Shown: in pieces, positions 1 to 64,000 of the stretch
How the letters are laid out: every line of letters begins with the position of its first letter
Numbering within the stretch: position 1 is the stretch's first letter
NCBI GenBank assembly: GCA_026387935.1
Contig: JAPLKU010000014.1
Location: 62,001 to 126,000 of the forward strand
From: Gemmatimonadota bacterium
Lineage (GTDB): Bacteria > Gemmatimonadota > Gemmatimonadetes > Gemmatimonadales > Gemmatimonadaceae
Length of the DNA: 64,000 nucleotides
Direction of reading: 5' to 3'
Translations under genes and position numbers: made by a program
The notes under the pieces: generated by a model
Told to the model about the DNA's origin: nothing
Database searches by the model: none
The model's input: only the letters and a program-made list of their open reading frames with translations

Positions 1-721
1 CGAGCATGTCTTCGGCGCGACCGCTCACGCGGCCGATTTCGCGCAACCGCGCGCGCGCGCGCCGCTCGGTGTAATCGAGCAGTGCGTCGCAGGCGCCGGC
101 CATGCGCGGGGCTCCCTCGCGGGCGAGCAGCGCTCGCCAGCCCGCCGCGCCGGCCGCACAGGCGCCGCGCTGCGCTTCGAGATCACCGCGCCGTTCACCT
201 GGCGTGCGCACGTTCGCGAGAATGAGTTCCAGCAGCGATTCATCGAGCACCCCCTTCGGAGCCAAGCGAATCGGCGGCAGGTGCAAACCTTCCTGCACCA
301 GTTCCGTCGCACCCTGTGGCATGGAGCCGGGGCTCATGCCACCGACATCGGCGTGGTGCGCGCGCACTGAGGTATAGCCGACGATCTTGCCGCGCTCGGA
401 CACTGCTTCAACCATCGTGAGGTCCGGCAGGTGCGAACCGCCATCAAACGGACTGTTCAGCAGGAAGACGTCGCCCGGAGCCGGCTTGCGCGCCATGACC
501 GCGCGCACCGACTCCGGCATCGCGCCCAAGTGCACCGGAATGTGGGCGGCCTGCGCAATCATCCTCCCGCGCGAGTCGAAAATGGCCGACGACGCATCGC
601 GCCGTTCGCGAATATTCGGCGACAGCGAGCCGCGCTCGAGCACCGTGCCCATCTCCTCCGCGATCATCGCGACCGCGTTGGACATCACCGAAAGTGTCAG
701 GGCGTCGAAACGAGCGGTCAT
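1..721 (-). CDS. hyuB: Hydantoinase B / oxoprolinase subunit B family protein (5' part, gene leaves the window)
   Basis: The first 240 codons are present, reading MTARFDALTLSVMSNAVAMI, and the frame stays open to the window edge. The start, the E-x-G-x-x-LERGSLSPNIRERRDASSAIF stretch and the later SPFDGGSHLPD and RAHHADVGG motifs are those of the HyuB (N-methylhydantoinase/acetophenone carboxylase B) family, which works with HyuA in ATP-dependent opening of hydantoin or 5-oxoproline rings or in related carboxylations. The ATG overlaps the hyuA stop codon by 4 nt (ATGA), so the two are translationally coupled, as expected for subunits of one enzyme. The substrate cannot be told from sequence. 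The family normally has more than 500 residues, so over half of the gene lies outside. Confidence 0.88.
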   Translation of the reverse strand, partial: MTARFDALTLSVMSNAVAMIAEEMGTVLERGSLSPNIRERRDASSAIFDSRGRMIAQAAHIPVHLGAMPESVRAVMARKPAPGDVFLLNSPFDGGSHLPDLTMVEAVSERGKIVGYTSVRAHHADVGGMSPGSMPQGATELVQEGLHLPPIRLAPKGVLDESLLELILANVRTPGERRGDLEAQRGACAAGAAGWRALLAREGAPRMAGACDALLDYTERRARARLREIGRVSGRAEDML

Positions 722-2607
722 TTGCGCTCCAGCATCCAGCCGCCGATCGGCAGCGCGCGTGCGGTCCAGCCACGCGCGACGACCATCGTTGCGTCCGGAA
801 GGGTGATCACGCTCGGGCCGCGGACCGGCTTCTGCGCGGTTATTCCTTTGACGGCGAGCGCGAGTTTATGCGGTTTGCCTACTGCCGCAGCGCGGGCGGC
901 GACGATTTCTATCGGCCGGTCAAGCGCAAACCCGTATCGCTTTTCGTGCAGCGTGACGAATCGCCGCGCAACGGCCGCGCCATCTTCGCGCGCGGAAAAT
1001 GGCACGTCGAGTTCATACCCCTGCCCAGCGTAGCGCACGCGCGCATGCGCACTGATCCGCGCGCCCTTCATCGCGCCGCTGGCGCGTTTTCCGAGGCCGG
1101 TGTGTAGCGCGGACACTTCCGGCTTGGACATCGACCGCGCTTCGCGCATGACGCTTGTCGCGGCTTCGCGCCGCTCCGGTGCGATCGCAAGACCAAGCGC
1201 GCTCAAGACGCCGGCGTGCGGCGGCACGAGGATGCGCTTCATCCCGAGCATATCGGCCAGTCCGCAGCCATGCAGCGGGCCGCCGCCGCCGAACGCCACG
1301 AGCACGCAGGCGCGCGGATCCACGCCGCGCTCGACGCTCACCCGGCGCAGCGCCCGCGCGACCGCCGCGTCGGCGATCGCTACAATGGCCTCTGCCGTTC
1401 GTTCCGTCGTGGCGCGCATCTGCTTCGCGAGTGAGGCGACGGCGGCGCGCGCGTTCACGCGGTCGAGCTTCACACCACCGGACAGTTCGGCCGCGTCGAG
1501 GCGCCCGAGCACGATGTGCGCGTCAGTGACGGTTGGTTCAGTGCCGCCGCGACCGAATGCCACTGGTCCCGGTACCGCACCCGCACTCTGCGGGCCCACG
1601 CGCAGTGCGCCGCCGGCATCCACCCACGCGATGCTGCCGCCTCCGGCACTTACCGTCTCGACGAGCACGCGCGGCAGCGCGATAGGAACGCCGGCAACGC
1701 TGCCGCCAGGCTCGACCAAGGGTTCACCACCGAGAATCAGGCCGGCATCCGCGCTCGTGCCGCCGATATCAATGGTGAGCGCATCACCGAGCTTTGCCGC
1801 GCGCAGCACTGCGGCCGCTCCGACGACCCCGCCGGCGGGACCGGACAGCGCGAGCGATGCGGCCCGCGATGCCGCGTCGACCGCCGGAAGCATTCCGCCG
1901 CCGCTCGTCATGACGTTTGGCGCGGGAAAACCATTGGCGCGAAGCCGCGCACTCAGATGCTCGATGTACCGGCGCACGCGCGGTCGGGCATATCCCTCTG
2001 CCACTGCCGTCGCGGTGCGCTCGTACTCGCGAATTTCAGGCAGGACGTCCGCGCTGCAGACGACGTCGACGTTCGGCAGTCGTTTTCGAATCGCCGCCGC
2101 AAGCCGATTCTCGTGCGTGTTGTCGGCGTAGGCGTGCAAGAGCGAGACGACGACGATGTCCGGATTGAGCGCCGCGACTTCGGTCGCCACGCGGGTCGCT
2201 TCTGCATTGGTGAGCACTTTGCGAACGGCAACGGCGGCAATCCGTTCGTCGACGGCCACGACGCGCTCATCCGGCACCAGCGGCGCCGGATGGTGCATCG
2301 ACAGATCGTAGAGCGAGGCACGTTCTTGGCGGCGCAGCTCGAGCAGGTCTGCGGCGCCGGCGGTGGCACAGAGCACCACGCGTGCGCCCTTTCGCTCGAG
2401 CAACAGATTGGTCACGACGGTCGTGCCATGCGCAATACGGGTCACGTCGCGACCCGGTGCGCCGAGCGCGGCCATCGCATTGGCAACGCCTTCACTCTGA
2501 TCCGCTGGCGTACTCAGCACCTTTCGCGCGACTACGCGCCCGTCCTTCCCGACGGCCGCGAGATCGGTGAATGTCCCACCGACGTCCACACCGACAGAAA
2601 ACGTCAC
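718..2607 (-). CDS. hyuA: Hydantoinase A / oxoprolinase subunit A family protein
   Basis: A 629-residue protein beginning (GTG) MTFSVGVDVGGTFTDLAAVG. The GVDVGGTFTD motif at residues 6-15 is the N-terminal nucleotide-binding signature of the hydantoinase/oxoprolinase ASKHA fold; HGTTVVTNLLLERKG, SGPAGGVVGA, TIDIGGTSADAG and FGGGGPLHGCGLA follow in family order. It is the ATP-dependent subunit pairing with HyuB directly downstream. The GTG at 2607 is chosen because it lies at the family N-terminus and overlaps the stop of the upstream gene as GTGA; the frame is open further upstream but that is antisense-like sequence inside the preceding gene. Substrate (hydantoin, 5-oxoproline, a ketone) is undetermined. 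Confidence 0.9.
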   Translation of the reverse strand: MTFSVGVDVGGTFTDLAAVGKDGRVVARKVLSTPADQSEGVANAMAALGAPGRDVTRIAHGTTVVTNLLLERKGARVVLCATAGAADLLELRRQERASLYDLSMHHPAPLVPDERVVAVDERIAAVAVRKVLTNAEATRVATEVAALNPDIVVVSLLHAYADNTHENRLAAAIRKRLPNVDVVCSADVLPEIREYERTATAVAEGYARPRVRRYIEHLSARLRANGFPAPNVMTSGGGMLPAVDAASRAASLALSGPAGGVVGAAAVLRAAKLGDALTIDIGGTSADAGLILGGEPLVEPGGSVAGVPIALPRVLVETVSAGGGSIAWVDAGGALRVGPQSAGAVPGPVAFGRGGTEPTVTDAHIVLGRLDAAELSGGVKLDRVNARAAVASLAKQMRATTERTAEAIVAIADAAVARALRRVSVERGVDPRACVLVAFGGGGPLHGCGLADMLGMKRILVPPHAGVLSALGLAIAPERREAATSVMREARSMSKPEVSALHTGLGKRASGAMKGARISAHARVRYAGQGYELDVPFSAREDGAAVARRFVTLHEKRYGFALDRPIEIVAARAAAVGKPHKLALAVKGITAQKPVRGPSVITLPDATMVVARGWTARALPIGGWMLERK

Positions 2608-3926
2608 GTGGGTTCTCCCTGACCGTGTGAGCGCCAGTACAGCGCGAATGCGATTGCTGTGTGGCCGAGAGACGCGAACACCGCCGGTGCGATATCCCGG
2701 GGCGAAACGACCTCGAAGGCGTGTGACGCGAGCGAGAGGAGCGCAGCGGCCGCCGTGAACAGCGCCAGCGCGGTCGCGGCCTTCAGCATTCGCGCTCTGT
2801 GCCGTGATGACCCCGGGAGCAGAATGAGCACCGCGAGCGCAATCGACACTGGTGTCCCAAGCAGCACATTTGCGTTCGTGGCCATGAATACATGCCGCGT
2901 GAACAGGCCGGCCAGGAGCACGAGCGTGCCAGCGAGGCCAGCCACCAGATGCCACGCGCTGGCGGAAACATTGAACGTGACACGCGCCCACCTCGGCTCG
3001 CTCAGCAATCCGCCGAAGGCCATGAAGGCGCAGGCCAGCACGAGGCCGAGCAAGAGTGCGGCCTTCGTGAACGTGGGTGCCGCGCTGGCTTCGGTGAATT
3101 TCCCCTCAGCCACGAGCAACTGCTCGCTGCGGACGAGCGCGCGCTGCCCAAGCGGCCGCGTGACGTTCAGGTCGTTGATGGCGTCGCGGAGGCGCATCGG
3201 CACGAAGAGTTCTTCCCATGCGGACATCGGCACGTCGGCGCGGGGACCGAGGGCAAAGGTCATGCCGAATCCGGTCACCGGAAAATCGGCGGCAAGGCGC
3301 AGCGTTTCTCCGCGCCAAGTGAGCGCGCGACCAGGACCGGTCATCGCACGACGGAGGCCGCCGCCCAGCACGGCATCGATGGCGTCGCGAACACGCGTGG
3401 AACAGTTGTCGAGATAGTAGTCATACCGGTAGAACTTGTTTTCGTCGCGCGCCTGCCATCGCAGAAACGTCAGCAGTGAATCCGCTTCCTGCCGGTCGAG
3501 ATCGAGCGTCTGTTCCCAGACCGCGCGCCCTTGGCGCTGGTAGTAGTTCACAAGAAACGGCGACGGGAATCCCGCCATCCAGTACCGCGTGTCGCCGGTG
3601 AGAAATCGCGGAATGAAGTTGGGCGAGTTGAAATCGTACATCCCCCAGTTCCACGCCGAATCGAGGCCGGTGCGAACGTTGCGCACGCGCAGCGACATGT
3701 GGCCAAACCGATCGAAGAGTTCTTCTCCCTGCCCCATCGTCAGAATGGAGACGACGAGCGAATCAGGGCCGAGGCTTCCGAGCAGCTGCACGGTTGCGCC
3801 GCTTCGCTGCGCACCGGCATCGCGAGCGGTGGTCAGCGACACCGCCAACGCGATCGCGCCGACCGCCATCCAGCCGCGCAGGCCGCGCGCATTGCTGCTC
3901 CGATTGGTTGTGTGGCTGCTGTGCAT
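2604..3926 (-). CDS. DUF4105 (Lnb N-terminal periplasmic-type) membrane protein
   Basis: A 440-residue protein. Residues 17-40 form a signal peptide or anchor ending A-G-A-Q. The middle part carries the DUF4105 hallmarks: a His in RFGHMSLRV (H76) and a Cys in YYLDNCSTRVRD (C175), the presumed catalytic pair of this NlpC-like papain fold. About five hydrophobic segments follow in the C-terminal third. In Bacteroides the Lnb protein with this domain N-acylates lipoproteins, so a lipoprotein-processing role is possible but is inference here. The ATG at 3926 is 8 nt after the SpoIID-like gene stop; its own stop overlaps the hyuA start. The neighbouring SpoIID-like lipoprotein fits an envelope role. 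Confidence 0.7.
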   Translation of the reverse strand: MHSSHTTNRSSNARGLRGWMAVGAIALAVSLTTARDAGAQRSGATVQLLGSLGPDSLVVSILTMGQGEELFDRFGHMSLRVRNVRTGLDSAWNWGMYDFNSPNFIPRFLTGDTRYWMAGFPSPFLVNYYQRQGRAVWEQTLDLDRQEADSLLTFLRWQARDENKFYRYDYYLDNCSTRVRDAIDAVLGGGLRRAMTGPGRALTWRGETLRLAADFPVTGFGMTFALGPRADVPMSAWEELFVPMRLRDAINDLNVTRPLGQRALVRSEQLLVAEGKFTEASAAPTFTKAALLLGLVLACAFMAFGGLLSEPRWARVTFNVSASAWHLVAGLAGTLVLLAGLFTRHVFMATNANVLLGTPVSIALAVLILLPGSSRHRARMLKAATALALFTAAAALLSLASHAFEVVSPRDIAPAVFASLGHTAIAFALYWRSHGQGEPT

Positions 3927-3934
3927 GAGGAAGA

Positions 3935-5341
3935 TCAAGAGGCGGGACCGACGGTGGTGCCAGGGTAATACGCTGCCAGAATACTGCGGGCCGTCTGTCC
4001 TGCGCGTGCGCGACCGATGGCCCCCCACTGGCACATCCCCACGCCGTGCCCGTATCCATTGCCCCGGAGCACCACGCGGGCGAGCGACCCATCGCGCGCC
4101 GACTCGGTGTTCACGGAAAAATAGGTACTGTTGAGGATCTCGGCCCCGCTGGAGCGGAGCACGTACCGGATGTCATTGCCGCGAACGGCGTACGCGCCTT
4201 GCTCCGTCATGAAGACGGCGCGAGCCACGCGCCCACTCGGCGTGCGCGCGTCGATGGAGAGTCCGCGAATATGGCCCGGCGCGCCCGAGAGGTCCTCGGT
4301 GTACTGCCTCAGGTAGCTCCGCGCCACAGCGTCCAGTTCAGCGGTCAAGAACTCCTTGGTCCACGAAAATCGCGGCGCGATATCGCAATAGTAACGGTCC
4401 GCCGAGCCGGGAATCCTGTCGCTCACGCGGCGCAGGTACCCCGACGGGCCAACGCGCCACACTTCTTCAGGCGCCGCACTCTCGCCACCGCACGTGGACG
4501 AATAGGGCGCGTCCACCACGCGACCGCCGAATTTCAACACCATTCCGGCCGTCGTTCGCACGGCGCGGTCGGTTGGCTCACGCTCGGCGTCAGCTCCGCC
4601 ATACACTTGGTCTGCAACGGTGGCGGCCATGTCGAATGTCGACGTTCGCGGGTCAGCCGCCTGTGCCGTATTCAGTCTGACCCAGGTATAGCTTCGCGCC
4701 GCGATGGCCTGCGCTTCGACCGCGGCCTGTTCATTCGGCCCGCGGACACCGATTTCGAGGGGCACCACACCGCGCAAATAGTCTTCAACGCCGAGCACGT
4801 TCACGACAACCAATCCAGAATCCGAGGCGACGACACGCACCGCGCCGCGATAACGCCGTCCAGCGAAGGTGACAAAGTGCTCAGGCGCGTCAGGGCGAAT
4901 GGTCACGTGCCCTTCGCTCATTCGCGCGGCTTGCCCGGTTCGTGCGACGGCCCGAAGTTCCAGTCCGCGGCGCTGAATGGTCCAGGTATCTTCCGCGCGC
5001 CCGCGCACGATGAGACCGTTGTTTGCGTCGTACAAACGCCACGGGCCGGTGGCGCTGAGCGGCGCTTCCTGGGCGGCGGTGGCAAGCGCTACCCGAACAT
5101 CGAGGTTGCCGTCTTTCGGCGCGTCTGGCGTTGGATTGGTTGGCAGCTCAACGGCCGGCGCGCGCTTGGCGGTATCGGCCGCTGGCCGATTTCGCGACGG
5201 CGGAAGGATGATCATCGGCGGCCCGGGATCGGGGATGCGTCGCGTGACGCAGGCGCCGAGCGAACTGACAGCGAGGGCGACGAGAACCACTCCGGCCTGT
5301 GCCACGTGCAGCGTGACTCGGCGCCGGGCCGAATCGCTCAC
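3935..5341 (-). CDS. SpoIID/LytB-domain lipoprotein
   Basis: A 468-residue protein starting with GTG that overlaps the rimO stop (GTGA). An N-terminal hydrophobic stretch ends in the lipobox L-G-A-C (C31), so it is probably a lipoprotein. After a Pro/Ala linker, the SpoIID domain is clear: EDYLRGVVPLEIG, EAQAIAARSYTWVRL, AGMVLKFGGRVVDAPYSSTCGG, and near the C-terminus GYGHGVGMCQWGA then AAYYPGTTV. SpoIID proteins are lytic transglycosylases acting on denuded peptidoglycan in sporulating Firmicutes; in Gram-negatives the role is unknown but likely cell-wall related. The GHGVGMCQWGA motif holds the conserved Cys and His of the family. Confidence 0.88.
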   Translation of the reverse strand: MSDSARRRVTLHVAQAGVVLVALAVSSLGACVTRRIPDPGPPMIILPPSRNRPAADTAKRAPAVELPTNPTPDAPKDGNLDVRVALATAAQEAPLSATGPWRLYDANNGLIVRGRAEDTWTIQRRGLELRAVARTGQAARMSEGHVTIRPDAPEHFVTFAGRRYRGAVRVVASDSGLVVVNVLGVEDYLRGVVPLEIGVRGPNEQAAVEAQAIAARSYTWVRLNTAQAADPRTSTFDMAATVADQVYGGADAEREPTDRAVRTTAGMVLKFGGRVVDAPYSSTCGGESAAPEEVWRVGPSGYLRRVSDRIPGSADRYYCDIAPRFSWTKEFLTAELDAVARSYLRQYTEDLSGAPGHIRGLSIDARTPSGRVARAVFMTEQGAYAVRGNDIRYVLRSSGAEILNSTYFSVNTESARDGSLARVVLRGNGYGHGVGMCQWGAIGRARAGQTARSILAAYYPGTTVGPAS

Positions 5342-6696
5342 CGTCCGAACGCTCCCATCGAGGCCACGGGCAGATAGCGCGGCAGTTCGGGCTTCGCCGT
5401 CGATGGCGCGCTGATCACGCGTCGTACGACTGCGGTGAAGTCGTAGTCATCCGTGCCGGTGACCTCGACCTCAACCAGCGAACCGGCAGCAACGCCTCGG
5501 TCGAGTACGGTGACGCCGTCAATGTCGTCCGCCTGCCAGGGCAGTCGCGCTTGCTTGCCGCCGTCAGCGAGCGCGACAACCGTTTGGCCAACACGCTCAC
5601 TGTAGCGCTCATCGGTGATGCTGCGCTGCAGTTCGGTGAGCAACTCCAGGCGCTCACGTTTGATGGACTCCGGCACGTCGTCGTCCATCGTGGCGGCGTG
5701 GGTGCCTTCCTGCTCGGAATAGGTGAACGCGCCGACGCGCTCGAACCGCATCTCTTCCAAAAAGGCCATTAACTCCAGGAAATCCGCATCGGTTTCGCCT
5801 GGGAACCCAACGATGCAGGTCGTGCGAATGGCCACCCCCTGCACGGCCTCGCGATAGCGGGCGACCTTTTCGCGAATGGTGCGTTGGCGCTCTGGGCGGC
5901 GCATACGCGTCAGTACGGCGTCGGCCGCATGCTGCATCGGCATATCGAGGTACCGCACAATGCGCGGTTCGCGGGCGATCACGTCGAGCAGCTTGGGGGT
6001 AATGCCAGCGGAATAGAGGTACATCAGGCGAATCCACGGAATCGTGGTATCGCGAATGAGGGCTTCGAGCGCTTCGGGCAGGCCAACGCCGTCACGACGG
6101 TCACGGCCGTAGTGCGCGAGATCCTGCGCCACGAGGTTCACTTCGCGGGCGCCCTGGAGCTCAAGCAACTGCGCTTCGCGGACCACATCATCGAGCGCAA
6201 ACGACCGGTGCTTGCCCCGCATGAGCGGAATGGCGCAGAAGGCGCACCCATGATCGCACCCTTCGCTCAGCTTGAGGTAGCGCACGTGGGGCGCATCGCC
6301 AGAGTAGGTACGCACTCCCGGGTGCAGCGCGTCGGCCGGGCCCAGCAGGCCACGCGCCTGGAGCTGCGGCACGAGTTGCTCGGTGTCGGCCGCGCCGAGG
6401 AAAAGATCAACCTCCGGCAGTGCTTCGCGGAGTTCAGCTTCGTGCCGCTGGACCATGCAGCCCACCGCGATGACCGCCTGCACCGTGCCGTCTTCCTTCA
6501 GCTTGGTGGCGCTGACGATCGCATCAATCGACTCGCGCTTGGCGGCATCGATGAATCCGCAGGTGTTCACGACGACGACATCCGCCGTGGCCGGGTCGTG
6601 CACCTGCACCGCGCCATGCTCGATGAGCGCACCGAGGTAGCGCTCCGAATCAACGGTATTCTTGTCGCAACCGAGCGTGATCAGGGCTACGCGCAT
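5338..6696 (-). CDS. rimO: Ribosomal protein uS12 methylthiotransferase RimO
   Basis: A 452-residue radical-SAM methylthiotransferase that methylthiolates an aspartate of ribosomal protein S12. The N-terminal UPF0004 domain has the three cluster cysteines C10 (TLGCDKN), C46 (NTCGFID) and C80 (VGCMVQR); the radical SAM CxxxCxxC is C147-C151-C154 (SEGCDHGCAFC). The VALITLGCDKNTVDSE start separates RimO from MiaB. A C-terminal TRAM-like region precedes the stop. It starts 4 nt after yajQ and overlaps the SpoIID-like gene, so it sits inside the operon. All key residues are present. Confidence 0.96.
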   Translation of the reverse strand: MRVALITLGCDKNTVDSERYLGALIEHGAVQVHDPATADVVVVNTCGFIDAAKRESIDAIVSATKLKEDGTVQAVIAVGCMVQRHEAELREALPEVDLFLGAADTEQLVPQLQARGLLGPADALHPGVRTYSGDAPHVRYLKLSEGCDHGCAFCAIPLMRGKHRSFALDDVVREAQLLELQGAREVNLVAQDLAHYGRDRRDGVGLPEALEALIRDTTIPWIRLMYLYSAGITPKLLDVIAREPRIVRYLDMPMQHAADAVLTRMRRPERQRTIREKVARYREAVQGVAIRTTCIVGFPGETDADFLELMAFLEEMRFERVGAFTYSEQEGTHAATMDDDVPESIKRERLELLTELQRSITDERYSERVGQTVVALADGGKQARLPWQADDIDGVTVLDRGVAAGSLVEVEVTGTDDYDFTAVVRRVISAPSTAKPELPRYLPVASMGAFGR

Positions 6697-6700
6697 CCCG

Positions 6701-7201
6701 TTACCGGTAGTTGCCGAACTGCAACTCGACTCCGACGTCCTGGGTCCGGAGAAAGGTGATCACCGCTTGCAGTTCATCGCGCGACGGTGCGCTCACGCGC
6801 ACCTGATCGGACTGAATTGACGCGGTCACCTTTTTGAATTTTTGCTCCTTGATGGCCGCCACGACCTTCTTGGCCGTTTCGACATCGAGCGCCTGCTTGA
6901 GCTTGATCTCGCGGCGCAACATGTCGCCGCCGGCAGGAATTATTTCGCCAGGATCGAGGTTTTTCACCGGCACGCCGCGCTTGATCAGCTTGCCCTGCAC
7001 CACATCGAACATCGCGCGCATGCGCATGTCGGTGTCGGCGAGGAGCGCGATGAGTCCTTCGGCGCGCTTGAACTCGATTTCGATGGTGGCGCCCTTGAAG
7101 TCGTAGCGCTGCGCGACTTCCTTGTTCGCCTGATTGATGGCGTTGTCGACCTCCTGCAGGTCGACGCCTGTGGTCACATCAAAGGACGCGGTCGGGGGCA
7201 T
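6701..7201 (-). CDS. yajQ: YajQ family nucleotide-binding protein
   Basis: A 166-residue protein matching the usual YajQ length. Diagnostic stretches are FDVTTGVDLQEVDNAINQA, AQRYDFKG, IIPAGGDMLRREIKLKQALD and KKVTASIQSDQVRVSAPSRDELQ. Members bind nucleotides, and in Xanthomonas and Pseudomonas a homologue is a cyclic-di-GMP effector that interacts with transcription factors; no such partner is visible here. The start codon lies exactly 6 nt after TAGATT (7208-7213), a likely -10 box, so it can be made from its own leaderless mRNA as well as by readthrough from the GNAT gene. Confidence 0.95.
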   Translation of the reverse strand: MPPTASFDVTTGVDLQEVDNAINQANKEVAQRYDFKGATIEIEFKRAEGLIALLADTDMRMRAMFDVVQGKLIKRGVPVKNLDPGEIIPAGGDMLRREIKLKQALDVETAKKVVAAIKEQKFKKVTASIQSDQVRVSAPSRDELQAVITFLRTQDVGVELQFGNYR

Positions 7202-7213
7202 GCCCCCAATCTA
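7202..7213 (-). promoter_or_regulatory. Candidate leaderless promoter of yajQ (-10 TAGATT)
   Basis: On the minus strand TAGATT at 7213-7208 is followed by exactly six bases and then the yajQ ATG. The hexamer includes the stop codon of the upstream GNAT gene. The spacing places the transcription start at or next to the A of the ATG, and no ribosome binding site is visible. The same arrangement recurs at several other genes in the window. Confidence 0.45.
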
Positions 7214-7801
7214 GGCACGTGGAGCGAGCCACGTCTCGAGGCGAGCCTTCGCGGCCGGCCATTCCGCATCCGTGATGGAATACCAGACCGAGTCCCGCAT
7301 GGTGCCGTCCGGCATGCGCATATGGTTCCGGTGCGTGCCTTCAAATACCGCGCCGAGCCGCTCGATGGCCCGGCGCGACTTGGCGTTCTTCACGTGGGTC
7401 TTGAGCTCCACCCGCCGGGCGCCGAGGGTCTCGAACGCGTGCCTCAGCATCAGGTACTTGGCTTCGCTGTTGGCCGCCGTCCGTTGCAAGGACTCCGCCA
7501 GCCAGGTGCCGCCAATTTCGTAGCGCCCGTCGAACTCACTGATGTTCATGAATCGGGTCGATCCGATGACTCGGTTTCCTTCCAGCAAGACCGTGGCAAA
7601 CGGAAGCGCCGTGCGGGCAGCCTGGGCGGACAGCGCCTCGTTCATCCATTTCTCTATGGCGGCGGGCGACGCGAGGCTGACCGGGAACCATTTGAAGATC
7701 TCGGCGTCCGCCGCGATTGTAGCCAGTGCAGGCACGTGCGACGGGCTCAGCGGTTCCAGCCGAATCGTCCGTCCCGTGAGGGTGACGGGCGCTGGACTCA
7801 A
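7211..7801 (-). CDS. GNAT family N-acetyltransferase (RimJ/RimL type)
   Basis: A 196-residue single-domain acetyltransferase. It has the RimJ/RimL-like layout: LTGRTIRLEPLSPSHVPAL at the N-terminus, IGSTRFMNIS (beta strand), RYEIGGTWLAESLQRTAANSEAKYLMLRHAF (acetyl-CoA-binding region) and LGARRVELKTHVKNAKSRRAIERLGAVFEGTHRNHM. Proteins of this type acetylate N-termini, antibiotics or small amines; the substrate is unknown. The start is TTG at 7801, overlapping the rpoD stop as TTGA; no ATG or GTG lies near the family N-terminus. It is probably translated by coupling to rpoD. Confidence 0.85.
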   Translation of the reverse strand: MSPAPVTLTGRTIRLEPLSPSHVPALATIAADAEIFKWFPVSLASPAAIEKWMNEALSAQAARTALPFATVLLEGNRVIGSTRFMNISEFDGRYEIGGTWLAESLQRTAANSEAKYLMLRHAFETLGARRVELKTHVKNAKSRRAIERLGAVFEGTHRNHMRMPDGTMRDSVWYSITDAEWPAAKARLETWLAPRA

Positions 7802-8655
7802 CCGAGGTAGCTCTCCAGTGCGCGGGCACGCGAGACGTGTCGGAGCCGTGAAAGCGCCTTTTCCTTGATCTGGCGCACGCGCTCGCGAGTGATGTTTAAC
7901 TTTTCGCCGATATCCTCGAGGGTCATCGGTTCCGCACCATCCAGCCCGAAGTAGAGCGTGAGGATCTTCGCCTCGCGCTCCTTGAGGCCACCGAGCGCGT
8001 CATGGATGGACTGCGTCAGCGCCTTGCTGAACATCTCTTCGTCGGGCGTGAGGTTCGTCGAATCGGGGAGGTAATCCAGCAGGCGATTGTCTTCGCCTGG
8101 GTTCATCGGTGCGTCGAGGGAAACGTGGGCCTGTGAGATGGAAATCGTTTTCGAAACTTCTTCTTCCGTAATCTCCATGCCTTCGGCGATTTCCGCGTGT
8201 GTTGCCTCGCGGCCAAGTTCCTGGAGCAGCGCCCTGGCGCGTTTGCCGATACGATGCAACGTGCCGGCGCGATTCAACGGTACGCGTACGATGCGGCTTT
8301 GCTCGGAAAGGGCCTGCAGGATGGCCTGACGGATCCACCAGACGGCGTAGGAGATAAACTTGATCCCCTTCGTCTCGTCAAACTTGTGTGCGGCCCGGAT
8401 GAGCCCGAGGTTGCCCTCGTTGATCAGGTCGCTGAGTGAAACGCCCTGATTCTGGTATTTCTTGGCGACCGACACCACGAAGCGCAGGTTCGATCGCACG
8501 AGCGTATCGAGCGCTTCCTGGTCATTCTTGCGGATCTTGAGCGCGAGATCGACTTCCTGTTCGCGATTGATCAGCGGGTAGATGCTGATGTCGCGCAGGT
8601 ACTGGTCGAGCGGGCCTTCCTCGAATGAATGCCGCCGGTGCGGCGCGCCAGTCAT
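7798..8655 (-). CDS. rpoD: RNA polymerase sigma factor, RpoD/SigA family (short form)
   Basis: A 285-residue sigma-70 factor. Region 1.2 (DQYLRDISIYPLINREQEVDLA), region 2 (NLRFVVSVAKKYQNQGVSLSDLINEGNLGLIRAAHKFD then KGIKFISYAVWWIRQAI), region 3 and region 4 (LEDIGEKLNITRERVRQIKEKALSRL) are all intact. There is no region 1.1 and no long non-conserved insert, which makes it much shorter than E. coli RpoD (613 residues) or B. subtilis SigA (371). It may be the main vegetative sigma or a group 2 factor; whether another copy exists cannot be seen. The TANNNT-like boxes in the window suit a factor of this class. Confidence 0.9.
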   Translation of the reverse strand: MTGAPHRRHSFEEGPLDQYLRDISIYPLINREQEVDLALKIRKNDQEALDTLVRSNLRFVVSVAKKYQNQGVSLSDLINEGNLGLIRAAHKFDETKGIKFISYAVWWIRQAILQALSEQSRIVRVPLNRAGTLHRIGKRARALLQELGREATHAEIAEGMEITEEEVSKTISISQAHVSLDAPMNPGEDNRLLDYLPDSTNLTPDEEMFSKALTQSIHDALGGLKEREAKILTLYFGLDGAEPMTLEDIGEKLNITRERVRQIKEKALSRLRHVSRARALESYLG

Positions 8656-8751
8656 GGTGTTCGTGGTGCCCGGGCGGAATGTGGGGGAGCAACCTGCAGG
8701 AATGTGGAGCGCGGAGTGACAGTGCGGAAGATCAGCGTTCGGCGGTGCCGG

Positions 8752-9537
8752 TCATTGTGGCCGCGTGCCCAGCCGCTTCCATCTGACGTGCGCAAGCCAG
8801 TCGAGCGAGGTGGTACTGTCGGGGATGTAACTGTAGTACACAAAGATTGGACGACCGCGCACCAGCGAATCCGGGACGAATCCCCAGTAGCGACTGTCGA
8901 GCGAGTTGTCGCGGTTGTCGCCGAGTACGAAGTAATGACGTTGCGGCACGATGATCGGTCCCCAGTTGTTGCGTGAGGGATGATACGCTGCCGCTGCCCG
9001 TGCCTGTGGTACCAAAAACCCGCGTTGCCAATAAAAATCGTCGTCACTGGGGTCGAAGTTCGGTTCGAGGTGGCGAGCGTAGTTCTCCACCTGCCGTACG
9101 CCATTCCTTATCAGCACGCCTTTTTCCATGGCCACGGTGTCGCCAGGGACGCCGACCAGACGCTTGACGAGGTTCTTCGTGGGATCTTCCGGCCAGAGGA
9201 AGACGAGGATGTCGCCGTTCTTCGGCTGACTGATGGCCGGGAGCCGTTTGCCGCCGGTAAATGGCACCTCAGCGCCGTAGACCAGCTTGTTCACAAGGAG
9301 AAAGTCGCCAACCAGCAGCGTGCCTTCCATCGAACCGCTCGGAATCTTGAACGCCTCCACGAGGAACGCGCGAAGGACCAGAAAGAGCAGCACCGCCAGC
9401 GACACGGACTTCGCCCATTCAAGCAAGGCCCGACCAACTCGAGCGCCGAGCCGCGGGCCAGCGGGCGGCGCCAGCGCCGACGCCTGTTCAGTCGGCTCTG
9501 GCGACCCGCCCGCGACGGGATCGATGGGCGTGGTCAT
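8752..9537 (-). CDS. lepB: Signal peptidase I
   Basis: A 261-residue type I signal peptidase that cleaves Sec and Tat signal peptides on the outer face of the inner membrane. A cytoplasmic Pro-rich N-terminus is followed by one membrane helix (about residues 44-62). The catalytic Ser69 is in KIPSGSMEGTLLVGD, the general base Lys125 in NLVKRLVGVPGD, and box E appears as FVLGDNRDNSLDSRYWGFVP. It starts 6 nt after the aldehyde dehydrogenase stop, so it is co-transcribed. Many neighbours carry signal peptides ending A-x-A or A-x-A-Q, which are its expected substrates. Confidence 0.96.
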   Translation of the reverse strand: MTTPIDPVAGGSPEPTEQASALAPPAGPRLGARVGRALLEWAKSVSLAVLLFLVLRAFLVEAFKIPSGSMEGTLLVGDFLLVNKLVYGAEVPFTGGKRLPAISQPKNGDILVFLWPEDPTKNLVKRLVGVPGDTVAMEKGVLIRNGVRQVENYARHLEPNFDPSDDDFYWQRGFLVPQARAAAAYHPSRNNWGPIIVPQRHYFVLGDNRDNSLDSRYWGFVPDSLVRGRPIFVYYSYIPDSTTSLDWLAHVRWKRLGTRPQ

Positions 9538-9543
9538 GACTCG

Positions 9544-11022
9544 TTAATAGTTGTCTATCTGCGCGCGCTGCAAGCGGCCGCTGTAGTCCACATAGCCCAC
9601 CTTCGTTTCCGAATAGAACTCGTACACTTCCCAGCCGCCCTCACGGTGGCCGTTGCCCGTCTGTTTGACACCACCAAAGGGCAGATGCGCTTCGGCGCCA
9701 ATCGTCGGCGCATTGATGTAAGTAATTCCATTGTCGAGCTCGTTCAACGCGCGGAACGCCACATTCACGTCACGCGTGTATACCGAAGACGAGAGACCGT
9801 AGCGCACGTCGTTGTTCACCGTGAATGCCTCGTTCGTGTCCTTCACGCGAATCACCGACAGCACGGGTCCAAAAATCTCTTCTTGCTCCAGGCGAGACCG
9901 CGCGGCGACGTTCGTAAAGATTGTCGGCTTGTAGAAGTGACCGTTCTCGAGCCCGGCTGCGGTGGCGCGGCTCCCACCGAGTCGGAGTTCACACTCCGCG
10001 GCGCCAATCGCGACGTAGCGGTCGACCTTGCTCACGGCGTCTGCATTCACGAGCGGGCCGACATCGGTTCCCTTCTTGCGCCCGTCGCCGAGCACCAGGC
10101 GTTCGGCGCGCTTGGCGAGCATGTCCACAAACTCGTCGTGCACGCCGTCCTGTACGATGAGCCGGCTCGTGGCGGTGCAGCGCTGCCCTGTGGTGCCGAA
10201 GGCGCCCCAGAGAATCCCTTCAAGGGCCAGATCGAGGTCGGCGTCGTTGAGCACGATCATGGCGTTCTTCCCGCCCATTTCGAGCGAGAGCCGCTTATGC
10301 ATGCGCCCACAGGTCTCGCCGACAAGGCTGCCCGTGTCCGTCGAACCGGTGAATGAAATGAGGTTTACATCCGGGTGCGCGACGATGGCCGCGCCGGCCT
10401 CGCCCGCACCGTGCACGAGCTGAATCACTTCAGGCGGCAGGCCAGCTTCGAGCAGAATCTCCACGAGGACGGTGGCCGTGTGGGGCACATCCTCGCCCGG
10501 CTTGAGGATGACCGCATTGCCACAGACGAGCGCCGGGAAGCCCTTCCATGTCGGAATCGCGAGCGGAAAATTGAAAGGGGTGATGAGCCCCGCGATACCA
10601 ATCGGCCGGCGAAAGCTCATCGCCCACTTGTTCGCGAGTTCGCTCGGCACCGTATGCCCGAACAGTCGGCGTCCCTCGGTCGCCGCATAAAACGCCGTGT
10701 CGATCCCCTCTTGTACGTCGCCGCGGGTTTCGGCGAGCGGCTTGCCCATCTCGCGCGTCATCAGATCAGCGATTTCTTCCTTGCGCGCCGAGAGGAGTTC
10801 GCCGACGCGTCGAAGCACATCGCCGCGCGCCGGGGCCGGCGTGCGCCGCCACTGCTGAAAACCGCGCTGCGCGGACGCAACGGCGCGGTTGACATCGGCT
10901 TCATCCGATTTGGGAAATCGTCCAATCACGTCCCGCGTGTCGGCGGGATTGGTATTCTCGATATAGTTGCCTGCGACCGGCGGAACCCACGCGCCGCCGA
11001 TGAAGTTCGACCAGGATTTCAT
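9544..11022 (-). CDS. NAD(P)-dependent aldehyde dehydrogenase (semialdehyde type)
   Basis: A 492-residue ALDH-superfamily enzyme. It has the cofactor-binding stretch [30 protein letters not shown], the [13 protein letters not shown] loop, the general base in [11 protein letters not shown] and the nucleophile Cys in [15 protein letters not shown]. The sequence is closest in style to alpha-ketoglutaric semialdehyde or YcbD-like dehydrogenases, but the substrate is uncertain. The ATG at 11022 gives the normal N-terminus [12 protein letters not shown]; the frame is open upstream but covers a low-complexity spacer. It precedes lepB by 6 nt. Confidence 0.9.
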
Positions 11023-11060
11023 TTGAGTAGGTAGTTGGTAGTGGGGAGTGGGTAGTGAAC
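11023..11060. repeat. Low-complexity GTAG-rich spacer
   Basis: The spacer between the small membrane protein gene and the aldehyde dehydrogenase contains near-repeats of GGTAGT / GGGTAGT / GGGAGT (plus-strand reading). A related A-rich version (AAGAAGTAAGAAGTAGG) stands at 56434-56450, before a terminator. No protein or RNA function can be assigned; slippage-derived filler is likely. Confidence 0.4.
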
Positions 11061-11092
11061 AGAACGACAACCGGAGCACCGCCGACATTCGT

Positions 11093-11536
11093 TTACGGGC
11101 AGGTCCAGTTGGCCGGGTGGCTTGCCGACGGAATCGCGTATCCGATGCGAGGCAGGACTTCGATGGAACCAAGAACCAGCCCCCAGACGACCAGTAACAG
11201 GGCGAGCGAATGTCCCTTGGCCGCGCGATGGCGCCAGGTCCACACCGCACTCCACACGCCGGCGCCGATCAGTGTCGCGACGGCGCCCATGTAGGCGGCG
11301 AGCCCAAGCCCGCAGCGGGCCGCGTAGGGCCAGAACACGATGGCCACGCCAAGGGCGACCGCCAGCGAGAGGCGCGCAAAGACGCCAAGTGTTGACGTTG
11401 TGCGCTGCGCGCCTTCAGCCGCGGCGCGCGCGCCGAGTGACTTTGCCGCCTTCGCCGGGAACATGGCTTCGTCAGACACCGATTCCATGGCGCTATCAAT
11501 CTTCTTCAGTTCGGCGTCCCAGTTTCGATCATTCAT
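11093..11536 (-). CDS. Hypothetical membrane protein (three helices)
   Basis: A 147-residue protein that I do not recognise. Residues 1-45 are a charged cytoplasmic-looking segment rich in Asp, Glu, Lys and Ala, followed by three hydrophobic helices (roughly 50-70, 76-100 and 108-132). The start overlaps the NtrX-type gene stop as ATGA, so the two are translationally coupled. A role in the signalling or envelope function of that operon is possible but unsupported by any motif. Confidence 0.6.
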   Translation of the reverse strand: MNDRNWDAELKKIDSAMESVSDEAMFPAKAAKSLGARAAAEGAQRTTSTLGVFARLSLAVALGVAIVFWPYAARCGLGLAAYMGAVATLIGAGVWSAVWTWRHRAAKGHSLALLLVVWGLVLGSIEVLPRIGYAIPSASHPANWTCP

Positions 11537-12900
11537 GCGTCGGCGCGCTCTAGCTTATGGCGCTCGATTTTCTTGTAGAGATTGGAGCGCGGCATCTGCA
11601 ACGCCCTCGATGTCTCAGCGACGTTCCAGTCATGCTCCCGCAACTTGGCGAGCAGAAACGACCGCTCGGCGGACAGCTTGAACTCTTCAAATGTGCGCGC
11701 TGACTGAATCGCACCGACCGTTCCCACATCGAGATTCCGCGCGCCGACCAGGCGGTCTACATCGGTGACTGTGACAGTCGGCCCAGTGCACAGGATCACC
11801 AATCGCTCGATCGTATTGCGAAGTTCGCGAACATTTCCGGGCCAGTCAAACGACGTGAGCCGCGCGAGCGCATCGGGAGAGATCGTCACGCGAGTGGCGT
11901 TCCCTTCGCGCGCCAGCTGGCCTGTAAAATGTTGCACAAGCTGCGGAATATCCTCGCGGCGTTCGCGGAGCGCTGGCACGTGCAACGGAAGCACGTTCAG
12001 GCGATAGAAGAGATCCTCTCGAAACCGTCCGGCGGCAATTTCATCCTCGAGCCGTTTGTTGGTTGCGGCGATGACGCGCACGTCCACGTGGCGCGGGTGC
12101 GTTCCACCAATGCGGGTGACTTCGCCTTCCTGCAACACGCGAAGCACCTTCGCCTGTGCCGCCACGGCCATGTCGCCGATTTCGTCGAGGAAGAGCGTGC
12201 CGCCGTCCGCCTGCTCGAACTTCCCCGGATGATCCTGCACGGCGCCGGTGAACGAACCCTTCATATGCCCGAACAGTTCGCTCTCGATCAGTTCAGAGGG
12301 AATCGCGGCACAATTCACCTCGACAAACGGCTTTCGTGCGCGCGCCGAGTTCTTATGCAGTGCGCGCGCGACGAGTTCCTTGCCAGTGCCGTTATCGCCG
12401 GTGATCAGGACGCGCGCCGGCGTCGCGGCGACACGTTCGATCTGCGCGATCAGATCGCGAATCCCGGCCGACCGGCCGACCATCTCGAAGCGCGACTCGA
12501 TGTGCTCGCGAAGCTGCGCATTCTCCTCGGTGAGATCGAGCCGGCCGAGCGCGTTGCGCAGCGTGACGAGGATCCGATCTGTGTCGAGCGGCTTTTCGAG
12601 AATGTCGTACGCGCCGAGCTGGGTGGCTTCGACCGCAGTCTGGATTGTGGCATGCCCGCTGATCATCACCACCACCTGGCTCGGATGGCGCTCGCGGAGT
12701 CGTTTGAGCGTCTCGATGCCATCCATGCCCGCCATTTTCACATCGAGAAAAACGAGGTGCGGCTGCCACTGCTCGGCTTCCCTCAGTGCCTCAGTGCCGC
12801 CAGATGCAGTTCGCGTTTCGTAGCCCTCGTACTCGAGCAGCTGGGTGAGCGCGGCACGAATGCCCTGCTCATCGTCCACGACGAGGATTCGCCGGCTCAC
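11533..12900 (-). CDS. Sigma-54-dependent response regulator, NtrX-like
   Basis: A 455-residue regulator. The receiver domain has acidic pocket D9/D10 and phospho-acceptor D53 (FLDVKMAGMDG). The AAA+ domain has Walker A GDNGTGKE (168-175), the sigma-54 contact loop GSFTGA (215-220) and Walker B LFLDE (236-240). A Fis-type helix-turn-helix closes the protein (NVAETSRALQMPRSNLYKKI). The GSFTGA variant of GAFTGA and the ELFGHMKGSF context are typical of NtrX. No kinase gene adjoins it; an NtrY-like histidine kinase lies at 42754-46410. Its target promoters are unknown. The start is GTG, overlapping the upstream stop (GTGA). Confidence 0.88.
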   Translation of the reverse strand: MSRRILVVDDEQGIRAALTQLLEYEGYETRTASGGTEALREAEQWQPHLVFLDVKMAGMDGIETLKRLRERHPSQVVVMISGHATIQTAVEATQLGAYDILEKPLDTDRILVTLRNALGRLDLTEENAQLREHIESRFEMVGRSAGIRDLIAQIERVAATPARVLITGDNGTGKELVARALHKNSARARKPFVEVNCAAIPSELIESELFGHMKGSFTGAVQDHPGKFEQADGGTLFLDEIGDMAVAAQAKVLRVLQEGEVTRIGGTHPRHVDVRVIAATNKRLEDEIAAGRFREDLFYRLNVLPLHVPALRERREDIPQLVQHFTGQLAREGNATRVTISPDALARLTSFDWPGNVRELRNTIERLVILCTGPTVTVTDVDRLVGARNLDVGTVGAIQSARTFEEFKLSAERSFLLAKLREHDWNVAETSRALQMPRSNLYKKIERHKLERADA

Positions 12901-13565
12901 TTGGCCGCCTTGTACAGCGTCACGCGGCCCGGGGTCACACGGATATCGGCGATCTCACGTGGGAGGGTCAGCACGATTGAGGCGGCATCCATCGTCTTGT
13001 CCTTGCGCGGAGCGAACCGCTGGACGATGACGCCGATCGCCGCTGACGGCAAAACAAGATTCTTGAGCGCGATTCGCTCGACCCGAAGCTGCGCGCGCCC
13101 GTTGCCAGCAATCTCGAGACGACCACGCACTTCAATCGGCTGATCGCCCTCGAGCACTCCAGCCAACGGGCCGAGTGCCGCTGCGCCGCCCAAGTCCTTG
13201 GTGTGAATTGTTCCGCGGATTGAAACCGTGTTTTCTCCGGCAAGCGCCTCGGCGCCGGCTTTGCCAGGCGCTGCGGGGCCCCATCCATGGAGCGCCGAGT
13301 CGAGTGCAAATGCCACGAGGTCGCCGACCTTCACGTTCAGAAAAGACGGGCCCGTGGGCTTCTTGAGCGTCGCAATCGCGGTGCGCGCGCGTTCGGCACC
13401 GGCGGGAGTAATCACTTCCCAGGCGGGCGCCGCCGCGACAACGGCCGGCTTCCATCCAAGCCTGGCCCGCACCTTTGGTTCCCAGTATCCGCGGGTGACG
13501 TAGCCCACCGCACCGACGACAATCAGCGCGGCCAACACAACGATCCGTCCAATGCAACCGAACAT
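12897..13565 (-). CDS. Hypothetical membrane-anchored protein
   Basis: A 222-residue protein with one N-terminal hydrophobic helix (about residues 5-24) and a soluble, probably periplasmic, remainder. I do not recognise the family. It overlaps larE upstream by 1 nt and the NtrX-like gene downstream by 4 nt, so it is an integral member of this operon. No cysteines or catalytic motifs stand out after the anchor. Confidence 0.65.
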   Translation of the reverse strand: MFGCIGRIVVLAALIVVGAVGYVTRGYWEPKVRARLGWKPAVVAAAPAWEVITPAGAERARTAIATLKKPTGPSFLNVKVGDLVAFALDSALHGWGPAAPGKAGAEALAGENTVSIRGTIHTKDLGGAAALGPLAGVLEGDQPIEVRGRLEIAGNGRAQLRVERIALKNLVLPSAAIGVIVQRFAPRKDKTMDAASIVLTLPREIADIRVTPGRVTLYKAAK

Positions 13566-14446
13566 CAGGCCTCCAGCACGTCGAGCGATCCCGCATCAGC
13601 CGGCTGATTGGTCATACCGGTGCGGAAGCCACGAAGGTCCAGCTCAACACGATCAAATCCCGCGCTCGCGATGGCCGCGCGAAGCGCTCGACGTGAGTCG
13701 CCCGCGCGCCAGGCGTCGAGCTCTGCGCTTCCGAGCTCCACGCGCGCCGTGTCCCCATGGTAGCGCACCCGGAGATCGCCGCGAATTCCAATGGCGCGGG
13801 CCGCGCGCTCCGCCGCCTCGACCTTAGCGAGTCGCAGCGGCGTCACGGTGATGCCCGTCGGCAGGCGCGAACTGAGGCAAGGCGACGAGGGTTGATCCCA
13901 GGTCGGCAAGCCGCGCCGCGCCGAGAGGAAACGGATCTGCGCTTTCGTCAGGCCCACGTCCGCGAGCGGCGATGCAACGCCCCACTCTGTCGCCGCGGCC
14001 TTGCCAGGGCGATGCCCGGTGAGATCGTCGGCATTCGTGCCGTCAACGACCGTCGCGATTCCGAGTTCACGCGCGAGCGGAGCAAGGTGCGACCAGAGTT
14101 CCGTCTTGCAGAAATAGCAGCGATTGGACGGATTCGCCGCGTAGCGCGGATCCTCCATCTCGTTGGTCGCCACTTCACGAACCGTGAGCCCAATCTGGCG
14201 TGCGACCTCGAGGGCCGCGGTCCATTGCGCTTCCGGGTATGACGGGCTGCGCCCAATGACTCCAATGGTCCGGTCTGGGCCGAGCGCTTCGAGGGCAGCG
14301 GCCGCGAGGTATGCCGAGTCGACCCCGCCGCTGTAGCCAATCATCACAGACCCCCGTGCGACAAGCCATGCCGTCAGCGCAGCTTCGCGCTCGTCGGCAC
14401 CATCGCTGGCCGTCGCCTCATTTGAGGTCGATTCGCGGGGCGTCAC
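13565..14446 (-). CDS. larE: ATP-dependent sacrificial sulfur transferase LarE
   Basis: A 293-residue PP-loop enzyme that supplies sulfur for the nickel-pincer nucleotide cofactor. The PP-loop is SGGVDSAYLAAAA. Three cysteines lie in NRCYFCKTELW and SSPCLSSRLPTG; the last matches the sacrificial cysteine of Lactobacillus LarE, and a three-cysteine set is known from LarE proteins that bind a [4Fe-4S] cluster, so this may be the catalytic cluster type (inference). GTG at 14446 is chosen: it has GGAG five bases upstream and follows a TATCTT box at 14476-14471, which lies downstream of the alternative ATG at 14530. No larB, larC or lactate racemase gene is in the window. Confidence 0.85.
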   Translation of the reverse strand: MTPRESTSNEATASDGADEREAALTAWLVARGSVMIGYSGGVDSAYLAAAALEALGPDRTIGVIGRSPSYPEAQWTAALEVARQIGLTVREVATNEMEDPRYAANPSNRCYFCKTELWSHLAPLARELGIATVVDGTNADDLTGHRPGKAAATEWGVASPLADVGLTKAQIRFLSARRGLPTWDQPSSPCLSSRLPTGITVTPLRLAKVEAAERAARAIGIRGDLRVRYHGDTARVELGSAELDAWRAGDSRRALRAAIASAGFDRVELDLRGFRTGMTNQPADAGSLDVLEA

Positions 14447-14470
14447 GGGCTCTCCAATGCTGGAATACGC

Positions 14471-14476
14471 AAGATA
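14471..14476 (-). promoter_or_regulatory. Candidate -10 box of the larE operon (TATCTT)
   Basis: TATCTT on the minus strand lies 24 bases before the GTG start of larE, with a GGAG ribosome binding site between. It is the likely promoter of the long minus-strand run and shows that the more upstream ATG at 14530 would be outside the mRNA. No convincing -35 box is visible. Confidence 0.4.
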
Positions 14477-14550
14477 ACGGGAACCTATTCGACGGTCTCT
14501 CTCCGGGGTATGGGTCAGTGAGCGTTGCACAACGCGCGCCGCTGATTAGG

Positions 14551-14726
14551 TTCGACAGACAATCGATGTTCATTGCGAACGCGGGACACGGAAGCCGGTT
14601 CGAAACCGGCGCGGCCCCGCCACTGTAACGGGTAGTACCAGAAGCAACGCCCCCTCAAGCAGCCACTGACGAGCGGTTTCACGACGTCGGGAAGGCGAGA
14701 CGGGCAGCCCGGAGCCAGGAGACGAC
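14551..14726 (+). ncRNA. Cobalamin (B12) riboswitch
   Basis: A class-I type adenosylcobalamin aptamer. The GGGACACGGAAGCCGGT segment begins the core, with a P3 stem GCCGGTT-CGA-AACCGGC at 14593-14609 followed by CGCGGCCCCGCCACTGTAA. CCACTGACGAGCGG and GGGAAGGCGA supply later stems, and the B12 box reads AGCCAGGAGACGAC (13-14 bases from 14713). A possible expression-platform hairpin CCCTC-GGGG-GAGGG lies at 14752-14765, between aptamer and start codon. It should shut off the TonB receptor gene when cobalamin is plentiful. It fills most of the 404-base gap between larE and that gene. Confidence 0.93.
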
Positions 14727-14850
14727 CCACGTTCGCGCCACGTTCACAGTTCCCTCGGGGGAGGGCTGGTGGCGTACGGTGCTTCGTCGGGATTCGCCCA
14801 CGAATTACCGAACGTTACGGGCTTCTTTCTTCGCGGAGAAAGGAGCCCTT

Positions 14851-16833
14851 ATGCGTTTCAACACTGCTCTGTTTCTCGCGTCGATCTCGGCGGTCACGCT
14901 GGCGTTGCCAGTGACCCGCAGCGGCGCACAATCACCCACGCCGGCTCAGCCGTCAGCGGCGCGCGACACGCTGTCGCCGGCGGTCATCACGGCCACACGA
15001 GTCTCCGTGTCGACCGTCGCGCCGACGGCGACCACCACAGTGCTACGTGGCGACGACCTTCGGGCGCGCGGTATCACACGAGTGCAGGATGCCGTGCGGC
15101 TCGTCCCGGGCGCGACGCTCGTCGCCAGCGGGCCGACCGGATCGCAGGTGTCGCTCTTCCTGCGCGGCGGCAATAGCAACTACGTGCGCGTGCTGATCGA
15201 CGGGGTGCCGATCAACGACGCGGGTGGCATTGTGGACCTCGCAAACATCACGACCGACAATCTCGATCGCATCGAAGTGGTGCGTGGTCCGGCGAGCGTA
15301 CTATACGGATCCGATGCGGTAACCGGCGTGATCCAGCTCTTCACGCGCGAAGGGCGCGGCGCGCTCAAAGTCCATGCGCTCGTTGGCGACGGATCCGAAG
15401 CATCCATGCGCAGCGAACTCGGGCTCTCCGGCGGCAACGCGACCGTGGGATACTCAATCTTCGGCGCGCACCACTCGACCGACGGGATGCTCGCGTTCAA
15501 CAACACATACGTGAACGACGTGCTGAGTGGTTCGCTGCGGCTCACACCCGATTCGCGGACGGATGCGAGAGTCTCCGCGCGGTGGTCCGGGGCGACCTAC
15601 CACTACCCCACCGAGTATGACGGGACGGTGGCCGATCATAACTCTGAACAAACCGATCATCGATTTCTGGTGAGTATCGATGCCGGACGCAAACTGACCG
15701 AGCGCGTCGAACTCCGCACCACACTCGCGTCGAATGAGTATTTGCCGCGCTCCAATGACGGACCCGACACGAAAGCCGATACGCTGGGCTTCTACGGGTA
15801 CTACTCTCGTTCGGCGCGCACGCGACGCAGCGCCGACGTTCGGCTCAACGCGCGGTTGAACGAGCGCGCCACCGTAACGGTCGGCGCCGAGTTCGCGCGC
15901 GACCGCGAGCAGAGCACATCGTTTTCTCTCAGTCAATACGGGCCCAGTGCCGGCAGGTTCGAGGCTGCGCGGCACAACACGGGCTGGTACGCCCAGGCGA
16001 TTGGCGACGCGACCGATCGCATGTCGTACGCCTTTGGCGCGCGCCTCGACCAGAATAGTGCGTTCGGCTCATTCAGCACCACGCGCGCGAGTGCGGCGTT
16101 CACGCTCGGACCCAGCGTGCGGGCGCACGTAGCGGTTGGCTCGGCATTCAAGGCGCCGAGTTTCTTCGAGAACTTTGCAGCCGGCTACACGGTCGGAAAC
16201 CCGGCACTCAAGCCTGAGCGGTCGCAGAGTGCGGAACTCGGCATCGACGCTTTCCTCGCCGACGGATTGGTCACGCTGAATGTGACTGCCTACCTGCAGC
16301 AATTCCGCGACGTGATCCAGTACTCCGGCACGACACCGAAGCGCGGCGCGCCGAACTACTACAACGTCGCCGGCGCCAATGCGAACGGCGTCGAGGTGGC
16401 TGCCATCTGGCGAGCGGCGGAGCACACCACCATCAACGGCACATGGGCGTGGACGGACACACGGGTGACTGAAGCGGGCTTCGACAAGTCGGCCGGTGCG
16501 AGCTACGTGAAGGGCGAGAAGCTGCTCCGGCGTCCGCCGCACACGATCACGCTCGGTGCCACGCAGTCGTTCGCGACCGGCGCCAGCATTTCGCTGACCG
16601 GCATACGGGTCGGTGCGCGAGACGATCGTGATTTCGCAGCCTACCCAGTCGTGGCACTCTCGTTGCCGGCGTATACCAAGCTCGACATCTCGGCGGTCGT
16701 GCCGGTCACGAGCGTGAACGGTCTGGCGATCGTAGCGCGCGTGGACAATGCACTTGGCGCGAAGTACGAAGAAGTTTCCCGCTATCGCGCGCCGGGCACC
16801 GTTGCATTCGTCGGAGTGCGGCTCGAGCGGTAG
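14851..16833 (+). CDS. btuB: TonB-dependent vitamin B12 receptor, BtuB-like
   Basis: A 660-residue outer-membrane receptor. A signal peptide ending S-G-A-Q covers residues 1-26. The plug domain has the BtuB-like AVITATRVSV start, VLIDGVPINDAGG, and RIEVVRGPASVLYGSDAVTGVIQLFTR; a beta-barrel of about 500 residues follows. The length is close to E. coli BtuB (614). The ATG at 14851 has AGGAG (14841-14845) at good spacing. The cobalamin riboswitch directly upstream makes cobalamin or a corrinoid the most likely substrate. No btuF, btuC or btuD genes are nearby, so the inner-membrane transporter must be elsewhere. Confidence 0.92.
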   Translation: MRFNTALFLASISAVTLALPVTRSGAQSPTPAQPSAARDTLSPAVITATRVSVSTVAPTATTTVLRGDDLRARGITRVQDAVRLVPGATLVASGPTGSQVSLFLRGGNSNYVRVLIDGVPINDAGGIVDLANITTDNLDRIEVVRGPASVLYGSDAVTGVIQLFTREGRGALKVHALVGDGSEASMRSELGLSGGNATVGYSIFGAHHSTDGMLAFNNTYVNDVLSGSLRLTPDSRTDARVSARWSGATYHYPTEYDGTVADHNSEQTDHRFLVSIDAGRKLTERVELRTTLASNEYLPRSNDGPDTKADTLGFYGYYSRSARTRRSADVRLNARLNERATVTVGAEFARDREQSTSFSLSQYGPSAGRFEAARHNTGWYAQAIGDATDRMSYAFGARLDQNSAFGSFSTTRASAAFTLGPSVRAHVAVGSAFKAPSFFENFAAGYTVGNPALKPERSQSAELGIDAFLADGLVTLNVTAYLQQFRDVIQYSGTTPKRGAPNYYNVAGANANGVEVAAIWRAAEHTTINGTWAWTDTRVTEAGFDKSAGASYVKGEKLLRRPPHTITLGATQSFATGASISLTGIRVGARDDRDFAAYPVVALSLPAYTKLDISAVVPVTSVNGLAIVARVDNALGAKYEEVSRYRAPGTVAFVGVRLER

Positions 16834-16841
16834 TCCTGGAT

Positions 16842-16872
16842 CCCGGGCAGCCCGCTTCGGGGGCTGCCCGGG
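16842..16872. terminator. Bidirectional terminator hairpin between btuB and comM
   Basis: A perfect 12-bp stem, CCCGGGCAGCCC (16842-16853) pairing with GGGCTGCCCGGG (16861-16872), with a 7-nt loop. It lies 9 bases after the btuB stop, in the gap where btuB and comM converge. The nearest T-run is 15 bases further on, so termination may be imperfect in the plus direction. The rest of the 181-base gap shows nothing else. Confidence 0.65.
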
Positions 16873-17014
16873 AGGGCATGCGCAAGTTTTTCGGCCTCCA
16901 GCGTCTCCGTGGCAACCCCAGCCAGTGAGACCCGCTACGAAAACGCGCGCCATATCAATCGCGGCAATCGTCCCGCCGAAGTGGGCTATGTACTGCCGTT
17001 GCCCAAGGGCACCG

Positions 17015-18529
17015 TCACGTCCGGTAGTGCAGCGCTTCAGCCATCGCCGATTGACTGACCTGCGTATCGCCGTCGAGATCGGCGATCGTGCGCGCCACAC
17101 GCAGCGCTCGATGGTACGCCCGCGCACTCATCTCGAGCCGCTCTGACGCCGCTACCAACTGGATGCGCGCGTCGCGACTGATTTCGCCGAACTCCGCCAA
17201 CCACCGCCCCGGCGCATCGGCATTGGTGCGCACGCCCCCGAGCGGCTCGTAGCGTTCGCGCTGCCGATCGCGCGCGACAGCGACACGTTTTCGGATTGAC
17301 GCTGACGACTCTTCATCCTTCGCGGAACCGAGTGCCGTAATGTCGACGGCACCGACGTGTACATGCAGGTCAATCCGGTCCGCGAGTGGCCCGCTGAGCC
17401 GCGATCGGTATCGCTCGATGTCCGATGTACTGCACTGGCAACGTCCGTTGTTGCTCAGCGAGTGTCCGCACTTGCAGGGATTCGCCGCAGCAATCAGTTG
17501 AAATCGCGCGGGAAACGCGACCGCGTGCGCCGCGCGCGCGATCACCACGCAGCCATCTTCAAGTGGCTGGCGCATAGCATCGAGCACATGGCGCGGCAGT
17601 TCGAGCAGTTCGTCGAGAAAGAGCACGCCGCGGTGGGCCAGGCTCACTTCGCCCGGACGCGGGCCTGGCCCGCCCCCGATGAGCCCGGCGAGCGAGATGG
17701 TGTGATGCGGCGCGCGGAAGGGCGGCGTGCACGACGGGATCGTGCCGGGCACGATAAGTCCGCCCACCGAGTGAATTGCGACGACTTCGAGAAGTTCTTC
17801 TTCGGTAAGCGCTGGGAGGATGGCTGGGAGCCGCCGTGCAAGCATGGTCTTGCCCGCGCCAGGCGGACCCATCATCAAGACGTTGTGCCCTCCTGCCGCC
17901 GCGATCTCGAGCGCGCGTTTCGCCGCCGCCTGACCGGAGACGTCGGCAAAGTCGAGCGCGTCGGCAGAATCACATCGTTCGCGTGGGCGTTCGGGCGCCG
18001 TGACGCACGCCAGTGTCGGTCCGTGATTTCGCAACTGGGTAACGAGTGCGCCTAACGTCGATGCCGACGCAATTCGCGCCGTGCCGGCCAGCGTGGCCTC
18101 GGCGACATTTGCATCCGGCACGACCAGGCAAGCATTTGTGCGAGCGGCCGCGCGTGCGAGCGAGAGCGCGCCGCGAATGGGACGAATACTTCCGTCGAGT
18201 CCCAACTCACCCGCGACAATGAGCCCTTCGATTGCCGCCGGCGGAAGTGATCCCGTCGCGGCGAGCAACGCGAGTGCGATGGGCAAATCGAATGACGTAC
18301 CCTCCTTTCGCACGTCGGCCGGGGAGAGGTTCACCGTGATACGTCGCGACGGCACATCGAAGCCGGAGTTCGCGAGCGCGGCACTCACGCGCTCGCGCGC
18401 TTCCTTCACGGCGTTGGACGCGAGCCCAACGATGGTCCATGCGGGAAGGCCGGGAACGACATCGACCTCGACGATGATGTCGATGGCGTCGATCCCGAGC
18501 ACTGAGGCGGAGCGGATGGCGGCGAGCAT
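17015..18529 (-). CDS. comM: YifB/ComM family Mg-chelatase-like AAA+ ATPase
   Basis: A 504-residue protein. The N-terminal ChlI-like domain reads GLPAWTIVGLASNAVKEARERVSAAL and PADVRKEGTSFDLPIAL. The AAA+ core has Walker A GPPGAGKTML, Walker B GVLFLDELLELP and the FRAPHHTIS motif of the family. A zinc-ribbon-like CKCGHSLSNNGRCQCS follows, and the C-terminal domain ends in a helical lid. ComM is a hexameric helicase that drives branch migration when single-stranded DNA is integrated during natural transformation, so the host may be competent. It is a single gene, convergent with btuB and divergent from imuA. Confidence 0.93.
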   Translation of the reverse strand: MLAAIRSASVLGIDAIDIIVEVDVVPGLPAWTIVGLASNAVKEARERVSAALANSGFDVPSRRITVNLSPADVRKEGTSFDLPIALALLAATGSLPPAAIEGLIVAGELGLDGSIRPIRGALSLARAAARTNACLVVPDANVAEATLAGTARIASASTLGALVTQLRNHGPTLACVTAPERPRERCDSADALDFADVSGQAAAKRALEIAAAGGHNVLMMGPPGAGKTMLARRLPAILPALTEEELLEVVAIHSVGGLIVPGTIPSCTPPFRAPHHTISLAGLIGGGPGPRPGEVSLAHRGVLFLDELLELPRHVLDAMRQPLEDGCVVIARAAHAVAFPARFQLIAAANPCKCGHSLSNNGRCQCSTSDIERYRSRLSGPLADRIDLHVHVGAVDITALGSAKDEESSASIRKRVAVARDRQRERYEPLGGVRTNADAPGRWLAEFGEISRDARIQLVAASERLEMSARAYHRALRVARTIADLDGDTQVSQSAMAEALHYRT

Positions 18530-18722
18530 GCGACAGCATGGCGGTTCACACGTCTGGCGTCGCGATTGGATTCACTGCAGCTACAATCGAATCATTGCAA
18601 CCACGGGAACTGGTGCCGGCACGGGCGAGGTGCACGGTGCATGAGACGGAGGGGACCTTCACCTCACCCATCCCCGAGTACCTCGCGCCGCATCCGCACC
18701 CACCACCGCCCCATTCCCGCTC

Positions 18723-18751
18723 TTACTTTCGGCTTTTGTTCGGGTTATAAT
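18723..18751 (+). promoter_or_regulatory. imuA promoter with candidate SOS (LexA-type) operator
   Basis: TTCGGCTTTTGTTCGG at 18728-18743 is a direct repeat TTCGG-N6-TTCGG with an 11-bp period. It lies just before TATAAT (18746-18751) and overlaps the end of a weak -35 (TTACTT, 18723-18728). The same 16-mer with one change stands at the same place in the dnaE2 promoter. A repressor bound here would block the polymerase. A direct repeat with an 11-bp period is also the format of the alphaproteobacterial LexA box (GTTC-N7-GTTC). Binding by LexA is inference. The rest of the 244-base gap between comM and imuA shows no gene. Confidence 0.6.
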
Positions 18752-18773
18752 CCGGCACCAATCCTTCTTATAG

Positions 18774-19526
18774 ATGTCCGCCCAACTCGCCGAACTCCGC
18801 GCTCTTCGGACCCTCATTGAGCAGAAGTTCCCCGACGCGATCCCCCTCGCGCGGCGAACGGTCAGGCCTGCGGCAACCGGCATCACCGAGCTCGATCGCG
18901 CGCTCCCCGGCGGCGGATTCCCGCTCGGCAAGCTCTCCCTCTGCGAACCTCACGGCGGCAGCACGTCGATTCTTCGCGCTGCCTGTCTCGCCACCATCGC
19001 TAACGGCGATCGCTCCGCCTGGATAGACGGCTCGCTCACCATCACCGGTGCGTTCTGGGATGATGGGCCGCTCCTCGTCCGTCCGCGCAGCGACAAACAA
19101 GCCATCGCCGCCGCTGATCTCCTGCTCCGCTCCGGCGGATTCCGCATCGTCGTGCTCGCCGGCACCGAACTCGCCAGCGCCGACTGTGTGCGCCTCGTGC
19201 GCGCTGCGCATGAAGGAGGCGGTGCATTCGTCGCGCTGACCGAGCGCGCCACCATGGCCGCGCTCCGTCTCGCCGTGCGCATCGCGCCCGACGCCTACCG
19301 CTGGCATCACGATCCCTTCGGCGAACCGGCCGAAGCGCACGATGTTCGACTCGAAGCCGAGGTGCACGCACTCGGCTGGAACAAACGCACGACTTTCACT
19401 CTTCCGGTACAGTCGCATGAGCTTCGTCTGTCTCTGGAGCCCGGCCTGGCAGACCGTCGCGGGCGGTCAGGAAATCCCAAAACCAGCAACCAGCGCAGCC
19501 GCAGGGGGCCAGGCCGCGCGCCCTGA
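18774..19526 (+). CDS. imuA: ImuA-like translesion synthesis accessory protein (RecA-fold)
   Basis: A 250-residue RecA-like protein of the ImuA/SulA-like group. It begins MSAQLAELRALRTLIEQKFP and has GITELDRALPGGGFPLGKLSLCEP, the counterpart of the RecA nucleotide-binding start, although the Walker A is degenerate (HGGSTS). ImuA, ImuB and DnaE2 form the mutasome that copies damaged DNA when SOS is induced; ImuA bridges ImuB and RecA. The last 25-30 residues are Arg/Gly/Pro-rich, out of keeping with the domain, and are encoded where imuB already overlaps. A candidate SOS operator lies upstream. Confidence 0.85.
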   Translation: MSAQLAELRALRTLIEQKFPDAIPLARRTVRPAATGITELDRALPGGGFPLGKLSLCEPHGGSTSILRAACLATIANGDRSAWIDGSLTITGAFWDDGPLLVRPRSDKQAIAAADLLLRSGGFRIVVLAGTELASADCVRLVRAAHEGGGAFVALTERATMAALRLAVRIAPDAYRWHHDPFGEPAEAHDVRLEAEVHALGWNKRTTFTLPVQSHELRLSLEPGLADRRGRSGNPKTSNQRSRRGPGRAP

Positions 19527-20853
19527 AATCGCGGCCACACTCCTCGCGCGCGCGCCACGCGTGGCAGTTGGCGAACGTGGTGTGATCTGGGCCGACGCGC
19601 ATGGATTTTCCGTGCATGGCAAAGCGATGCTCGCCGCCGAACTCATTGCGATGCTCGAACGGCGCGGCGTGCAGCATGTGCGCGCCGGTGTGGCCGACAC
19701 GCCCATCGCGGCGATGCTCGCGGCGATGGGCGGCGCGCATCAGCTCGTTGTCGTTCAGCCCGGCACCGATCGCGCGTACGTCGCGCTCTTTCCGCTCAGC
19801 GCACTGGAGCCCGACCGGCGGCTCCGTCCCCTGCTCTTCGGCATCGGCGTTTCCACCTGCGGCGAACTCGCGGCGCTCGAACGCGAATCCATCGAAGTCC
19901 GGCTCGGCGCCACCGCCGTGCCGCTCTGGCGTCTCGCGCGCGCGGATGACAATCGGCTGATCTTCTCGCCCTCGCCGCCCGAGGCGCCCCACGCCTCACT
20001 CGACTGGGTGGAGTACGCGCTCAAGGATCCGACGCGACTACTCTTCGTGCTCAACAATCTCATCGAACGCGTCTGCACGACGCTCATCACCACCGGCGAG
20101 GGCGCGCGCGATCTCACGATTGACTTCGCGCTCACCAACAAACAGGTGCATGTCGAAGTGATTCGCGCGTCACGCCCCACGGCCAATCGCCGCACCTGGG
20201 TGCGGCTCGCGCGCACGCGCGTAGAGCGCATGACGCTCAGTGCTGCCGTCACGGGCATCACCGTGCACGCGTCGACGATCGCCGAGCGTGAGGCACCGCA
20301 GGGTGATTTGTTTGATAAGGGACTCGCGAGCAACCAGGCGACGGAGGATGCCGTCGCGCGCCTCATCGAGGATCAGGGCGCTGTAGTGGTTGCGCCGCAG
20401 AACACGGCGCACCCGTTGCTCGATGAACGCACCACCTGGGTACCGCAGGTGCCACGCCAGACGATTCGTCTCACCACGCTTCCCTCCGCCGTGCGTGAAC
20501 GGCTGCAGCCGGTGAAACCGCAGCTCCTCCTGCAGCTCGCACCATCGCCGCTCTCGATTACCGTCGAGACGTCACCGCGCCGCGATCATCTCGTGCCCGT
20601 GCGGTACCGCGATGCCAATGGCTGGCACGAGGTGGTGAATGTGGCCGGCCCTGAGCGCGTCTCGGGCCGTCACTGGGACGGCGACACGGCCTACGCGCGC
20701 GAGTATTTCCGCTGCGTTACGCGCGAAGGCGTGTTGGTCTGGATCTTTCGCGATGCGAACGAACGCAAACCGGGCCGCGCGGGAACACGTGCACGAAGAC
20801 GCGAAACGAGCAATCCCACCAGCCAGTGGTATCTCCATGGCTGGTGGGACTGA
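19417..20853 (+). CDS. imuB: ImuB, Y-family polymerase-like mutasome hub
   Basis: A 478-residue Y-family polymerase homologue. The start MSFVCLWSPAWQTVA matches the family opening, so the ATG at 19417 is chosen although it overlaps imuA by 110 nt. Palm and finger parts follow (AVGERGVIWADAHGF, then VRAGVADTPIAAMLAA). ImuB lacks polymerase activity and acts as scaffold for DnaE2 and the sliding clamp. A clamp-binding motif of the QxxLF type, QGDLF, is at residues 295-299. The C-terminal part resembles the extra domain of ImuB proteins. The last codons form half of a terminator hairpin. Confidence 0.88.
   Translation: MSFVCLWSPAWQTVAGGQEIPKPATSAAAGGQAARPEIAATLLARAPRVAVGERGVIWADAHGFSVHGKAMLAAELIAMLERRGVQHVRAGVADTPIAAMLAAMGGAHQLVVVQPGTDRAYVALFPLSALEPDRRLRPLLFGIGVSTCGELAALERESIEVRLGATAVPLWRLARADDNRLIFSPSPPEAPHASLDWVEYALKDPTRLLFVLNNLIERVCTTLITTGEGARDLTIDFALTNKQVHVEVIRASRPTANRRTWVRLARTRVERMTLSAAVTGITVHASTIAEREAPQGDLFDKGLASNQATEDAVARLIEDQGAVVVAPQNTAHPLLDERTTWVPQVPRQTIRLTTLPSAVRERLQPVKPQLLLQLAPSPLSITVETSPRRDHLVPVRYRDANGWHEVVNVAGPERVSGRHWDGDTAYAREYFRCVTREGVLVWIFRDANERKPGRAGTRARRRETSNPTSQWYLHGWWD
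20814..20849. terminator. Hairpin at the imuB 3' end, shared with the convergent amidase
   Basis: TCCCACCAGCCA (20814-20825) pairs perfectly with TGGCTGGTGGGA (20838-20849), a 12-bp stem with a 12-nt loop. It lies within the last codons of imuB. The amidase gene ends 25 bases further on from the other side, so the hairpin probably stops both transcripts. No clear T-run follows in either direction. Confidence 0.5.
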
Positions 20854-20874
20854 ACAAACGCTCGTGATCGCGGA

Positions 20875-22800
20875 TTACAACTTCGGGTGCTTGTTATGCC
20901 ACTCCGAGTGAATCTGGAACTGATGCGCCACCGAAAGAATCTTGTCGTCGTTGTAGAGATTGCCCGCGAGCACTGCGCAAATCGGCTGCGGATTGTACAC
21001 CACCGGCGGCGTGGTCGAATCAGCACCGGCGCGACCACCGCCACCAGCACCACCGCCACCGGGACCACCGCCGCGACCTGACGGCTGCGGCTCGAACTTG
21101 TACTGCACCACCGCGCAGGGATGCCCTGTCGAGGCGTGGAGACCGACGTCGAATCCGCCGGCGCCAGGCACGTACATGTCGAGCCCCTTCAGCAGCGTCT
21201 GCATCTCGCTGATCAGAATGTGCCGACGGCGCTGTGCGTTGATGAAATCAAAGGCACGCGGGAAACGGCCACCCGTCCAGCGCGTGAGCGCCGCCATGCC
21301 GGTTGGATTTCCCGCATCGCCACGACCGCCCGCACCTGCGCCCGCTGCTGCGGCAGCTGCTGCACCAGCGCGCCCTGCCGCAGAAGTGTCCGCCGCGCCG
21401 CGACCACCGCCGCGAGCACCGCCGCCACCACCACCGCCACCACCGCGACCGGGCTGCGGCTCGGGAATCGAGGCGAGGTCGATGCCAAGTTCCTTCGCCT
21501 TCATCTGCACGTACGAGTCGAATGCGGCGGAAGACTCGCCACCAAAACCGCCACCGGCGAGCGTCGGACGCGGGCCGAGCGGCGTGGGAGTGGCGCCGAG
21601 GGCCTTGAGGCCGTCCATGAACTCCTTCGGGGCCATGGCATCGACGCCAATCTTCAGCGAGGCAAGTTTGATGTTACGGTCGAAATGAAACGGCGTGGTC
21701 ACCGTACCAGGATCCTTGACGTCCACGCCGTGAATGATATTGAACACGAGCGCGCAGTCTTCGATGGTCCGACAGATGGGCCCGACACGGTCCTGCGACC
21801 AGGCCAGCACCATACCGCCGTACCGGCTCACGCGACCAAACGTTGGACGGAGCGCGCTGAGTCCGCACTCGCGTGCTGGCGATACGATTGAACCAGATGT
21901 TTCGGTTCCGATTCCGAACGCCACGCAGCCTGCCGCCGTCGCGGACGACGGGCCGGCCGAAGAACCGCTCGATCCACGGCGCACATCCCACGGATTGTTC
22001 GTGCGGCCGCGGTACCACTGATCGCCAGAGGCGAAGAGGCCCGTCGCAAGCTTCGCGATAAGCACTGCACCGGCTTCGCGCAGACGCACCACGACCTCGG
22101 CGTCCTCATCAATGATGCGATTCTCGAAATCCTTCGAGCCCCAGGTCGTGCGCACGCCCTTTGTCGAGAAGAGATCCTTCACGCCATACGGAATGCCGTG
22201 CAGCGGGCCACGATTTTTGCCGGCCTTGAGTTCGGCATCGGCACGCGCGGCTTCGGCGAGCGCCTGCTCTTCCATGATCGTCACGGCACAGAGCAGCGTC
22301 GGGTCGAGCCGCTTAAGCCGCTCGAGGTAGATCTTCGTGAGCTGCGTCGACGTGATCTTCTTCGCCGCGATCAATGCGGAGAGCCGATGCACGGGAAGAA
22401 AGGCTATCGTCTCTGGGTCCGTCGGCACAGCGCCAACCCATGGCTGCACCACGAACTTCTCACGCTTGAATGCGGCCGCACCGCGCTCGGCGATGAGTTT
22501 CTCCATCAGGTCGCCGGTGCCGCCAGGCCATGGCTGGAAGGTCCACGACACGGGCTCGCCATTGCCGAGCGGCGGAAGCGGTGCCTGCGGCGCGCCCGGA
22601 GGCCCGCCTGGAGCCCCACCGGCAGCGCCTTGCGCCAGTGCATTCGCACCGAAACCGAAGGTCGTCGCCGCCGCACTCACGAGCGAGAGAAAGACAAAGT
22701 CGCGGCGCGCGAGGCCGCCAAAGTCTTCGCTTTCCTCTCCCATCAGCTCGGCCTCGGCCTGCAACTGGTCGAGAAGTTCGAGTTCGTGGCGCACGGTCAT
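20875..22800 (-). CDS. Tat-exported amidase-signature enzyme with polyglycine inserts
   Basis: A 641-residue amidase-signature hydrolase. A twin-arginine signal, ARRDFVFLSL at residues 31-40, follows an unusual 30-residue acidic leader. The catalytic Lys is in HGIPYGVKDLF, the cis-Ser in GSSGSSAGPSSATAAG and the nucleophile Ser in GTETSGSIVSPA. Two low-complexity stretches of Gly, Ala and Arg interrupt the C-terminal half (roughly encoded at 21305-21465 and 21010-21090), which explains the length above the usual 450-520. ATG 22800 has GGAG upstream. It hydrolyses an amide of unknown nature, probably in the periplasm. It sits between imuB and dnaE2 in opposite orientation. Confidence 0.87.
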   Translation of the reverse strand: MTVRHELELLDQLQAEAELMGEESEDFGGLARRDFVFLSLVSAAATTFGFGANALAQGAAGGAPGGPPGAPQAPLPPLGNGEPVSWTFQPWPGGTGDLMEKLIAERGAAAFKREKFVVQPWVGAVPTDPETIAFLPVHRLSALIAAKKITSTQLTKIYLERLKRLDPTLLCAVTIMEEQALAEAARADAELKAGKNRGPLHGIPYGVKDLFSTKGVRTTWGSKDFENRIIDEDAEVVVRLREAGAVLIAKLATGLFASGDQWYRGRTNNPWDVRRGSSGSSAGPSSATAAGCVAFGIGTETSGSIVSPARECGLSALRPTFGRVSRYGGMVLAWSQDRVGPICRTIEDCALVFNIIHGVDVKDPGTVTTPFHFDRNIKLASLKIGVDAMAPKEFMDGLKALGATPTPLGPRPTLAGGGFGGESSAAFDSYVQMKAKELGIDLASIPEPQPGRGGGGGGGGGARGGGRGAADTSAAGRAGAAAAAAAGAGAGGRGDAGNPTGMAALTRWTGGRFPRAFDFINAQRRRHILISEMQTLLKGLDMYVPGAGGFDVGLHASTGHPCAVVQYKFEPQPSGRGGGPGGGGAGGGGRAGADSTTPPVVYNPQPICAVLAGNLYNDDKILSVAHQFQIHSEWHNKHPKL

Positions 22801-22937
22801 TAGTGTCTCCGCTGCGGTCGGTTGGTGGCTGGTGTCATTCAGGCGCTGGCCGCGCCTTTGTAATAGATGCGAGAACGGCTTCGTCAGCGCCAGACAACAG
22901 CAGCGCTTTGTGATGCGAACAGTGACATCGCGCCCCC

Positions 22938-22965
22938 TTGTGCTTCGGCTTTTATTCGGTATCTT
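22938..22965 (+). promoter_or_regulatory. dnaE2 promoter with candidate SOS (LexA-type) operator
   Basis: TTCGGCTTTTATTCGG at 22944-22959 differs by one base from the element before imuA. Here it fills exactly the 16-base spacer between TTGTGC (-35-like, 22938-22943) and TATCTT (-10, 22960-22965). The start codon is 13 bases after the -10. The placement fits a repressor site controlling both halves of the mutasome. The rest of the gap 22801-22943 holds the divergent start region of the amidase and no other gene. Confidence 0.6.
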
Positions 22966-22978
22966 TTCCAACCCGATT

Positions 22979-25900
22979 ATGACCCTGCCAGCTGTCGAAC
23001 TCCGCGCGCACACCGCCTTCTCCTTCGGCGATGGCGCAGTCACGCCAGAGGCGATGGTCGATCGCGCGGCAGACCTCGGGTACTCGGCACTTGGGATCAC
23101 GGATACAGCGGACTTGGGTGGCCTCGTGCGCGCCGCGCTCATCGCGAAGTTACGCGGCATTCAGATGATCGCGGGCGCCGAACTCAATGTGGACGGCCGT
23201 CCCGTCGCATTTCTCGCGCGCACCGAGGCCGGCTACCGAAACCTCGCCGCGCTCGTCACTGAATCGCGCGTGGGGATCTGGAAAACGTGGGAAAAGACGC
23301 ACGCCGGCATGCGGCGCGGCCAACCGAACGTCACTTGGGCGCAGGTGGCCGAGCGCGCCGACGGACTGTTCGCACTCACCGGGCCTGCGTCGGGCACGTG
23401 CGCCACGCTCCTGCGTGCCAATGATCGGGACCGCGCCGACCGAATACTGGCCGAGTGGAAAGAAGCGTTCGGTGAGCACGTCGCGGTGGAAGTGCATCTC
23501 CATCATGTGGATGGCGCCGAAGCGGTGCTTGCCGCAGAACTCATCCGCCTCGCCGCGCGCGGCGGCGTGAGCTGGGTAGCCGCGCAGGACGCGCGCTACA
23601 TCGACGACACGAGCCGCCTCGTGCACGATCTGCTCACGGCGCTGCGACATGAGATGACGATTGATGACGCACTCAAGGCCGGCGTGTTGCATCCCAACGG
23701 CGAGTGGAAACTCCTCGCCCCCGCCAACCTTCGTCTCCGCTGGAAGGGCTGCGAATCGGGCCTCGACGAAGCGGCGCGCATCGCGAGTCAATGCGGGTTC
23801 GATCTCTCGTGGATGCGTCCGCCCCTGCCCTCCTTCCCCGTGCCCGCCGGAACGCACGAGAACGATTTCCTCCGCGCGCGCGTGTACGAGGGGGCCGCGA
23901 CTCGTTGGGGCGCCACGCTCAGTGACGCGCAGACAAAACAACTCGACCACGAACTCGCCCTCATCAAGCAACTCGGATTCGCCGGATTTTTCCTCGTCAT
24001 GTGGGATGCCGTGCGCTTCGCCCAGGCGCGCGGGATTCTCTGCCAGGGCCGCGGGAGCGCCGCCAACTCCGCCGTCGTCTATTGCCTCGGCATCTCGGCG
24101 GTGGATCCCGTGAAAAACGGCCTCCTCTTCGAACGTTTTCTCTCGGAAACCCGCGTGGACGGAAAGGCCGAGGCGCCGGACATTGACGTGGACTTCGAGC
24201 ATGACCGGCGCGAGGAAGTGATCGACTACATGTACGAGCGCTACGCGCGGCCGCACGCCGCCATCGCCTGCATAGTGCAGACCTACCGCGCGCCGAACGC
24301 CGTGCAGGACGCGATGCGCGCATTTGGCTATCCAGCGGATCTCGCCACGTCCATTTCCAGGAAGCTGCATCGGTACGATCCACTCGACGCCGCAATCAAG
24401 ATGCAGGAGAAGTACGCGGTGCAAGCGGGGCTCGACATCAATGCGCCGCGCGTAAGATCGCTGCTCCGCGCTATCTCCGGCTTTGAGGGGCTGCCCCGTC
24501 TCCGTGCCACGCATGTTGGCGGGTTCGTGCTCTCCGGTCAGCCGCTCGGCAACTGGCTCCCCATCGAGCAGACGAACATGGGGCGGACCATCGTCCAGTT
24601 CGACAAGGACGACCTCGATGCCATCGGCGTGCCCAAGTTTGATTTCCTCGGACTCGGCGGGCTCGCGATGGTGCGTCGCGCCTTTGACGCCATCGAAGCG
24701 CGCGTCGGGCGGCGGCCTACGATGTACAAGCTGCCCATCGATGATCAACCGACCTACGACCTCATCTCGCGCGGCGAGACGGTGGGCACGTTTCAGATCG
24801 AGAGCCGCGCGCAGATCGCATCGGTGGTGCATACCAAGCCCGACCGGCTCTACGACATCGTCGTGCAGGTGGCGCTCATTCGGCCCGGCCCCATTCAGGC
24901 GAAGTTCGTGCGCCCGTACATCAAGCGACGTCGCGGGCACGAAGAGCCCACGTACGTGCATCCGGCGCTCGAACCGATTCTCAAACGCACGCAGGGGATT
25001 CCGATTTTCCAGGAACAGGCCATGGCCATCGCGATGGCACTCGCCGGTTACACCGGCGCCGAAGCCGATGACATGCGGCGCACGATGGGCAATATGCGAA
25101 AGGAAGCGCGATTGCTCGCCGCACTGGAGCGCCTGCGCGAGCGACTGGTGAACAACGACATCACGCCGCGCATTCCGCCGGAGATGGCGCAGCAGATCTG
25201 CGACGACATGCGGGGCTTCGCGAACTACGGTTTCCCCGAATCACATGCCTGGAGTTTTGCGCTCATCGCCTACGCGACGGCCTGGCTCAAGGTGCACTAC
25301 CCGACGGAGTTCTTCCTCGGGATTCTCAATGCGTGGCCGATGGGGTTTTACTCGCCGGCCACACTGATTCACGAGGCCAAGCGGCATGGCGTGGAAGTAC
25401 GACCGCCCTGCCTGCACTCAGGCGACTGGGAATGCACCACCGAACGCGCGTTGCCGCTCACGGCGGAGCGGCAGGCCATTCAGCGGCGCTTCGTGCGCAC
25501 AGCGCCGTCCACGCCACACCCGGCGCTGCGCGTGGGCTGGCGCTTCGTGCGCGGCGTCAGCCAGCGCGCGCTGGAGTCCCTGCGCCACGCGCGACTCCGC
25601 GCGCCCTTCGACTCCATCGCCGACGTCACATCGCGCGCCACGCTCACGCGCGCCGAAGTGAACTTTCTCGCGCAGGCCGGCGCCTTCTCTGCCTGGGAGC
25701 CCGATCGGCGCCGTGCCGCGTGGGAAGCGCTGCGGGCCATGAACGACACGCTGCCCCTCGCGCCCGCGCATCGCACACCGCACCACCCCGCTCCGCTCAC
25801 GCGCGACGAGATCATCACGCTCGACTACTACTCCACCGGCATCACCATCAACGGCCATCCCATGATGGCCCACCGAGAGCGCCTCAAGGCCCTCGGCGTA

Positions 25901-26212
25901 AAGGACAGCAGCGAGATCGAACGTATGCCCAATCGGAAGGACGTCTCCGTTGCCGGGCTCGTCGTTATTCGCCAGCGGCCGCATACGGCGAATGGGGTGC
26001 TCTTCCTGTTACTGGAGGATGAGCATGGGTTCATCAACGTCGTGGTGAAGAAGGACGACGTGGAGCCCAATGAAGACATCGTGAAGCGCGCGCAGTTCGT
26101 GCTCGTGCACGGCTACATCGGCCGTGAGGGCAACGCGCTTTCCATCGTCGGGCGGCAGTACGAGGCGATCGAGGCTGAGTCGCTCACCCAACAGTCGCGG
26201 GACTTCAAGTAA
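22979..26212 (+). CDS. dnaE2: Error-prone DNA polymerase DnaE2
   Basis: A 1077-residue C-family polymerase of the length usual for DnaE2. The PHP domain starts [22 protein letters not shown], but the metal motif usually read TDHDG is TDTAD ([10 protein letters not shown]), a departure from most relatives. The polymerase core has [17 protein letters not shown], the catalytic aspartates in [16 protein letters not shown], and [25 protein letters not shown]. A C-terminal OB-fold region follows ([15 protein letters not shown]). It inserts bases opposite lesions together with ImuA and ImuB. The ATG at 22979 agrees with the promoter; the frame is open further upstream but lies antisense to the amidase. 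Confidence 0.95.
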   Translation: [1077 protein letters not shown]

Positions 26213-26262
26213 CGAACGAGGCGACCCAGCTGCCCGCGTGCGGGCGCGATAGCTTCCGGGTG

Positions 26263-26823
26263 ATGAAACACACCTGCCGCCTCGCGCTCTTGGCCCTCGC
26301 CGGGTCCTGCCTCACGTCCGGCATCGGCGCACAACAGGCGCCGCCGTCGAGATCGGCAAAGTCGCCTGCGGCAGCAACGGCGGAGAAACCGCCTGCCCCT
26401 GCCGACACCGGCCTCGTCTTCGGCACCTTCGTGTCGTCTCGGCTCGACGGCAAGAAACTCCCCGTGACCGATCTCGCGACTGACGATCAGGGCGTGCAGT
26501 ACGTGATCGAGTTTGCCGAGCTCCAGTTGACCGTGAAGCGGAACGGAGAGTTCCGCGCCGCGCTGCGCTACCGACAGACCCTCGCCGCGAAGGGGCAGAA
26601 AACCAGTTCCGAGCCGCTGCAGCGAATGACCGTGTTCGGAACATGGACCCGCGACGGCGTCACTATCCGATTTGTACCCGACCCAAAGCGTGGCGGCGAT
26701 GGCCTGCGGATCCTTGGCGGCACTGTCGCCGGGAAGACCATCACCGTGCCGTTTGACTACCAGAACGGACGCGTGTCGCGTCGCGCGAACGTCATTCTCG
26801 TGTACGACCCACGCATCATCTAG
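26263..26823 (+). CDS. Hypothetical secreted protein
   Basis: A 186-residue protein with a signal peptide ending G-I-G-A-Q (about residue 24), then an Ala/Pro/Lys linker and a compact domain with beta-rich composition. I do not recognise the family. A GTG three bases upstream (26260) could also serve. TAGCTT at 26250-26255 stands 7 bases before the ATG, so this gene may have a near-leaderless mRNA of its own. It follows dnaE2 by 50 bases and precedes the M28 peptidase by 14 bases, with which it probably forms an operon. Confidence 0.7.
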   Translation: MKHTCRLALLALAGSCLTSGIGAQQAPPSRSAKSPAAATAEKPPAPADTGLVFGTFVSSRLDGKKLPVTDLATDDQGVQYVIEFAELQLTVKRNGEFRAALRYRQTLAAKGQKTSSEPLQRMTVFGTWTRDGVTIRFVPDPKRGGDGLRILGGTVAGKTITVPFDYQNGRVSRRANVILVYDPRII

Positions 26824-26837
26824 GCCTCGTCTCCTCC

Positions 26838-28622
26838 ATGCGCATCACACCGATCGTCTTCACGGCGCTCGCCTGCCTCTCCATGTCGCCTCGCCGTGTA
26901 TCAGCGCAGGCGCAGAAGGCCGCGGCGGCCACCGTAGTCCGTTCGCCCATCGCCGACCATGAGTTCGCCGCGGTTCGCCCGCTGTTCTCCGGCATGCGCG
27001 CGAAAGAAACGGTAGCCTTCATGGACAAATTCGTGCGCTGGCCTGGCAACCCGGGCTTCGACTCGAGCGCCCTCCATGTTGCCGCGCGACTGGCTGCGGC
27101 TGGCTACGTCGAGCAGTCCGCCGCAAAACCGAGTGATCGACTGACCTACCGCATCGAGAAGTATCCGATGACGACAGCGGCGTGGGAGCCACTCGATGCA
27201 ACCGTGCGCATCGCCGGCGGTGCCGGCAAGGCCGGCGCGCCGATTCTCGCGTTCGCCACCAACCGCAACATGCTGGCATCGAATTCATTCTCTACCGCGC
27301 CGGGCGGCATGGACGCCGAGCTCGTGAAGGTCGACGCCGTGACACCGGCCGCCCTCGATGCGGCGAATGTCGCGGGAAAAATCGTCGTCGCCGATGGACG
27401 CATCGGGCAGCTCTTCACAGAAGCGGTCGTAAAGCGCGGTGCTGCCGGCGTCATGGCCTACGCAATGCCCGCCTACACGCAGCCCGAAAAGAACACGCAC
27501 TCGATTCAGTTTTCCAGCATCGGCTTCGACAGCAGCAAGAAGGGCTGGGGCATCATTTTGTCATTCGATGCGCGCCGCCAACTCAACGCCGCGCTCGCCG
27601 CCGGGCCGGTGCGTCTTCACGTCGAAACGAAATCACACTTCGTCAATCCGGCCACCGAACTCGCGATCGTCGCCGAGGTCCGCGGAAGCGCGAAGCCCGA
27701 CGAGCGCTTCGTCTACAGCTCGCATATCCAGGAACCCGGCGCCAATGATGACGCCTCGGGCGTCGGCGCGCTGACCGAAGCCGCCCGGACCCTCGCCGAG
27801 CTGGTGAAGACCGGTCGCGCCGATCCCAAGCGCACGATCACGATGCTCTGGGGACAGGAGATCCGCGTCACCGATCGCTACCTCAAGCAGGACCAGGAGC
27901 GCCTCAAAGGCGTTCGGTGGGGCATCAGCCTCGACATGGTCGGCGAAGACACACAGAAGACCGGGGGAACATTCCTGATCGAGAAAATGCCCGACCCCTC
28001 CGCCCTCTGGACGCGCGGCGAGGACAAACACACCGAGTGGGGCGGACGCGCACTTGAAGAGAGCGCGATGACGCCGCACTACTTCAACGATTTCCTGCTT
28101 GCCCGGTGTCTTGAGCTGGGCGCCGCAACGGGTTGGGTGGTCAAGACCAACCCGTTCGAAGGAGGCAGTGACCACACGGCATACCTCAACAATGGAAAGC
28201 CGGGCGTCCTCTTCTGGCACTTCACGGACCAGTTCTATCACACCGACGGCGACCGCATCGAGATGGTCTCGTCGACCACGCTGCAAAACGCCGGCACGGC
28301 CGCGTTAGTCAGCGGCCTCATCCTCGCGTCAGCTGACGGCAACAAGGCGCGCGCGATCATTGCCGAACTCGAACGAGCCGCGCTCGCGCGCCTGGAAGTG
28401 GAAGCGACCCTTGGCCGCGAAGCCATCGCCAAGGGTGGCGACCAGACGAAGGAGCGTCACATCATCGACGTGTGGAGCACGTGGTACGTCGGCGCGCTCA
28501 ACTCGACAACGGATATCGAACTCGGCGGGTCCAGCGCGCAGACGACCGCTGCCATCACCAAGTCCGTCGCGGCGGTACAGGCGCGGACGCAGTCGCTCAT
28601 CAAGCGCCTGACGGCCGAATAG
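26838..28622 (+). CDS. Secreted M28 family metallopeptidase with PA domain
   Basis: A 594-residue protein with a signal peptide ending V-S-A-Q. Residues about 130-260 form a protease-associated (PA) domain (VAGKIVVADGRIG, RGAAGVMAYAMP). The M28 zinc ligands follow: H296 in SSHIQEPGANDDASG with the Asp of GANDD, the general base E341 in LWGQEI, an Asp in GISLDMVGED (D366) and the last His in GGSDHTAYLN. M28 enzymes are aminopeptidases or carboxypeptidases using two zinc ions. It probably degrades peptides in the periplasm or medium. The polymer substrate is unknown. Confidence 0.9.
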   Translation: MRITPIVFTALACLSMSPRRVSAQAQKAAAATVVRSPIADHEFAAVRPLFSGMRAKETVAFMDKFVRWPGNPGFDSSALHVAARLAAAGYVEQSAAKPSDRLTYRIEKYPMTTAAWEPLDATVRIAGGAGKAGAPILAFATNRNMLASNSFSTAPGGMDAELVKVDAVTPAALDAANVAGKIVVADGRIGQLFTEAVVKRGAAGVMAYAMPAYTQPEKNTHSIQFSSIGFDSSKKGWGIILSFDARRQLNAALAAGPVRLHVETKSHFVNPATELAIVAEVRGSAKPDERFVYSSHIQEPGANDDASGVGALTEAARTLAELVKTGRADPKRTITMLWGQEIRVTDRYLKQDQERLKGVRWGISLDMVGEDTQKTGGTFLIEKMPDPSALWTRGEDKHTEWGGRALEESAMTPHYFNDFLLARCLELGAATGWVVKTNPFEGGSDHTAYLNNGKPGVLFWHFTDQFYHTDGDRIEMVSSTTLQNAGTAALVSGLILASADGNKARAIIAELERAALARLEVEATLGREAIAKGGDQTKERHIIDVWSTWYVGALNSTTDIELGGSSAQTTAAITKSVAAVQARTQSLIKRLTAE

Positions 28623-28638
28623 ACAGATCCGGTTGCGG

Positions 28639-28660
28639 TGTTCGCACGCGACAGCGAACA
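28639..28660. repeat. Inverted repeat TGTTCGC-N8-GCGAACA
   Basis: A perfect 7-bp inverted repeat with an 8-base spacer, 17 bases after the M28 peptidase stop. It could be a weak terminator hairpin or a protein binding site; no T-run follows. Nothing else is recognised in the 147-base gap except the tandem CCGTCAGG and CCGGCGTG duplications at about 28730-28766. Confidence 0.35.
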
Positions 28661-28769
28661 TTACGCGCGTCATGAATTCACTCATGCGTGAACCTCCCCG
28701 GCTGCCAGTCGGGAAGCCAGGCGAGCCGTCAGGCCGTCAGGCCGGCGTGCCGGCCGGCGTGCCGGGCGC

Positions 28770-29459
28770 GTGACGGCGCTGGCTCCGCTGGCTCCGCTGG
28801 CTCCGCTGGCTCCGCTGGTTGCGCTTGCTGCACTCGCCGCGGTCGGCAGCGCCTGCGCAGCGCCGGTGACCAGTAAACCCGCGGTCGCCGTCGGCACGGA
28901 CGCGGCGGCCCCCGACAGTTTCACGGTGCGCTTTCTGAGTTCGCGCGGCGCCTTCGACGTACGCGTCCATCGCGACTGGGCACCCAGAGGCGCAGACCGC
29001 ATCTACTCGCTCGCCCGCGCTCGATATTTTGACGGCGTCCGGTTTTTCCGGGTGGTGCCTGGATTCGTCGCCCAGTTCGGACTCAGTGGCGACACGGCGG
29101 TCACGCGCGCGTGGCGTGGCACGCGGATCCCGGATGACACGGCGCGGAAGAGTAACGTGCGCGGCACTCTGTCATTCGCCGCCGGCGGTGCGAACACGCG
29201 CACCACGCAGCTCTTCATCAACTTCGGCGACAACTCCCGCCTCGACACGCTGCGGTTCGCCGTGTTCGGGCAGGTCACTGCTGGCATGGACGCGGTGGTC
29301 GATTCCCTCTACAAGGGGTACGGAGAGGCTGCGCCGCGCGGCCAGGGCCCCAGCCAGGACAGTATTGGGCGACAAGGCAACGCCTACCTGATCCGCGGGT
29401 ATCCCAAGCTCGACCATGTGATTTCCGCCCGCATTGTTCAGGAATGGAAACACCGGTAG
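28770..29459 (+). CDS. Peptidyl-prolyl cis-trans isomerase, cyclophilin type, secreted (copy 1)
   Basis: A 229-residue cyclophilin-family PPIase. The domain is recognised by RYFDGVRFFRVVPGFVAQFGLSGD, RGTLSFAAGGANTRTTQLFINFGDN and a closing VFGQVTAGMDAV. The N-terminus is a hydrophobic leader built from a tandem LAP tripeptide repeat and ends G-S-A-C, a lipobox-like site, so the product is probably an envelope lipoprotein that helps fold exported proteins. The start is GTG at 28770; the tandem DNA repeat begins three codons later. A second, closely related gene follows 45 bases downstream. Confidence 0.85.
   Translation: MTALAPLAPLAPLAPLVALAALAAVGSACAAPVTSKPAVAVGTDAAAPDSFTVRFLSSRGAFDVRVHRDWAPRGADRIYSLARARYFDGVRFFRVVPGFVAQFGLSGDTAVTRAWRGTRIPDDTARKSNVRGTLSFAAGGANTRTTQLFINFGDNSRLDTLRFAVFGQVTAGMDAVVDSLYKGYGEAAPRGQGPSQDSIGRQGNAYLIRGYPKLDHVISARIVQEWKHR
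28779..28823 (+). repeat. Tandem 9-bp repeat coding for a signal peptide
   Basis: CTGGCTCCG is present four times without change (28779-28814), then once as CTGGTTGCG (28815-28823). In frame it codes L-A-P units that form the hydrophobic core of the leader of the first cyclophilin. Changes in copy number would keep the frame and alter leader length. Confidence 0.9.
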
Positions 29460-29504
29460 CACCTCTATATTCACTCACGACAACCTTTCTCGCTTCGATC
29501 CACC

Positions 29505-30134
29505 ATGACCATCCGACTTCGCCTCTTCGCCATCCTCTTCGTTGCCGTCGCATCGGCGTCGGCGCAAGATCTCACCAAGCCTGACGCCGCGAAGGTGGCT
29601 GCGGTCGGGCCGGACAGCTTCAATGTCACGTTCACGACAACCAAAGGTGAGTTTGTTGTCCGGGTCCGTCGCGTCTGGTCGCCGAAGGCTGCGGATCGGC
29701 TCTATTACCTGTTCAATGCCAAGTACTACGACGGCGTCGTGTTCTACCGCGTTGTGCCGGGCTTCATGGCGCAGTTTGGATTCAATGGCGACCCGAAAGT
29801 CTCGGCCGCCTGGTTCAGCCGCACCATTCCCGATGAACCCGTGCGCGTCAGCAACTCGCGCGGCACGATGTCATTTGCTGCGCGCGGGCCGAACACCCGT
29901 ACCACGCAGCTCTTCATCAACTTCGCGGCCAACGCACAGCTGGACGGCATGAAGTTCGCCCCGGTGGCCACCGTGATCAGCGGCATGAGCGTTGTCGATT
30001 TGCTCTACAAGGGTTACGGGGAAGCGCCGGACCAGGGCATGATCTCGAAGAGCGGCAACGCCTACCTCAAGAAGGCGTTTCCCAAGCTCGACGCGATCCT
30101 TACGGCGCGGGTCAGCCAGGAGTGGAAGAAGTGA
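29505..30134 (+). CDS. Peptidyl-prolyl cis-trans isomerase, cyclophilin type, secreted (copy 2)
   Basis: A 209-residue cyclophilin with a conventional signal peptide (MTIRLRLFAILFVAVASASAQ). The core motifs are KYYDGVVFYRVVPGFMAQFG, RGTMSFAARGPNTRTTQLFIN and GMSVVDLLYKGYGEAPDQG. It resembles the preceding gene along its whole length (shared GPNTRTTQ/GANTRTTQ, LYKGYGEA, PKLD, QEW-K ends), so the pair arose by tandem duplication. Catalysis is proline isomerisation in the periplasm. The stop overlaps the DUF485 gene (GTGA). TATATT at about 29465 may be its -10. Confidence 0.88.
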   Translation: MTIRLRLFAILFVAVASASAQDLTKPDAAKVAAVGPDSFNVTFTTTKGEFVVRVRRVWSPKAADRLYYLFNAKYYDGVVFYRVVPGFMAQFGFNGDPKVSAAWFSRTIPDEPVRVSNSRGTMSFAARGPNTRTTQLFINFAANAQLDGMKFAPVATVISGMSVVDLLYKGYGEAPDQGMISKSGNAYLKKAFPKLDAILTARVSQEWKK

Positions 30135-30400
30135 GTTCGCATGCGCTGCATGTCCGGCGCTGGCGCATTGCGATTGTGCTCACGGCACTCGTCGCGATCG
30201 TCTACTTCGGATTCATCCTGCTGATCGCGTATCACAAGGAACTCATGGGCACACTCCTGAATCCCGGGCTCTCCGTCGGCATTCTCCTCGGGGCGCTGGT
30301 TATCGTCGCGTCGTGGACGCTCACCTGGTTCTATGTGCGATGGGCCAACACGAAGTACGATGACGCGCTCGCCGAAATCAACCGGAACGAAGCGCGATGA
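30131..30400 (+). CDS. DUF485 inner-membrane protein (YjcH type)
   Basis: An 89-residue protein with two membrane helices (about residues 10-33 and 46-66), the layout of DUF485/YjcH proteins. In many bacteria such genes precede the acetate symporter gene actP, as here. Its role is not established but is linked to the transporter. The GTG at 30131 overlaps the cyclophilin stop by 4 nt and has AGGAG upstream; its stop overlaps actP as ATGA. Confidence 0.82.
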   Translation: MSSHALHVRRWRIAIVLTALVAIVYFGFILLIAYHKELMGTLLNPGLSVGILLGALVIVASWTLTWFYVRWANTKYDDALAEINRNEAR

Positions 30401-31989
30401 TGACGCCTGTCGGGTTTCTCACGCAAGCGGCGACGGCGCAGGTTGCGGCGCCAACCACCGCCATCGGCGAACCGAACACGGTGGCGATGGCATTCTTCTT
30501 TGCTTTTATCTCCATTACGCTCGGTATCACCTACTGGGCAGCGCGGAAGACAAAGAGCGCTGAGCACTTCTACGCGGCCGGACGCACCGTCACCGCAGGC
30601 CAGAACGGATGGGCGCTCGCCGGCGACTACATGAGCGCCGCAAGTTTTCTGGGCATTGCCGGACTCGTCGCCACCAGCGGATTCGATGGACTGATCTATT
30701 CCACGGGCTGGCTCGTCGGTTGGCCGATCGTGCTCTTCCTGATCGCGGAACCCCTGCGCAACCTCGGGAAGTTCACGTTCGCGGACGTCGTGGCGACGCG
30801 ACTCCAGCAGACACCGGTACGACTGGCGGCCGCACTCGGGACGCTCTCGACCGTCACGCTCTACCTGATTGCACAGATGGTGGGAGCGGGGACGCTGATC
30901 AAACTGATGTTCGGACTGTCGTATGAGACGGCCGTAGTGATCGTCGGCGCGGCGATGATCGCGTATGTACTCTTTGGCGGCATGCTCGCGACCACGTGGG
31001 TGCAGATCGTGAAGGCCGCGCTGCTCCTCAGCGGCGCCGCGCTGCTCGCGCTCATGGTCCTGCTCAAGTTCCACATGAATCCGATGGAACTGTTCGCGGC
31101 GGCCAGCGCGAAATACGGCGCCGGAGTGCTTGCGCCCGGCAAGCTCGTTGCAAATCCACTCGATACAATTTCGCTCGGCATGGCGCTGATGTTCGGCACC
31201 GCCGGCCTGCCGCACATCCTGATGCGCTTCTACACGGTTCCTGACGCGCGTGCGGCGCGGCGTTCGGTATTCTACGCCACGGGCCTCATCGGCTTCTTCT
31301 ATCTACTGACGTTCATCCTGGGCTTTGGCGCGATGGTGCTTGTCGGGCCCGACGCCATCAAGGCGATCGACAAGGGTGGCAACATGGCCGCGCCGCTCCT
31401 CGCTGAGTTCCTGGGCGGGACACCGTTCCTCGGATTCATCGCCGCGGTCGCATTCGCCACGATTCTCGCCGTGGTCGCCGGCCTGACGCTCTCAGGCGCG
31501 GCGGCCCTCTCGCACGACCTGTGGACCAACGTGGTGCGGAAAGGTCAAGCGCGAGACGGAGAAGAACTCAAAGTGGCTCGCGTGGCCTCGCTCGGCCTCG
31601 GCCTTGTCGCGATCGTCCTCGGCATCCTGTTCAAAGGCCAGAACGTCGCGTTCATGGTCGGGCTCGCATTCGCTATCGCCGCGAGCGCGAATTTCCCTGC
31701 TCTCGTGCTCTCGATTTTCTGGCGACGCTGCACGACTGCCGGCGCGGTGGCGAGCATGGTGAGCGGGACCTTCGGCACGCTGCTGCTGATCTATCTGTCG
31801 CCGGTCATCCAGGTGGACATTCTCAAAGAAACGAGCGCATGGTTCTCGCTCAGGAATCCAGGAATCGTCACGATTCCCGGGTCGTTCCTCATCGGCATCG
31901 TCGTCTCGCTGCTCACCACGGACAAGGGCGCGCTCGATGCCTGGGACACGTCGGTACACGACATGATCGTGGGCAAGAAGAATCGGTAG
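30397..31989 (+). CDS. actP: Cation/acetate symporter ActP (sodium:solute symporter family)
   Basis: A 530-residue SSF transporter with about 13 membrane helices. Typical segments are FYAAGRTVTAGQNGWALAGDYMSAASFLGIAG, RFYTVPDARAARRSVFYA and AAVAFATILAVVAGLTLSGAAALSHDLW. E. coli ActP (549 residues) brings in acetate and glycolate. The overlap with the DUF485 gene supports the identity. No acetyl-CoA synthetase gene is nearby. The gene ends 3 bases from the convergent DUF5916 gene, with no obvious terminator between them. Confidence 0.9.
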   Translation: MMTPVGFLTQAATAQVAAPTTAIGEPNTVAMAFFFAFISITLGITYWAARKTKSAEHFYAAGRTVTAGQNGWALAGDYMSAASFLGIAGLVATSGFDGLIYSTGWLVGWPIVLFLIAEPLRNLGKFTFADVVATRLQQTPVRLAAALGTLSTVTLYLIAQMVGAGTLIKLMFGLSYETAVVIVGAAMIAYVLFGGMLATTWVQIVKAALLLSGAALLALMVLLKFHMNPMELFAAASAKYGAGVLAPGKLVANPLDTISLGMALMFGTAGLPHILMRFYTVPDARAARRSVFYATGLIGFFYLLTFILGFGAMVLVGPDAIKAIDKGGNMAAPLLAEFLGGTPFLGFIAAVAFATILAVVAGLTLSGAAALSHDLWTNVVRKGQARDGEELKVARVASLGLGLVAIVLGILFKGQNVAFMVGLAFAIAASANFPALVLSIFWRRCTTAGAVASMVSGTFGTLLLIYLSPVIQVDILKETSAWFSLRNPGIVTIPGSFLIGIVVSLLTTDKGALDAWDTSVHDMIVGKKNR

Positions 31990-31992
31990 CCT

Positions 31993-34359
31993 CTAGTACC
32001 GGAACAAATAGCTGAGCTTGAGGAAGAAGGCGTCGTTCGTGCGGTCGAGCCCGCCGAACGAGAACGCCGCCGGCTCGGTCATCTGCGCGTCATAGCCCGC
32101 GTAGAAGACGGTGCCCGGTGTGGGGCGGTACGAGAGCAGGAAATCGGCGCGCACGGCATTGGTCGTTGTGCGCACCGTCTTGACCCACTTGCCTCCACTC
32201 TTCACAAGCAGCGGACCTTCCGTGCGCGTCACGTCGCGCAGGGCATCGCTGTAGTTCGACGCGTACTCGCCAATCACCCGGACGAACAGGTCGCGCGTGA
32301 TCTGGTACTCCATCTTGGTGCGCGGAATCAGCGTCCGAGTGACCCGCGTTCCGTCGGTACGGCGGAAGTAGTCGGTGAACGCCAGCGACTGCGTAATGCG
32401 CAGCTGGTCGGTGGGCCGGATTTCCGCGCTCCCGTTGAGGTACCAGATGTTCGCCTGCGCCCATTCGGCGAAGTTCTCGTCCTGTCCTCCGATACCGGTC
32501 AGCGAGAACGAGATGTACTTCAGTTTCGGACTGGTGAGCGCGAACACCCAGTCTCGATTGAAGATGCGCGGCGTGCCCTTAAAGCCAATCGTATCCTTGG
32601 CCGTCGCCGACCCCGCCCTCGGCACTTCGATCTTGTAGCGCGCTCCGTAAAAACCCGGATCGTATCCGAACGACTCGTAGTAGATGGCCGCGTTCGCGGA
32701 CCACCCGCCCTTGAGCTGTCCCTGAAAGCTGGCGTGGAACTTCTTGTCCCGTGCGTCGCCGGAGTGCAGCCAGTTCTTGTACGTCCAGATCGCATCGTAG
32801 GCCAGTACGTCGATCGAGAACTGCTCGAACGTGGAGCCGCGCGGGTAGAACCAGGTGTAGCGCGGAGCGAGCGTCGCGTGCACCTCCCCGTTTCGCGAGA
32901 GGAATCCCGATTTGGTGAAGAACTGATCGCCGTTGCCGGTGAACGACGATCGGATGCTGAGGTTGCGCCCCGCCCTCGCAAACCGCACGTCCCAAAGCGG
33001 CCCATTGACGGTGGTACCGGCCTGCCGCGTCATACTCCCGGCCAGCTGGTACTGAATCGAGTTGATCGTCTTCCAGACCCAGCGACCGTCCACATCGAGC
33101 ACGCGGTTCCAGTTCGGCCCGTCCGTTCGGTCCGTGTAGGCCATGCCGATGCGTGACTGACGTCCGAGATCGTGCTGTACGCGCAGGATCTTGAAAATGG
33201 GGTGGTCGGCCCTGGACGTCGACGCGCCGGCCATGTCTTCGGCGACGAGCACCGCCACATCGTTGCCCGCGACCTTGCCGGCGAGCTTCAGCGCACCGAG
33301 GGGCTGCACGATGGCCCGGGTGTAGATGAGGTTATTCGGGACGGTAAATTGTTCGCTGCCGTCGAGGAAGAACGGACGTTTTTCGGCGAACGAGACGGTC
33401 CGGCGCGGATCCAGGACCGTCGGCGTGGCGTCGGCCTCGACCTGCGAGAAATCGGGATTCGCCGTCGCGGTGAGCGTCAGGTTGTTCGTGATGCCCCAAC
33501 GCGCCGTCGCTCCGATCGCCGGTGATTTCGAGTTGTACGCCCAGCCTCCGCTCGATACCGGAACGCCTGGAGCGCCTTCGGTGCGCTGCGTCGCTTCCGG
33601 AGTGACGTCCACGACGAGTCCGCGCCGAAGGTCCGTCAAGCCGGCCAGCGACCCGCCCTGGCCAAGGAAGCTCGCGGCCGCGCGCTTCGCGGGAGCCCAG
33701 CTGTCCTCATACCCGGTGTACTGCACCAATCGCGCGATATTGATGTCCCACGATTGCACGTCGACCGACTGATACTTGAGACTCTTGAACGGAACGCGGA
33801 TCTCGACTTCGTAACCGAACTCGGTCAGACGACCCTTCGACTGGAACACATAGTCGGGGCTGAGGTCGGGCGACTCGCGGGCGGCGAGCTGGCCCGTGAA
33901 GCCGCCACCACCCAGCGTCCCTCGCTCCACGATCGTCCCGTCTGCCTGAATACCGAGCGGATTGACCATCAACACCGTCGCCTGCCGACGGTCGTTGAAG
34001 GTGCCGAGCAGAATCTGCACCTGATCCTCGCTGCTGATCTTGTCGCGATCGGCAAGCGTGGCGCGCACCGTTCCCGCGGGCTGGAAGGCGCGTACACCGA
34101 AGTAGATCGCCGTTGGCGAATACCAGATGCGCACCTGGGTCGAGTCGGCCGCCGCGATGCCGTCCTGCGGAGTGAATTGCGAGAAGCCGGAGAGGAGCGC
34201 CGCGCGTTGCCACACCGGCTCGTCAAGCCTGCCGTCGACCGTGATATCGGCTTCCACACGGGGTGGCCGCACCTCGAGCTGCCGTTCCCGCCCGCTATAA
34301 ACAGGTGGCGTGGCGCCCGGTCCCTGCAATAGAGCCGCCAACAGTGCTCCGACGATCAT
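31993..34359 (-). CDS. Carbohydrate-binding family 9-like / DUF5916 outer-membrane protein
   Basis: A 788-residue protein. After a short signal peptide, residues about 28-210 look like a CBM9-type domain (EADITVDGRLDEPVWQRA). The rest is a DUF5916 beta-barrel, with the family stretch RRTVSFAEKRPFFLDGSEQFTVPNNLIYTR, and it ends in LSYLFRY, the aromatic C-terminus expected for an outer-membrane barrel. Proteins of this type are abundant in Gemmatimonadota and Bacteroidota; ligand and role are unknown. ATG 34359 is preceded by GGAGCGGAG. The gap to the SET gene upstream is about 100 bases. Confidence 0.85.
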   Translation of the reverse strand: MIVGALLAALLQGPGATPPVYSGRERQLEVRPPRVEADITVDGRLDEPVWQRAALLSGFSQFTPQDGIAAADSTQVRIWYSPTAIYFGVRAFQPAGTVRATLADRDKISSEDQVQILLGTFNDRRQATVLMVNPLGIQADGTIVERGTLGGGGFTGQLAARESPDLSPDYVFQSKGRLTEFGYEVEIRVPFKSLKYQSVDVQSWDINIARLVQYTGYEDSWAPAKRAAASFLGQGGSLAGLTDLRRGLVVDVTPEATQRTEGAPGVPVSSGGWAYNSKSPAIGATARWGITNNLTLTATANPDFSQVEADATPTVLDPRRTVSFAEKRPFFLDGSEQFTVPNNLIYTRAIVQPLGALKLAGKVAGNDVAVLVAEDMAGASTSRADHPIFKILRVQHDLGRQSRIGMAYTDRTDGPNWNRVLDVDGRWVWKTINSIQYQLAGSMTRQAGTTVNGPLWDVRFARAGRNLSIRSSFTGNGDQFFTKSGFLSRNGEVHATLAPRYTWFYPRGSTFEQFSIDVLAYDAIWTYKNWLHSGDARDKKFHASFQGQLKGGWSANAAIYYESFGYDPGFYGARYKIEVPRAGSATAKDTIGFKGTPRIFNRDWVFALTSPKLKYISFSLTGIGGQDENFAEWAQANIWYLNGSAEIRPTDQLRITQSLAFTDYFRRTDGTRVTRTLIPRTKMEYQITRDLFVRVIGEYASNYSDALRDVTRTEGPLLVKSGGKWVKTVRTTTNAVRADFLLSYRPTPGTVFYAGYDAQMTEPAAFSFGGLDRTNDAFFLKLSYLFRY

Positions 34360-34432
34360 CTCCGCTCCGTGAGGCAGGCGAGTAACGCTAACGTCCGTGC
34401 GCGAACCGATTCCCTGTCCACCACCACGGACC

Positions 34433-34450
34433 GCGCCCCCGCTGGGGCGC
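34433..34450 (-). terminator. Possible terminator hairpin after the SET gene
   Basis: GCGCCCC (34433-34439) pairs with GGGGCGC (34444-34450) around a 4-nt loop, 8 bases past the SET gene stop in the direction of transcription. No T-run follows, so this is weak evidence. The remaining bases to the DUF5916 start hold no recognisable promoter. Confidence 0.3.
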
Positions 34451-34458
34451 CATCCGAG

Positions 34459-35025
34459 CTACTTCTTGTGGTGCGACGTTCGCGCCGCGGTGTGCTTTTC
34501 GTGGTGGACACGATTGGCTTTCGCCTCGAGCTTGGCGCGCTGCGCCTTGGTCACTTCCTCGAGAATCGTGCCTCGGCATTTCTTCGAACCACACCGACAG
34601 CCGTACAGCTCCATTTCGTCTTCAATCGTCTCGGTACCGTCGCGTCCGTAGGCGTAGTCGTAGGCCAGTTCCTCGCCCTTTTTAATGGGCCGGAGCGCAT
34701 CAATGAACACGCGCCCGCGCTCGATTTCCGACTCGCAGTTCGGGTCGCACGAATGGTTGATGAATCGCGCGGCGTTGCCGTCCACGTACGCGTCGATCAC
34801 CACCGACCGATTCACATTGAACAGAAAAGTGTGGTGCGCCGGGCCCGAATGATCGTCGTAGCGGGCGTCAGACACCGCATGCGTAATACGCTCACCGAGA
34901 TACTCGATGATGCGCTCTCCCTTCTTGATGTCCCGCGTGGCGAACGCGCCCTTCCCGGCGATCTTCGAGCCACGAACGACGAACGGTCGATCAACCGCCA
35001 CCAGCTTCAGCGTACGACGCGCCAT
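34459..35025 (-). CDS. SET-domain protein lysine methyltransferase
   Basis: A 188-residue SET-domain protein. Key motifs: GKGAFATRDIKKGERIIEYLGE (SET-N), RFINHSCDPNCESE (residues 88-100, S-adenosylmethionine and pseudoknot site), GEELAYDYAYG (catalytic Tyr region, 118-127) and a post-SET Cys cluster C143-x-C145-x4-C150 that, with the Cys of DPNC, could bind zinc. The tail is rich in Lys, His and Arg and could touch nucleic acid. The layout is that of eukaryotic histone methyltransferases and their bacterial homologues. The substrate is unknown. It overlaps the preceding TonB receptor gene by 19 nt. Confidence 0.9.
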   Translation of the reverse strand: MARRTLKLVAVDRPFVVRGSKIAGKGAFATRDIKKGERIIEYLGERITHAVSDARYDDHSGPAHHTFLFNVNRSVVIDAYVDGNAARFINHSCDPNCESEIERGRVFIDALRPIKKGEELAYDYAYGRDGTETIEDEMELYGCRCGSKKCRGTILEEVTKAQRAKLEAKANRVHHEKHTAARTSHHKK

Positions 35026-37151
35026 CCCGTTTCGACCCCAACGTAGAAGTTCCTGAGTGGCGCCGGCTCGAGCACTCGCCCGGCGGCACCATTCACGTTA
35101 ACGGATCCCACATAATCGACGTTGAACGCGTTGTTCACCGCCACGAACGGCGACACGCGCGTGCCGCCGAACTCTCCCGTCCATCCCACCCGCGCGTTCA
35201 AGGCGCCCTTCCCCCAGTCCGCGACCTTCACCGTGTTCCGGTCGTCGCCGAACATCGTGCCACTCCAGGTGTGATCGATATCGAGCGTCGCCGAACGCCA
35301 GCGCGTTCGTGCACCAAGACGCACAAACCGGTCTGGCACACCCGCGACGCGCTTCCCGTCCAGCGTATCAGTGATTGTCGCCGTGCGCGGAGCGAGGTAC
35401 TTCGAGAATCGGTAGTACGACTCGGTCCATGCGACGTTGGCATCGAGCCAGGATGTCACCGCCGTAGTCAGGCCAATCTCAACGCCCTGATTGCGCGTCT
35501 TGCCCGCATTCCGAAAATAGGCGCGGCCATTCGACTCAAGATACTGGACGATCGCGTCGCGGTACGACGACTGGAATGCCGTGGCCGTATAGCTGAAGCG
35601 CGAGAACTCGCCGCGCATGCCGGCTTCGACCGTGGCGATATGCTGCGGCCCAAGATCGGGATTGAACCCGCCGAGTCCGCCTGGCCGCGCCGACAACTCC
35701 GTCGTCGTGGGTGTCTCGAACGCACCGCCCGTATTCGCGTAGGCCGTCAGCATCGGCGAAAACACCCAACTCGCCCCGATGTGCGCCGTCGTCGCATTCA
35801 TGTCGCGCGTCGCACTGTTGTTGACGCCGTCTTTCAGAAACCGATCCGCAACATCAAATGTGAGTTTGTCGCTGCGCACGCCCATGCTGAGTGTCAGCGG
35901 CTCGACCGGCGACCAGAGGAATGACCCGAAGGGTCCAACCGAGATGACGCTTTCCCCCTGATCGAGGAAGATTGAATCCGTCGCCGACTTCCGCTTGCCC
36001 GCCGTGACCCGCCAGTTCCGGCGAATATCCAGCGATCGCTGCACATCAATTCCCACGTTGACACGCGGCAGGCGCGGCGCATCGCGGCGCTCCAACGACA
36101 GGTCAACCCGCGCGCCGGTGACCCACCGATTCAAGGTCGAGAGCGTGCCAATCGCCGCGCCGGTCGTGCCCGGCGGTGCCGTGGCCAGCGGATTGTCCAC
36201 GAACCGCCGCTGCACGTACGCCACAGCAGACATTCGAAACCGCTCGCCGTCGTGCGCGAGCCGCGCCGAAAACTGCGATTGCGCCAGCACCTTGTTTGCG
36301 TACCGTGCGAGGTTCGTCGCCGATGCGGAATCGCGGTTCTTCGCATACTCGGCGACAGTCAGCGCGCCTGGATTGAGTGACGTTGGCATATCCGCGTAGC
36401 TCGCCCGCAATTCGAGCGTGCTGCCCGCGCCAATCGCATAGTCCGCCGTCGACATCACCTGTCGCACTTCGGCACTGTCAAAGAGGCGGAATCCGGGAAC
36501 TTTCGTGCGCGACACCGACAACGTTCCGGTGGCGCGCTTAAGCCGCCCCGACAACCGCACCTGACCCTTGGACATCCCGAACGAGCCACCGCTGTACCGC
36601 GCCGAAAGGCCAAGCGGATCCGGCGCCGCGCGATCGCTCTCGAATGCAATTACGCCGCCCGATCCATTTCCGTAGAGCGACGATGCCGAGCCACGAAGCA
36701 CCTCGACTCTCGCCACATCGGCGAGATCGATGTTGGTGAGCTGGTTCTGTCCGTCAGGCAGCGACTGAGGAACGCCGTCCATGAGCACCTTCACGCCGCG
36801 GATGCCGAAGTTCGCTCGAGAACCGGCCCCGCGAATCGACAGGCGTTGATCCACCGACCAATTGTACCGGTTGGCCACCATCACCCCCGGCACGTTGTTG
36901 AGCGCCTCGTCAATGCCGATCGTCGCCTGGCCGCGCGAGAGATCGCCTCGGTTCTGAACCGCCACGGCCCAGGGCGCGCGCTGCACCGTCATCCCGGCTC
37001 GCGTCACCGTCACCCGCACCTGCGAGAGTGCGCTTGCCGAGTCGGCACGCGTCGTGTCGAGGGCTGCCGGGCGCTGCGCGCCAGCCGCAGTTGCAGCGGC
37101 AAGTGACGCGAGAGAAATGGTTGCAGCGACGTTTCGCATAGGATTCACCAT
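35007..37151 (-). CDS. TonB-dependent outer-membrane receptor
   Basis: A 714-residue receptor with a signal peptide ending A-A-G-A-Q. The plug domain shows RGDLSRGQATIGIDEALNNVPGV, RLSIRGAGSRANFGIRG, VLMDGVPQSLPDGQ and RVEVLRGSASSLYGNGSGGVI; the barrel ends FYVGVETGWRVVR. The FecA/iron-siderophore-like plug suggests a metal chelate, but the substrate is unknown. Start choice: ATG 37151 (or 37139), because TATCCT at 37168-37163 looks like the -10 box and lies downstream of the GTG at 37181. It overlaps the SET gene. Confidence 0.86.
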   Translation of the reverse strand: MVNPMRNVAATISLASLAAATAAGAQRPAALDTTRADSASALSQVRVTVTRAGMTVQRAPWAVAVQNRGDLSRGQATIGIDEALNNVPGVMVANRYNWSVDQRLSIRGAGSRANFGIRGVKVLMDGVPQSLPDGQNQLTNIDLADVARVEVLRGSASSLYGNGSGGVIAFESDRAAPDPLGLSARYSGGSFGMSKGQVRLSGRLKRATGTLSVSRTKVPGFRLFDSAEVRQVMSTADYAIGAGSTLELRASYADMPTSLNPGALTVAEYAKNRDSASATNLARYANKVLAQSQFSARLAHDGERFRMSAVAYVQRRFVDNPLATAPPGTTGAAIGTLSTLNRWVTGARVDLSLERRDAPRLPRVNVGIDVQRSLDIRRNWRVTAGKRKSATDSIFLDQGESVISVGPFGSFLWSPVEPLTLSMGVRSDKLTFDVADRFLKDGVNNSATRDMNATTAHIGASWVFSPMLTAYANTGGAFETPTTTELSARPGGLGGFNPDLGPQHIATVEAGMRGEFSRFSYTATAFQSSYRDAIVQYLESNGRAYFRNAGKTRNQGVEIGLTTAVTSWLDANVAWTESYYRFSKYLAPRTATITDTLDGKRVAGVPDRFVRLGARTRWRSATLDIDHTWSGTMFGDDRNTVKVADWGKGALNARVGWTGEFGGTRVSPFVAVNNAFNVDYVGSVNVNGAAGRVLEPAPLRNFYVGVETGWRVVR

Positions 37152-37217
37152 GGGGTGCGACACGAAGGATAGCAGCTTCACACGCTTTGCTCTGCCCCGA
37201 GTTGGCGCGGCGGTGCG

Positions 37218-37229
37218 TACCTTGAAGCC
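37218..37229 (+). promoter_or_regulatory. Candidate leaderless promoter of the aldehyde dehydrogenase gene (-10 TACCTT)
   Basis: TACCTT at 37218-37223 is followed by six bases and the ATG at 37230. No ribosome binding site is present. It has the same spacing as the candidate promoters of yajQ, ridA, bshB1, the histidine kinase and the secreted protein at 46463. Confidence 0.45.
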
Positions 37230-38603
37230 ATGGCGATAGCCTCGGTCAATCCCTCAACGGGCCTGCTCCTCCGCGCATTCGAATCGCACACCGGCGTATT
37301 CGTGGAGGAAGCCCTCGGTCGAGCCGCCCGTAGCGCGGCCGAATGGCGCCGGGTGCCGCTCTCCCGCCGAGCCGCACTGCTGACCGCGGTCGCAATTCGG
37401 CTCGACACCGAGCGCGAGACACTGGCCCGGCTGGCCACACTCGAAATGGGCAAAACCCTGCGCTCGGCTCGCGACGAGGTCGCCAAGTGTGCCTTCGGCT
37501 GCCGGTACTACGCCGCGGAGGGCGAGCTCATGCTCGCCACGGAGCGCATCACGGCGGCCGATTTTTCAGGTCGCATCCGGTATGAACCCCTCGGCGTCAT
37601 CCTTGCAGTGATGCCGTGGAATTTTCCGTTCTGGCAAGTCTTCCGTGCCGCCGTGCCAGCACTGATGGCCGGTAACGCGATGGTCCTCAAGCATGCGAGC
37701 AATGTGCCGCAGTGCGCCCTGGCGATTGAACAGCTCTTCCGCGAAGCGGGAGCCCCGGAGGGCCTGTTTCAGACCTTGCTGATTCCCGCATCCGGTGTGG
37801 CCGCGCTGATTGCCGATCCGCGCATCGCGGCCGTCACGGTCACCGGGAGCGAAGCCGCTGGTCGAGATATTGCCTCGCACGCCGGGCGCGTCACCAAGAA
37901 ATGCGTCCTCGAACTCGGGGGGAGCGATCCGTTCATCGTGCTCGCCGACGCCGACATTGAGCGAGCGGCCCAGACGGCGGTCACAGCGCGCATGCTCAAC
38001 AATGGACAGTCCTGCGTCTGCGCGAAGCGGTTCATCGTTGATCACCGCGTCGCCGACGCCTTCGAGGCGGCGTTCGTCTCGCGTGTGCGCGCACTCAAGG
38101 TTGGCGACCCCGCCGATGACACGACTGACATCGGCCCGCTCGCGACCGAACAGGGTGCGCGGGACATCGCTTCGCAGGTCGACCGGACGATCACGTCCGG
38201 CGCCACACTGCTTGTCGGTGGATCGCGCGCCCAGCGCGATGGCTGGTTCTACGAGCCGACGGTGCTCAGCAACGTGCCGCTCGACTCGGCCGCGGCAACC
38301 GAGGAAACCTTTGGCCCCGCTGCCCCAATATTCCGCGTCAGCGGCGTGGACGAAGCGCTCGTCCTCGCCAATGCGACTCCGCTCGGGCTCGGATCGTCAG
38401 TGTGGACACGCGACGCCAGCGTCGCCGAGCACTGTGTGAGCAGCCTCGACGTGGGAATGGTGTTCATCAATGCCCTCGTCGCGTCCGATCCGCGCATCCC
38501 GTTTGGCGGTGTGAAGGGCTCGGGATACGGGCGCGAAGTCGGTGTCCATGGCCTGCGCGAGTTCGTCAACGTCAAAACCGTGCGAGGATCCGTTGCTCCG
38601 TGA
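37230..38603 (+). CDS. NAD(P)-dependent aldehyde dehydrogenase, succinate-semialdehyde type
   Basis: A 457-residue ALDH of the short Sad/GabD-like group. It has [32 protein letters not shown], the cofactor region [18 protein letters not shown], the general base in [12 protein letters not shown] and the nucleophile Cys in [28 protein letters not shown] closes the fold. Succinate semialdehyde is the likeliest substrate by family, but the permease and ACMSD-like amidohydrolase that follow leave open an aminomuconate-semialdehyde-type role. Its mRNA is probably leaderless. Confidence 0.88.
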
Positions 38604-38607
38604 ACCG

Positions 38608-39924
38608 GTGAGCGGACTCCGCCGATCCATCGGCGTCTGGCGCGCGTCGGCCATCGTTGCCGGCATCATCATCGGCGCCTCGATCTTCGTGCAGCCAACG
38701 GAGATCATCCGCGCCGTACCGGACGGACGCGTGGCCATCGGGGTCTGGTTCGCCGCCGGACTGCTCACGCTCATCGGCGCGCTTGTCATCGCGGAACTCT
38801 CTTCGGCGTGGCCTGCCACCGGCGGCGTATATGTGTTCCTCGCTCGTGCGTTTTCGCCAGCCGCCGGATTTCTGTGGGGCTGGGCAATGTTTTGGAGCAT
38901 GCACACCGGGATCGTCGCCGCCATTGCCGTGGTGTTCGCTCGGTATTTCAACACGTTTGTCGCACTCGACGACAGCGGCACGAAGCTCGTGGCCATTGGG
39001 GCGGTCGCCGCGTTGTCGGCCGTGAACCATCGCGGGGTACAGCACGGCGGCACACTGCAGCTGGTGCTGACGATCATTAAGGTCGGCGCGTTGATGGGGC
39101 TCATCATCGTCGCCTTCGCACTCGGCACACCGGCAAGCGCAGCGCCGAGTGCCGCCGCCGCGCCGATTACCACTGACGGTATCGTCGTCGCACTCGTCGC
39201 CGGCCTCTTCGCCTACGGCGGATGGCACATGGTGTCGTACACGGCGGAAGAAACCGTCGACCCAACCCGCACGATCCCGAAAGCGCTGATGATCGGCACG
39301 CTGACCGTCACGGTACTCTATGTCCTGATCAATGCCGCCTATCTCTACGTCCTGCCAATCGAAAAGGTCGCGGCCTCCACCCGCGTGGCCGCCGATGTCG
39401 CAGAAGCCATCGTTGGACCAATCGGCGCCCGCGTAGTCTCCATCCTTGTGATGCTCTCGGCGCTTGGCGCGCTCAACGGCGTGATTCTCGCCGGCCCACG
39501 CGTCTATCAGGCGATGGCAGCCGACGGGCTCGCGTTTAAATGGATGGCCGCGCTCCACCCGAAGCATGGCACGCCGCACCGCGCGATCGTGCTGCAGGCG
39601 GGATGGGCCGCGGTGCTGATCTGGACCGGCACCTTCGGCAAACTGGTCACACGAGTCGTCTACACCGAGTGGATTTTTTTCGCGATGCTCGCCCTCGCGC
39701 TCTTCACGATGCGCCGGCGTCCGGAGTATGCGCCGGCGTACCGCGCGTGGGGCTATCCCGTCCTCCCAGCACTATTCATCGTATCATCGCTCGCTATTGT
39801 CATTAATCGGATGCTCCGCGATCCCGCGGAGGCCACCATTGGCCTCGCCATTGTACTGGCCGGCCTTCCGGTCTACTACGTTTGGGTGCAGAGGCGTTCC
39901 GTCGATTCGCCTCCTTCGATCTGA
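38608..39924 (+). CDS. APC family amino acid permease
   Basis: A 438-residue transporter with about 12 helices. The first helix has the APC substrate-binding signature ASAIVAGIIIGASIFVQP; GALVIAELSSAWPATGGVYVFLARAF follows, and KALMIGTLTVTVLYVLINAAYLYVLP is typical of the L-type/serine-threonine group. Start is GTG 38608, 4 bases after the aldehyde dehydrogenase stop; a TTG at 38593 with AGGA upstream is an alternative. The amino acid carried is unknown; placement before an ACMSD-like gene would fit an aromatic amino acid or a kynurenine, which is inference. Confidence 0.87.
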   Translation: MSGLRRSIGVWRASAIVAGIIIGASIFVQPTEIIRAVPDGRVAIGVWFAAGLLTLIGALVIAELSSAWPATGGVYVFLARAFSPAAGFLWGWAMFWSMHTGIVAAIAVVFARYFNTFVALDDSGTKLVAIGAVAALSAVNHRGVQHGGTLQLVLTIIKVGALMGLIIVAFALGTPASAAPSAAAAPITTDGIVVALVAGLFAYGGWHMVSYTAEETVDPTRTIPKALMIGTLTVTVLYVLINAAYLYVLPIEKVAASTRVAADVAEAIVGPIGARVVSILVMLSALGALNGVILAGPRVYQAMAADGLAFKWMAALHPKHGTPHRAIVLQAGWAAVLIWTGTFGKLVTRVVYTEWIFFAMLALALFTMRRRPEYAPAYRAWGYPVLPALFIVSSLAIVINRMLRDPAEATIGLAIVLAGLPVYYVWVQRRSVDSPPSI

Positions 39925-39957
39925 CCCACCGTACGACTTCGCATTGGAGCAACTCGC

Positions 39958-40938
39958 GTGCGCATCATTGACGTTCACAACCATTTCTATCCGCCCGCCT
40001 ACCTCGATGCGCTGAAGCGCGGCGAGAGCTCGGTCACCGTGAAGTACGACGCCGAGGGGAATCCGGAAATCCACTACCCCGGCGACTACAACGTCGCCGT
40101 CCCTGGCCACCGCGACATCGCGTATCGCGCCTCCGTGCTCGAGAAGGAAGGCGTGGACACGCAAATCATCACGCTGACGACACCAGGGACGCACGTAGAG
40201 ACGCCAGCCGTGGCCGCGCATCTCGCCGCCATCACGAATGACGACTTCGCGCGCATCGTCCAGGAACGATCACCGCGATTCGCCTCGCTCGCGACGCTCC
40301 CCCTCAACGACCCGGTCGCATCGGTGAAGGAACTCCGCCGCGCGGTTGAAGAACTCAAGTTTCCCGGCGCGATGCTTTTTTCCAATGTGAACGGCATCGC
40401 ACTCGCGGACGAGCGCTACTGGCCGCTCTACGAATACGCGAATGACAAAGAACTCGTCCTGCACATTCACCCGACCTTTCCGTCGGGAGTGGAAGCGATG
40501 GCGGACTACTGGCTCATGCCACTGGTTGGGTTCCTGATGGACACGACGCTGGCTGCAGGCAAGCTGGTGTTCAGCGGCGTCGCGGAGCGATACCCCAAGA
40601 TCAAATGGGTACTCTCACACTTGGGCGGAGCAGTTCCGTACCTCGTCGAACGCTTCGATCGTGGCTACAAGGCATTTCCGGAATGCCGCGCCAACATCAG
40701 GCAATTGCCGAGCGAATACCTGAAGCACTGGTACTACGACACGGTGAATTTCAACCCGAAGGCGATCGAACTCGCCATCGACTTTGCCGGCGTGGATCAC
40801 ATCATGGCCGGCAGCGACTACCCGCACGCCATCGGCAGCATTCCCCTGATGAAGGAAGCGCTTGGCGCGCTGAACATCAGTGAGGCCGACCGGGCGAAGA
40901 TCTTCGGCGGCAACGCCGCGAAGTTGTACAAGCTCTAG
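39958..40938 (+). CDS. ACMSD-like amidohydrolase / decarboxylase
   Basis: A 326-residue metal-dependent enzyme of the amidohydrolase_2 family. The N-terminal DVHNHFYP gives metal ligands H7 and H9; H169/H171 (VLHIHP), H221 (LSHLGGAVPYLVERFDRGY) and D287 (MAGSDYPH) complete the site. The set matches 2-amino-3-carboxymuconate-6-semialdehyde decarboxylase (ACMSD), the branch-point enzyme of kynurenine degradation, and related gamma-resorcylate or amidohydrolase enzymes. GTG start at 39958 with TTGGAG upstream. It follows the permease by 33 bases. A tryptophan 2,3-dioxygenase gene lies at 57779. Confidence 0.8.
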   Translation: MRIIDVHNHFYPPAYLDALKRGESSVTVKYDAEGNPEIHYPGDYNVAVPGHRDIAYRASVLEKEGVDTQIITLTTPGTHVETPAVAAHLAAITNDDFARIVQERSPRFASLATLPLNDPVASVKELRRAVEELKFPGAMLFSNVNGIALADERYWPLYEYANDKELVLHIHPTFPSGVEAMADYWLMPLVGFLMDTTLAAGKLVFSGVAERYPKIKWVLSHLGGAVPYLVERFDRGYKAFPECRANIRQLPSEYLKHWYYDTVNFNPKAIELAIDFAGVDHIMAGSDYPHAIGSIPLMKEALGALNISEADRAKIFGGNAAKLYKL

Positions 40939-40940
40939 CG

Positions 40941-40984
40941 ATTCGAGCGCAGGCGTCGGGACTTCCCGCCGCCTGCGCTCGAAT
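40941..40984. terminator. Strong bidirectional terminator hairpin
   Basis: ATTCGAGCGCAGGCG (40941-40955) pairs perfectly with CGCCTGCGCTCGAAT (40970-40984), and the loop itself holds CGGG/CCCG. It fills the 49-base gap between the convergent amidohydrolase and Ser/Thr kinase genes. There is no T-run, so it may work as a Rho-independent-like or RNA-stabilising hairpin for both transcripts. Confidence 0.7.
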
Positions 40985-40987
40985 GCG

Positions 40988-42745
40988 TTAGCCGAACAGA
41001 TGTTCAGCGGCGCGGCGGATGCGTTCCGCCAGCGGAAGGTCTTCCGATGCGCGTACGAGCGGCCGGGCCGCTGCGTTCCACGCATCGCGCATCAGCGCGG
41101 CATCGGCAAAACGCGCATGCGGATCGGGCGACAAGCCCTTCGCGAACCATTCGCGCAGCACTTCCGGTACGCGCGAGAGATCGGTCTTGCCCGCGAGTTG
41201 CTGCGCGAGAATCGCGCGCCCGTCGGTGCCCGCGAACGGCGCGGACCCGGTGAGCGCGAAGTAGGCAATGCCGGCGACAGCGAAGAGATCGGCCGCCGCG
41301 CCCTGCGACTCGCCGAGCAGTTGTTCGGGCGGCGCGAACGCCGGCGTACCGCTTGTCCCGGTCCGGTCTTCTCCGAGGGCGTTGGCGATGCCGAAGTCGG
41401 CGATGCGCCAGTTCCCGTAGCGACTCAGCAGAATATTCTCCGGCTTCAGGTCGCGATGGATGATGCCGTGTTGGTGCGCGGCGGCGAGCCCCTCGAGCAT
41501 GAAGGCCAGCTGCGGCGCCACTTCGTCAATCGGGCGAGGCCCGAGGCGGCGCACCAAGTCACCAATGGAGCCCTCGTCTTCGAGCTCCATGACATACCAG
41601 TGCACGCCACCCTTCTGCTCCCAGGCGTAGATCGGCACGATGGCGGGATGCTGCAGGCGCGCGGCAAGCTGCGCTTCCTTCCGAAAACGCGACACCGCAT
41701 CTTCGCTACGCGCCACCGAAGGATGCAGCATCTTGAGCGCCACTTCGCGCTGCAGCGTGAGGTCACGCACACGCCACACGGAACCAAACGTGCCAGAACC
41801 GAGCGCTGCCAGCACTTCATAGTCGTCGCCCGTGGCCCAGCGGAGCCGTTGCTCCTCGTTCATGGATTTGAACTCGCCCGAGGCAACTTCGAGGCCGGTG
41901 ACTGCAGAGCTCCCGGATGATGAAATCTTTTCGATCGCTCGCAGGAGCGACGCCACCGAGTGAAATCGGTCCGCCGGATTCACTGAGAGCGCGCGGTCGA
42001 GCAGCTCCGCCACGTTCGCGGGACAGTCCGGACGCACCCAGCGCATGGGCGGAATCTCGCGGCGCGGAGGAAGCTCGCCGGACAGCACGGCAAAGCACGT
42101 CGCGGCAAGCTGCCATTGGTCGCTCTCCGCCGTCGGCGCCCATTCGTCCGCAGACCACTCGGCCGGTGTCGGCGTCCAGCGCGGGTCGGGCCTGATGCCG
42201 GCGGGAATGTCAGCGCGCGGCACCGCCCACGGCCAACCGAGCAGCCAGACGCGACCGGTCGGTGTCACATACACGGAATCGGGCGAGATCGCGCCATGCA
42301 CCGTCTGCGCGTCGTGCAGATAGGCAATCGCCGAGCCCGCGGCGCGCAGCACGCGCAGCATGTATGGCACCGTGTCCGTGCCCAACCGTCGCATTCGCGC
42401 GCCAACGGTTTCGCCGGCAATCCAGCGGCGCAGGTATCCCGGACCGCGCCGATTTCCCGCATGACCGGACCAGTAGTGGTACGTCGTGGGCACCACCGGA
42501 TGGTTCAGGTGCGCGAGATGATGCGCTTCGCTGAAGAGCCATCCTTCGTGCGCCGGGTCTGGCGCCGTGACCAGTGCGAGTGACCGGTCAAAGGAGTCGC
42601 GGATTTCCTGGACGTGGCGGCGGTTGACCAGCAAACCGCTCTCACCCCAGCGCCATCCCGGCGGAAGCTGCCACGCGGCGAGATGGGACGGGAGTTCGGT
42701 GGTGCGTGTTGCAGGGCCGAGCAGGTCGTCGCTTGCCATCGCCAT
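40988..42745 (-). CDS. Tandem pseudokinase-kinase Ser/Thr protein kinase
   Basis: A 585-residue cytosolic protein with two Hanks-type kinase domains. The first (about residues 30-275) has HGAISPDSVYV (150-160) where an active kinase has HRDLKPENxxx, and lacks the DFG and glycine loop, so it should be inactive. The second (about 307-570) is complete: G-loop GSGTFGSVW (316-324), K338 in VALKML, HRDLKPENIL (430-439) and DFGIA (450-454), and it ends in a region with ARFADAALM typical of PknB-like kinases. No transmembrane segment or sensor domain follows. It starts 8 nt after the histidine kinase gene, so they share an mRNA. Targets unknown. Confidence 0.9.
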   Translation of the reverse strand: MAMASDDLLGPATRTTELPSHLAAWQLPPGWRWGESGLLVNRRHVQEIRDSFDRSLALVTAPDPAHEGWLFSEAHHLAHLNHPVVPTTYHYWSGHAGNRRGPGYLRRWIAGETVGARMRRLGTDTVPYMLRVLRAAGSAIAYLHDAQTVHGAISPDSVYVTPTGRVWLLGWPWAVPRADIPAGIRPDPRWTPTPAEWSADEWAPTAESDQWQLAATCFAVLSGELPPRREIPPMRWVRPDCPANVAELLDRALSVNPADRFHSVASLLRAIEKISSSGSSAVTGLEVASGEFKSMNEEQRLRWATGDDYEVLAALGSGTFGSVWRVRDLTLQREVALKMLHPSVARSEDAVSRFRKEAQLAARLQHPAIVPIYAWEQKGGVHWYVMELEDEGSIGDLVRRLGPRPIDEVAPQLAFMLEGLAAAHQHGIIHRDLKPENILLSRYGNWRIADFGIANALGEDRTGTSGTPAFAPPEQLLGESQGAAADLFAVAGIAYFALTGSAPFAGTDGRAILAQQLAGKTDLSRVPEVLREWFAKGLSPDPHARFADAALMRDAWNAAARPLVRASEDLPLAERIRRAAEHLFG

Positions 42746-42753
42746 GAAAAATG

Positions 42754-45700
42754 TCAGCCGTGCGTCGCGGGAACCAGTGAGATGGTCAACGTCGTTCCTG
42801 CGCCGACAACGCTCTCCACGCCAATTGTTCCGCCCCATCCTTCGATCATGCGACGGCTGATGGCGAGGCCGAGCCCGCTGCCACTCGTGCGTGTTGAGAA
42901 ATGTGGTTCAAACACGCGCGACAGCAGCTCGGCCGCAATGCCGTGTCCGTCGTCGCTCACCGAGACGACCACCTGCCCCTCGCGAACGGCAACGGTCGCG
43001 GAAACGTGGCGCGCGTTCGCGAGCCGCGCGTTTTCGAGGAGGTTCAGGAGCACTTCGCGCAGCTCGGTCGGACGGGCCAGCGCGAGTGCCGGCGCATCAA
43101 TGCCCTTGGCCTCCCACACGACGCCGTCGGCACCAAGCTGCTCGAGCCGGATGACATCACGCACGGATTCCGCCACATCCATCCGCTCGGCTGCGGGCTG
43201 CGTGTCTGGTGCAGCGCCGTAGCGACTGAACGCGCGCGCGATTTCGTCGAGCCGGTCGATTTCTTCCAGCAGCCGGACGGCGTTTTCGTCAAACGCCCGC
43301 CGGAAATCCACGCGTGGATCGTCCTTGGCGCGTTGCAGGTGCTGCACGCCGAGCCGCATCGGCGTCAGCGGATTCTTGATCTCGTGCGCGACCTGGCGCG
43401 CCATCTCACCCCAGGCAAGCACGCGCTGCGCCCGTGCGTCGCGGGCCCGCCCCGCTTCGAGGTCGCGCGCCATCTGTCGGAACGCGTTGAACACCGGCTC
43501 GAACTCCGGTGGCGGATCGCCGGCCAGCCGCGGTTCGCGATCACCGGCGGCGAGCGCCAGCGCACCGGCGCGCAGCTCGCCGATGGGGCGCGAGAAGGTC
43601 TGACCAGCCATGCCGGAGATCCACAGTGCGCCAAGCGCGCCGACCACAGTTGCAAAAAGCACAAAGAAGGTGAGATCGCGGCGCCGCGTATCAAGCGCGA
43701 GTTCCGCCGTGCGGGCCGGCGCCGCAAGCACGAGATTGGCCGCCGTCCCCGTGTCGGACACAACGCGGAAACCGAACCGCATTTGCTGACCGGCCACGTT
43801 CAACTCCGCGGTCGCGAAACCGTCGTCCGTCTGCAACAGGGCCCGCGCCGCCTCACTTGGCAACAATCGGCCGATCGGGGCGAGCGCGTCGAAGAGCGGA
43901 TCGCTGGTCATGATCAGGACGCCATTCGCATACAGAAAGAGCGGCGTGTCGAAGCGGGCAGAGAGTGAATCGAGCCCGCCTTGGGTGGCCGACACGCCGC
44001 GCAGCGTTTCGCGCACGAGCAATCCGCGGGTCTGCGCATCGTCGTCTTGCAATCGTTGGTAGCTCCAGGCGGCAAACGCAAGCGCCGGAACCACAAAGGC
44101 CGCAAAGAGTGAGACCGACAGCCGGGCGCGATAGCTGCGCAGCCAGGTGCGCCCGTGTTCCCGGGCCCAGCGCAAGGCGCCGCCATCGGCCACCACCAGC
44201 ATGAGCCAGAGGAACCCGACCACGGCAAGATTGATGCACACAATCAGGCCGCCGCGCGTGGCCAGCGCGCTGTAGCCGGTGAGTGGCACGCGGGCATGGA
44301 CGTGGAGCACGCCGCCGCCCGTCGTCGGCAGGAACCAGTCGCCGTGCAATTCATCGGCGCGCGGTCGCGTCCACTGCGCCGTTGTGGAGATGTATTGTGA
44401 CATGCCGGCCGCCGCCGGCTGCAGCGTGTACGGCGCGATGCCCCCTTCGTCGCGCGGACGACCGAGCCCGGTGATCGTGGGAAATGGATCCGCCGTCACC
44501 AACCGCGTGCGTTGCGCGACCACCACCGTCGTCACCGACCGGTCGGCGTGCGGAATCGCGAGCACCGTGAGCATGCCGGCTTCCGCCGGTACATGGGTAA
44601 GCGTTGGCCGCATCGCGACGGCCGCTTCACGCGCGAAATACTCCACGCCGCGGGCAGTCCCCGGGCCAATCCCGACCCGCAGGTCGGCCATGACCGCGCC
44701 GCGCGGACTCCACGACGTGATGTCCACTGGAAAATCACTGCTCGCCAGATCAGACCCGGCATAGCGGGCGAGCAACTCCACCCGCGTCCGCGGTGCCGTC
44801 AGCGAGTCGAGGTGGCTCGGGAATCGTCGCACCAATGCACTCGCGCTCGAGTCGGCCCGCGTGAGGGCAGCAACATCCTGATCGGCCAGCAGCACCCGCG
44901 CCTTGACCGTCTCGCTCCAGACGAGCGTGGTCGCGCCGAACGCCGCCACCGTTGCGGCCGCCCAGAGCGATGTCGGTGCGCGCCGCGCCAGCGCGATGGC
45001 GACAATCGCCGCGGCCCAGAACAAGGTGTACCACTGCGGGAGCCCACCGCGCGCCTCGACGACAAACGGCGCGACCGCCGTCGCGGCTGCCGCGAGCAGC
45101 GGTGCCACCCAGGACGGAAGCCCTCGACGTTCGCCAAGGGCGGCTTCGCCGGCGGCGATCCCAGCGAAGAGCACGACGACCGCAATCAGGAACACGCCCG
45201 TTTCCCATGCGAGCCAGAGGACGACCGACGCCCCGTTGGCCGGGAACCGGATCCCGCGCGACATCGTGCTCAACAGGAACGGACCGAGCATGGCAACCGT
45301 GGCAATGACAATCGCGGCCCGCCAGCGCGCACGCGGGAAGAGCCGCGCCCGCTCCGTTGCCAGCACGCCGACGAGCACCGTGGCCGCCGCGAGCGCGAGC
45401 GCGCCAATGCTGGCCGTGAGCGGTCCACCGGCACCGACAAAGAAGAACGACGGGTTGAAGAGCGATGAGCGATTGGAGAGTGCCGCGAGTGGGACGAGCG
45501 CGACGAAGGTGAGCGTCACGCCTAGCGCGCCATACCGTTCGGCCAACCGGCCCGTTCGCCACGTAGCGCCCAGGAAGAGCAGCAGCGCCAGCCCAAGCGT
45601 CGCGATGCCGCGCTCCCGTCCGCCCTCCGCCATCCGCTGGCGCAGTTCCGGTGTGCCGAGCGCAATCGCCTGCACGGAGAGAACAGGAACGCCGGCCAGA

Positions 45701-46410
45701 TTCACCACGGCGCCCGAATCGCCAGCGGCAGCGGGGCCACGATAGGCGAAACCCGCCACGTCATAACTAGACGCCATCGGTTCATCCAATGCCTCGGTCA
45801 GCGCCTGCGCCGGCGGCTCCGCATGAATCAGCGTCGCCGCGATGGCGCGGTCGCCCCCGCGTCCGGCGATGGCGTAGAGAATCAGGTAGAAGTCGCTGGC
45901 CACCACGCCGACAGGACCGGGGAGCGAATCCACCGGCGCGAGGTAGTGGCCGGACCATGCGACGAGCGCGCCACCACGCGTCAGCGCCACCGATCGTGCC
46001 CGCTCGCTCCCACGCATCCGGTCGAGCGCTGCGAATGCCGTGACGGCATCGGCGGGCGCGTCGAGCGCATTGACGGCGAGCGAGCGGAGGCGGTCGGCTT
46101 CCTCGCCAAGCCGCGCAGCGATGGCCGACGTCGCCAAAGCGGCTTTCGCCCCCCCTTCCGCGGCAGCGTTCGCCGCAAAACGCGACTCACGCCGGGCGTT
46201 GTTGGCCTCGAGGAGGACGAACGCGAGCAGCACAGCGGCGCAACCTGAGGCCGCCGGGGACGGACGAAGCTTCCAGGTGGCAGCCGCCGTCGCAATTACT
46301 GCGACCGCCGTAGCCACGAGCAGCGCTCCGGAGTCCGTACGCAGCCAGCCGGCGCCAGAGAGAAGCGCCGCCGCCGCCACCGCCCACCACCCGCTCCGGG
46401 ATCGCCGCAC
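42754..46410 (-). CDS. Large NtrY-like membrane histidine kinase
   Basis: A 1218-residue sensor kinase. Residues 1-70 hold three membrane helices; an external domain, then about eight more helices (roughly 270-520), a second external domain and two final helices (near 720-760 and 890-910) precede HAMP, DHp and HATPase domains. The phospho-acceptor is H1009 in WGEMARQVAHEIKNPLTPMRLG, the wording of NtrY-type kinases; ATPase boxes NLLENARLAN, SDDGHGI and TSGSGLGLAI are intact. No receiver partner adjoins; the NtrX-like regulator at 11533 is a candidate. GTG 46410 is chosen because TATAAT ends 6 bases upstream; it is about 12 codons inside the longest open frame. Confidence 0.88.
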   Translation of the reverse strand: MRRSRSGWWAVAAAALLSGAGWLRTDSGALLVATAVAVIATAAATWKLRPSPAASGCAAVLLAFVLLEANNARRESRFAANAAAEGGAKAALATSAIAARLGEEADRLRSLAVNALDAPADAVTAFAALDRMRGSERARSVALTRGGALVAWSGHYLAPVDSLPGPVGVVASDFYLILYAIAGRGGDRAIAATLIHAEPPAQALTEALDEPMASSYDVAGFAYRGPAAAGDSGAVVNLAGVPVLSVQAIALGTPELRQRMAEGGRERGIATLGLALLLFLGATWRTGRLAERYGALGVTLTFVALVPLAALSNRSSLFNPSFFFVGAGGPLTASIGALALAAATVLVGVLATERARLFPRARWRAAIVIATVAMLGPFLLSTMSRGIRFPANGASVVLWLAWETGVFLIAVVVLFAGIAAGEAALGERRGLPSWVAPLLAAAATAVAPFVVEARGGLPQWYTLFWAAAIVAIALARRAPTSLWAAATVAAFGATTLVWSETVKARVLLADQDVAALTRADSSASALVRRFPSHLDSLTAPRTRVELLARYAGSDLASSDFPVDITSWSPRGAVMADLRVGIGPGTARGVEYFAREAAVAMRPTLTHVPAEAGMLTVLAIPHADRSVTTVVVAQRTRLVTADPFPTITGLGRPRDEGGIAPYTLQPAAAGMSQYISTTAQWTRPRADELHGDWFLPTTGGGVLHVHARVPLTGYSALATRGGLIVCINLAVVGFLWLMLVVADGGALRWAREHGRTWLRSYRARLSVSLFAAFVVPALAFAAWSYQRLQDDDAQTRGLLVRETLRGVSATQGGLDSLSARFDTPLFLYANGVLIMTSDPLFDALAPIGRLLPSEAARALLQTDDGFATAELNVAGQQMRFGFRVVSDTGTAANLVLAAPARTAELALDTRRRDLTFFVLFATVVGALGALWISGMAGQTFSRPIGELRAGALALAAGDREPRLAGDPPPEFEPVFNAFRQMARDLEAGRARDARAQRVLAWGEMARQVAHEIKNPLTPMRLGVQHLQRAKDDPRVDFRRAFDENAVRLLEEIDRLDEIARAFSRYGAAPDTQPAAERMDVAESVRDVIRLEQLGADGVVWEAKGIDAPALALARPTELREVLLNLLENARLANARHVSATVAVREGQVVVSVSDDGHGIAAELLSRVFEPHFSTRTSGSGLGLAISRRMIEGWGGTIGVESVVGAGTTLTISLVPATHG

Positions 46411-46422
46411 GAGCGGATTATA
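46411..46422 (-). promoter_or_regulatory. Candidate leaderless promoter of the histidine kinase (-10 TATAAT)
   Basis: A perfect TATAAT on the minus strand (46422-46417) is followed by six bases and GTG at 46410. The more upstream GTG at 46446 would lie in front of this box. No ribosome binding site is visible. It is divergent from the promoter at 46451-46456. Confidence 0.5.
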
Positions 46423-46450
46423 CCCACGACAGCACCGGCTGGGCACGGGC

Positions 46451-46462
46451 TATCTTTCGTCG
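46451..46462 (+). promoter_or_regulatory. Candidate leaderless promoter (-10 TATCTT) of the secreted protein gene
   Basis: TATCTT at 46451-46456, six bases, then the ATG at 46463. It is separated by 28 bases from the divergent TATAAT of the histidine kinase gene, so the two promoters overlap in their upstream parts and may be co-regulated. Confidence 0.5.
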
Positions 46463-47134
46463 ATGTTCCGGAAAAGGTATCTGGCAGCCCTGTGCGTCCT
46501 CTGCGCCGCGTCCGCGGCCGGGGCGCAAGTCCTCTCGCTCGACGAAGGGAGCTTCACGCTCTACCGCGACGGCGAGCGGATTGGGCGTGAAGATTTCTCA
46601 ATTCGGTCCGCCCCGGGATCCGAGGGGCGGGTGCTCGTGGCACAGGCTACGCAGGCCATTGGCTCGCGGCGAACCGCACCTGGATTGAACGCTGACACGA
46701 GCGGGTTTCCGGTGCGGTACCAGCGTGAGGTCCGCGATAGCGGCCAGCTCACCGAGTCCTACAGTGGGCAAGCCTCCCGCGATCGGTACTCGTCGCGCCT
46801 GATCCACTCGGACGGGGAATCGGCGCGAGAATTCCGGCTCCCGGCGGGCACCGTTGCCGCTGACGACGACATCGTTCACCAGCTCTGGTTCATCGCTCGG
46901 CGCGGGGCCGGTGCCACGGTACCGGTCCTCTCGCCACGACGAAACGTTGTGGAGTCGGTGCGTGTCGAACTGGTCGGGCAGGAGCGCCTGAACATCGACC
47001 TGCGACAGTTCGAGACCACCCGGCTGCTGCTGCGGACCGCCGGTGGAGTGATCCGCGAAGTCTGGCTCGGCCGCGACGGCAGGATCCTCAAAGTCGCGAT
47101 TCCGGCCCTCCAACTGGTGGCAATTCGCGACTGA
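46463..47134 (+). CDS. Hypothetical secreted protein
   Basis: A 223-residue protein with a signal peptide (MFRKRYLAALCVLCAASAAG-A-Q). The mature part is beta-rich, with the motif FTLYRDGERIGREDFSIRSAPG near its start and EVWLGRDGRILKVAIP near its end, like proteins that handle lipids or lipoproteins in the periplasm, but I do not recognise the family. It is expressed divergently from the histidine kinase and lies 106 bases before the export cluster. It may belong to either. Its mRNA seems leaderless. Confidence 0.65.
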   Translation: MFRKRYLAALCVLCAASAAGAQVLSLDEGSFTLYRDGERIGREDFSIRSAPGSEGRVLVAQATQAIGSRRTAPGLNADTSGFPVRYQREVRDSGQLTESYSGQASRDRYSSRLIHSDGESAREFRLPAGTVAADDDIVHQLWFIARRGAGATVPVLSPRRNVVESVRVELVGQERLNIDLRQFETTRLLLRTAGGVIREVWLGRDGRILKVAIPALQLVAIRD

Positions 47135-47240
47135 CTTTGGCCCCCGTGCAGCGCCGTTTTGTGCACAGCTGCTCTACTGAAACCAACCTGGCCTCCCGTC
47201 CGTAAGGGTTGCCGAACGCCTCCTTTAGGAACCGAACTCG

Positions 47241-48722
47241 ATGCGCCTGCTGAAGTTGTCCCTCCTCTCCTTTGCTCTTATCGGACCGCTGGGCTCAGCC
47301 GTGGCCCAGAGCCCGTCCGTCCCGACCTCGCTCACGCTCGAGGAAGCAATTCGCCTCGCAAAGCAATACAACCCCGGCTACCAGCTTTCGCTGAATAGCC
47401 GTCGGCGAGCTGGGCACGCCGTCCGGAACGCCTATGGCGCTTTCCTGCCGACCGCGAGCACGAACACCTCGTTTGGCTATCGTCAGGGCAAGCCGCAGAT
47501 CTTCAACGGCGTCGCGTTCGGTGCCAACTCCGACCTGCTCTCTTCGTCCTGGGGCCTCAGCTTCCAGGCCAGCCTGAGCGCGAACAGCTTTGCCAACCTG
47601 CGCCGGTCGCAGGCGAATGAAGACGCGTCGTCCAGCGACGTTGCGGCCGTTGAGCAGGCCCTCGTGTCAGGTGTTTCGCAGCAATACCTCTTTGTACTGC
47701 AAACGCAGGCACGTGCTGCCGTCCAGGACTCGCTGATTACCTCCAACCAGCTGCAGCTCGAGCTCGCCCGCGCCAAGGCCGGTGTCGGCTCGGCCACGTC
47801 ACTCGACGTACTTCGCGCAGAGGTCGCACTGGGGACGGGGCAGGTTGCCTCGCTCCGAGCCCACAATCTGGCCGACGTGGCCATGCTGCAGCTCTTCCAG
47901 CAACTCGGCGTCGACAAGCCGGACAACGTCGCCCTGACCTCAAAGTTCGAGGTCACCGAGCCGAAGCTGACGGTCGCCTCGCTGCTCCAGATGGCGACGG
48001 ATGCGAATCCGACGCTCAAGGCGCTCAAGTACCGCGCCTCCGCAGCGAACGCGACCTACCGGTCGTCGCAGGGCGCCTACCTGCCCTCGGTGTTCGCCAG
48101 CGCCTCGTTTGGCGGAACGTCGCAGAAGTACAAGGACGGCGAGTATCTCGTAAACCAGGGCAAGGCGCAGATCGCCGGCAGCCGCGCCAGCTGCTTCACC
48201 ACCGACTCGCTTCGCCGTGGCGCCGGCATGCCCGGCATTACCGCCGCGTGCAGCTCGATCGCCTTCACGGACGCGCAGGCCAACGCGCTGCGCGACCAGA
48301 ACGAACAGTTCCCGCTCAAGTTCACGTCCAACCCGTACAACCTCTCGCTCGGCCTGTCGCTGGCACTCTTCGACGGCTTCAACCGCGAGACGAATCTGCA
48401 GGACGCCGCCGCGGGCGAAGTGGACGCGCGCTACAACATCCGCTCGCAAGAGCTGAAGCTCACCGCCGACATCACGTCGGCGTGGACAACCCTCACGGTC
48501 GGCTACCGCGCCTTCCGGTTGCAGGAACAGAACGCCCAGGCCGCGCGCAACGCGCTGCAGCTGGCACAGGAGCGCTACCGCGTCGGGCTCAACAGTCTGG
48601 TCGATTTGCAGCAGGCGCGTTCCGACTTCGAATCGGCTGAGACCAGTCGCATCGATGCGCTGTACGAATTCCACCGGTCGTTCGCAGCGCTCGAAGGCGC
48701 CGTCGGCCGTCCCCTCCGCTAA
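47241..48722 (+). CDS. TolC family outer-membrane efflux protein
   Basis: A 493-residue TolC-like protein with a signal peptide ending A-V-A-Q. Two repeats of the outer-membrane efflux domain are visible: SLTLEEAIRLAKQYNPGY with long helices (VAAVEQALVSGVSQQYLFVLQTQ), and SLLQMATDANPTLKALKYRA with NPYNLSLGLSLALFDGFNRE and ERYRVGLNSLVDLQQARSDF. TolC trimers form the outer-membrane channel of tripartite export. It is the first gene of a seven-gene cluster with adaptor, ATPase and four permeases. TTTAGGA precedes the ATG. Confidence 0.93.
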   Translation: MRLLKLSLLSFALIGPLGSAVAQSPSVPTSLTLEEAIRLAKQYNPGYQLSLNSRRRAGHAVRNAYGAFLPTASTNTSFGYRQGKPQIFNGVAFGANSDLLSSSWGLSFQASLSANSFANLRRSQANEDASSSDVAAVEQALVSGVSQQYLFVLQTQARAAVQDSLITSNQLQLELARAKAGVGSATSLDVLRAEVALGTGQVASLRAHNLADVAMLQLFQQLGVDKPDNVALTSKFEVTEPKLTVASLLQMATDANPTLKALKYRASAANATYRSSQGAYLPSVFASASFGGTSQKYKDGEYLVNQGKAQIAGSRASCFTTDSLRRGAGMPGITAACSSIAFTDAQANALRDQNEQFPLKFTSNPYNLSLGLSLALFDGFNRETNLQDAAAGEVDARYNIRSQELKLTADITSAWTTLTVGYRAFRLQEQNAQAARNALQLAQERYRVGLNSLVDLQQARSDFESAETSRIDALYEFHRSFAALEGAVGRPLR

Positions 48723-48736
48723 CTGAGATTGTAGCC

Positions 48737-50026
48737 ATGAGCAAGAACGTCAAACTTGGCATATTCGCCGTCGTCGTCGTTGGCGCCGGCGTCGTCGGCG
48801 TCCTCGCCGCGAAGAAGAACAGCAACAAGGCCACGGAAGTCCGTATGGAGACGGTCGAGAAGCGCGACCTCGTCGCCTCGGTCACGGCCAGCGGCCAGGT
48901 GCGGGCCCAGACGAAGGTTGACGTTGCCGCCGACATCACGGGCCGCATCACCCGGCTCGCCGTGAAGGAAGGCGACAACGTGACCAAGGGTCAGCTGCTG
49001 CTGCAGATTGATCCACAGGAGTTCGAGGCCGCGCTGCAGCGTTCGGAAGCGCAGCTGGCCAACACCAAGGCATCGGCGGCGCAGTCGGCGGCAAACCTCC
49101 AGCAGGCGGAAAACAGCTTCCGTCGCTCACAGGACATCCGCAAGAGCAACCCGAACCTGGTTTCGGGCGAGCAGCTCGAGCAGCTGCAGACCGCCGTGGA
49201 CGTCAACAAGGCGCTGGTGGATGCATCGCGGCACAACGTCGAGCAGGCCGAGGCCGGCGTGAAAGACGCACGAGTCCGGCTCGCCAAGACGACGCTCTAC
49301 GCCGAAATGGCCGGGCGAATCACGCGCCTCGTTGTTGAGCAGGGCGAAACGGCGATCCAGGGCACCATGAACCGCGACGCCGCGACGCTGCTGACCATCT
49401 CGGACATGAGTACGCTCGAAACCAAGGTGAAGGTTGACGAGACGGATGTCTCGCGGATCAAGATTGGAGACTCCACCGTCGTGCAGCTCGATGCGTTTCC
49501 GGACACCACGTTCAATGGCCGGGTCGTCAAGATCTCGAACAGCTCGGTGCGCGGCGCCTCGGCGAGCACCTCCGACCAGGCCATCGACTACGAAGTCACG
49601 ATCCGTCTGATCAATCCGCCCAAGGACACTAAGCCGGATTTCTCGGCCACCGCCAAGATCATCACGGACTCGCGCACCAGCGTACTGTCGATTCCGATCA
49701 TCGCGCTCACCGTCCGTGAGAACGAGGAACTGAAGAACGGAGACACGGCCACGGTGCCCGGAAAAGCCGCGCCCCAAAAGCAGGTAGGCCGCAAGGACGT
49801 CGAAGGCGTTTTCGTGGTTGGGGCGGACAACAAAGTGACCTTCAAGCCCGTAAAGGTTGGGATCGCAGGGGAGAAGTACTTTGAGGTACTTTCAGGGCTG
49901 ACGGGAACCGAAAAAATCGTCGGTGGCACCTACCAGGCGATTCGTGAACTCAAGGACGGCACCATGGTTCGCGAAGCGGTCGCACCGAAGCCCGCCGCCA
50001 ACACCACCAAAAAGGCCGGGAGCTAA
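48737..50026 (+). CDS. HlyD/MacA-type periplasmic adaptor
   Basis: A 429-residue membrane-fusion protein. One N-terminal helix (about residues 7-24) anchors it. The two halves of the lipoyl domain are VDVAADITGRITRLAVKEGDNVTKGQLLLQIDP and AEMAGRITRLVVEQGETAIQG, around a coiled-coil hairpin rich in Ala, Gln and Glu (about 97-175). Beta-barrel and membrane-proximal domains follow (KVDETDVSRIKIGDSTVVQLDAFP). It links the MacB-type permease to TolC. It starts 14 bases after tolC and stops 6 bases before the ATPase gene. Confidence 0.93.
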   Translation: MSKNVKLGIFAVVVVGAGVVGVLAAKKNSNKATEVRMETVEKRDLVASVTASGQVRAQTKVDVAADITGRITRLAVKEGDNVTKGQLLLQIDPQEFEAALQRSEAQLANTKASAAQSAANLQQAENSFRRSQDIRKSNPNLVSGEQLEQLQTAVDVNKALVDASRHNVEQAEAGVKDARVRLAKTTLYAEMAGRITRLVVEQGETAIQGTMNRDAATLLTISDMSTLETKVKVDETDVSRIKIGDSTVVQLDAFPDTTFNGRVVKISNSSVRGASASTSDQAIDYEVTIRLINPPKDTKPDFSATAKIITDSRTSVLSIPIIALTVRENEELKNGDTATVPGKAAPQKQVGRKDVEGVFVVGADNKVTFKPVKVGIAGEKYFEVLSGLTGTEKIVGGTYQAIRELKDGTMVREAVAPKPAANTTKKAGS

Positions 50027-50032
50027 ACCATC

Positions 50033-50836
50033 ATGAGCAACAACACCGAAGAAGCACCACTTTCGACGACCGCCGAACGTCACGCCGTCGTCGGCGCAGC
50101 CGGCACCGCGCCCGGCAAGGACTGGGTCATCGTCACGCGCGAAATCAAGCGTGAGTATGACATGGGCGGCGAAATCGTCCGCGCGCTGCGCGGCGTGAAC
50201 CTCGCCGTGCGCCGCAACGAATACGTCGCCATCATGGGCCCGTCAGGCTCAGGCAAGTCGACGCTGATGAACCTCATCGGCTGCCTCGACACGCCCAACG
50301 CCGGCGAATACTGGCTCAACGGTCAGATGGTCTCGACCATGAAGGACGATGACCTCGCTCGCGTGCGCAACAAGGAAATCGGGTTCGTCTTCCAGACGTT
50401 CAACCTCCTGCCCCGCGCTTCGGCGCTCCACAACGTCGAGCTGCCGCTCGTGTACGCCGGCATTTCGTCGGGCGAGCGCAAGCAGCGCGCGAATGAAGCC
50501 CTGGAGGCCGTCGGCCTTGGCAACCGCGTGCATCACCGCCCGAACGAACTCTCCGGCGGCCAGCGCCAGCGTGTGGCGATTGCCCGCGCCCTCGTGAACC
50601 GTCCGTCCATCCTGCTCGCCGACGAACCCACCGGCAACCTCGATTCCTCGACGTCCGAGGAAATCATGAAGGTGTTCGAGTCGCTCGCCGAATCCGGCCA
50701 GACGGTCATCATGGTCACGCACGAACCCGACATCGCCGCGCACGCGCGCCGCGTTGTCGTGCTTCGCGACGGCCTGATTGCCAGCGATGATCGTCGTGAA
50801 AAGTTCGCCGAAAAGCTTGGTGGCGGCGCGCACTAG
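50033..50836 (+). CDS. MacB-type ABC transporter ATPase
   Basis: A 267-residue ATP-binding subunit. After an N-terminal extension of about 30 residues, the domain has Walker [11 protein letters not shown]-loop [10 protein letters not shown], signature [15 protein letters not shown], Walker [13 protein letters not shown] and the H-loop VTHEPDIA. The LolD/MacB subfamily motif [20 protein letters not shown] is clear. It lacks a membrane domain, so it is the separate-ATPase form, and the four permeases downstream must share it or a homologue. It is the only ATPase in the cluster. Confidence 0.95.
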
Positions 50837-50876
50837 CGTTCACTCGCGCACCTCTCCCCGTCAGCAACTCACCCTC

Positions 50877-52121
50877 GTGCCGTTTTTCGAAGCCGTTCGC
50901 CTCGCGCTGGCCACCATCCGCGTGCAGAAGCTCAAGAGCTTCTTCACGGCGCTTGGTGTCTGCATCGGCGTCATGTTCCTCATTGCCGTCGTCTCGATCG
51001 TCGACGGTATGGGCCGCTACATGGAGAACGACCTCGTCGGCAAACTCATTGCTCTGAACTCATTCGAGCTCCGGAGCCGGCCGAACATCAACATTGGCGA
51101 CGTGGACCGGGCGACCGGGCTCGAGTACGCGCGCCGGCCGCGCATTCTGGAGTCGGACGTCCCCGCCGTCGCCGCCGCCCTGCCCGAAGGCACGCTCTGG
51201 TCAATGTCGTCCGACGCCGGGCTCAAGGTGGAGTCGCCGTACTCGCGGCCGCGTTCGGCGTCGATCACGGCGATGGACGGCGACTATTTCCAGATCAAGA
51301 AGATGGGCGTCACCAGCGGACGGCTCTTTACGCCTGGTGAAATGACGTCAGGCGCCAGCGTCGTCGTCCTTGGCCCGGACCTTGTGGCGCGCCTCTTCCC
51401 CACGGTTGATGCGCTCGGCCGCCAGGTCAAGATTGGCGGCAAACTCTATACCGTCGTCGGGATCGGCGAGTCCCTCGGCAGTGCCTTTGGCATGTCGTTC
51501 GACAACTACGTGTACGCGCCATTCCGTTCGCCGATTCACCGCCTGCTCAATCGCGAGGCCCACGCGATCGACGTGATGGCCATTCAGGCGCCGACGCCGG
51601 AAGCGCTCACGGACGTGCAAGAAAAGGTTCGCGCCGTGATGCGCGCGCGCCACCAACTCCGCCCATCCCAGAAGGACAACTTCTCACTTCAGACGGCCGA
51701 CACGGCGCTGGATTTTTGGAATAAAATCAAGCAGTACCTCGTCCTCGCCGGCATCGCCCTGCCGGCCGTGGGACTCGTGGTTGGGGCGATCGTGATCATG
51801 AACATCAGGTTGGTTGCCGTCGCCGAACGCACGCACGAAATCGGGATCCGCAAGGCGCTTGGCGCCAAGCGGCGCGACATTCTGGCGCAGTTCATGATCG
51901 AGGCTTCCACGCTGAGCACCTTTGGCGCGATCCTCGGCATCGCGGCCGGCGCAGCGCTCGCGTTCATCATCCGCACGACCACGCCGATGCCGACCTACGT
52001 CGCGCCCTGGTCCATTGTGGTCGGCGTGCTCATCGGCGCCGGTGTCGGCATCATCTCCGGTGTGTATCCGGCGAGCCGCGCGTCCTTGCTCGACCCCGTC
52101 GCTGCCTTAAGACAGGAATAG
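50877..52121 (+). CDS. MacB-type permease, type A (first copy)
   Basis: A 414-residue permease: one N-terminal helix with VQKLKSFFTALGVCIGVMFL, a large periplasmic MacB core domain, then three C-terminal helices (FtsX domain) with EIGIRKALGAKRRDILAQFM between. It shares the stretches ARRPRI, LRPSQKDNF, DFWNKI and VGAIVIMNI with the permease at 53422, which makes these two one type. GTG 50877 gives the family N-terminus (MPFFEAVRLALATIRVQKL). The cargo is unknown. MacB-type mechanotransmission exporters secrete toxins, antibiotics or lipoproteins. Confidence 0.9.
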   Translation: MPFFEAVRLALATIRVQKLKSFFTALGVCIGVMFLIAVVSIVDGMGRYMENDLVGKLIALNSFELRSRPNINIGDVDRATGLEYARRPRILESDVPAVAAALPEGTLWSMSSDAGLKVESPYSRPRSASITAMDGDYFQIKKMGVTSGRLFTPGEMTSGASVVVLGPDLVARLFPTVDALGRQVKIGGKLYTVVGIGESLGSAFGMSFDNYVYAPFRSPIHRLLNREAHAIDVMAIQAPTPEALTDVQEKVRAVMRARHQLRPSQKDNFSLQTADTALDFWNKIKQYLVLAGIALPAVGLVVGAIVIMNIRLVAVAERTHEIGIRKALGAKRRDILAQFMIEASTLSTFGAILGIAAGAALAFIIRTTTPMPTYVAPWSIVVGVLIGAGVGIISGVYPASRASLLDPVAALRQE

Positions 52122-52122
52122 C

Positions 52123-53406
52123 ATGAGCATGCCGTTGGTCGACCGCATCAAGATGTCCCTCGAAGGCGTCGGGATCGCCTTCGAGGCGATGAAGGCAAAC
52201 CGCGTGCGCGCGGGCCTGACGATTCTTGGCGTCGCCGTTGGCGTGTTCGTCGTCGTCGTGATCTCCGCGGCCATCCACGGCATCAACGTCAGCGTCGCGC
52301 AGCAGTTTGAAGCGGCCGGCCCGACCACGTTCTTCGTCCAGCGATTCCCGATTGTGTTCGAGCGCTGCGACGACTCGGGTGATTCGTGCAAATGGCGCTC
52401 CAATCCGCCGATCACCTTTCCTGAAGTCGAAGCGCTGGCCCGTATTCCGTCCGTCGCCGAAGTGCTCGCCCAGCAGGGGTGGGGCGCTTCGATCAAGTAC
52501 CGCGACCGCTACCTCGCCTCGGCCACTGCGCTCGGCACGACCGCGAACTGGGCGCGTGTGAATCCGCCAGACATGCAGGACGGCCGAGTATTCACCGAAC
52601 AGGAAGTGCGCGCCTCATCGCGCGTCGTGGTCATCAACACGGTTGCCGCCGAACGCTTGTTCAGCGGCGAGCCAGCGCTGGGCAAGGAAATCGTTCTCGA
52701 AACGTCTGGCCGCGGGCAACAGTCGCGCGGCGGGCCGTTCACCGTGATTGGCATCTACAAAGAGGGTGCGAGCTTCCTCTCCGGCCCCGAGCGTCCGAAA
52801 GTCGTCATGCCGATTACGTCGCTGTCGCGGCACCTCGGCGCCCGGGTGCAATGGATGGGACTCGTGGTCAAGCCGACCGCTGGTGTCCCGACGGATGTCG
52901 CGATGGACGATGTGCAGGCGGCCTTCCGCGCGTTGCGCGGCTTGCGCCCCAGCCGTGAGTCGAACTTCGCCATCGTCACGCAGGACCGTCTGCTCGACGT
53001 GTACAACAAACTGTTCGGCATGTTCTTCCTCGTGATGATCGCCCTGTCGTCAGTCGGCCTGTTGGTCGGCGGCGTTGGCGTCGTGGCCATCATGATGATC
53101 TCCGTCACCGAGCGTACGCGCGAAATCGGTGTGCGAAAGGCGCTCGGAGCCACGCGCCTCACCATTCTCTGGCAGTTCCTGGTTGAGGCCGTCACGCTGA
53201 CGGCCACAGGCGCCATGATTGGCCTGGTGCTCGGCTGGATCGTCGCAATGATCGTCAAGTCGGCCACCCCGATCGCGGCATCCGTGCCGCCTGAGGCCGT
53301 CGTCGCAGCGCTCGCCATGAGCGCCATCACCGGCATCGCCTTTGGGATGTACCCGGCGATGCGAGCAGCCAAACTCGACCCTGTGGCGGCCCTCCGCCAC
53401 GAGTAG
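52123..53406 (+). CDS. MacB-type permease, type B (first copy)
   Basis: A 427-residue permease with the same plan: N-terminal helix after EAMKANRVRAGLTILGVAVGV, a periplasmic domain, and three C-terminal helices (VGGVGVVAIMMISVTERTREIGVRKALGATRLTILWQFL). It shares AGPTTFFV, TQDRLLDVYN and VGGVGVVAIM with the permease at 54660, and so belongs to the second type. It starts 1 base after the first permease. Pairing with a type A protein as a heterodimer is inferred from gene order. Confidence 0.9.
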   Translation: MSMPLVDRIKMSLEGVGIAFEAMKANRVRAGLTILGVAVGVFVVVVISAAIHGINVSVAQQFEAAGPTTFFVQRFPIVFERCDDSGDSCKWRSNPPITFPEVEALARIPSVAEVLAQQGWGASIKYRDRYLASATALGTTANWARVNPPDMQDGRVFTEQEVRASSRVVVINTVAAERLFSGEPALGKEIVLETSGRGQQSRGGPFTVIGIYKEGASFLSGPERPKVVMPITSLSRHLGARVQWMGLVVKPTAGVPTDVAMDDVQAAFRALRGLRPSRESNFAIVTQDRLLDVYNKLFGMFFLVMIALSSVGLLVGGVGVVAIMMISVTERTREIGVRKALGATRLTILWQFLVEAVTLTATGAMIGLVLGWIVAMIVKSATPIAASVPPEAVVAALAMSAITGIAFGMYPAMRAAKLDPVAALRHE

Positions 53407-53421
53407 CGCGCGGGGTTCCCG

Positions 53422-54663
53422 GTGCAAAAGCGCGACATTTTCAGAACGGCCCTCGGCGAAATAGCCGCCAACAAACTTCGGTCGTTTTTCACCCTCCTCG
53501 GCATCATCGTGTCGGTGGGGTTTCTTGTTGCCGTGGTTGCGATCATCCAGGGGATGAACGCCTACGTCAAAGAGAACATCGCGGGCGCCGTGATCGGCAC
53601 CAACGCATTCGAAGTGCGACGGACGCCGCTGCAGGTGGGATTCTTCGATGACGAGGCGTGGAGGCTGGTCGCGCGACGCCCGCGCATTACTGCCGCAGAT
53701 GCACAGGCGGTCACCGATGCCGTGCCGGATGCCGTTGCTGTCGGGCTGACTTCAGGCTTTCCAACGCCGCAATCAGATGTCCGCTGGCGCGACCGCACGG
53801 TGGGTGACATTCTCGTCTTCGGGATCACTCCGCCCTTTCTGCAGGTGCGTGATTACAAGATCGAGGCGGGGCGTGGCCTGACTGACATCGACCTCGCCCA
53901 ACGGCGCCCAGTGGCCGTACTTGGGCACGAAGTCGCAGAGAAGCTCTTTGAGACCGCGAGCCCGCTCGGCCAGTTCGTTCGTGTGGGGCTCGAACAGTTT
54001 GAAGTTGTCGGCGTCGTCGCGGCCAAGGGGCGCGTGCTGGGGCAATCGTTTGACTCGTTCGCGCTCCTTCCACTCACGCGCTACGAAATGCTCTATGGCC
54101 GGCGGCTGACGACCACGATCAACGTGAAAATGAAAGACGCCGAAGACGTCGCGCCCGGCATCGCGAAGGCGGAAGAAGCGATGCGTATTGCGCATCACCT
54201 GCGCCCCGGTCAGTCGGCTGACTTTTCGATTGAAACCGCGGCGGCGCTCGTGGACTTCTGGAAGCAGCTCACGGCCGTACTCTTCAGCGTGATCCCGGCC
54301 GTCGTGGCCATCGGCGTCGTGGTCGGCGGAATTGTGATCATGAACATCATGCTCATGGCCGTCACCGAGCGCACCCGCGAGATCGGCATTCGCAAGGCGG
54401 TCGGCGCCAAGGCCAAGGACATTGAACGGCAGTTCCTTGCCGAGGCAATCGCGCTCGCCACAGCCGGCGGTATCCTCGGCGTCCTCGGCGGGTGGGGCTT
54501 CTCGGCGCTCGTGGCTGCGGTGTCTCCGCTGCCCGCGCGCGTCACCTGGTGGTCGGTCACCGTCGCCGTGCTGCTCGGCGCAGGAGTGGGAGTGCTGTTC
54601 GGAGTGTATCCGGCCAGCCGCGCCGCGAAGCTTGACCCGATTACGGCGCTACGGGCGGAATGA
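53422..54663 (+). CDS. MacB-type permease, type A (second copy)
   Basis: A 413-residue permease with GTG start (MQKRDIFRTALGEIAANKL). ARRPRI, LRPGQSADF, LVDFWKQL and VGGIVIMNI tie it to the first type A gene. The FtsX domain reads TERTREIGIRKAVGAKAKDIERQFL. The periplasmic domain differs clearly from copy 1, so specificity may differ. Its stop overlaps the next permease start (ATGA), so the second A-B pair is translationally coupled. Confidence 0.9.
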   Translation: MQKRDIFRTALGEIAANKLRSFFTLLGIIVSVGFLVAVVAIIQGMNAYVKENIAGAVIGTNAFEVRRTPLQVGFFDDEAWRLVARRPRITAADAQAVTDAVPDAVAVGLTSGFPTPQSDVRWRDRTVGDILVFGITPPFLQVRDYKIEAGRGLTDIDLAQRRPVAVLGHEVAEKLFETASPLGQFVRVGLEQFEVVGVVAAKGRVLGQSFDSFALLPLTRYEMLYGRRLTTTINVKMKDAEDVAPGIAKAEEAMRIAHHLRPGQSADFSIETAAALVDFWKQLTAVLFSVIPAVVAIGVVVGGIVIMNIMLMAVTERTREIGIRKAVGAKAKDIERQFLAEAIALATAGGILGVLGGWGFSALVAAVSPLPARVTWWSVTVAVLLGAGVGVLFGVYPASRAAKLDPITALRAE

Positions 54664-55919
54664 TGATTCACCGCCAACTATCGCTCGACACGTGGAGGGA
54701 AAACTTCGGGATCGCCATCGACACCCTTCGCGCAAACAAGCTTCGCTCCGGCCTGACGATGCTCGGGGTGGTCATCGGCGTTTCGACGGTGATGACGATG
54801 GCGTCGATCGTGCAAGGGATCCAGAAACAAATCTCCAACGCATTCGAAGTTGCCGGTCCGACAACGTTTTACGTGATGAAAGTGTTCAACACGTCGCCCG
54901 TGAATCCTGACCGGCTTCCGAAGTGGATTCGCATCCGCCCCAACCTGGTATGGGAAGAGGCCGAGCGCATCAAGCTCCTTCCGCAGATCGGCTATGCCGG
55001 CATCTGGGCGCAGATTCAGGCGCGTCTCGAGTTCAATGGAGAACGCACGCGTCCGACGATTATTACCGGCGCCGACGAATTCTTTCAGGAAATACAAGGC
55101 GGTGAACTGTCGAGGGGGCGCTGGTTCACCAAAGCTGAACTGCGCAGCGGCTCGCCGGTCGCCGTAATTCAGGAGAACAAGGCGCTGCGGCTTTTCGGTC
55201 GCGTCGATCCGCTCGGCAAAACGATTCTGATTGGCGGCCGACCAGTGGAAGTCATCGGGTTGTATGTACCGCCGCAGAACATCTTCACGCCGCCGGGCAC
55301 GGACAACGGCGGCATCATGCCGTTCCGGTACGTGTACTTCGCCTACAACGTCGACAAGACGAACGCGTTGTTCATCTGCGTAAAGCCGAAGCCCGGCGTG
55401 AGCGTGGTAGATGCGCAAGACGCCGTCACGGTCGCGCTGCGCGAGATGCGACGGTTGCGTCCGGCCGACAAGAACAGCTTCGACATGCTCACGCAGGACC
55501 AGATTCTCGACACCTTCAACGGCATCACCAGCACCTTCTTCCTCGTGATGATCGTGCTTGCCTCGGTGGCGCTGATGGTCGGCGGCATCGGCGTCATGGC
55601 CATCATGACGGTGTCGGTCACGGCACGCACCCGGGAAATCGGTGTCCGTAAAGCACTCGGTGCTACAAAGCGAGATATCCTGATCCAGTTCCTGATCGAG
55701 GCGGCCACACTCACCGGCATTGGCGGTGTGGTGGGGATCCTTGCCGGGCTCAGCGTCGGGCGCGGCGTGTCGGCCCTCATGTCGATCCAGTCCGATCCAC
55801 CGATTGGCCTCACCGCCATCGCGGTGATCGTGAGCGTCGGCATCGGCGTCGTGTTCGGGATTGTCCCGGCCCGACGAGCCGCCCGGATGGACCCCATTGA
55901 CGCGCTGCGGTACGAGTAA
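54660..55919 (+). CDS. MacB-type permease, type B (second copy)
   Basis: A 419-residue permease. The N-terminal helix follows DTLRANKLRSGLTMLGVVIGV, and AGPTTFYV, TQDQILDTFN and VGGIGVMAIMTVSVTARTREIGVRKALGATKRDILIQF mark it as type B. The periplasmic domain carries a PPGTDNGG-containing loop not seen in the other three. It closes the run of four permeases. No ATPase follows, so the ATPase at 50033 probably serves both pairs. Confidence 0.9.
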   Translation: MMIHRQLSLDTWRENFGIAIDTLRANKLRSGLTMLGVVIGVSTVMTMASIVQGIQKQISNAFEVAGPTTFYVMKVFNTSPVNPDRLPKWIRIRPNLVWEEAERIKLLPQIGYAGIWAQIQARLEFNGERTRPTIITGADEFFQEIQGGELSRGRWFTKAELRSGSPVAVIQENKALRLFGRVDPLGKTILIGGRPVEVIGLYVPPQNIFTPPGTDNGGIMPFRYVYFAYNVDKTNALFICVKPKPGVSVVDAQDAVTVALREMRRLRPADKNSFDMLTQDQILDTFNGITSTFFLVMIVLASVALMVGGIGVMAIMTVSVTARTREIGVRKALGATKRDILIQFLIEAATLTGIGGVVGILAGLSVGRGVSALMSIQSDPPIGLTAIAVIVSVGIGVVFGIVPARRAARMDPIDALRYE

Positions 55920-55972
55920 CGCGGCCCACATTCCTTAACTGGGCATTAACAACGGAATAGGTACGCAAATCG

Positions 55973-55978
55973 TATCTT
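55973..55978 (+). promoter_or_regulatory. Candidate -10 box (TATCTT) of the Gly-rich protein gene
   Basis: TATCTT lies 68 bases before the ATG at 56046, and GGGAGATCAC directly upstream of the ATG gives a good ribosome binding site, so this mRNA has a leader, unlike several neighbours. AT-rich sequence upstream (CATTAACAACGG) fits a promoter. Separate transcription from the permease operon is therefore likely. Confidence 0.4.
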
Positions 55979-56045
55979 TAGGAGTAGAACTCGTGTGGCA
56001 CATTCGCCGCACACAACGTCAGAAATCTCGATCAGGGAGATCACT

Positions 56046-56429
56046 ATGAAGAAGATTGTCGCAGCAGTTGGCCTGTTGGCCGTGATGGCCGGCGCCGCCT
56101 CGGCCCAGGGTGGTGGTGGTGGTGGTGGTGGTGGCCGTGGTCCGGCGATGAGCCCGGAAGCCCAGGACTCAGTGCAGCTCTCGCGCCTGTTCAACGGCGT
56201 GACGCTCAACGCGGACCAAACCGCGAAGGCGAAGGCGACCATCACGAAGGCCCGTGAAAGCCTTATGAGCATGGATCGTCAGGCCCCGGATTTCCGTGAG
56301 AAGATGACGGAAGCCAATGGCAAGCGTAACGCTGACCTGAAGGCGCTGCTCACGGCAGATGCCGACAAGGCGAAGTTCGACGAGAACGCAGCAGCTGCCG
56401 GCCGCGGCCGTCGTGGCGGCGGGCTCTAA
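56046..56429 (+). CDS. Small Gly-rich secreted protein, Spy/CpxP-like
   Basis: A 127-residue protein with a signal peptide (MKKIVAAVGLLAVMAGAASA-Q), a run of nine glycines just after cleavage, and a helical core (SVQLSRLFNGVTLNADQTAKAK ... SMDRQAPDFREKMTEANGKRNADLKALLTAD) with a Gly/Arg-rich tail. The helix pattern with L-T-x-D-Q resembles Spy/CpxP periplasmic chaperones (LTxxQ motif), but the identity is weak. It follows the export cluster by 126 bases with its own promoter and ends at a strong terminator. Confidence 0.6.
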   Translation: MKKIVAAVGLLAVMAGAASAQGGGGGGGGGRGPAMSPEAQDSVQLSRLFNGVTLNADQTAKAKATITKARESLMSMDRQAPDFREKMTEANGKRNADLKALLTADADKAKFDENAAAAGRGRRGGGL

Positions 56430-56451
56430 GAACAAGAAGTAAGAAGTAGGC

Positions 56452-56485
56452 AAAAGGGCGGCGAGCTTCGGCTCGCCGCCCTTTT
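56452..56485. terminator. Strong Rho-independent terminator (bidirectional)
   Basis: AAAAGGGCGGCGAGC (56452-56466) pairs perfectly with GCTCGCCGCCCTTTT (56471-56485) around TTCG, with the T-run inside the stem end. It stops the Gly-rich gene and, by its A-run, can also stop minus-strand transcription from ridA. The 172 bases from here to the ridA stop show no gene that I recognise. Confidence 0.92.
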
Positions 56486-56657
56486 GATTGCCCGCCACCG
56501 CCACAGTTATTTGCCGCGGATCGCCCTGGCCGTCATCGCATTCACGCGGCCCTCCGTACAGCAGCATGCGCTTCGCCGCCGCGTATGCACTGAGAAGCGG
56601 TGCGGCAACGGCCTGCCACGCGCACGAGTGCTTGTGGCCGCCGCGCCGCTCAACCCG

Positions 56658-57035
56658 TCACCCCACCATCCCGACCGCCTGAATCTCAATCTGGTAGCCG
56701 AAGTGCAGATCCTTCACGGGCACCACGGCTCGTGCGGGCCGATGGTCGCCAAGGACTTTGGCATACACCGCATTCACGCGGGACCACATGTCCCCATCGG
56801 CGATGTACAGCGTCATCTGCACGCATTGGTTGAGCGAACTGCCCGCGGCTACGAGCACTCGTTCGACGTTGCGGAGGCACTGCTCGGTTTGTTCTTCGAT
56901 CGTGCCCACGCGATGCTCGGTTTGCCCGGGCACAATCGGCAGCTGACCGGAGACGAAGACGAAGCCGTTGTGGACGACGCCGGGAGAATAGTGGCCGCCC
57001 GGTGGGGGCGCGCCTGGAATTGAAACGGTTTGCAT
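56658..57035 (-). CDS. RidA family enamine/imine deaminase
   Basis: A 125-residue RidA/YjgF protein. Motifs: GGHYSPGVVHNGFVFVSGQLP, QTEQCLRNVERVLVAAGSSLNQCVQMTLYI, and the catalytic Arg in HRPARAVVPVKDLHFGYQIEIQAVG. RidA proteins hydrolyse reactive enamines such as 2-aminoacrylate; some homologues are 2-aminomuconate deaminases in kynurenine breakdown, a possibility here because tryptophan dioxygenase lies close by. The ATG is 6 bases after CATCTT, suggesting a leaderless mRNA. It is transcribed divergently from bshB1. Confidence 0.92.
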   Translation of the reverse strand: MQTVSIPGAPPPGGHYSPGVVHNGFVFVSGQLPIVPGQTEHRVGTIEEQTEQCLRNVERVLVAAGSSLNQCVQMTLYIADGDMWSRVNAVYAKVLGDHRPARAVVPVKDLHFGYQIEIQAVGMVG

Positions 57036-57059
57036 GGATGAAAGATGTATCTTTCTGTG
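57036..57059. promoter_or_regulatory. Back-to-back leaderless promoters of ridA and bshB1
   Basis: On the minus strand CATCTT (57047-57042) is followed by six bases and the ridA ATG at 57035. On the plus strand TATCTT (57048-57053) is followed by six bases and GTG at 57060 for bshB1. The two -10 boxes touch, and each -35 region would fall within the other gene's coding sequence, so the promoters should exclude each other. Confidence 0.5.
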
Positions 57060-57782
57060 GTGAAACACGAACTCGACGTGCTCGCGATCGGCGCACACCG
57101 CGACGATGTGGAACTCACCTGCGGCGGCACCCTCGCACGGCTCAAGCGCCTCGGCCGCCGCACAGGCATCGTGGACCTCACGCAGGGCGAGATGGGGTCG
57201 CGCGGCTCGGCCGCCACGCGCGCGGACGAAGCCGCCAAAGCGGCGGCCATCCTCGGTGTGGAGGTTCGCGAGAATCTCGCGTTGCCCGATGCGGGTATCA
57301 CCAACACTCCGGAGACGCGCGCCGCACTGGCACGGATCATTCGACGGCTTCGGCCTGCGGTGGTGATCGCTCCAGCACCGCGCGGACGGCACCCGGACCA
57401 TCGGGTGGCCGCGCAACTCATTCGCGACGCCGTGTTTGTGGCTGGCCTCGCCAAGGTGGCGCCCGATGTGCCGGCGTACCGACCGCGCAAAGTCGTGCAC
57501 GCGATTGCCTACCGCGAAGATCATGTGAAGCCGACTTTCGTCGTGGATATCAGCGACGATTTCGAGACCAAGCTCAACGCGGTGCGGTGCTACGGCTCGC
57601 AATTCGACGGCGCCACGCAGGCCGGTGAGGTCTACCCTACTGGCGATCCACTCTACCAAGTGCTGCGCCACCAGGCGTCGCACTACGGCTCACTCATTCG
57701 GTGCCGCTTCGGCGAACCCTACTACACACACGAAACCATGCGCGTTGACGACATCTCCACCCTCGAGGTTTCCACCTTTTGA
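57060..57782 (+). CDS. bshB1: Bacillithiol biosynthesis deacetylase BshB1
   Basis: A 240-residue zinc deacetylase that converts GlcNAc-malate to GlcN-malate on the way to bacillithiol. The LmbE-fold metal motif is AIGAHRDDVELTCGG, with a second His-x-x-Asp-His in RGRHPDHRVAAQLI. VDLTQGEMGSRGSAATRADEAAKAAAILGV is the BshB1 signature. GTG 57060 gives MKHELDVLAIGAH, the family N-terminus, and sits 6 bases after TATCTT; an ATG five codons upstream would overlap the -10. bshA and bshC are not in the window. Its stop overlaps the tryptophan dioxygenase start. Confidence 0.92.
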   Translation: MKHELDVLAIGAHRDDVELTCGGTLARLKRLGRRTGIVDLTQGEMGSRGSAATRADEAAKAAAILGVEVRENLALPDAGITNTPETRAALARIIRRLRPAVVIAPAPRGRHPDHRVAAQLIRDAVFVAGLAKVAPDVPAYRPRKVVHAIAYREDHVKPTFVVDISDDFETKLNAVRCYGSQFDGATQAGEVYPTGDPLYQVLRHQASHYGSLIRCRFGEPYYTHETMRVDDISTLEVSTF

Positions 57783-58522
57783 CGGCCGACGACGTCAATT
57801 ATCCCGACTACCTCGCGCTCGATGAGCTGCTCGCGCTGCAGCGCCTCCGCTCCTCACCGGAGCATCCGGACGAGCTGCTGTTCATTGTCGTACATCAGGC
57901 AAGCGAGCTCTGGTTTAAGGTCATCATCCAGCAGCTGCATGCGCTGATTGACAGGCTCAAGAGTGGTGACGCCGAACTTGCCCTCTGGCATGTGCAACGC
58001 ATCAACACGCTGATGCGCATCGTGGCAGAGCAACTCTCGTCACTCGACACGCTGCCGCCGCAACGCTTTCAGCAATTCCGCAGCTTTCTCGGCAACTCGA
58101 GCGGCCAGCAGAGCCAGCAGTTTCGGCTGATCGGCGCGCTCTCCGGCATGCGCGACGACCATTTCGTTGGCGTGCTCAAGGCGGCGGGCACCATTCCGGG
58201 GCCATTGCAGGCTGCGCTCGAAATGCCTCGGCTCGAAGATCTGTTTCACGAACTCGCCGCCGATCGGGGCAAGACACTCGAGTCACTTTACACCGGCCCG
58301 GGGCCCGATCCGGTTTTCTTTCTCGCCGAAGCGCTTCTCGAGTACGACCAGGCCTTTCAGCGCTGGCGTTTCCTCCACGTGCAACTCGTTGAACGAATCA
58401 TTGGCCCCGGAACGGGCGGCACCGGTGGGACGCTCGGCGCACAGTTCCTTGCGCGCTCAGTGAGTCAGCGATTCTTCCCGACCCTCTGGGCGGTGCGCGC
58501 CAAGTTGTTCAACCCGGCGTAG
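57779..58522 (+). CDS. Tryptophan 2,3-dioxygenase family protein
   Basis: A 247-residue heme protein that opens the indole ring of tryptophan to N-formylkynurenine. Signature stretches are LIFIVVHQASELWFKVI (the distal His), QFRSFLGNSSGQQSQQFRLIGALSG (substrate Arg) and GTGGTGGTLGAQFL near the C-terminus. The length is at the short end for the family. The start is TTG at 57779, overlapping the bshB1 stop as TTGA. The gene tail overlaps the convergent CPBP protease gene by 14 nt. No kynurenine formamidase or kynureninase lies next to it. Confidence 0.88.
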   Translation: MTADDVNYPDYLALDELLALQRLRSSPEHPDELLFIVVHQASELWFKVIIQQLHALIDRLKSGDAELALWHVQRINTLMRIVAEQLSSLDTLPPQRFQQFRSFLGNSSGQQSQQFRLIGALSGMRDDHFVGVLKAAGTIPGPLQAALEMPRLEDLFHELAADRGKTLESLYTGPGPDPVFFLAEALLEYDQAFQRWRFLHVQLVERIIGPGTGGTGGTLGAQFLARSVSQRFFPTLWAVRAKLFNPA

Positions 58523-59228
58523 CCGCGGCACTGTCCTCCACACGCTCCGCGGCGAGTTCCCTCGCTCGCTGCGACAGGACGTACCCGGCGACCAGGTCGT
58601 ACGCCGCGTGCGCGACCATCGCGATCACGAGCGTGTTGGTCATCCACACCAGCCCCTGAAGGATCAGGGCCAGGAAGAACACGACCGCCATCGCCTTGGC
58701 CCCCTGCACCGCGTGTGCCACACCGAAGGCCATCGCTGAAAGAAACATCGCCGGCAGTGGGCTTCCGAAGATCGGTGTGAGAATCCACACCGCCACTCCG
58801 CGATAGGCCGATTCTTCCGCGATGCCGGCCATCACGGCAATCAGGGCGTACACCACCCATTCTCTCGCATTTCGCGGCGCCAGGCTGAAGATCAGACGGC
58901 GCCGGTCCTCATCCGGTTTGCGCAGCGCACGCGAAATCGGAATTGTGAGCAGGAGCAGGGCGAAACCGATGACGCCAATCCCCACTTCGCGCAGCCCGAG
59001 CCCACCCAGCGAAAAGAGATGCTTGCCGTACGCCGCCGAGTTGATCGCCGCCAGAAACCAGAGCACGGTGAGCGAGAACATCGTCGAGAGCGCCATCCTG
59101 AGGCGCGGCGGCGCCTGACCGTCTACATGGGCCTGTCGCAGCTGTCGTGCCGACCGCAGCGCAGCGCGGGGCAGCAGCACGAACAGGACGACGAGGAAGA
59201 TGAAGCTGACGAGATTCAGGTTTCCCAT
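58509..59228 (-). CDS. CPBP family intramembrane glutamic protease
   Basis: A 239-residue membrane protein with about seven helices. The CPBP/Abi motif 1, AGIAEESAYRGV (EExxxR), is complete, with FGVAH and HAAYD as motifs 2 and 3. Relatives process CAAX-type or bacteriocin-related proteins; here the role is unknown. ATG 59228 has CTGGAG upstream. The gene is convergent with tryptophan dioxygenase and overlaps its end. Confidence 0.87.
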   Translation of the reverse strand: MGNLNLVSFIFLVVLFVLLPRAALRSARQLRQAHVDGQAPPRLRMALSTMFSLTVLWFLAAINSAAYGKHLFSLGGLGLREVGIGVIGFALLLLTIPISRALRKPDEDRRRLIFSLAPRNAREWVVYALIAVMAGIAEESAYRGVAVWILTPIFGSPLPAMFLSAMAFGVAHAVQGAKAMAVVFFLALILQGLVWMTNTLVIAMVAHAAYDLVAGYVLSQRARELAAERVEDSAAATPG

Positions 59229-59274
59229 TGCTCCAGAGTTGTTGCAATTCCCGGCGGAGGCGTAATCTAGCGCC

Positions 59275-59388
59275 GTACCCGAACTCCCCGATCTGACGGT
59301 CTACCTCGAAGCCCTCTGCGCCCGCATCCTCGGCGCGCCCTGCGTTCGGAGAAGCACACCGCTCAAGCGGACGCTCACCGACCCGCCC
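59275..59388 (+). pseudogene. Remnant of a formamidopyrimidine-DNA glycosylase (Fpg/Nei-like) gene
   Basis: In one frame the DNA reads VPELPDLTVYLEALCARILG ... VRRSTPLKRTLTDPP. This resembles the N-terminus of Fpg/Nei-type glycosylases, which begin MPELPD with the catalytic proline and have a later LRTVDPP. Here the first codon is GTA (59275-59277) with an in-frame stop just upstream, so there is no start, and the frame runs on into iscS without matching further. It is a 38-codon relic, or a start that mutated recently. It lies in the 185-base gap between CPBP and iscS. Confidence 0.5.
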
Positions 59389-59398
59389 CATTCCCGCT

Positions 59399-59404
59399 TA
59401 TCTT
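59399..59404 (+). promoter_or_regulatory. Candidate -10 box (TATCTT) of iscS
   Basis: TATCTT ends 9 bases before the iscS ATG at 59414. A transcription start 6-7 bases after the box would leave a leader of only two or three bases, close to the leaderless arrangement seen elsewhere in the window. No ribosome binding site is visible. Confidence 0.4.
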
Positions 59405-59413
59405 TAGCACTCG

Positions 59414-60568
59414 ATGCCCGAGCCTATCTATCTCGATCATGCCGCCACCACTCCTGTCCGCCGGGAAGTGCTGGATGCCATGCTCCCCTATTTCGAGGCG
59501 CGCTTCGGCAATCCGTCAAGCGCGCACCGCTGGGGTCGTGAAGCCCGCACTGCCCTCGACGAGGCCCGCGAGCGTGTAGCCGCCTGCCTCGGCGCCTCAT
59601 CTGACGAAGTCTGTTTCACATCAGGCGGCACCGAAGCCGACAACCTCGCCATCCTCGGCGGTTGGCGCATTCTGAAGGCCAAGGGACGTACCACTGTCGT
59701 CACCACGCCCATCGAGCACAAAGCCGTACTCGAGAGCGTGCACAAGGCGGCCGCTGAAGGCGCTACAGAGCGATTCCTATCTCTAGATGGCAACGGCACC
59801 GTCATCATGGACGATGCCCGAGCGAAGCTCACGGACGACGTTGCGCTCGCATCTGTGATGTGGGTCAACAACGAAGTCGGAACGATTCAGCCTATCGCCG
59901 AACTCGCCGCGCTCGCAAAATCGCGCGGTGTGTTCTTTCACACCGACGCCGTGCAGGCCTTCGGCAAGATTGACGTCAACGCCAAGACGATTCCCTTCGA
60001 CTTTGCGAGCATCAGCGGTCACAAGATCGGTGCGCCGAAGGGCATCGGCGCGATGTACCTCCGTCGCGGGGCGCCGCTCGAGCCGCTCTTCTTTGGCGGG
60101 GCACAGGATCGCGGGCGTCGACCTGGGACTGAAAACGTTGCATCGGCCATCGGCCTCGCGAAGGCCTGCGAGCTCGCCGTTGCCGAGCGCGAAGCCCACT
60201 GCACCGCCTACCGCGCGTTGCGTGACCGACTCGAGCATGGGATTCTCGCCAAGGTCCCCGATGCGATCGTCAATGCCGGCGGCGGCGATCGTGCGCCGCA
60301 CATTCTCAACATCACCGTGCCCGGCGCCGACGCCGAGGCCATGCTGATGGCGCTTGACCTCATGGGCATCGCCTGTTCGGGCGGCTCGGCCTGCCAGAGC
60401 GGGAGTACGGGGAACTCACATGTGCTTGCAGCGCTCAATCCGGGCGGCAACAAAGGCGCGTCAGTCCGCATGAGCGTCGGCTCGCTGAATAACGATGCCG
60501 GTATCGACCGCGCCATTGACGTGTTCGCGAAGCTGGCGATGAAGGCGCGCGGAATCGTTGCGGCCTAA
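59414..60568 (+). CDS. iscS: Cysteine desulfurase (IscS/NifS type)
   Basis: A 384-residue pyridoxal-phosphate enzyme that takes sulfur from cysteine. Motifs: YLDHAATTPVRREVLDAM, FTSGGTEADNLAI, IEHKAVLES, FFHTDAVQAFGKI, the PLP Lys204 in SGHKIGAPKG and the persulfide Cys327 in CSGGSACQSGS. RRPGTENV is present. The short active-site loop GSACQSG is as in type I desulfurases. It probably feeds sulfur to MnmA, whose gene overlaps its end by 11 nt, for tRNA 2-thiouridine; it can also serve Fe-S assembly. Confidence 0.92.
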   Translation: MPEPIYLDHAATTPVRREVLDAMLPYFEARFGNPSSAHRWGREARTALDEARERVAACLGASSDEVCFTSGGTEADNLAILGGWRILKAKGRTTVVTTPIEHKAVLESVHKAAAEGATERFLSLDGNGTVIMDDARAKLTDDVALASVMWVNNEVGTIQPIAELAALAKSRGVFFHTDAVQAFGKIDVNAKTIPFDFASISGHKIGAPKGIGAMYLRRGAPLEPLFFGGAQDRGRRPGTENVASAIGLAKACELAVAEREAHCTAYRALRDRLEHGILAKVPDAIVNAGGGDRAPHILNITVPGADAEAMLMALDLMGIACSGGSACQSGSTGNSHVLAALNPGGNKGASVRMSVGSLNNDAGIDRAIDVFAKLAMKARGIVAA

Positions 60569-61658
60569 CAAGCCCCGCGTACTCGTCGCGATGTCCGGCG
60601 GCGTTGATTCATCCGTCGCCGCGGCGCTGCTGGTGAAAGAAGGATACGATTGTGTCGGCGTCACGATGAAACTCTTCGAAGACGGCGCCGAACTTCCCGA
60701 CCGCCCCTGCTGCTCGCTCGACTCCACCAGCGATGCACGCCGCGTGGCCCAGCTCCTCGGCATTCCCCACTACGTACTCAACATGGTGGATCATTTCGGC
60801 CGCGATGTGATCGCCGATTTCGTCCAGGAGTACGCGGAGGGCCGCACACCGATTCCCTGTGTGCGCTGCAACACTTTCACGAAGTTCAGTGACCTCGTCG
60901 CAAAGGCGGATGCGATTGACGCGCCGTTCGTCGCCACCGGTCACTACGCACGCGCCGAAGGCGGCAAGCTCCTCCGTGGCACGGATGACGCCAAGGACCA
61001 AACCTATTTCCTCTGGGGAATCGATCGCGCTGTCGTGCCGCGCCTGATGCTGCCGATAGGCAACCTGACGAAGGTCGAAACGCGCCAGATCGCGCGCGAC
61101 CTCCAATTGCCTCGCGTCGCCGATAAAGCCGAGAGTCAGGAAATCTGTTTTGTGCCCAACGGCGACTATGTCGCCATCCTCAAGCGCGAGCTGCCGGCCG
61201 ACGCACCGGCGCTCAATCCCGGTCCGTTCATGCTGGGCGACGGGACCATTGTCGGCGAGCACGAAGGTTTCGCGCGCTACACGATCGGCCAGCGAAAGGC
61301 CCTGCCCGGCGGATACAGCGAACCCATGTTCGTCATCGCCATTCGCGCCGCCGACCGCGCGGTGATCATCGGTCCGCGCGAAGAACTGCTCGGTCGCGGG
61401 CTCGTCGCGCGCGGCGTCAGCTGGATGGCCGATGCGCCGCACCTCGGCGATACCCTCGGCGTGCGCGTCCGCCATCGCGCACCCATCGCCCCCGCCACCG
61501 TCATTCGCATTGACGCGAACGAAATCGAAATCGCGCTCGACGAACCCGTCTCTGCCATCGCGCCCGGACAGTCGGCCGTATTCTACTCAGGTGATGTGGT
61601 GCTTGGCGGAGGATTCATCGCGACGTCGCGGCGCGCCGCGCTTCCAGTCCTCGCCTAG
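60558..61658 (+). CDS. mnmA: tRNA 2-thiouridylase MnmA
   Basis: A 366-residue tRNA-specific 2-thiouridylase that thiolates U34 of Glu, Gln and Lys tRNAs. Motifs: PP-loop SGGVDSSVAAALL, DVIADFVQEYAEGRTPIPCVRCNTFTKF with the catalytic Cys, and the second active Cys in SQEICFVPNGDY. GQRKALPGG, FVIAIRAADRAVIIGP and a C-terminal beta-barrel are in order. Start TTG 60558, overlapping iscS by 11 nt, gives the family N-terminus MRPNKPRVLVAMSGG. The pairing with a cysteine desulfurase matches the chemistry. Confidence 0.93.
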   Translation: MRPNKPRVLVAMSGGVDSSVAAALLVKEGYDCVGVTMKLFEDGAELPDRPCCSLDSTSDARRVAQLLGIPHYVLNMVDHFGRDVIADFVQEYAEGRTPIPCVRCNTFTKFSDLVAKADAIDAPFVATGHYARAEGGKLLRGTDDAKDQTYFLWGIDRAVVPRLMLPIGNLTKVETRQIARDLQLPRVADKAESQEICFVPNGDYVAILKRELPADAPALNPGPFMLGDGTIVGEHEGFARYTIGQRKALPGGYSEPMFVIAIRAADRAVIIGPREELLGRGLVARGVSWMADAPHLGDTLGVRVRHRAPIAPATVIRIDANEIEIALDEPVSAIAPGQSAVFYSGDVVLGGGFIATSRRAALPVLA

Positions 61659-61725
61659 GGGCTCGGCACCAGCGGGGAGGTCTCGGCGCTATCGCGGGCG
61701 AACACACAAAGCAGCACACTGTCGT

Positions 61726-61759
61726 ATGACTCAAGTGCGGGATTCCACACTTGAGTCAT
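61726..61759. terminator. Terminator hairpin after mnmA
   Basis: ATGACTCAAGTG (61726-61737) pairs perfectly with CACTTGAGTCAT (61748-61759) around a 10-nt loop, followed by TTGTTGTTT. It lies 67 bases after mnmA and about 100 bases beyond the dnaJ stop on the other strand, so it may end both transcripts. The remaining bases of this 201-base gap show nothing I can name. Confidence 0.75.
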
Positions 61760-61859
61760 TTGTTGTTTACCTCATGATGATCCAACGATAGAGCCGAGTG
61801 CCGCTCGTACGTTACGTGCATGAACTCGAAAGCCCCCAACCGGCTCGCACGAGTCGTGC

Positions 61860-62981
61860 TTAGTACTTGAGCGCGGCCGCCTCGGCGAAAGCTTTCATCA
61901 GCTTTTCCTGTTCGTGAGTCAGCTTTTCGGGAACGGCGACAGATACTTCGACGATAAGGTCGCCATGCTTTTCATCCTTCTTGATTCCCTGCCCGCGAAT
62001 CCGGAACCGCTTGCTGCTCGGCGTGCCGGCCGGAATCTTGATCGACACTTTCTTCTCGTCCAGCGTCTCCACCGTCACCTTCGATCCGAGCGTCGCCTGC
62101 GCGATGTTCACGCTGGCGCGCACCACGAGATCGAGCCCTTCGCGATCCCATGTGGGATCGTCCTTCACGTTGAACGTGAGGAGCACGTCGCCTGCCGGTC
62201 CACCACGCAGTCCGCGACCGCCCTGGCCCTTCAGGCGGATCTTGGAGCCGGTCTCCGTGCCTGCCGGAACCGAGATATTCAGTTTGCGCCGTACGCGCTG
62301 ATCGCCCGCACCACCACAGGTGCCACACTTCTCCGTCGCGACGCTGCCCTTGCCGAGGCACCTCGGGCAGGGCCGATTCACCGCAAAGCTCCCTTGACCG
62401 AACGAGATCGCGCCAACGCCACCGCACTCTGGGCAGCTCTGCACTTTCGCGCCAGGAGCGGCACCAGTTCCGCGGCAGGGCACACACTCTTCATTCACTT
62501 CGAGGTCGATCGGCACCTTGCCGCCAAGTGCGGCAACGCGGAACGGAATTTCGAGCGTGGTTTCGACGCTCTGTCCTTGCTCTGGCCCCGACTGACGCTG
62601 GCTCCGGCCGCCGCCAAACATTGAGCTGAAGAGATCCCCAAGGCCGCCGAGGCCACCAACGTCGTACTCCTCATACTTCGCCCCGCCCGCGCCACCGCTC
62701 GAACGGCCACCGCCTGACCGCGAGCTGGTACCGCCTCCGCGCGAACTCAGCCCATCGAACGCGCCAAGCCGACGCATCTCGTCGTACTGCTGTCGCTTCT
62801 TCTCGTCGCCAAGCACCTGATACGCTTCTGAAATTTCCTTGAAGCGTTCGGTGGCCTTGGGATCGGCCTTGTTCGTGTCGGGGTGGTACTGCTTGGCCAT
62901 CCGACGGTATTGCTTCTTGATCTCGTCAGCCGTGGCTTTTTCGGCCACCCCAAGGACGCTGTAGTAGTCCTTTTTGGCCAT
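61860..62981 (-). CDS. dnaJ: Chaperone protein DnaJ
   Basis: A 373-residue type I DnaJ. The J domain (residues 1-70) has QYHPDTN; a Gly/Ser-rich segment (about 75-115) follows. Four zinc motifs are [24 protein letters not shown] and CGTCGGAG. The C-terminal substrate domains are intact ([23 protein letters not shown]). It stimulates DnaK and handles misfolded proteins. It starts 24 bases after grpE on the same strand; dnaK itself is not in the window. Confidence 0.97.
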
Positions 62982-63005
62982 GATCGTTGGCGGTCGCTGG
63001 CGGAG

Positions 63006-63620
63006 TTAGTTCGCCGCGCTGTCAGCGCCGCCCTGCCACTGCTTCACAACCACGCGCGCCGGGCGCAGCAGCATCCCATTGAACAGATATCCGACCTGAT
63101 AGACCAGCGCGACAACGTGATCTTCATCTTTCGTCGCCGCCGGTGTGGTGGTGATGGCTTCGTGAAACGCCGGGTCAAAGGGCGCATCCACGGGATTAAT
63201 TAACTCAAGGCCGTGCCCGGCCAGTGACTTCAGCAGTTTGCGTTCGACCAGCTCGACGCCATCAACGACGGTCTTCGTGTCGGTCGCCGCAGGATCGAGA
63301 TGCGCCACGCGCCCAAGATCGTCGAGGCTCTCGAGAATTCCCTTGACGAGCATGCCCATGCCCTTCGACTCGGCTTCCTGCCGCTCGCGCACAGCGCGCT
63401 TGCGCGAGTTTTCAAAGTCGGCGTACAACCGGAGATACTTGTCCTTCTGAATCGCCACTTCCTTCGCGAGCGCCGCGATCTCCTGCTCGGCTCCAGCGTC
63501 GGTCGCGTGCCCGGCATCCGACCCACCGTTGCGCAGGGCTTCGCCCGCCGCCTGAGACGCTGGCGGCAGTTCCTCGTCCGCGGTGGCGGTCGGGTCGACT
63601 TCTGGGGGCGGTTTCTTCAT
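63006..63620 (-). CDS. grpE: Nucleotide exchange factor GrpE
   Basis: A 204-residue GrpE. A low-complexity acidic start (MKKPPPEVDPTATADEELPP) precedes the long helix with QKDKYLRLYADFENSRKRAVRERQEA, the family signature. The C-terminal beta part reads NPVDAPFDPAFHEAITT, then VVALVYQVGYLFNGMLLRPARVVV. It exchanges ADP on DnaK. The ATG at 63620 is chosen; a slightly longer frame upstream would overlap the palindrome at 63646. The order grpE-dnaJ without hrcA in front is notable. Confidence 0.94.
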   Translation of the reverse strand: MKKPPPEVDPTATADEELPPASQAAGEALRNGGSDAGHATDAGAEQEIAALAKEVAIQKDKYLRLYADFENSRKRAVRERQEAESKGMGMLVKGILESLDDLGRVAHLDPAATDTKTVVDGVELVERKLLKSLAGHGLELINPVDAPFDPAFHEAITTTPAATKDEDHVVALVYQVGYLFNGMLLRPARVVVKQWQGGADSAAN

Positions 63621-63645
63621 CGTTGAATTGAATTTCGTCGCATGC

Positions 63646-63678
63646 AACCAGATGGGGCAACAGTCGTGCCATCTGGTT
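63646..63678. repeat. Perfect inverted repeat upstream of grpE, candidate operator
   Basis: AACCAGATGG (63646-63655) and CCATCTGGTT (63669-63678) form a perfect 10-bp palindrome with a 13-base spacer, 25 bases before the grpE ATG. It resembles CIRCE in shape but not in sequence (CIRCE is TTAGCACTC-N9-GAGTGCTAA). On the minus strand CTTGAAC lies upstream and CCCCATCT overlaps the downstream arm, which recalls a sigma-32 promoter but with an 18-base spacer. It is also possible that it is the terminator of cinA. The 125-base gap shows no gene. Confidence 0.5.
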
Positions 63679-63745
63679 CAAGCCAACTGGTCAGCCAGAG
63701 GACACTACGTCGGCGTACACCCCGCCGTTTCGGCGGGCAAAAGCC

Positions 63746-64000
63746 CTATGAATCGCCGCGTAGCCGCCGCCGAACGAGGTCGAGGGCCCACTGGGCCGAC
63801 CGCTGCCGGACCTCCTCGCGATCGCCGATCATCTGCCGTCTGGCGGTCTTTACGGCTCCGCGCACGTCGAGAGCGAAACAGACCGTCCCCACGGGCTTTT
63901 CGGGCGTGCCACCATCCGGTCCGGCAACACCGGTAATCGCCACAGCAACATCTGCGCGGTAGCGCGCCCGTACGCCTATGGCCATTTCGCGAGCTGCTTC
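63746..64000 (-). CDS. cinA: CinA family protein, C-terminal domain (5' end beyond the window)
   Basis: The last 84 codons of a CinA-type C-terminal domain are present, reading EAAREMAIGVRARYRADVAVAITGVAGPDGGTPEKPVGTVCFALD, which is the nicotinamide-nucleotide amidase (PncC) motif. The enzyme hydrolyses NMN to nicotinate mononucleotide. Whether a full-length CinA (with a MoaB-like N-terminus) or a stand-alone PncC is encoded cannot be seen. It lies upstream of grpE on the same strand. Confidence 0.88.
   Translation of the reverse strand, partial: EAAREMAIGVRARYRADVAVAITGVAGPDGGTPEKPVGTVCFALDVRGAVKTARRQMIGDREEVRQRSAQWALDLVRRRLRGDS

Follow-up and report, generated by a model that had tools for sequence, protein, structure and literature searches.

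A direct-repeat motif shared by imuA and dnaE2 as the probable LexA (SOS) operator of Gemmatimonadota

Why should two separate units of a mutagenesis locus carry the same 16-nt direct repeat in their promoters? The question is raised by a 64-kb stretch of a Gemmatimonadota genome (hereafter the window), in which the imuA-imuB/dnaE2 cassette is split by a gene on the opposite strand. The first unit consists of an imuA-like gene (18774-19526, + strand), coding for a putative RecA-like mutasome accessory protein, and of imuB (19417-20853, + strand), coding for a Y-family polymerase-like protein (IMS_C; DNA polymerase IV-like). The ImuA family match was weak (46 bits against a cut-off of 150), and the assignment also draws on synteny and homology in relatives. 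The start of imuB is inferred, and the gene overlaps the end of imuA. The second unit is dnaE2 (22979-26212, + strand), an error-prone DNA polymerase III alpha homologue that scored above the cut-off of NCBIfam PRK05672 (1029.6 bits) and whose closest relatives were all named Gemmatimonadota. The intervening gene, amidase-like and named by eye, lies on the minus strand (20875-22802) and contains Gly/Ala-rich low-complexity inserts. A ComM/YifB-like (Mg-chelatase-type AAA) gene, also named by eye, diverges from imuA (17015-18529, minus strand), and the imuA box lies in the intergenic stretch that the two genes share. The locus has the make-up of a LexA-regulated imuA-imuB-dnaE2 cassette, whose genes may be contiguous or split, with a candidate box on each unit and an ImuA recognized by a weak family match.

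Both 16-mers lie on the + strand exactly where the first-pass annotation had placed them. The imuA copy, TTCGGCTTTTGTTCGG, occupies 18728-18743, with the start codon 30 bp further on. It sits between a putative -35 element, TTACTT (18723-18728), recognized from the sequence and its 17-bp spacing to TATAAT, and that putative -10 element (18746-18751), which begins 2 bases past the end of the box. The dnaE2 copy, TTCGGCTTTTATTCGG, occupies 22944-22959, with the start codon 19 bp further on. Here the box is the exact 16-bp spacer between a putative -35 element, TTGTGC (22938-22943), which agrees with the TTGC -35 position of lexA promoters, and a putative -10 element, TATCTT (22960-22965). The promoter placement claimed earlier, an exact spacer fill at dnaE2 and a 2-base distance from TATAAT at imuA, matches the sequence. 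Three copies of TTCGG-N6-TTCGG were present in the window, whereas dinucleotide shuffles gave a mean of 0.23 and none of 100 reached three. The third copy, TTCGGTGCCGCTTCGG at 57697, lies inside a coding region, is devoid of the T-rich spacer and is probably due to chance. No further position in the window matched the dnaE2 16-mer with three or fewer mismatches. We propose, with a probability of about 0.95, that the two 16-mers are LexA (SOS) operators of Gemmatimonadota, built as a direct repeat with an 11-bp period.

The first-pass annotation had read the shared 16-mers as a candidate SOS box and had pointed to lexA and recA as promoters in which to look for it. Within the same genome, a Gemmatimonadota MAG of 2.8 Mb in 28 contigs (~95% complete), we found 12 exact TTCGG-N6-TTCGG sites. 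The canonical lexA has two tandem boxes directly upstream, TTCGGCCAATCTTCGG and TTCGGGGGTTATTCGG, 26 bp apart (C11:86304 and 86330), and the recA promoter contains a one-base variant, TTCGTACTATGTTCGG. The motif was conserved in relatives. In a set of lexA promoters from 60 genomes and ten families, one of which (f10) lies outside the class, TTCG-N7-TTCG was present in all 60 and in at least two copies in 59, while shuffled promoters gave a mean of 1.15 of 60 and a maximum of 4. The direct repeat, typically TTCGTAnTTTnTTCGG, was likewise found in 30/30 recA promoters of the family (shuffles, 0.5). The presence of the motif at lexA and recA, and its conservation, support the SOS-box reading. 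The lexA promoters of f10, from another class of the phylum (L120-L124), mostly had TTCGC-N6-TTCGC, so the fifth and last base of the half-site drifts between classes.

The dnaE2 loci of relatives gave a similar picture. Across 12 such loci (~234 kb, both strands), all 18 exact boxes preceded imuA (10), dnaE2 (4) or a radical SAM gene (4), and imuA was preceded by a box in each of the 10 relatives whose locus contains it. Where dnaE2 lay more than 1 kb from imuB, it had its own box (4/4 loci, namely three relatives and the window); where it followed imuB within 0.55 kb, it had none (8/8 loci). At L043, dnaE2 had a box, with no imuA or imuB within the stretch examined. The radical SAM gene, which is Rv2578c-like, lies with its own box ~1.2-2.6 kb upstream of imuA in several relatives (L044, L047, L049 and L051); no copy of it was detected in the window by tblastn.

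The genome also encodes a LexA with the HTH domain and the S24 self-cleavage residues expected of a cognate repressor. This protein, LexA1 (202 aa), passes TIGR00498, contains LexA winged-helix and S24 domains, and keeps Ala87-Gly88 as the site of cleavage together with Ser122 and Lys160 (residues numbered along the sequence); the boxes and an intact LexA therefore occur together in this genome. The recognition-helix region of LexA1 (SLATVHEHL) hardly varies within the phylum and is closer to that of Listeria and Collinsella LexA (TVHxHL) than to that of the alphaproteobacterium Cereibacter (SKSGIHRLI). A LexA tree neither resolved nor rejected a joint alphaproteobacterial and Gemmatimonadota clade (p-AU 0.34, with a single alphaproteobacterial sequence).

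A second LexA-like gene, LexA2, lies directly after gltX (L014:1486-2112; G000:C5:9999). We consider it very unlikely that LexA2, or a damage regulator other than LexA, is the main protein bound at the box and that LexA1 is only one of its targets. LexA2 does carry the LexA DNA-binding domain, and LexA2-like matches occur in most genomes of the family. However, it scores just under the TIGR00498 cut-off, contains neither the Ala-Gly cleavage site nor the Ser/Lys dyad, and is not preceded by any visible box; for these reasons it is unlikely to be the SOS repressor. It appears instead to be a non-cleavable LexA paralogue. LexA1, on the other hand, is apparently autoregulated, given the box in 60/60 lexA promoters.

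The arrangement of the boxes bears on a different alternative, that TTCGG-N6-TTCGG is a core-promoter element of the phylum (an extended -35/-10) and not a repressor site. The consensus is TTCGG-nn-T-w-T-n-TTCGG (core TTCG-N7-TTCG, spacer nnTnTn), and a direct spacing of 11 accounted for 160 occurrences in 90 lexA and recA promoters (commonest inverted spacing, 6). At lexA, TTGC begins 6 nt before box 1 in 46/54 promoters and TAnnnT follows box 1 by 1 nt in 49/54; box 2 is located further downstream, close to where transcription is expected to start. In the imuA, dnaE2 and radical SAM set, a -10-like TAnnnT begins 0-4 nt past the box. The recA promoters have a TTGA -35 and, 17 bp on, a TATTTT -10 that is embedded in the box (TTCG directly followed by TATTTT). 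The recA boxes (L126-L155) are consistently unlike all others in their first half-site, TTCGT, apparently because of this embedded hexamer. The box is thus always near the -35/-10, as a core element would be, but its register relative to the -10 varies, and a second copy at lexA lies downstream. The promoter can therefore be blocked from different registers, which is repressor-like and unlike a core element. Moreover, the excess of the box amounts to only ~11 sites per genome, with enrichment at DNA-repair genes. We regard the core-promoter explanation as extremely improbable. A LexA operator, by comparison, is expected to overlap the core promoter as observed here, either by filling the spacer (lexA, imuA and dnaE2) or by overlapping the -10 (recA).

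Random genome-wide occurrence, which would have spoken against the first-pass annotation, can be ruled out. Over 59 genomes of the family, we counted 883 exact matches against 209 for a reversed-pattern control, with an excess in 58 of the 59; in eight non-Gemmatimonadota genomes used as a negative control, the figures were 97 and 72. Within single genomes, roughly one exact match in two lay inside a gene or before an unrelated gene, and these matches resemble background. TTCGG is a frequent word in GC-rich coding DNA, and several matches to the motif in this genome are intragenic. That the boxes are mere chance or compositional repetitions of this word nevertheless has a negligible probability, as it is refuted by the shuffle and reversed-pattern controls and by phylum-wide conservation at homologous promoters. 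The looser TTCG-N7-TTCGG gave 59 sites in the same genome, most of them intragenic by GC3, a simple test that mislabels true promoter sites such as that of dnaE2. With so many sites, mostly intragenic, this pattern was too loose to serve as a regulon predictor.

Following the established LexA/RecA pathway, a LexA1 dimer on TTCGG-N6-TTCGG would cover the spacer or the -10 and exclude RNA polymerase. Upon DNA damage, RecA filaments on single-stranded DNA would trigger self-cleavage of LexA1 between Ala87 and Gly88. The operator would then empty, which would allow joint expression of imuA-imuB and dnaE2 (the mutasome), lexA, recA and further repair genes. The two boxes at lexA may provide tight autoregulation.

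Other genes may belong to the same regulon. The gyrB gene of this genome is preceded by TTCGGCCTTTGTTCGC (L264:1501-1516; G000:C22:189913), and a gyrB box was present in 24/30 genomes of the family, this one included (relatives, L266-L295), with degenerate copies in several others. This suggests that the gene for DNA gyrase subunit B belongs to the SOS genes of the family. A Cdd1/HhH gene of the same genome is preceded by TTCGGCTTTCATTCGG. Single-genome candidates from three relatives included the Rv2578c-like radical SAM gene, a TIGR03916 'DNA repair' radical SAM gene, UvrA, UvrD, Ku, a Rad52-like gene and DUF5131; we regard these as candidate leads. One relative had a cluster of boxes near DUF5131 and small unknown genes (G031:C2:1371755, 1372018 and 1374660), with some of the boxes overlapping as triple TTCGG repeats; the cluster is possibly an SOS-controlled mobile element. 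In Deinococcus, gyrB, recA, uvrA and uvrD are likewise under one damage-controlled repressor, through the RDRM/DdrO system (PMC8072749), but DdrO belongs to the XRE proteins, undergoes cleavage by IrrE and has a palindromic motif. The conserved gyrB boxes suggest that DNA supercoiling belongs to the damage response of the phylum.

Among known LexA boxes, the Gram-positive/actinobacterial one is a palindrome of the CGAAC-N4-GTTCG type. It shares TTCG in the half-site with the box described here, and the TVHxHL recognition region of Listeria and Collinsella LexA resembles that of LexA1, but this box is an inverted and not a direct repeat. The E. coli box, CTGT-N8-ACAG, has the same role and promoter placement and is also palindromic, unlike the repeat found here. 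Neither GAAC-N4-GTTC nor CTGT-N8-ACAG occurred in any of the 60 lexA promoters. Tried on the lexA and recA promoters, both palindromes were rejected as descriptions of the motif. On the palindromic boxes, the LexA DNA-binding domains read the DNA head-to-head. The half-sites described here repeat in the same direction at a distance of one helical turn and so share one face of the DNA, which means that both DNA-binding domains would have the same orientation (head-to-tail).

In the literature searched, the coverage of which was incomplete, we found no description of a LexA box from Gemmatimonadota (Gemmatimonas), and an earlier one may exist. Provisionally, the box may be seen as a new motif of a kind already known. 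A phylum for which that literature describes no SOS operator would gain a LexA box and, therefore, a predictable damage regulon. The box would also explain how the mutagenic DnaE2 cassette of the phylum is controlled.

Seventeen LexA boxes had been reported by 2021, including the alphaproteobacterial direct repeat GTTC-N7-GTTC (PMC8565304), and the type of the Gemmatimonadota box had been likened to the latter. The likeness held for architecture, as the LexA operator of SOS genes there and the probable one here both have a direct repeat, an 11-bp period and a TTC core (PMC8565304). It did not extend to sequence. The half-site is GTTC there and TTCGG here, and GTTC-N7-GTTC occurred in only 5/60 lexA promoters (0.75 expected); the box is therefore not the alphaproteobacterial motif. 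The recognition regions also differ (SKSGIHRLI in Cereibacter and SLATVHEHL here). The Balneolaeota box, TTACACATATTTTWTACATA, is also a direct repeat, an EMSA-proven LexA site whose regulon includes a radical SAM gene, as does the candidate regulon here (PMC7739468). By our own count, its two ACATA words are 11 bp apart, but its half-site sequence is unrelated. We hold it possible, at somewhat under even odds, that the half-site read by LexA in Gemmatimonadota is a Gram-positive-like one, TTCG, whose orientation has changed from inverted to direct with one helical turn between the copies, as a further independent 11-bp direct-repeat case after Alphaproteobacteria and Balneolaeota, and that gyrB is under SOS control across the family. 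If true, this would point to a shared structural constraint on LexA, that of a symmetric dimer whose DNA-binding domains are flexible. How such a dimer sits on a direct repeat could be tested through a comparison of LexA proteins that are unrelated to one another. The box described here would join a small group of direct-repeat LexA boxes, and the three compared here have the 11-bp period in common.
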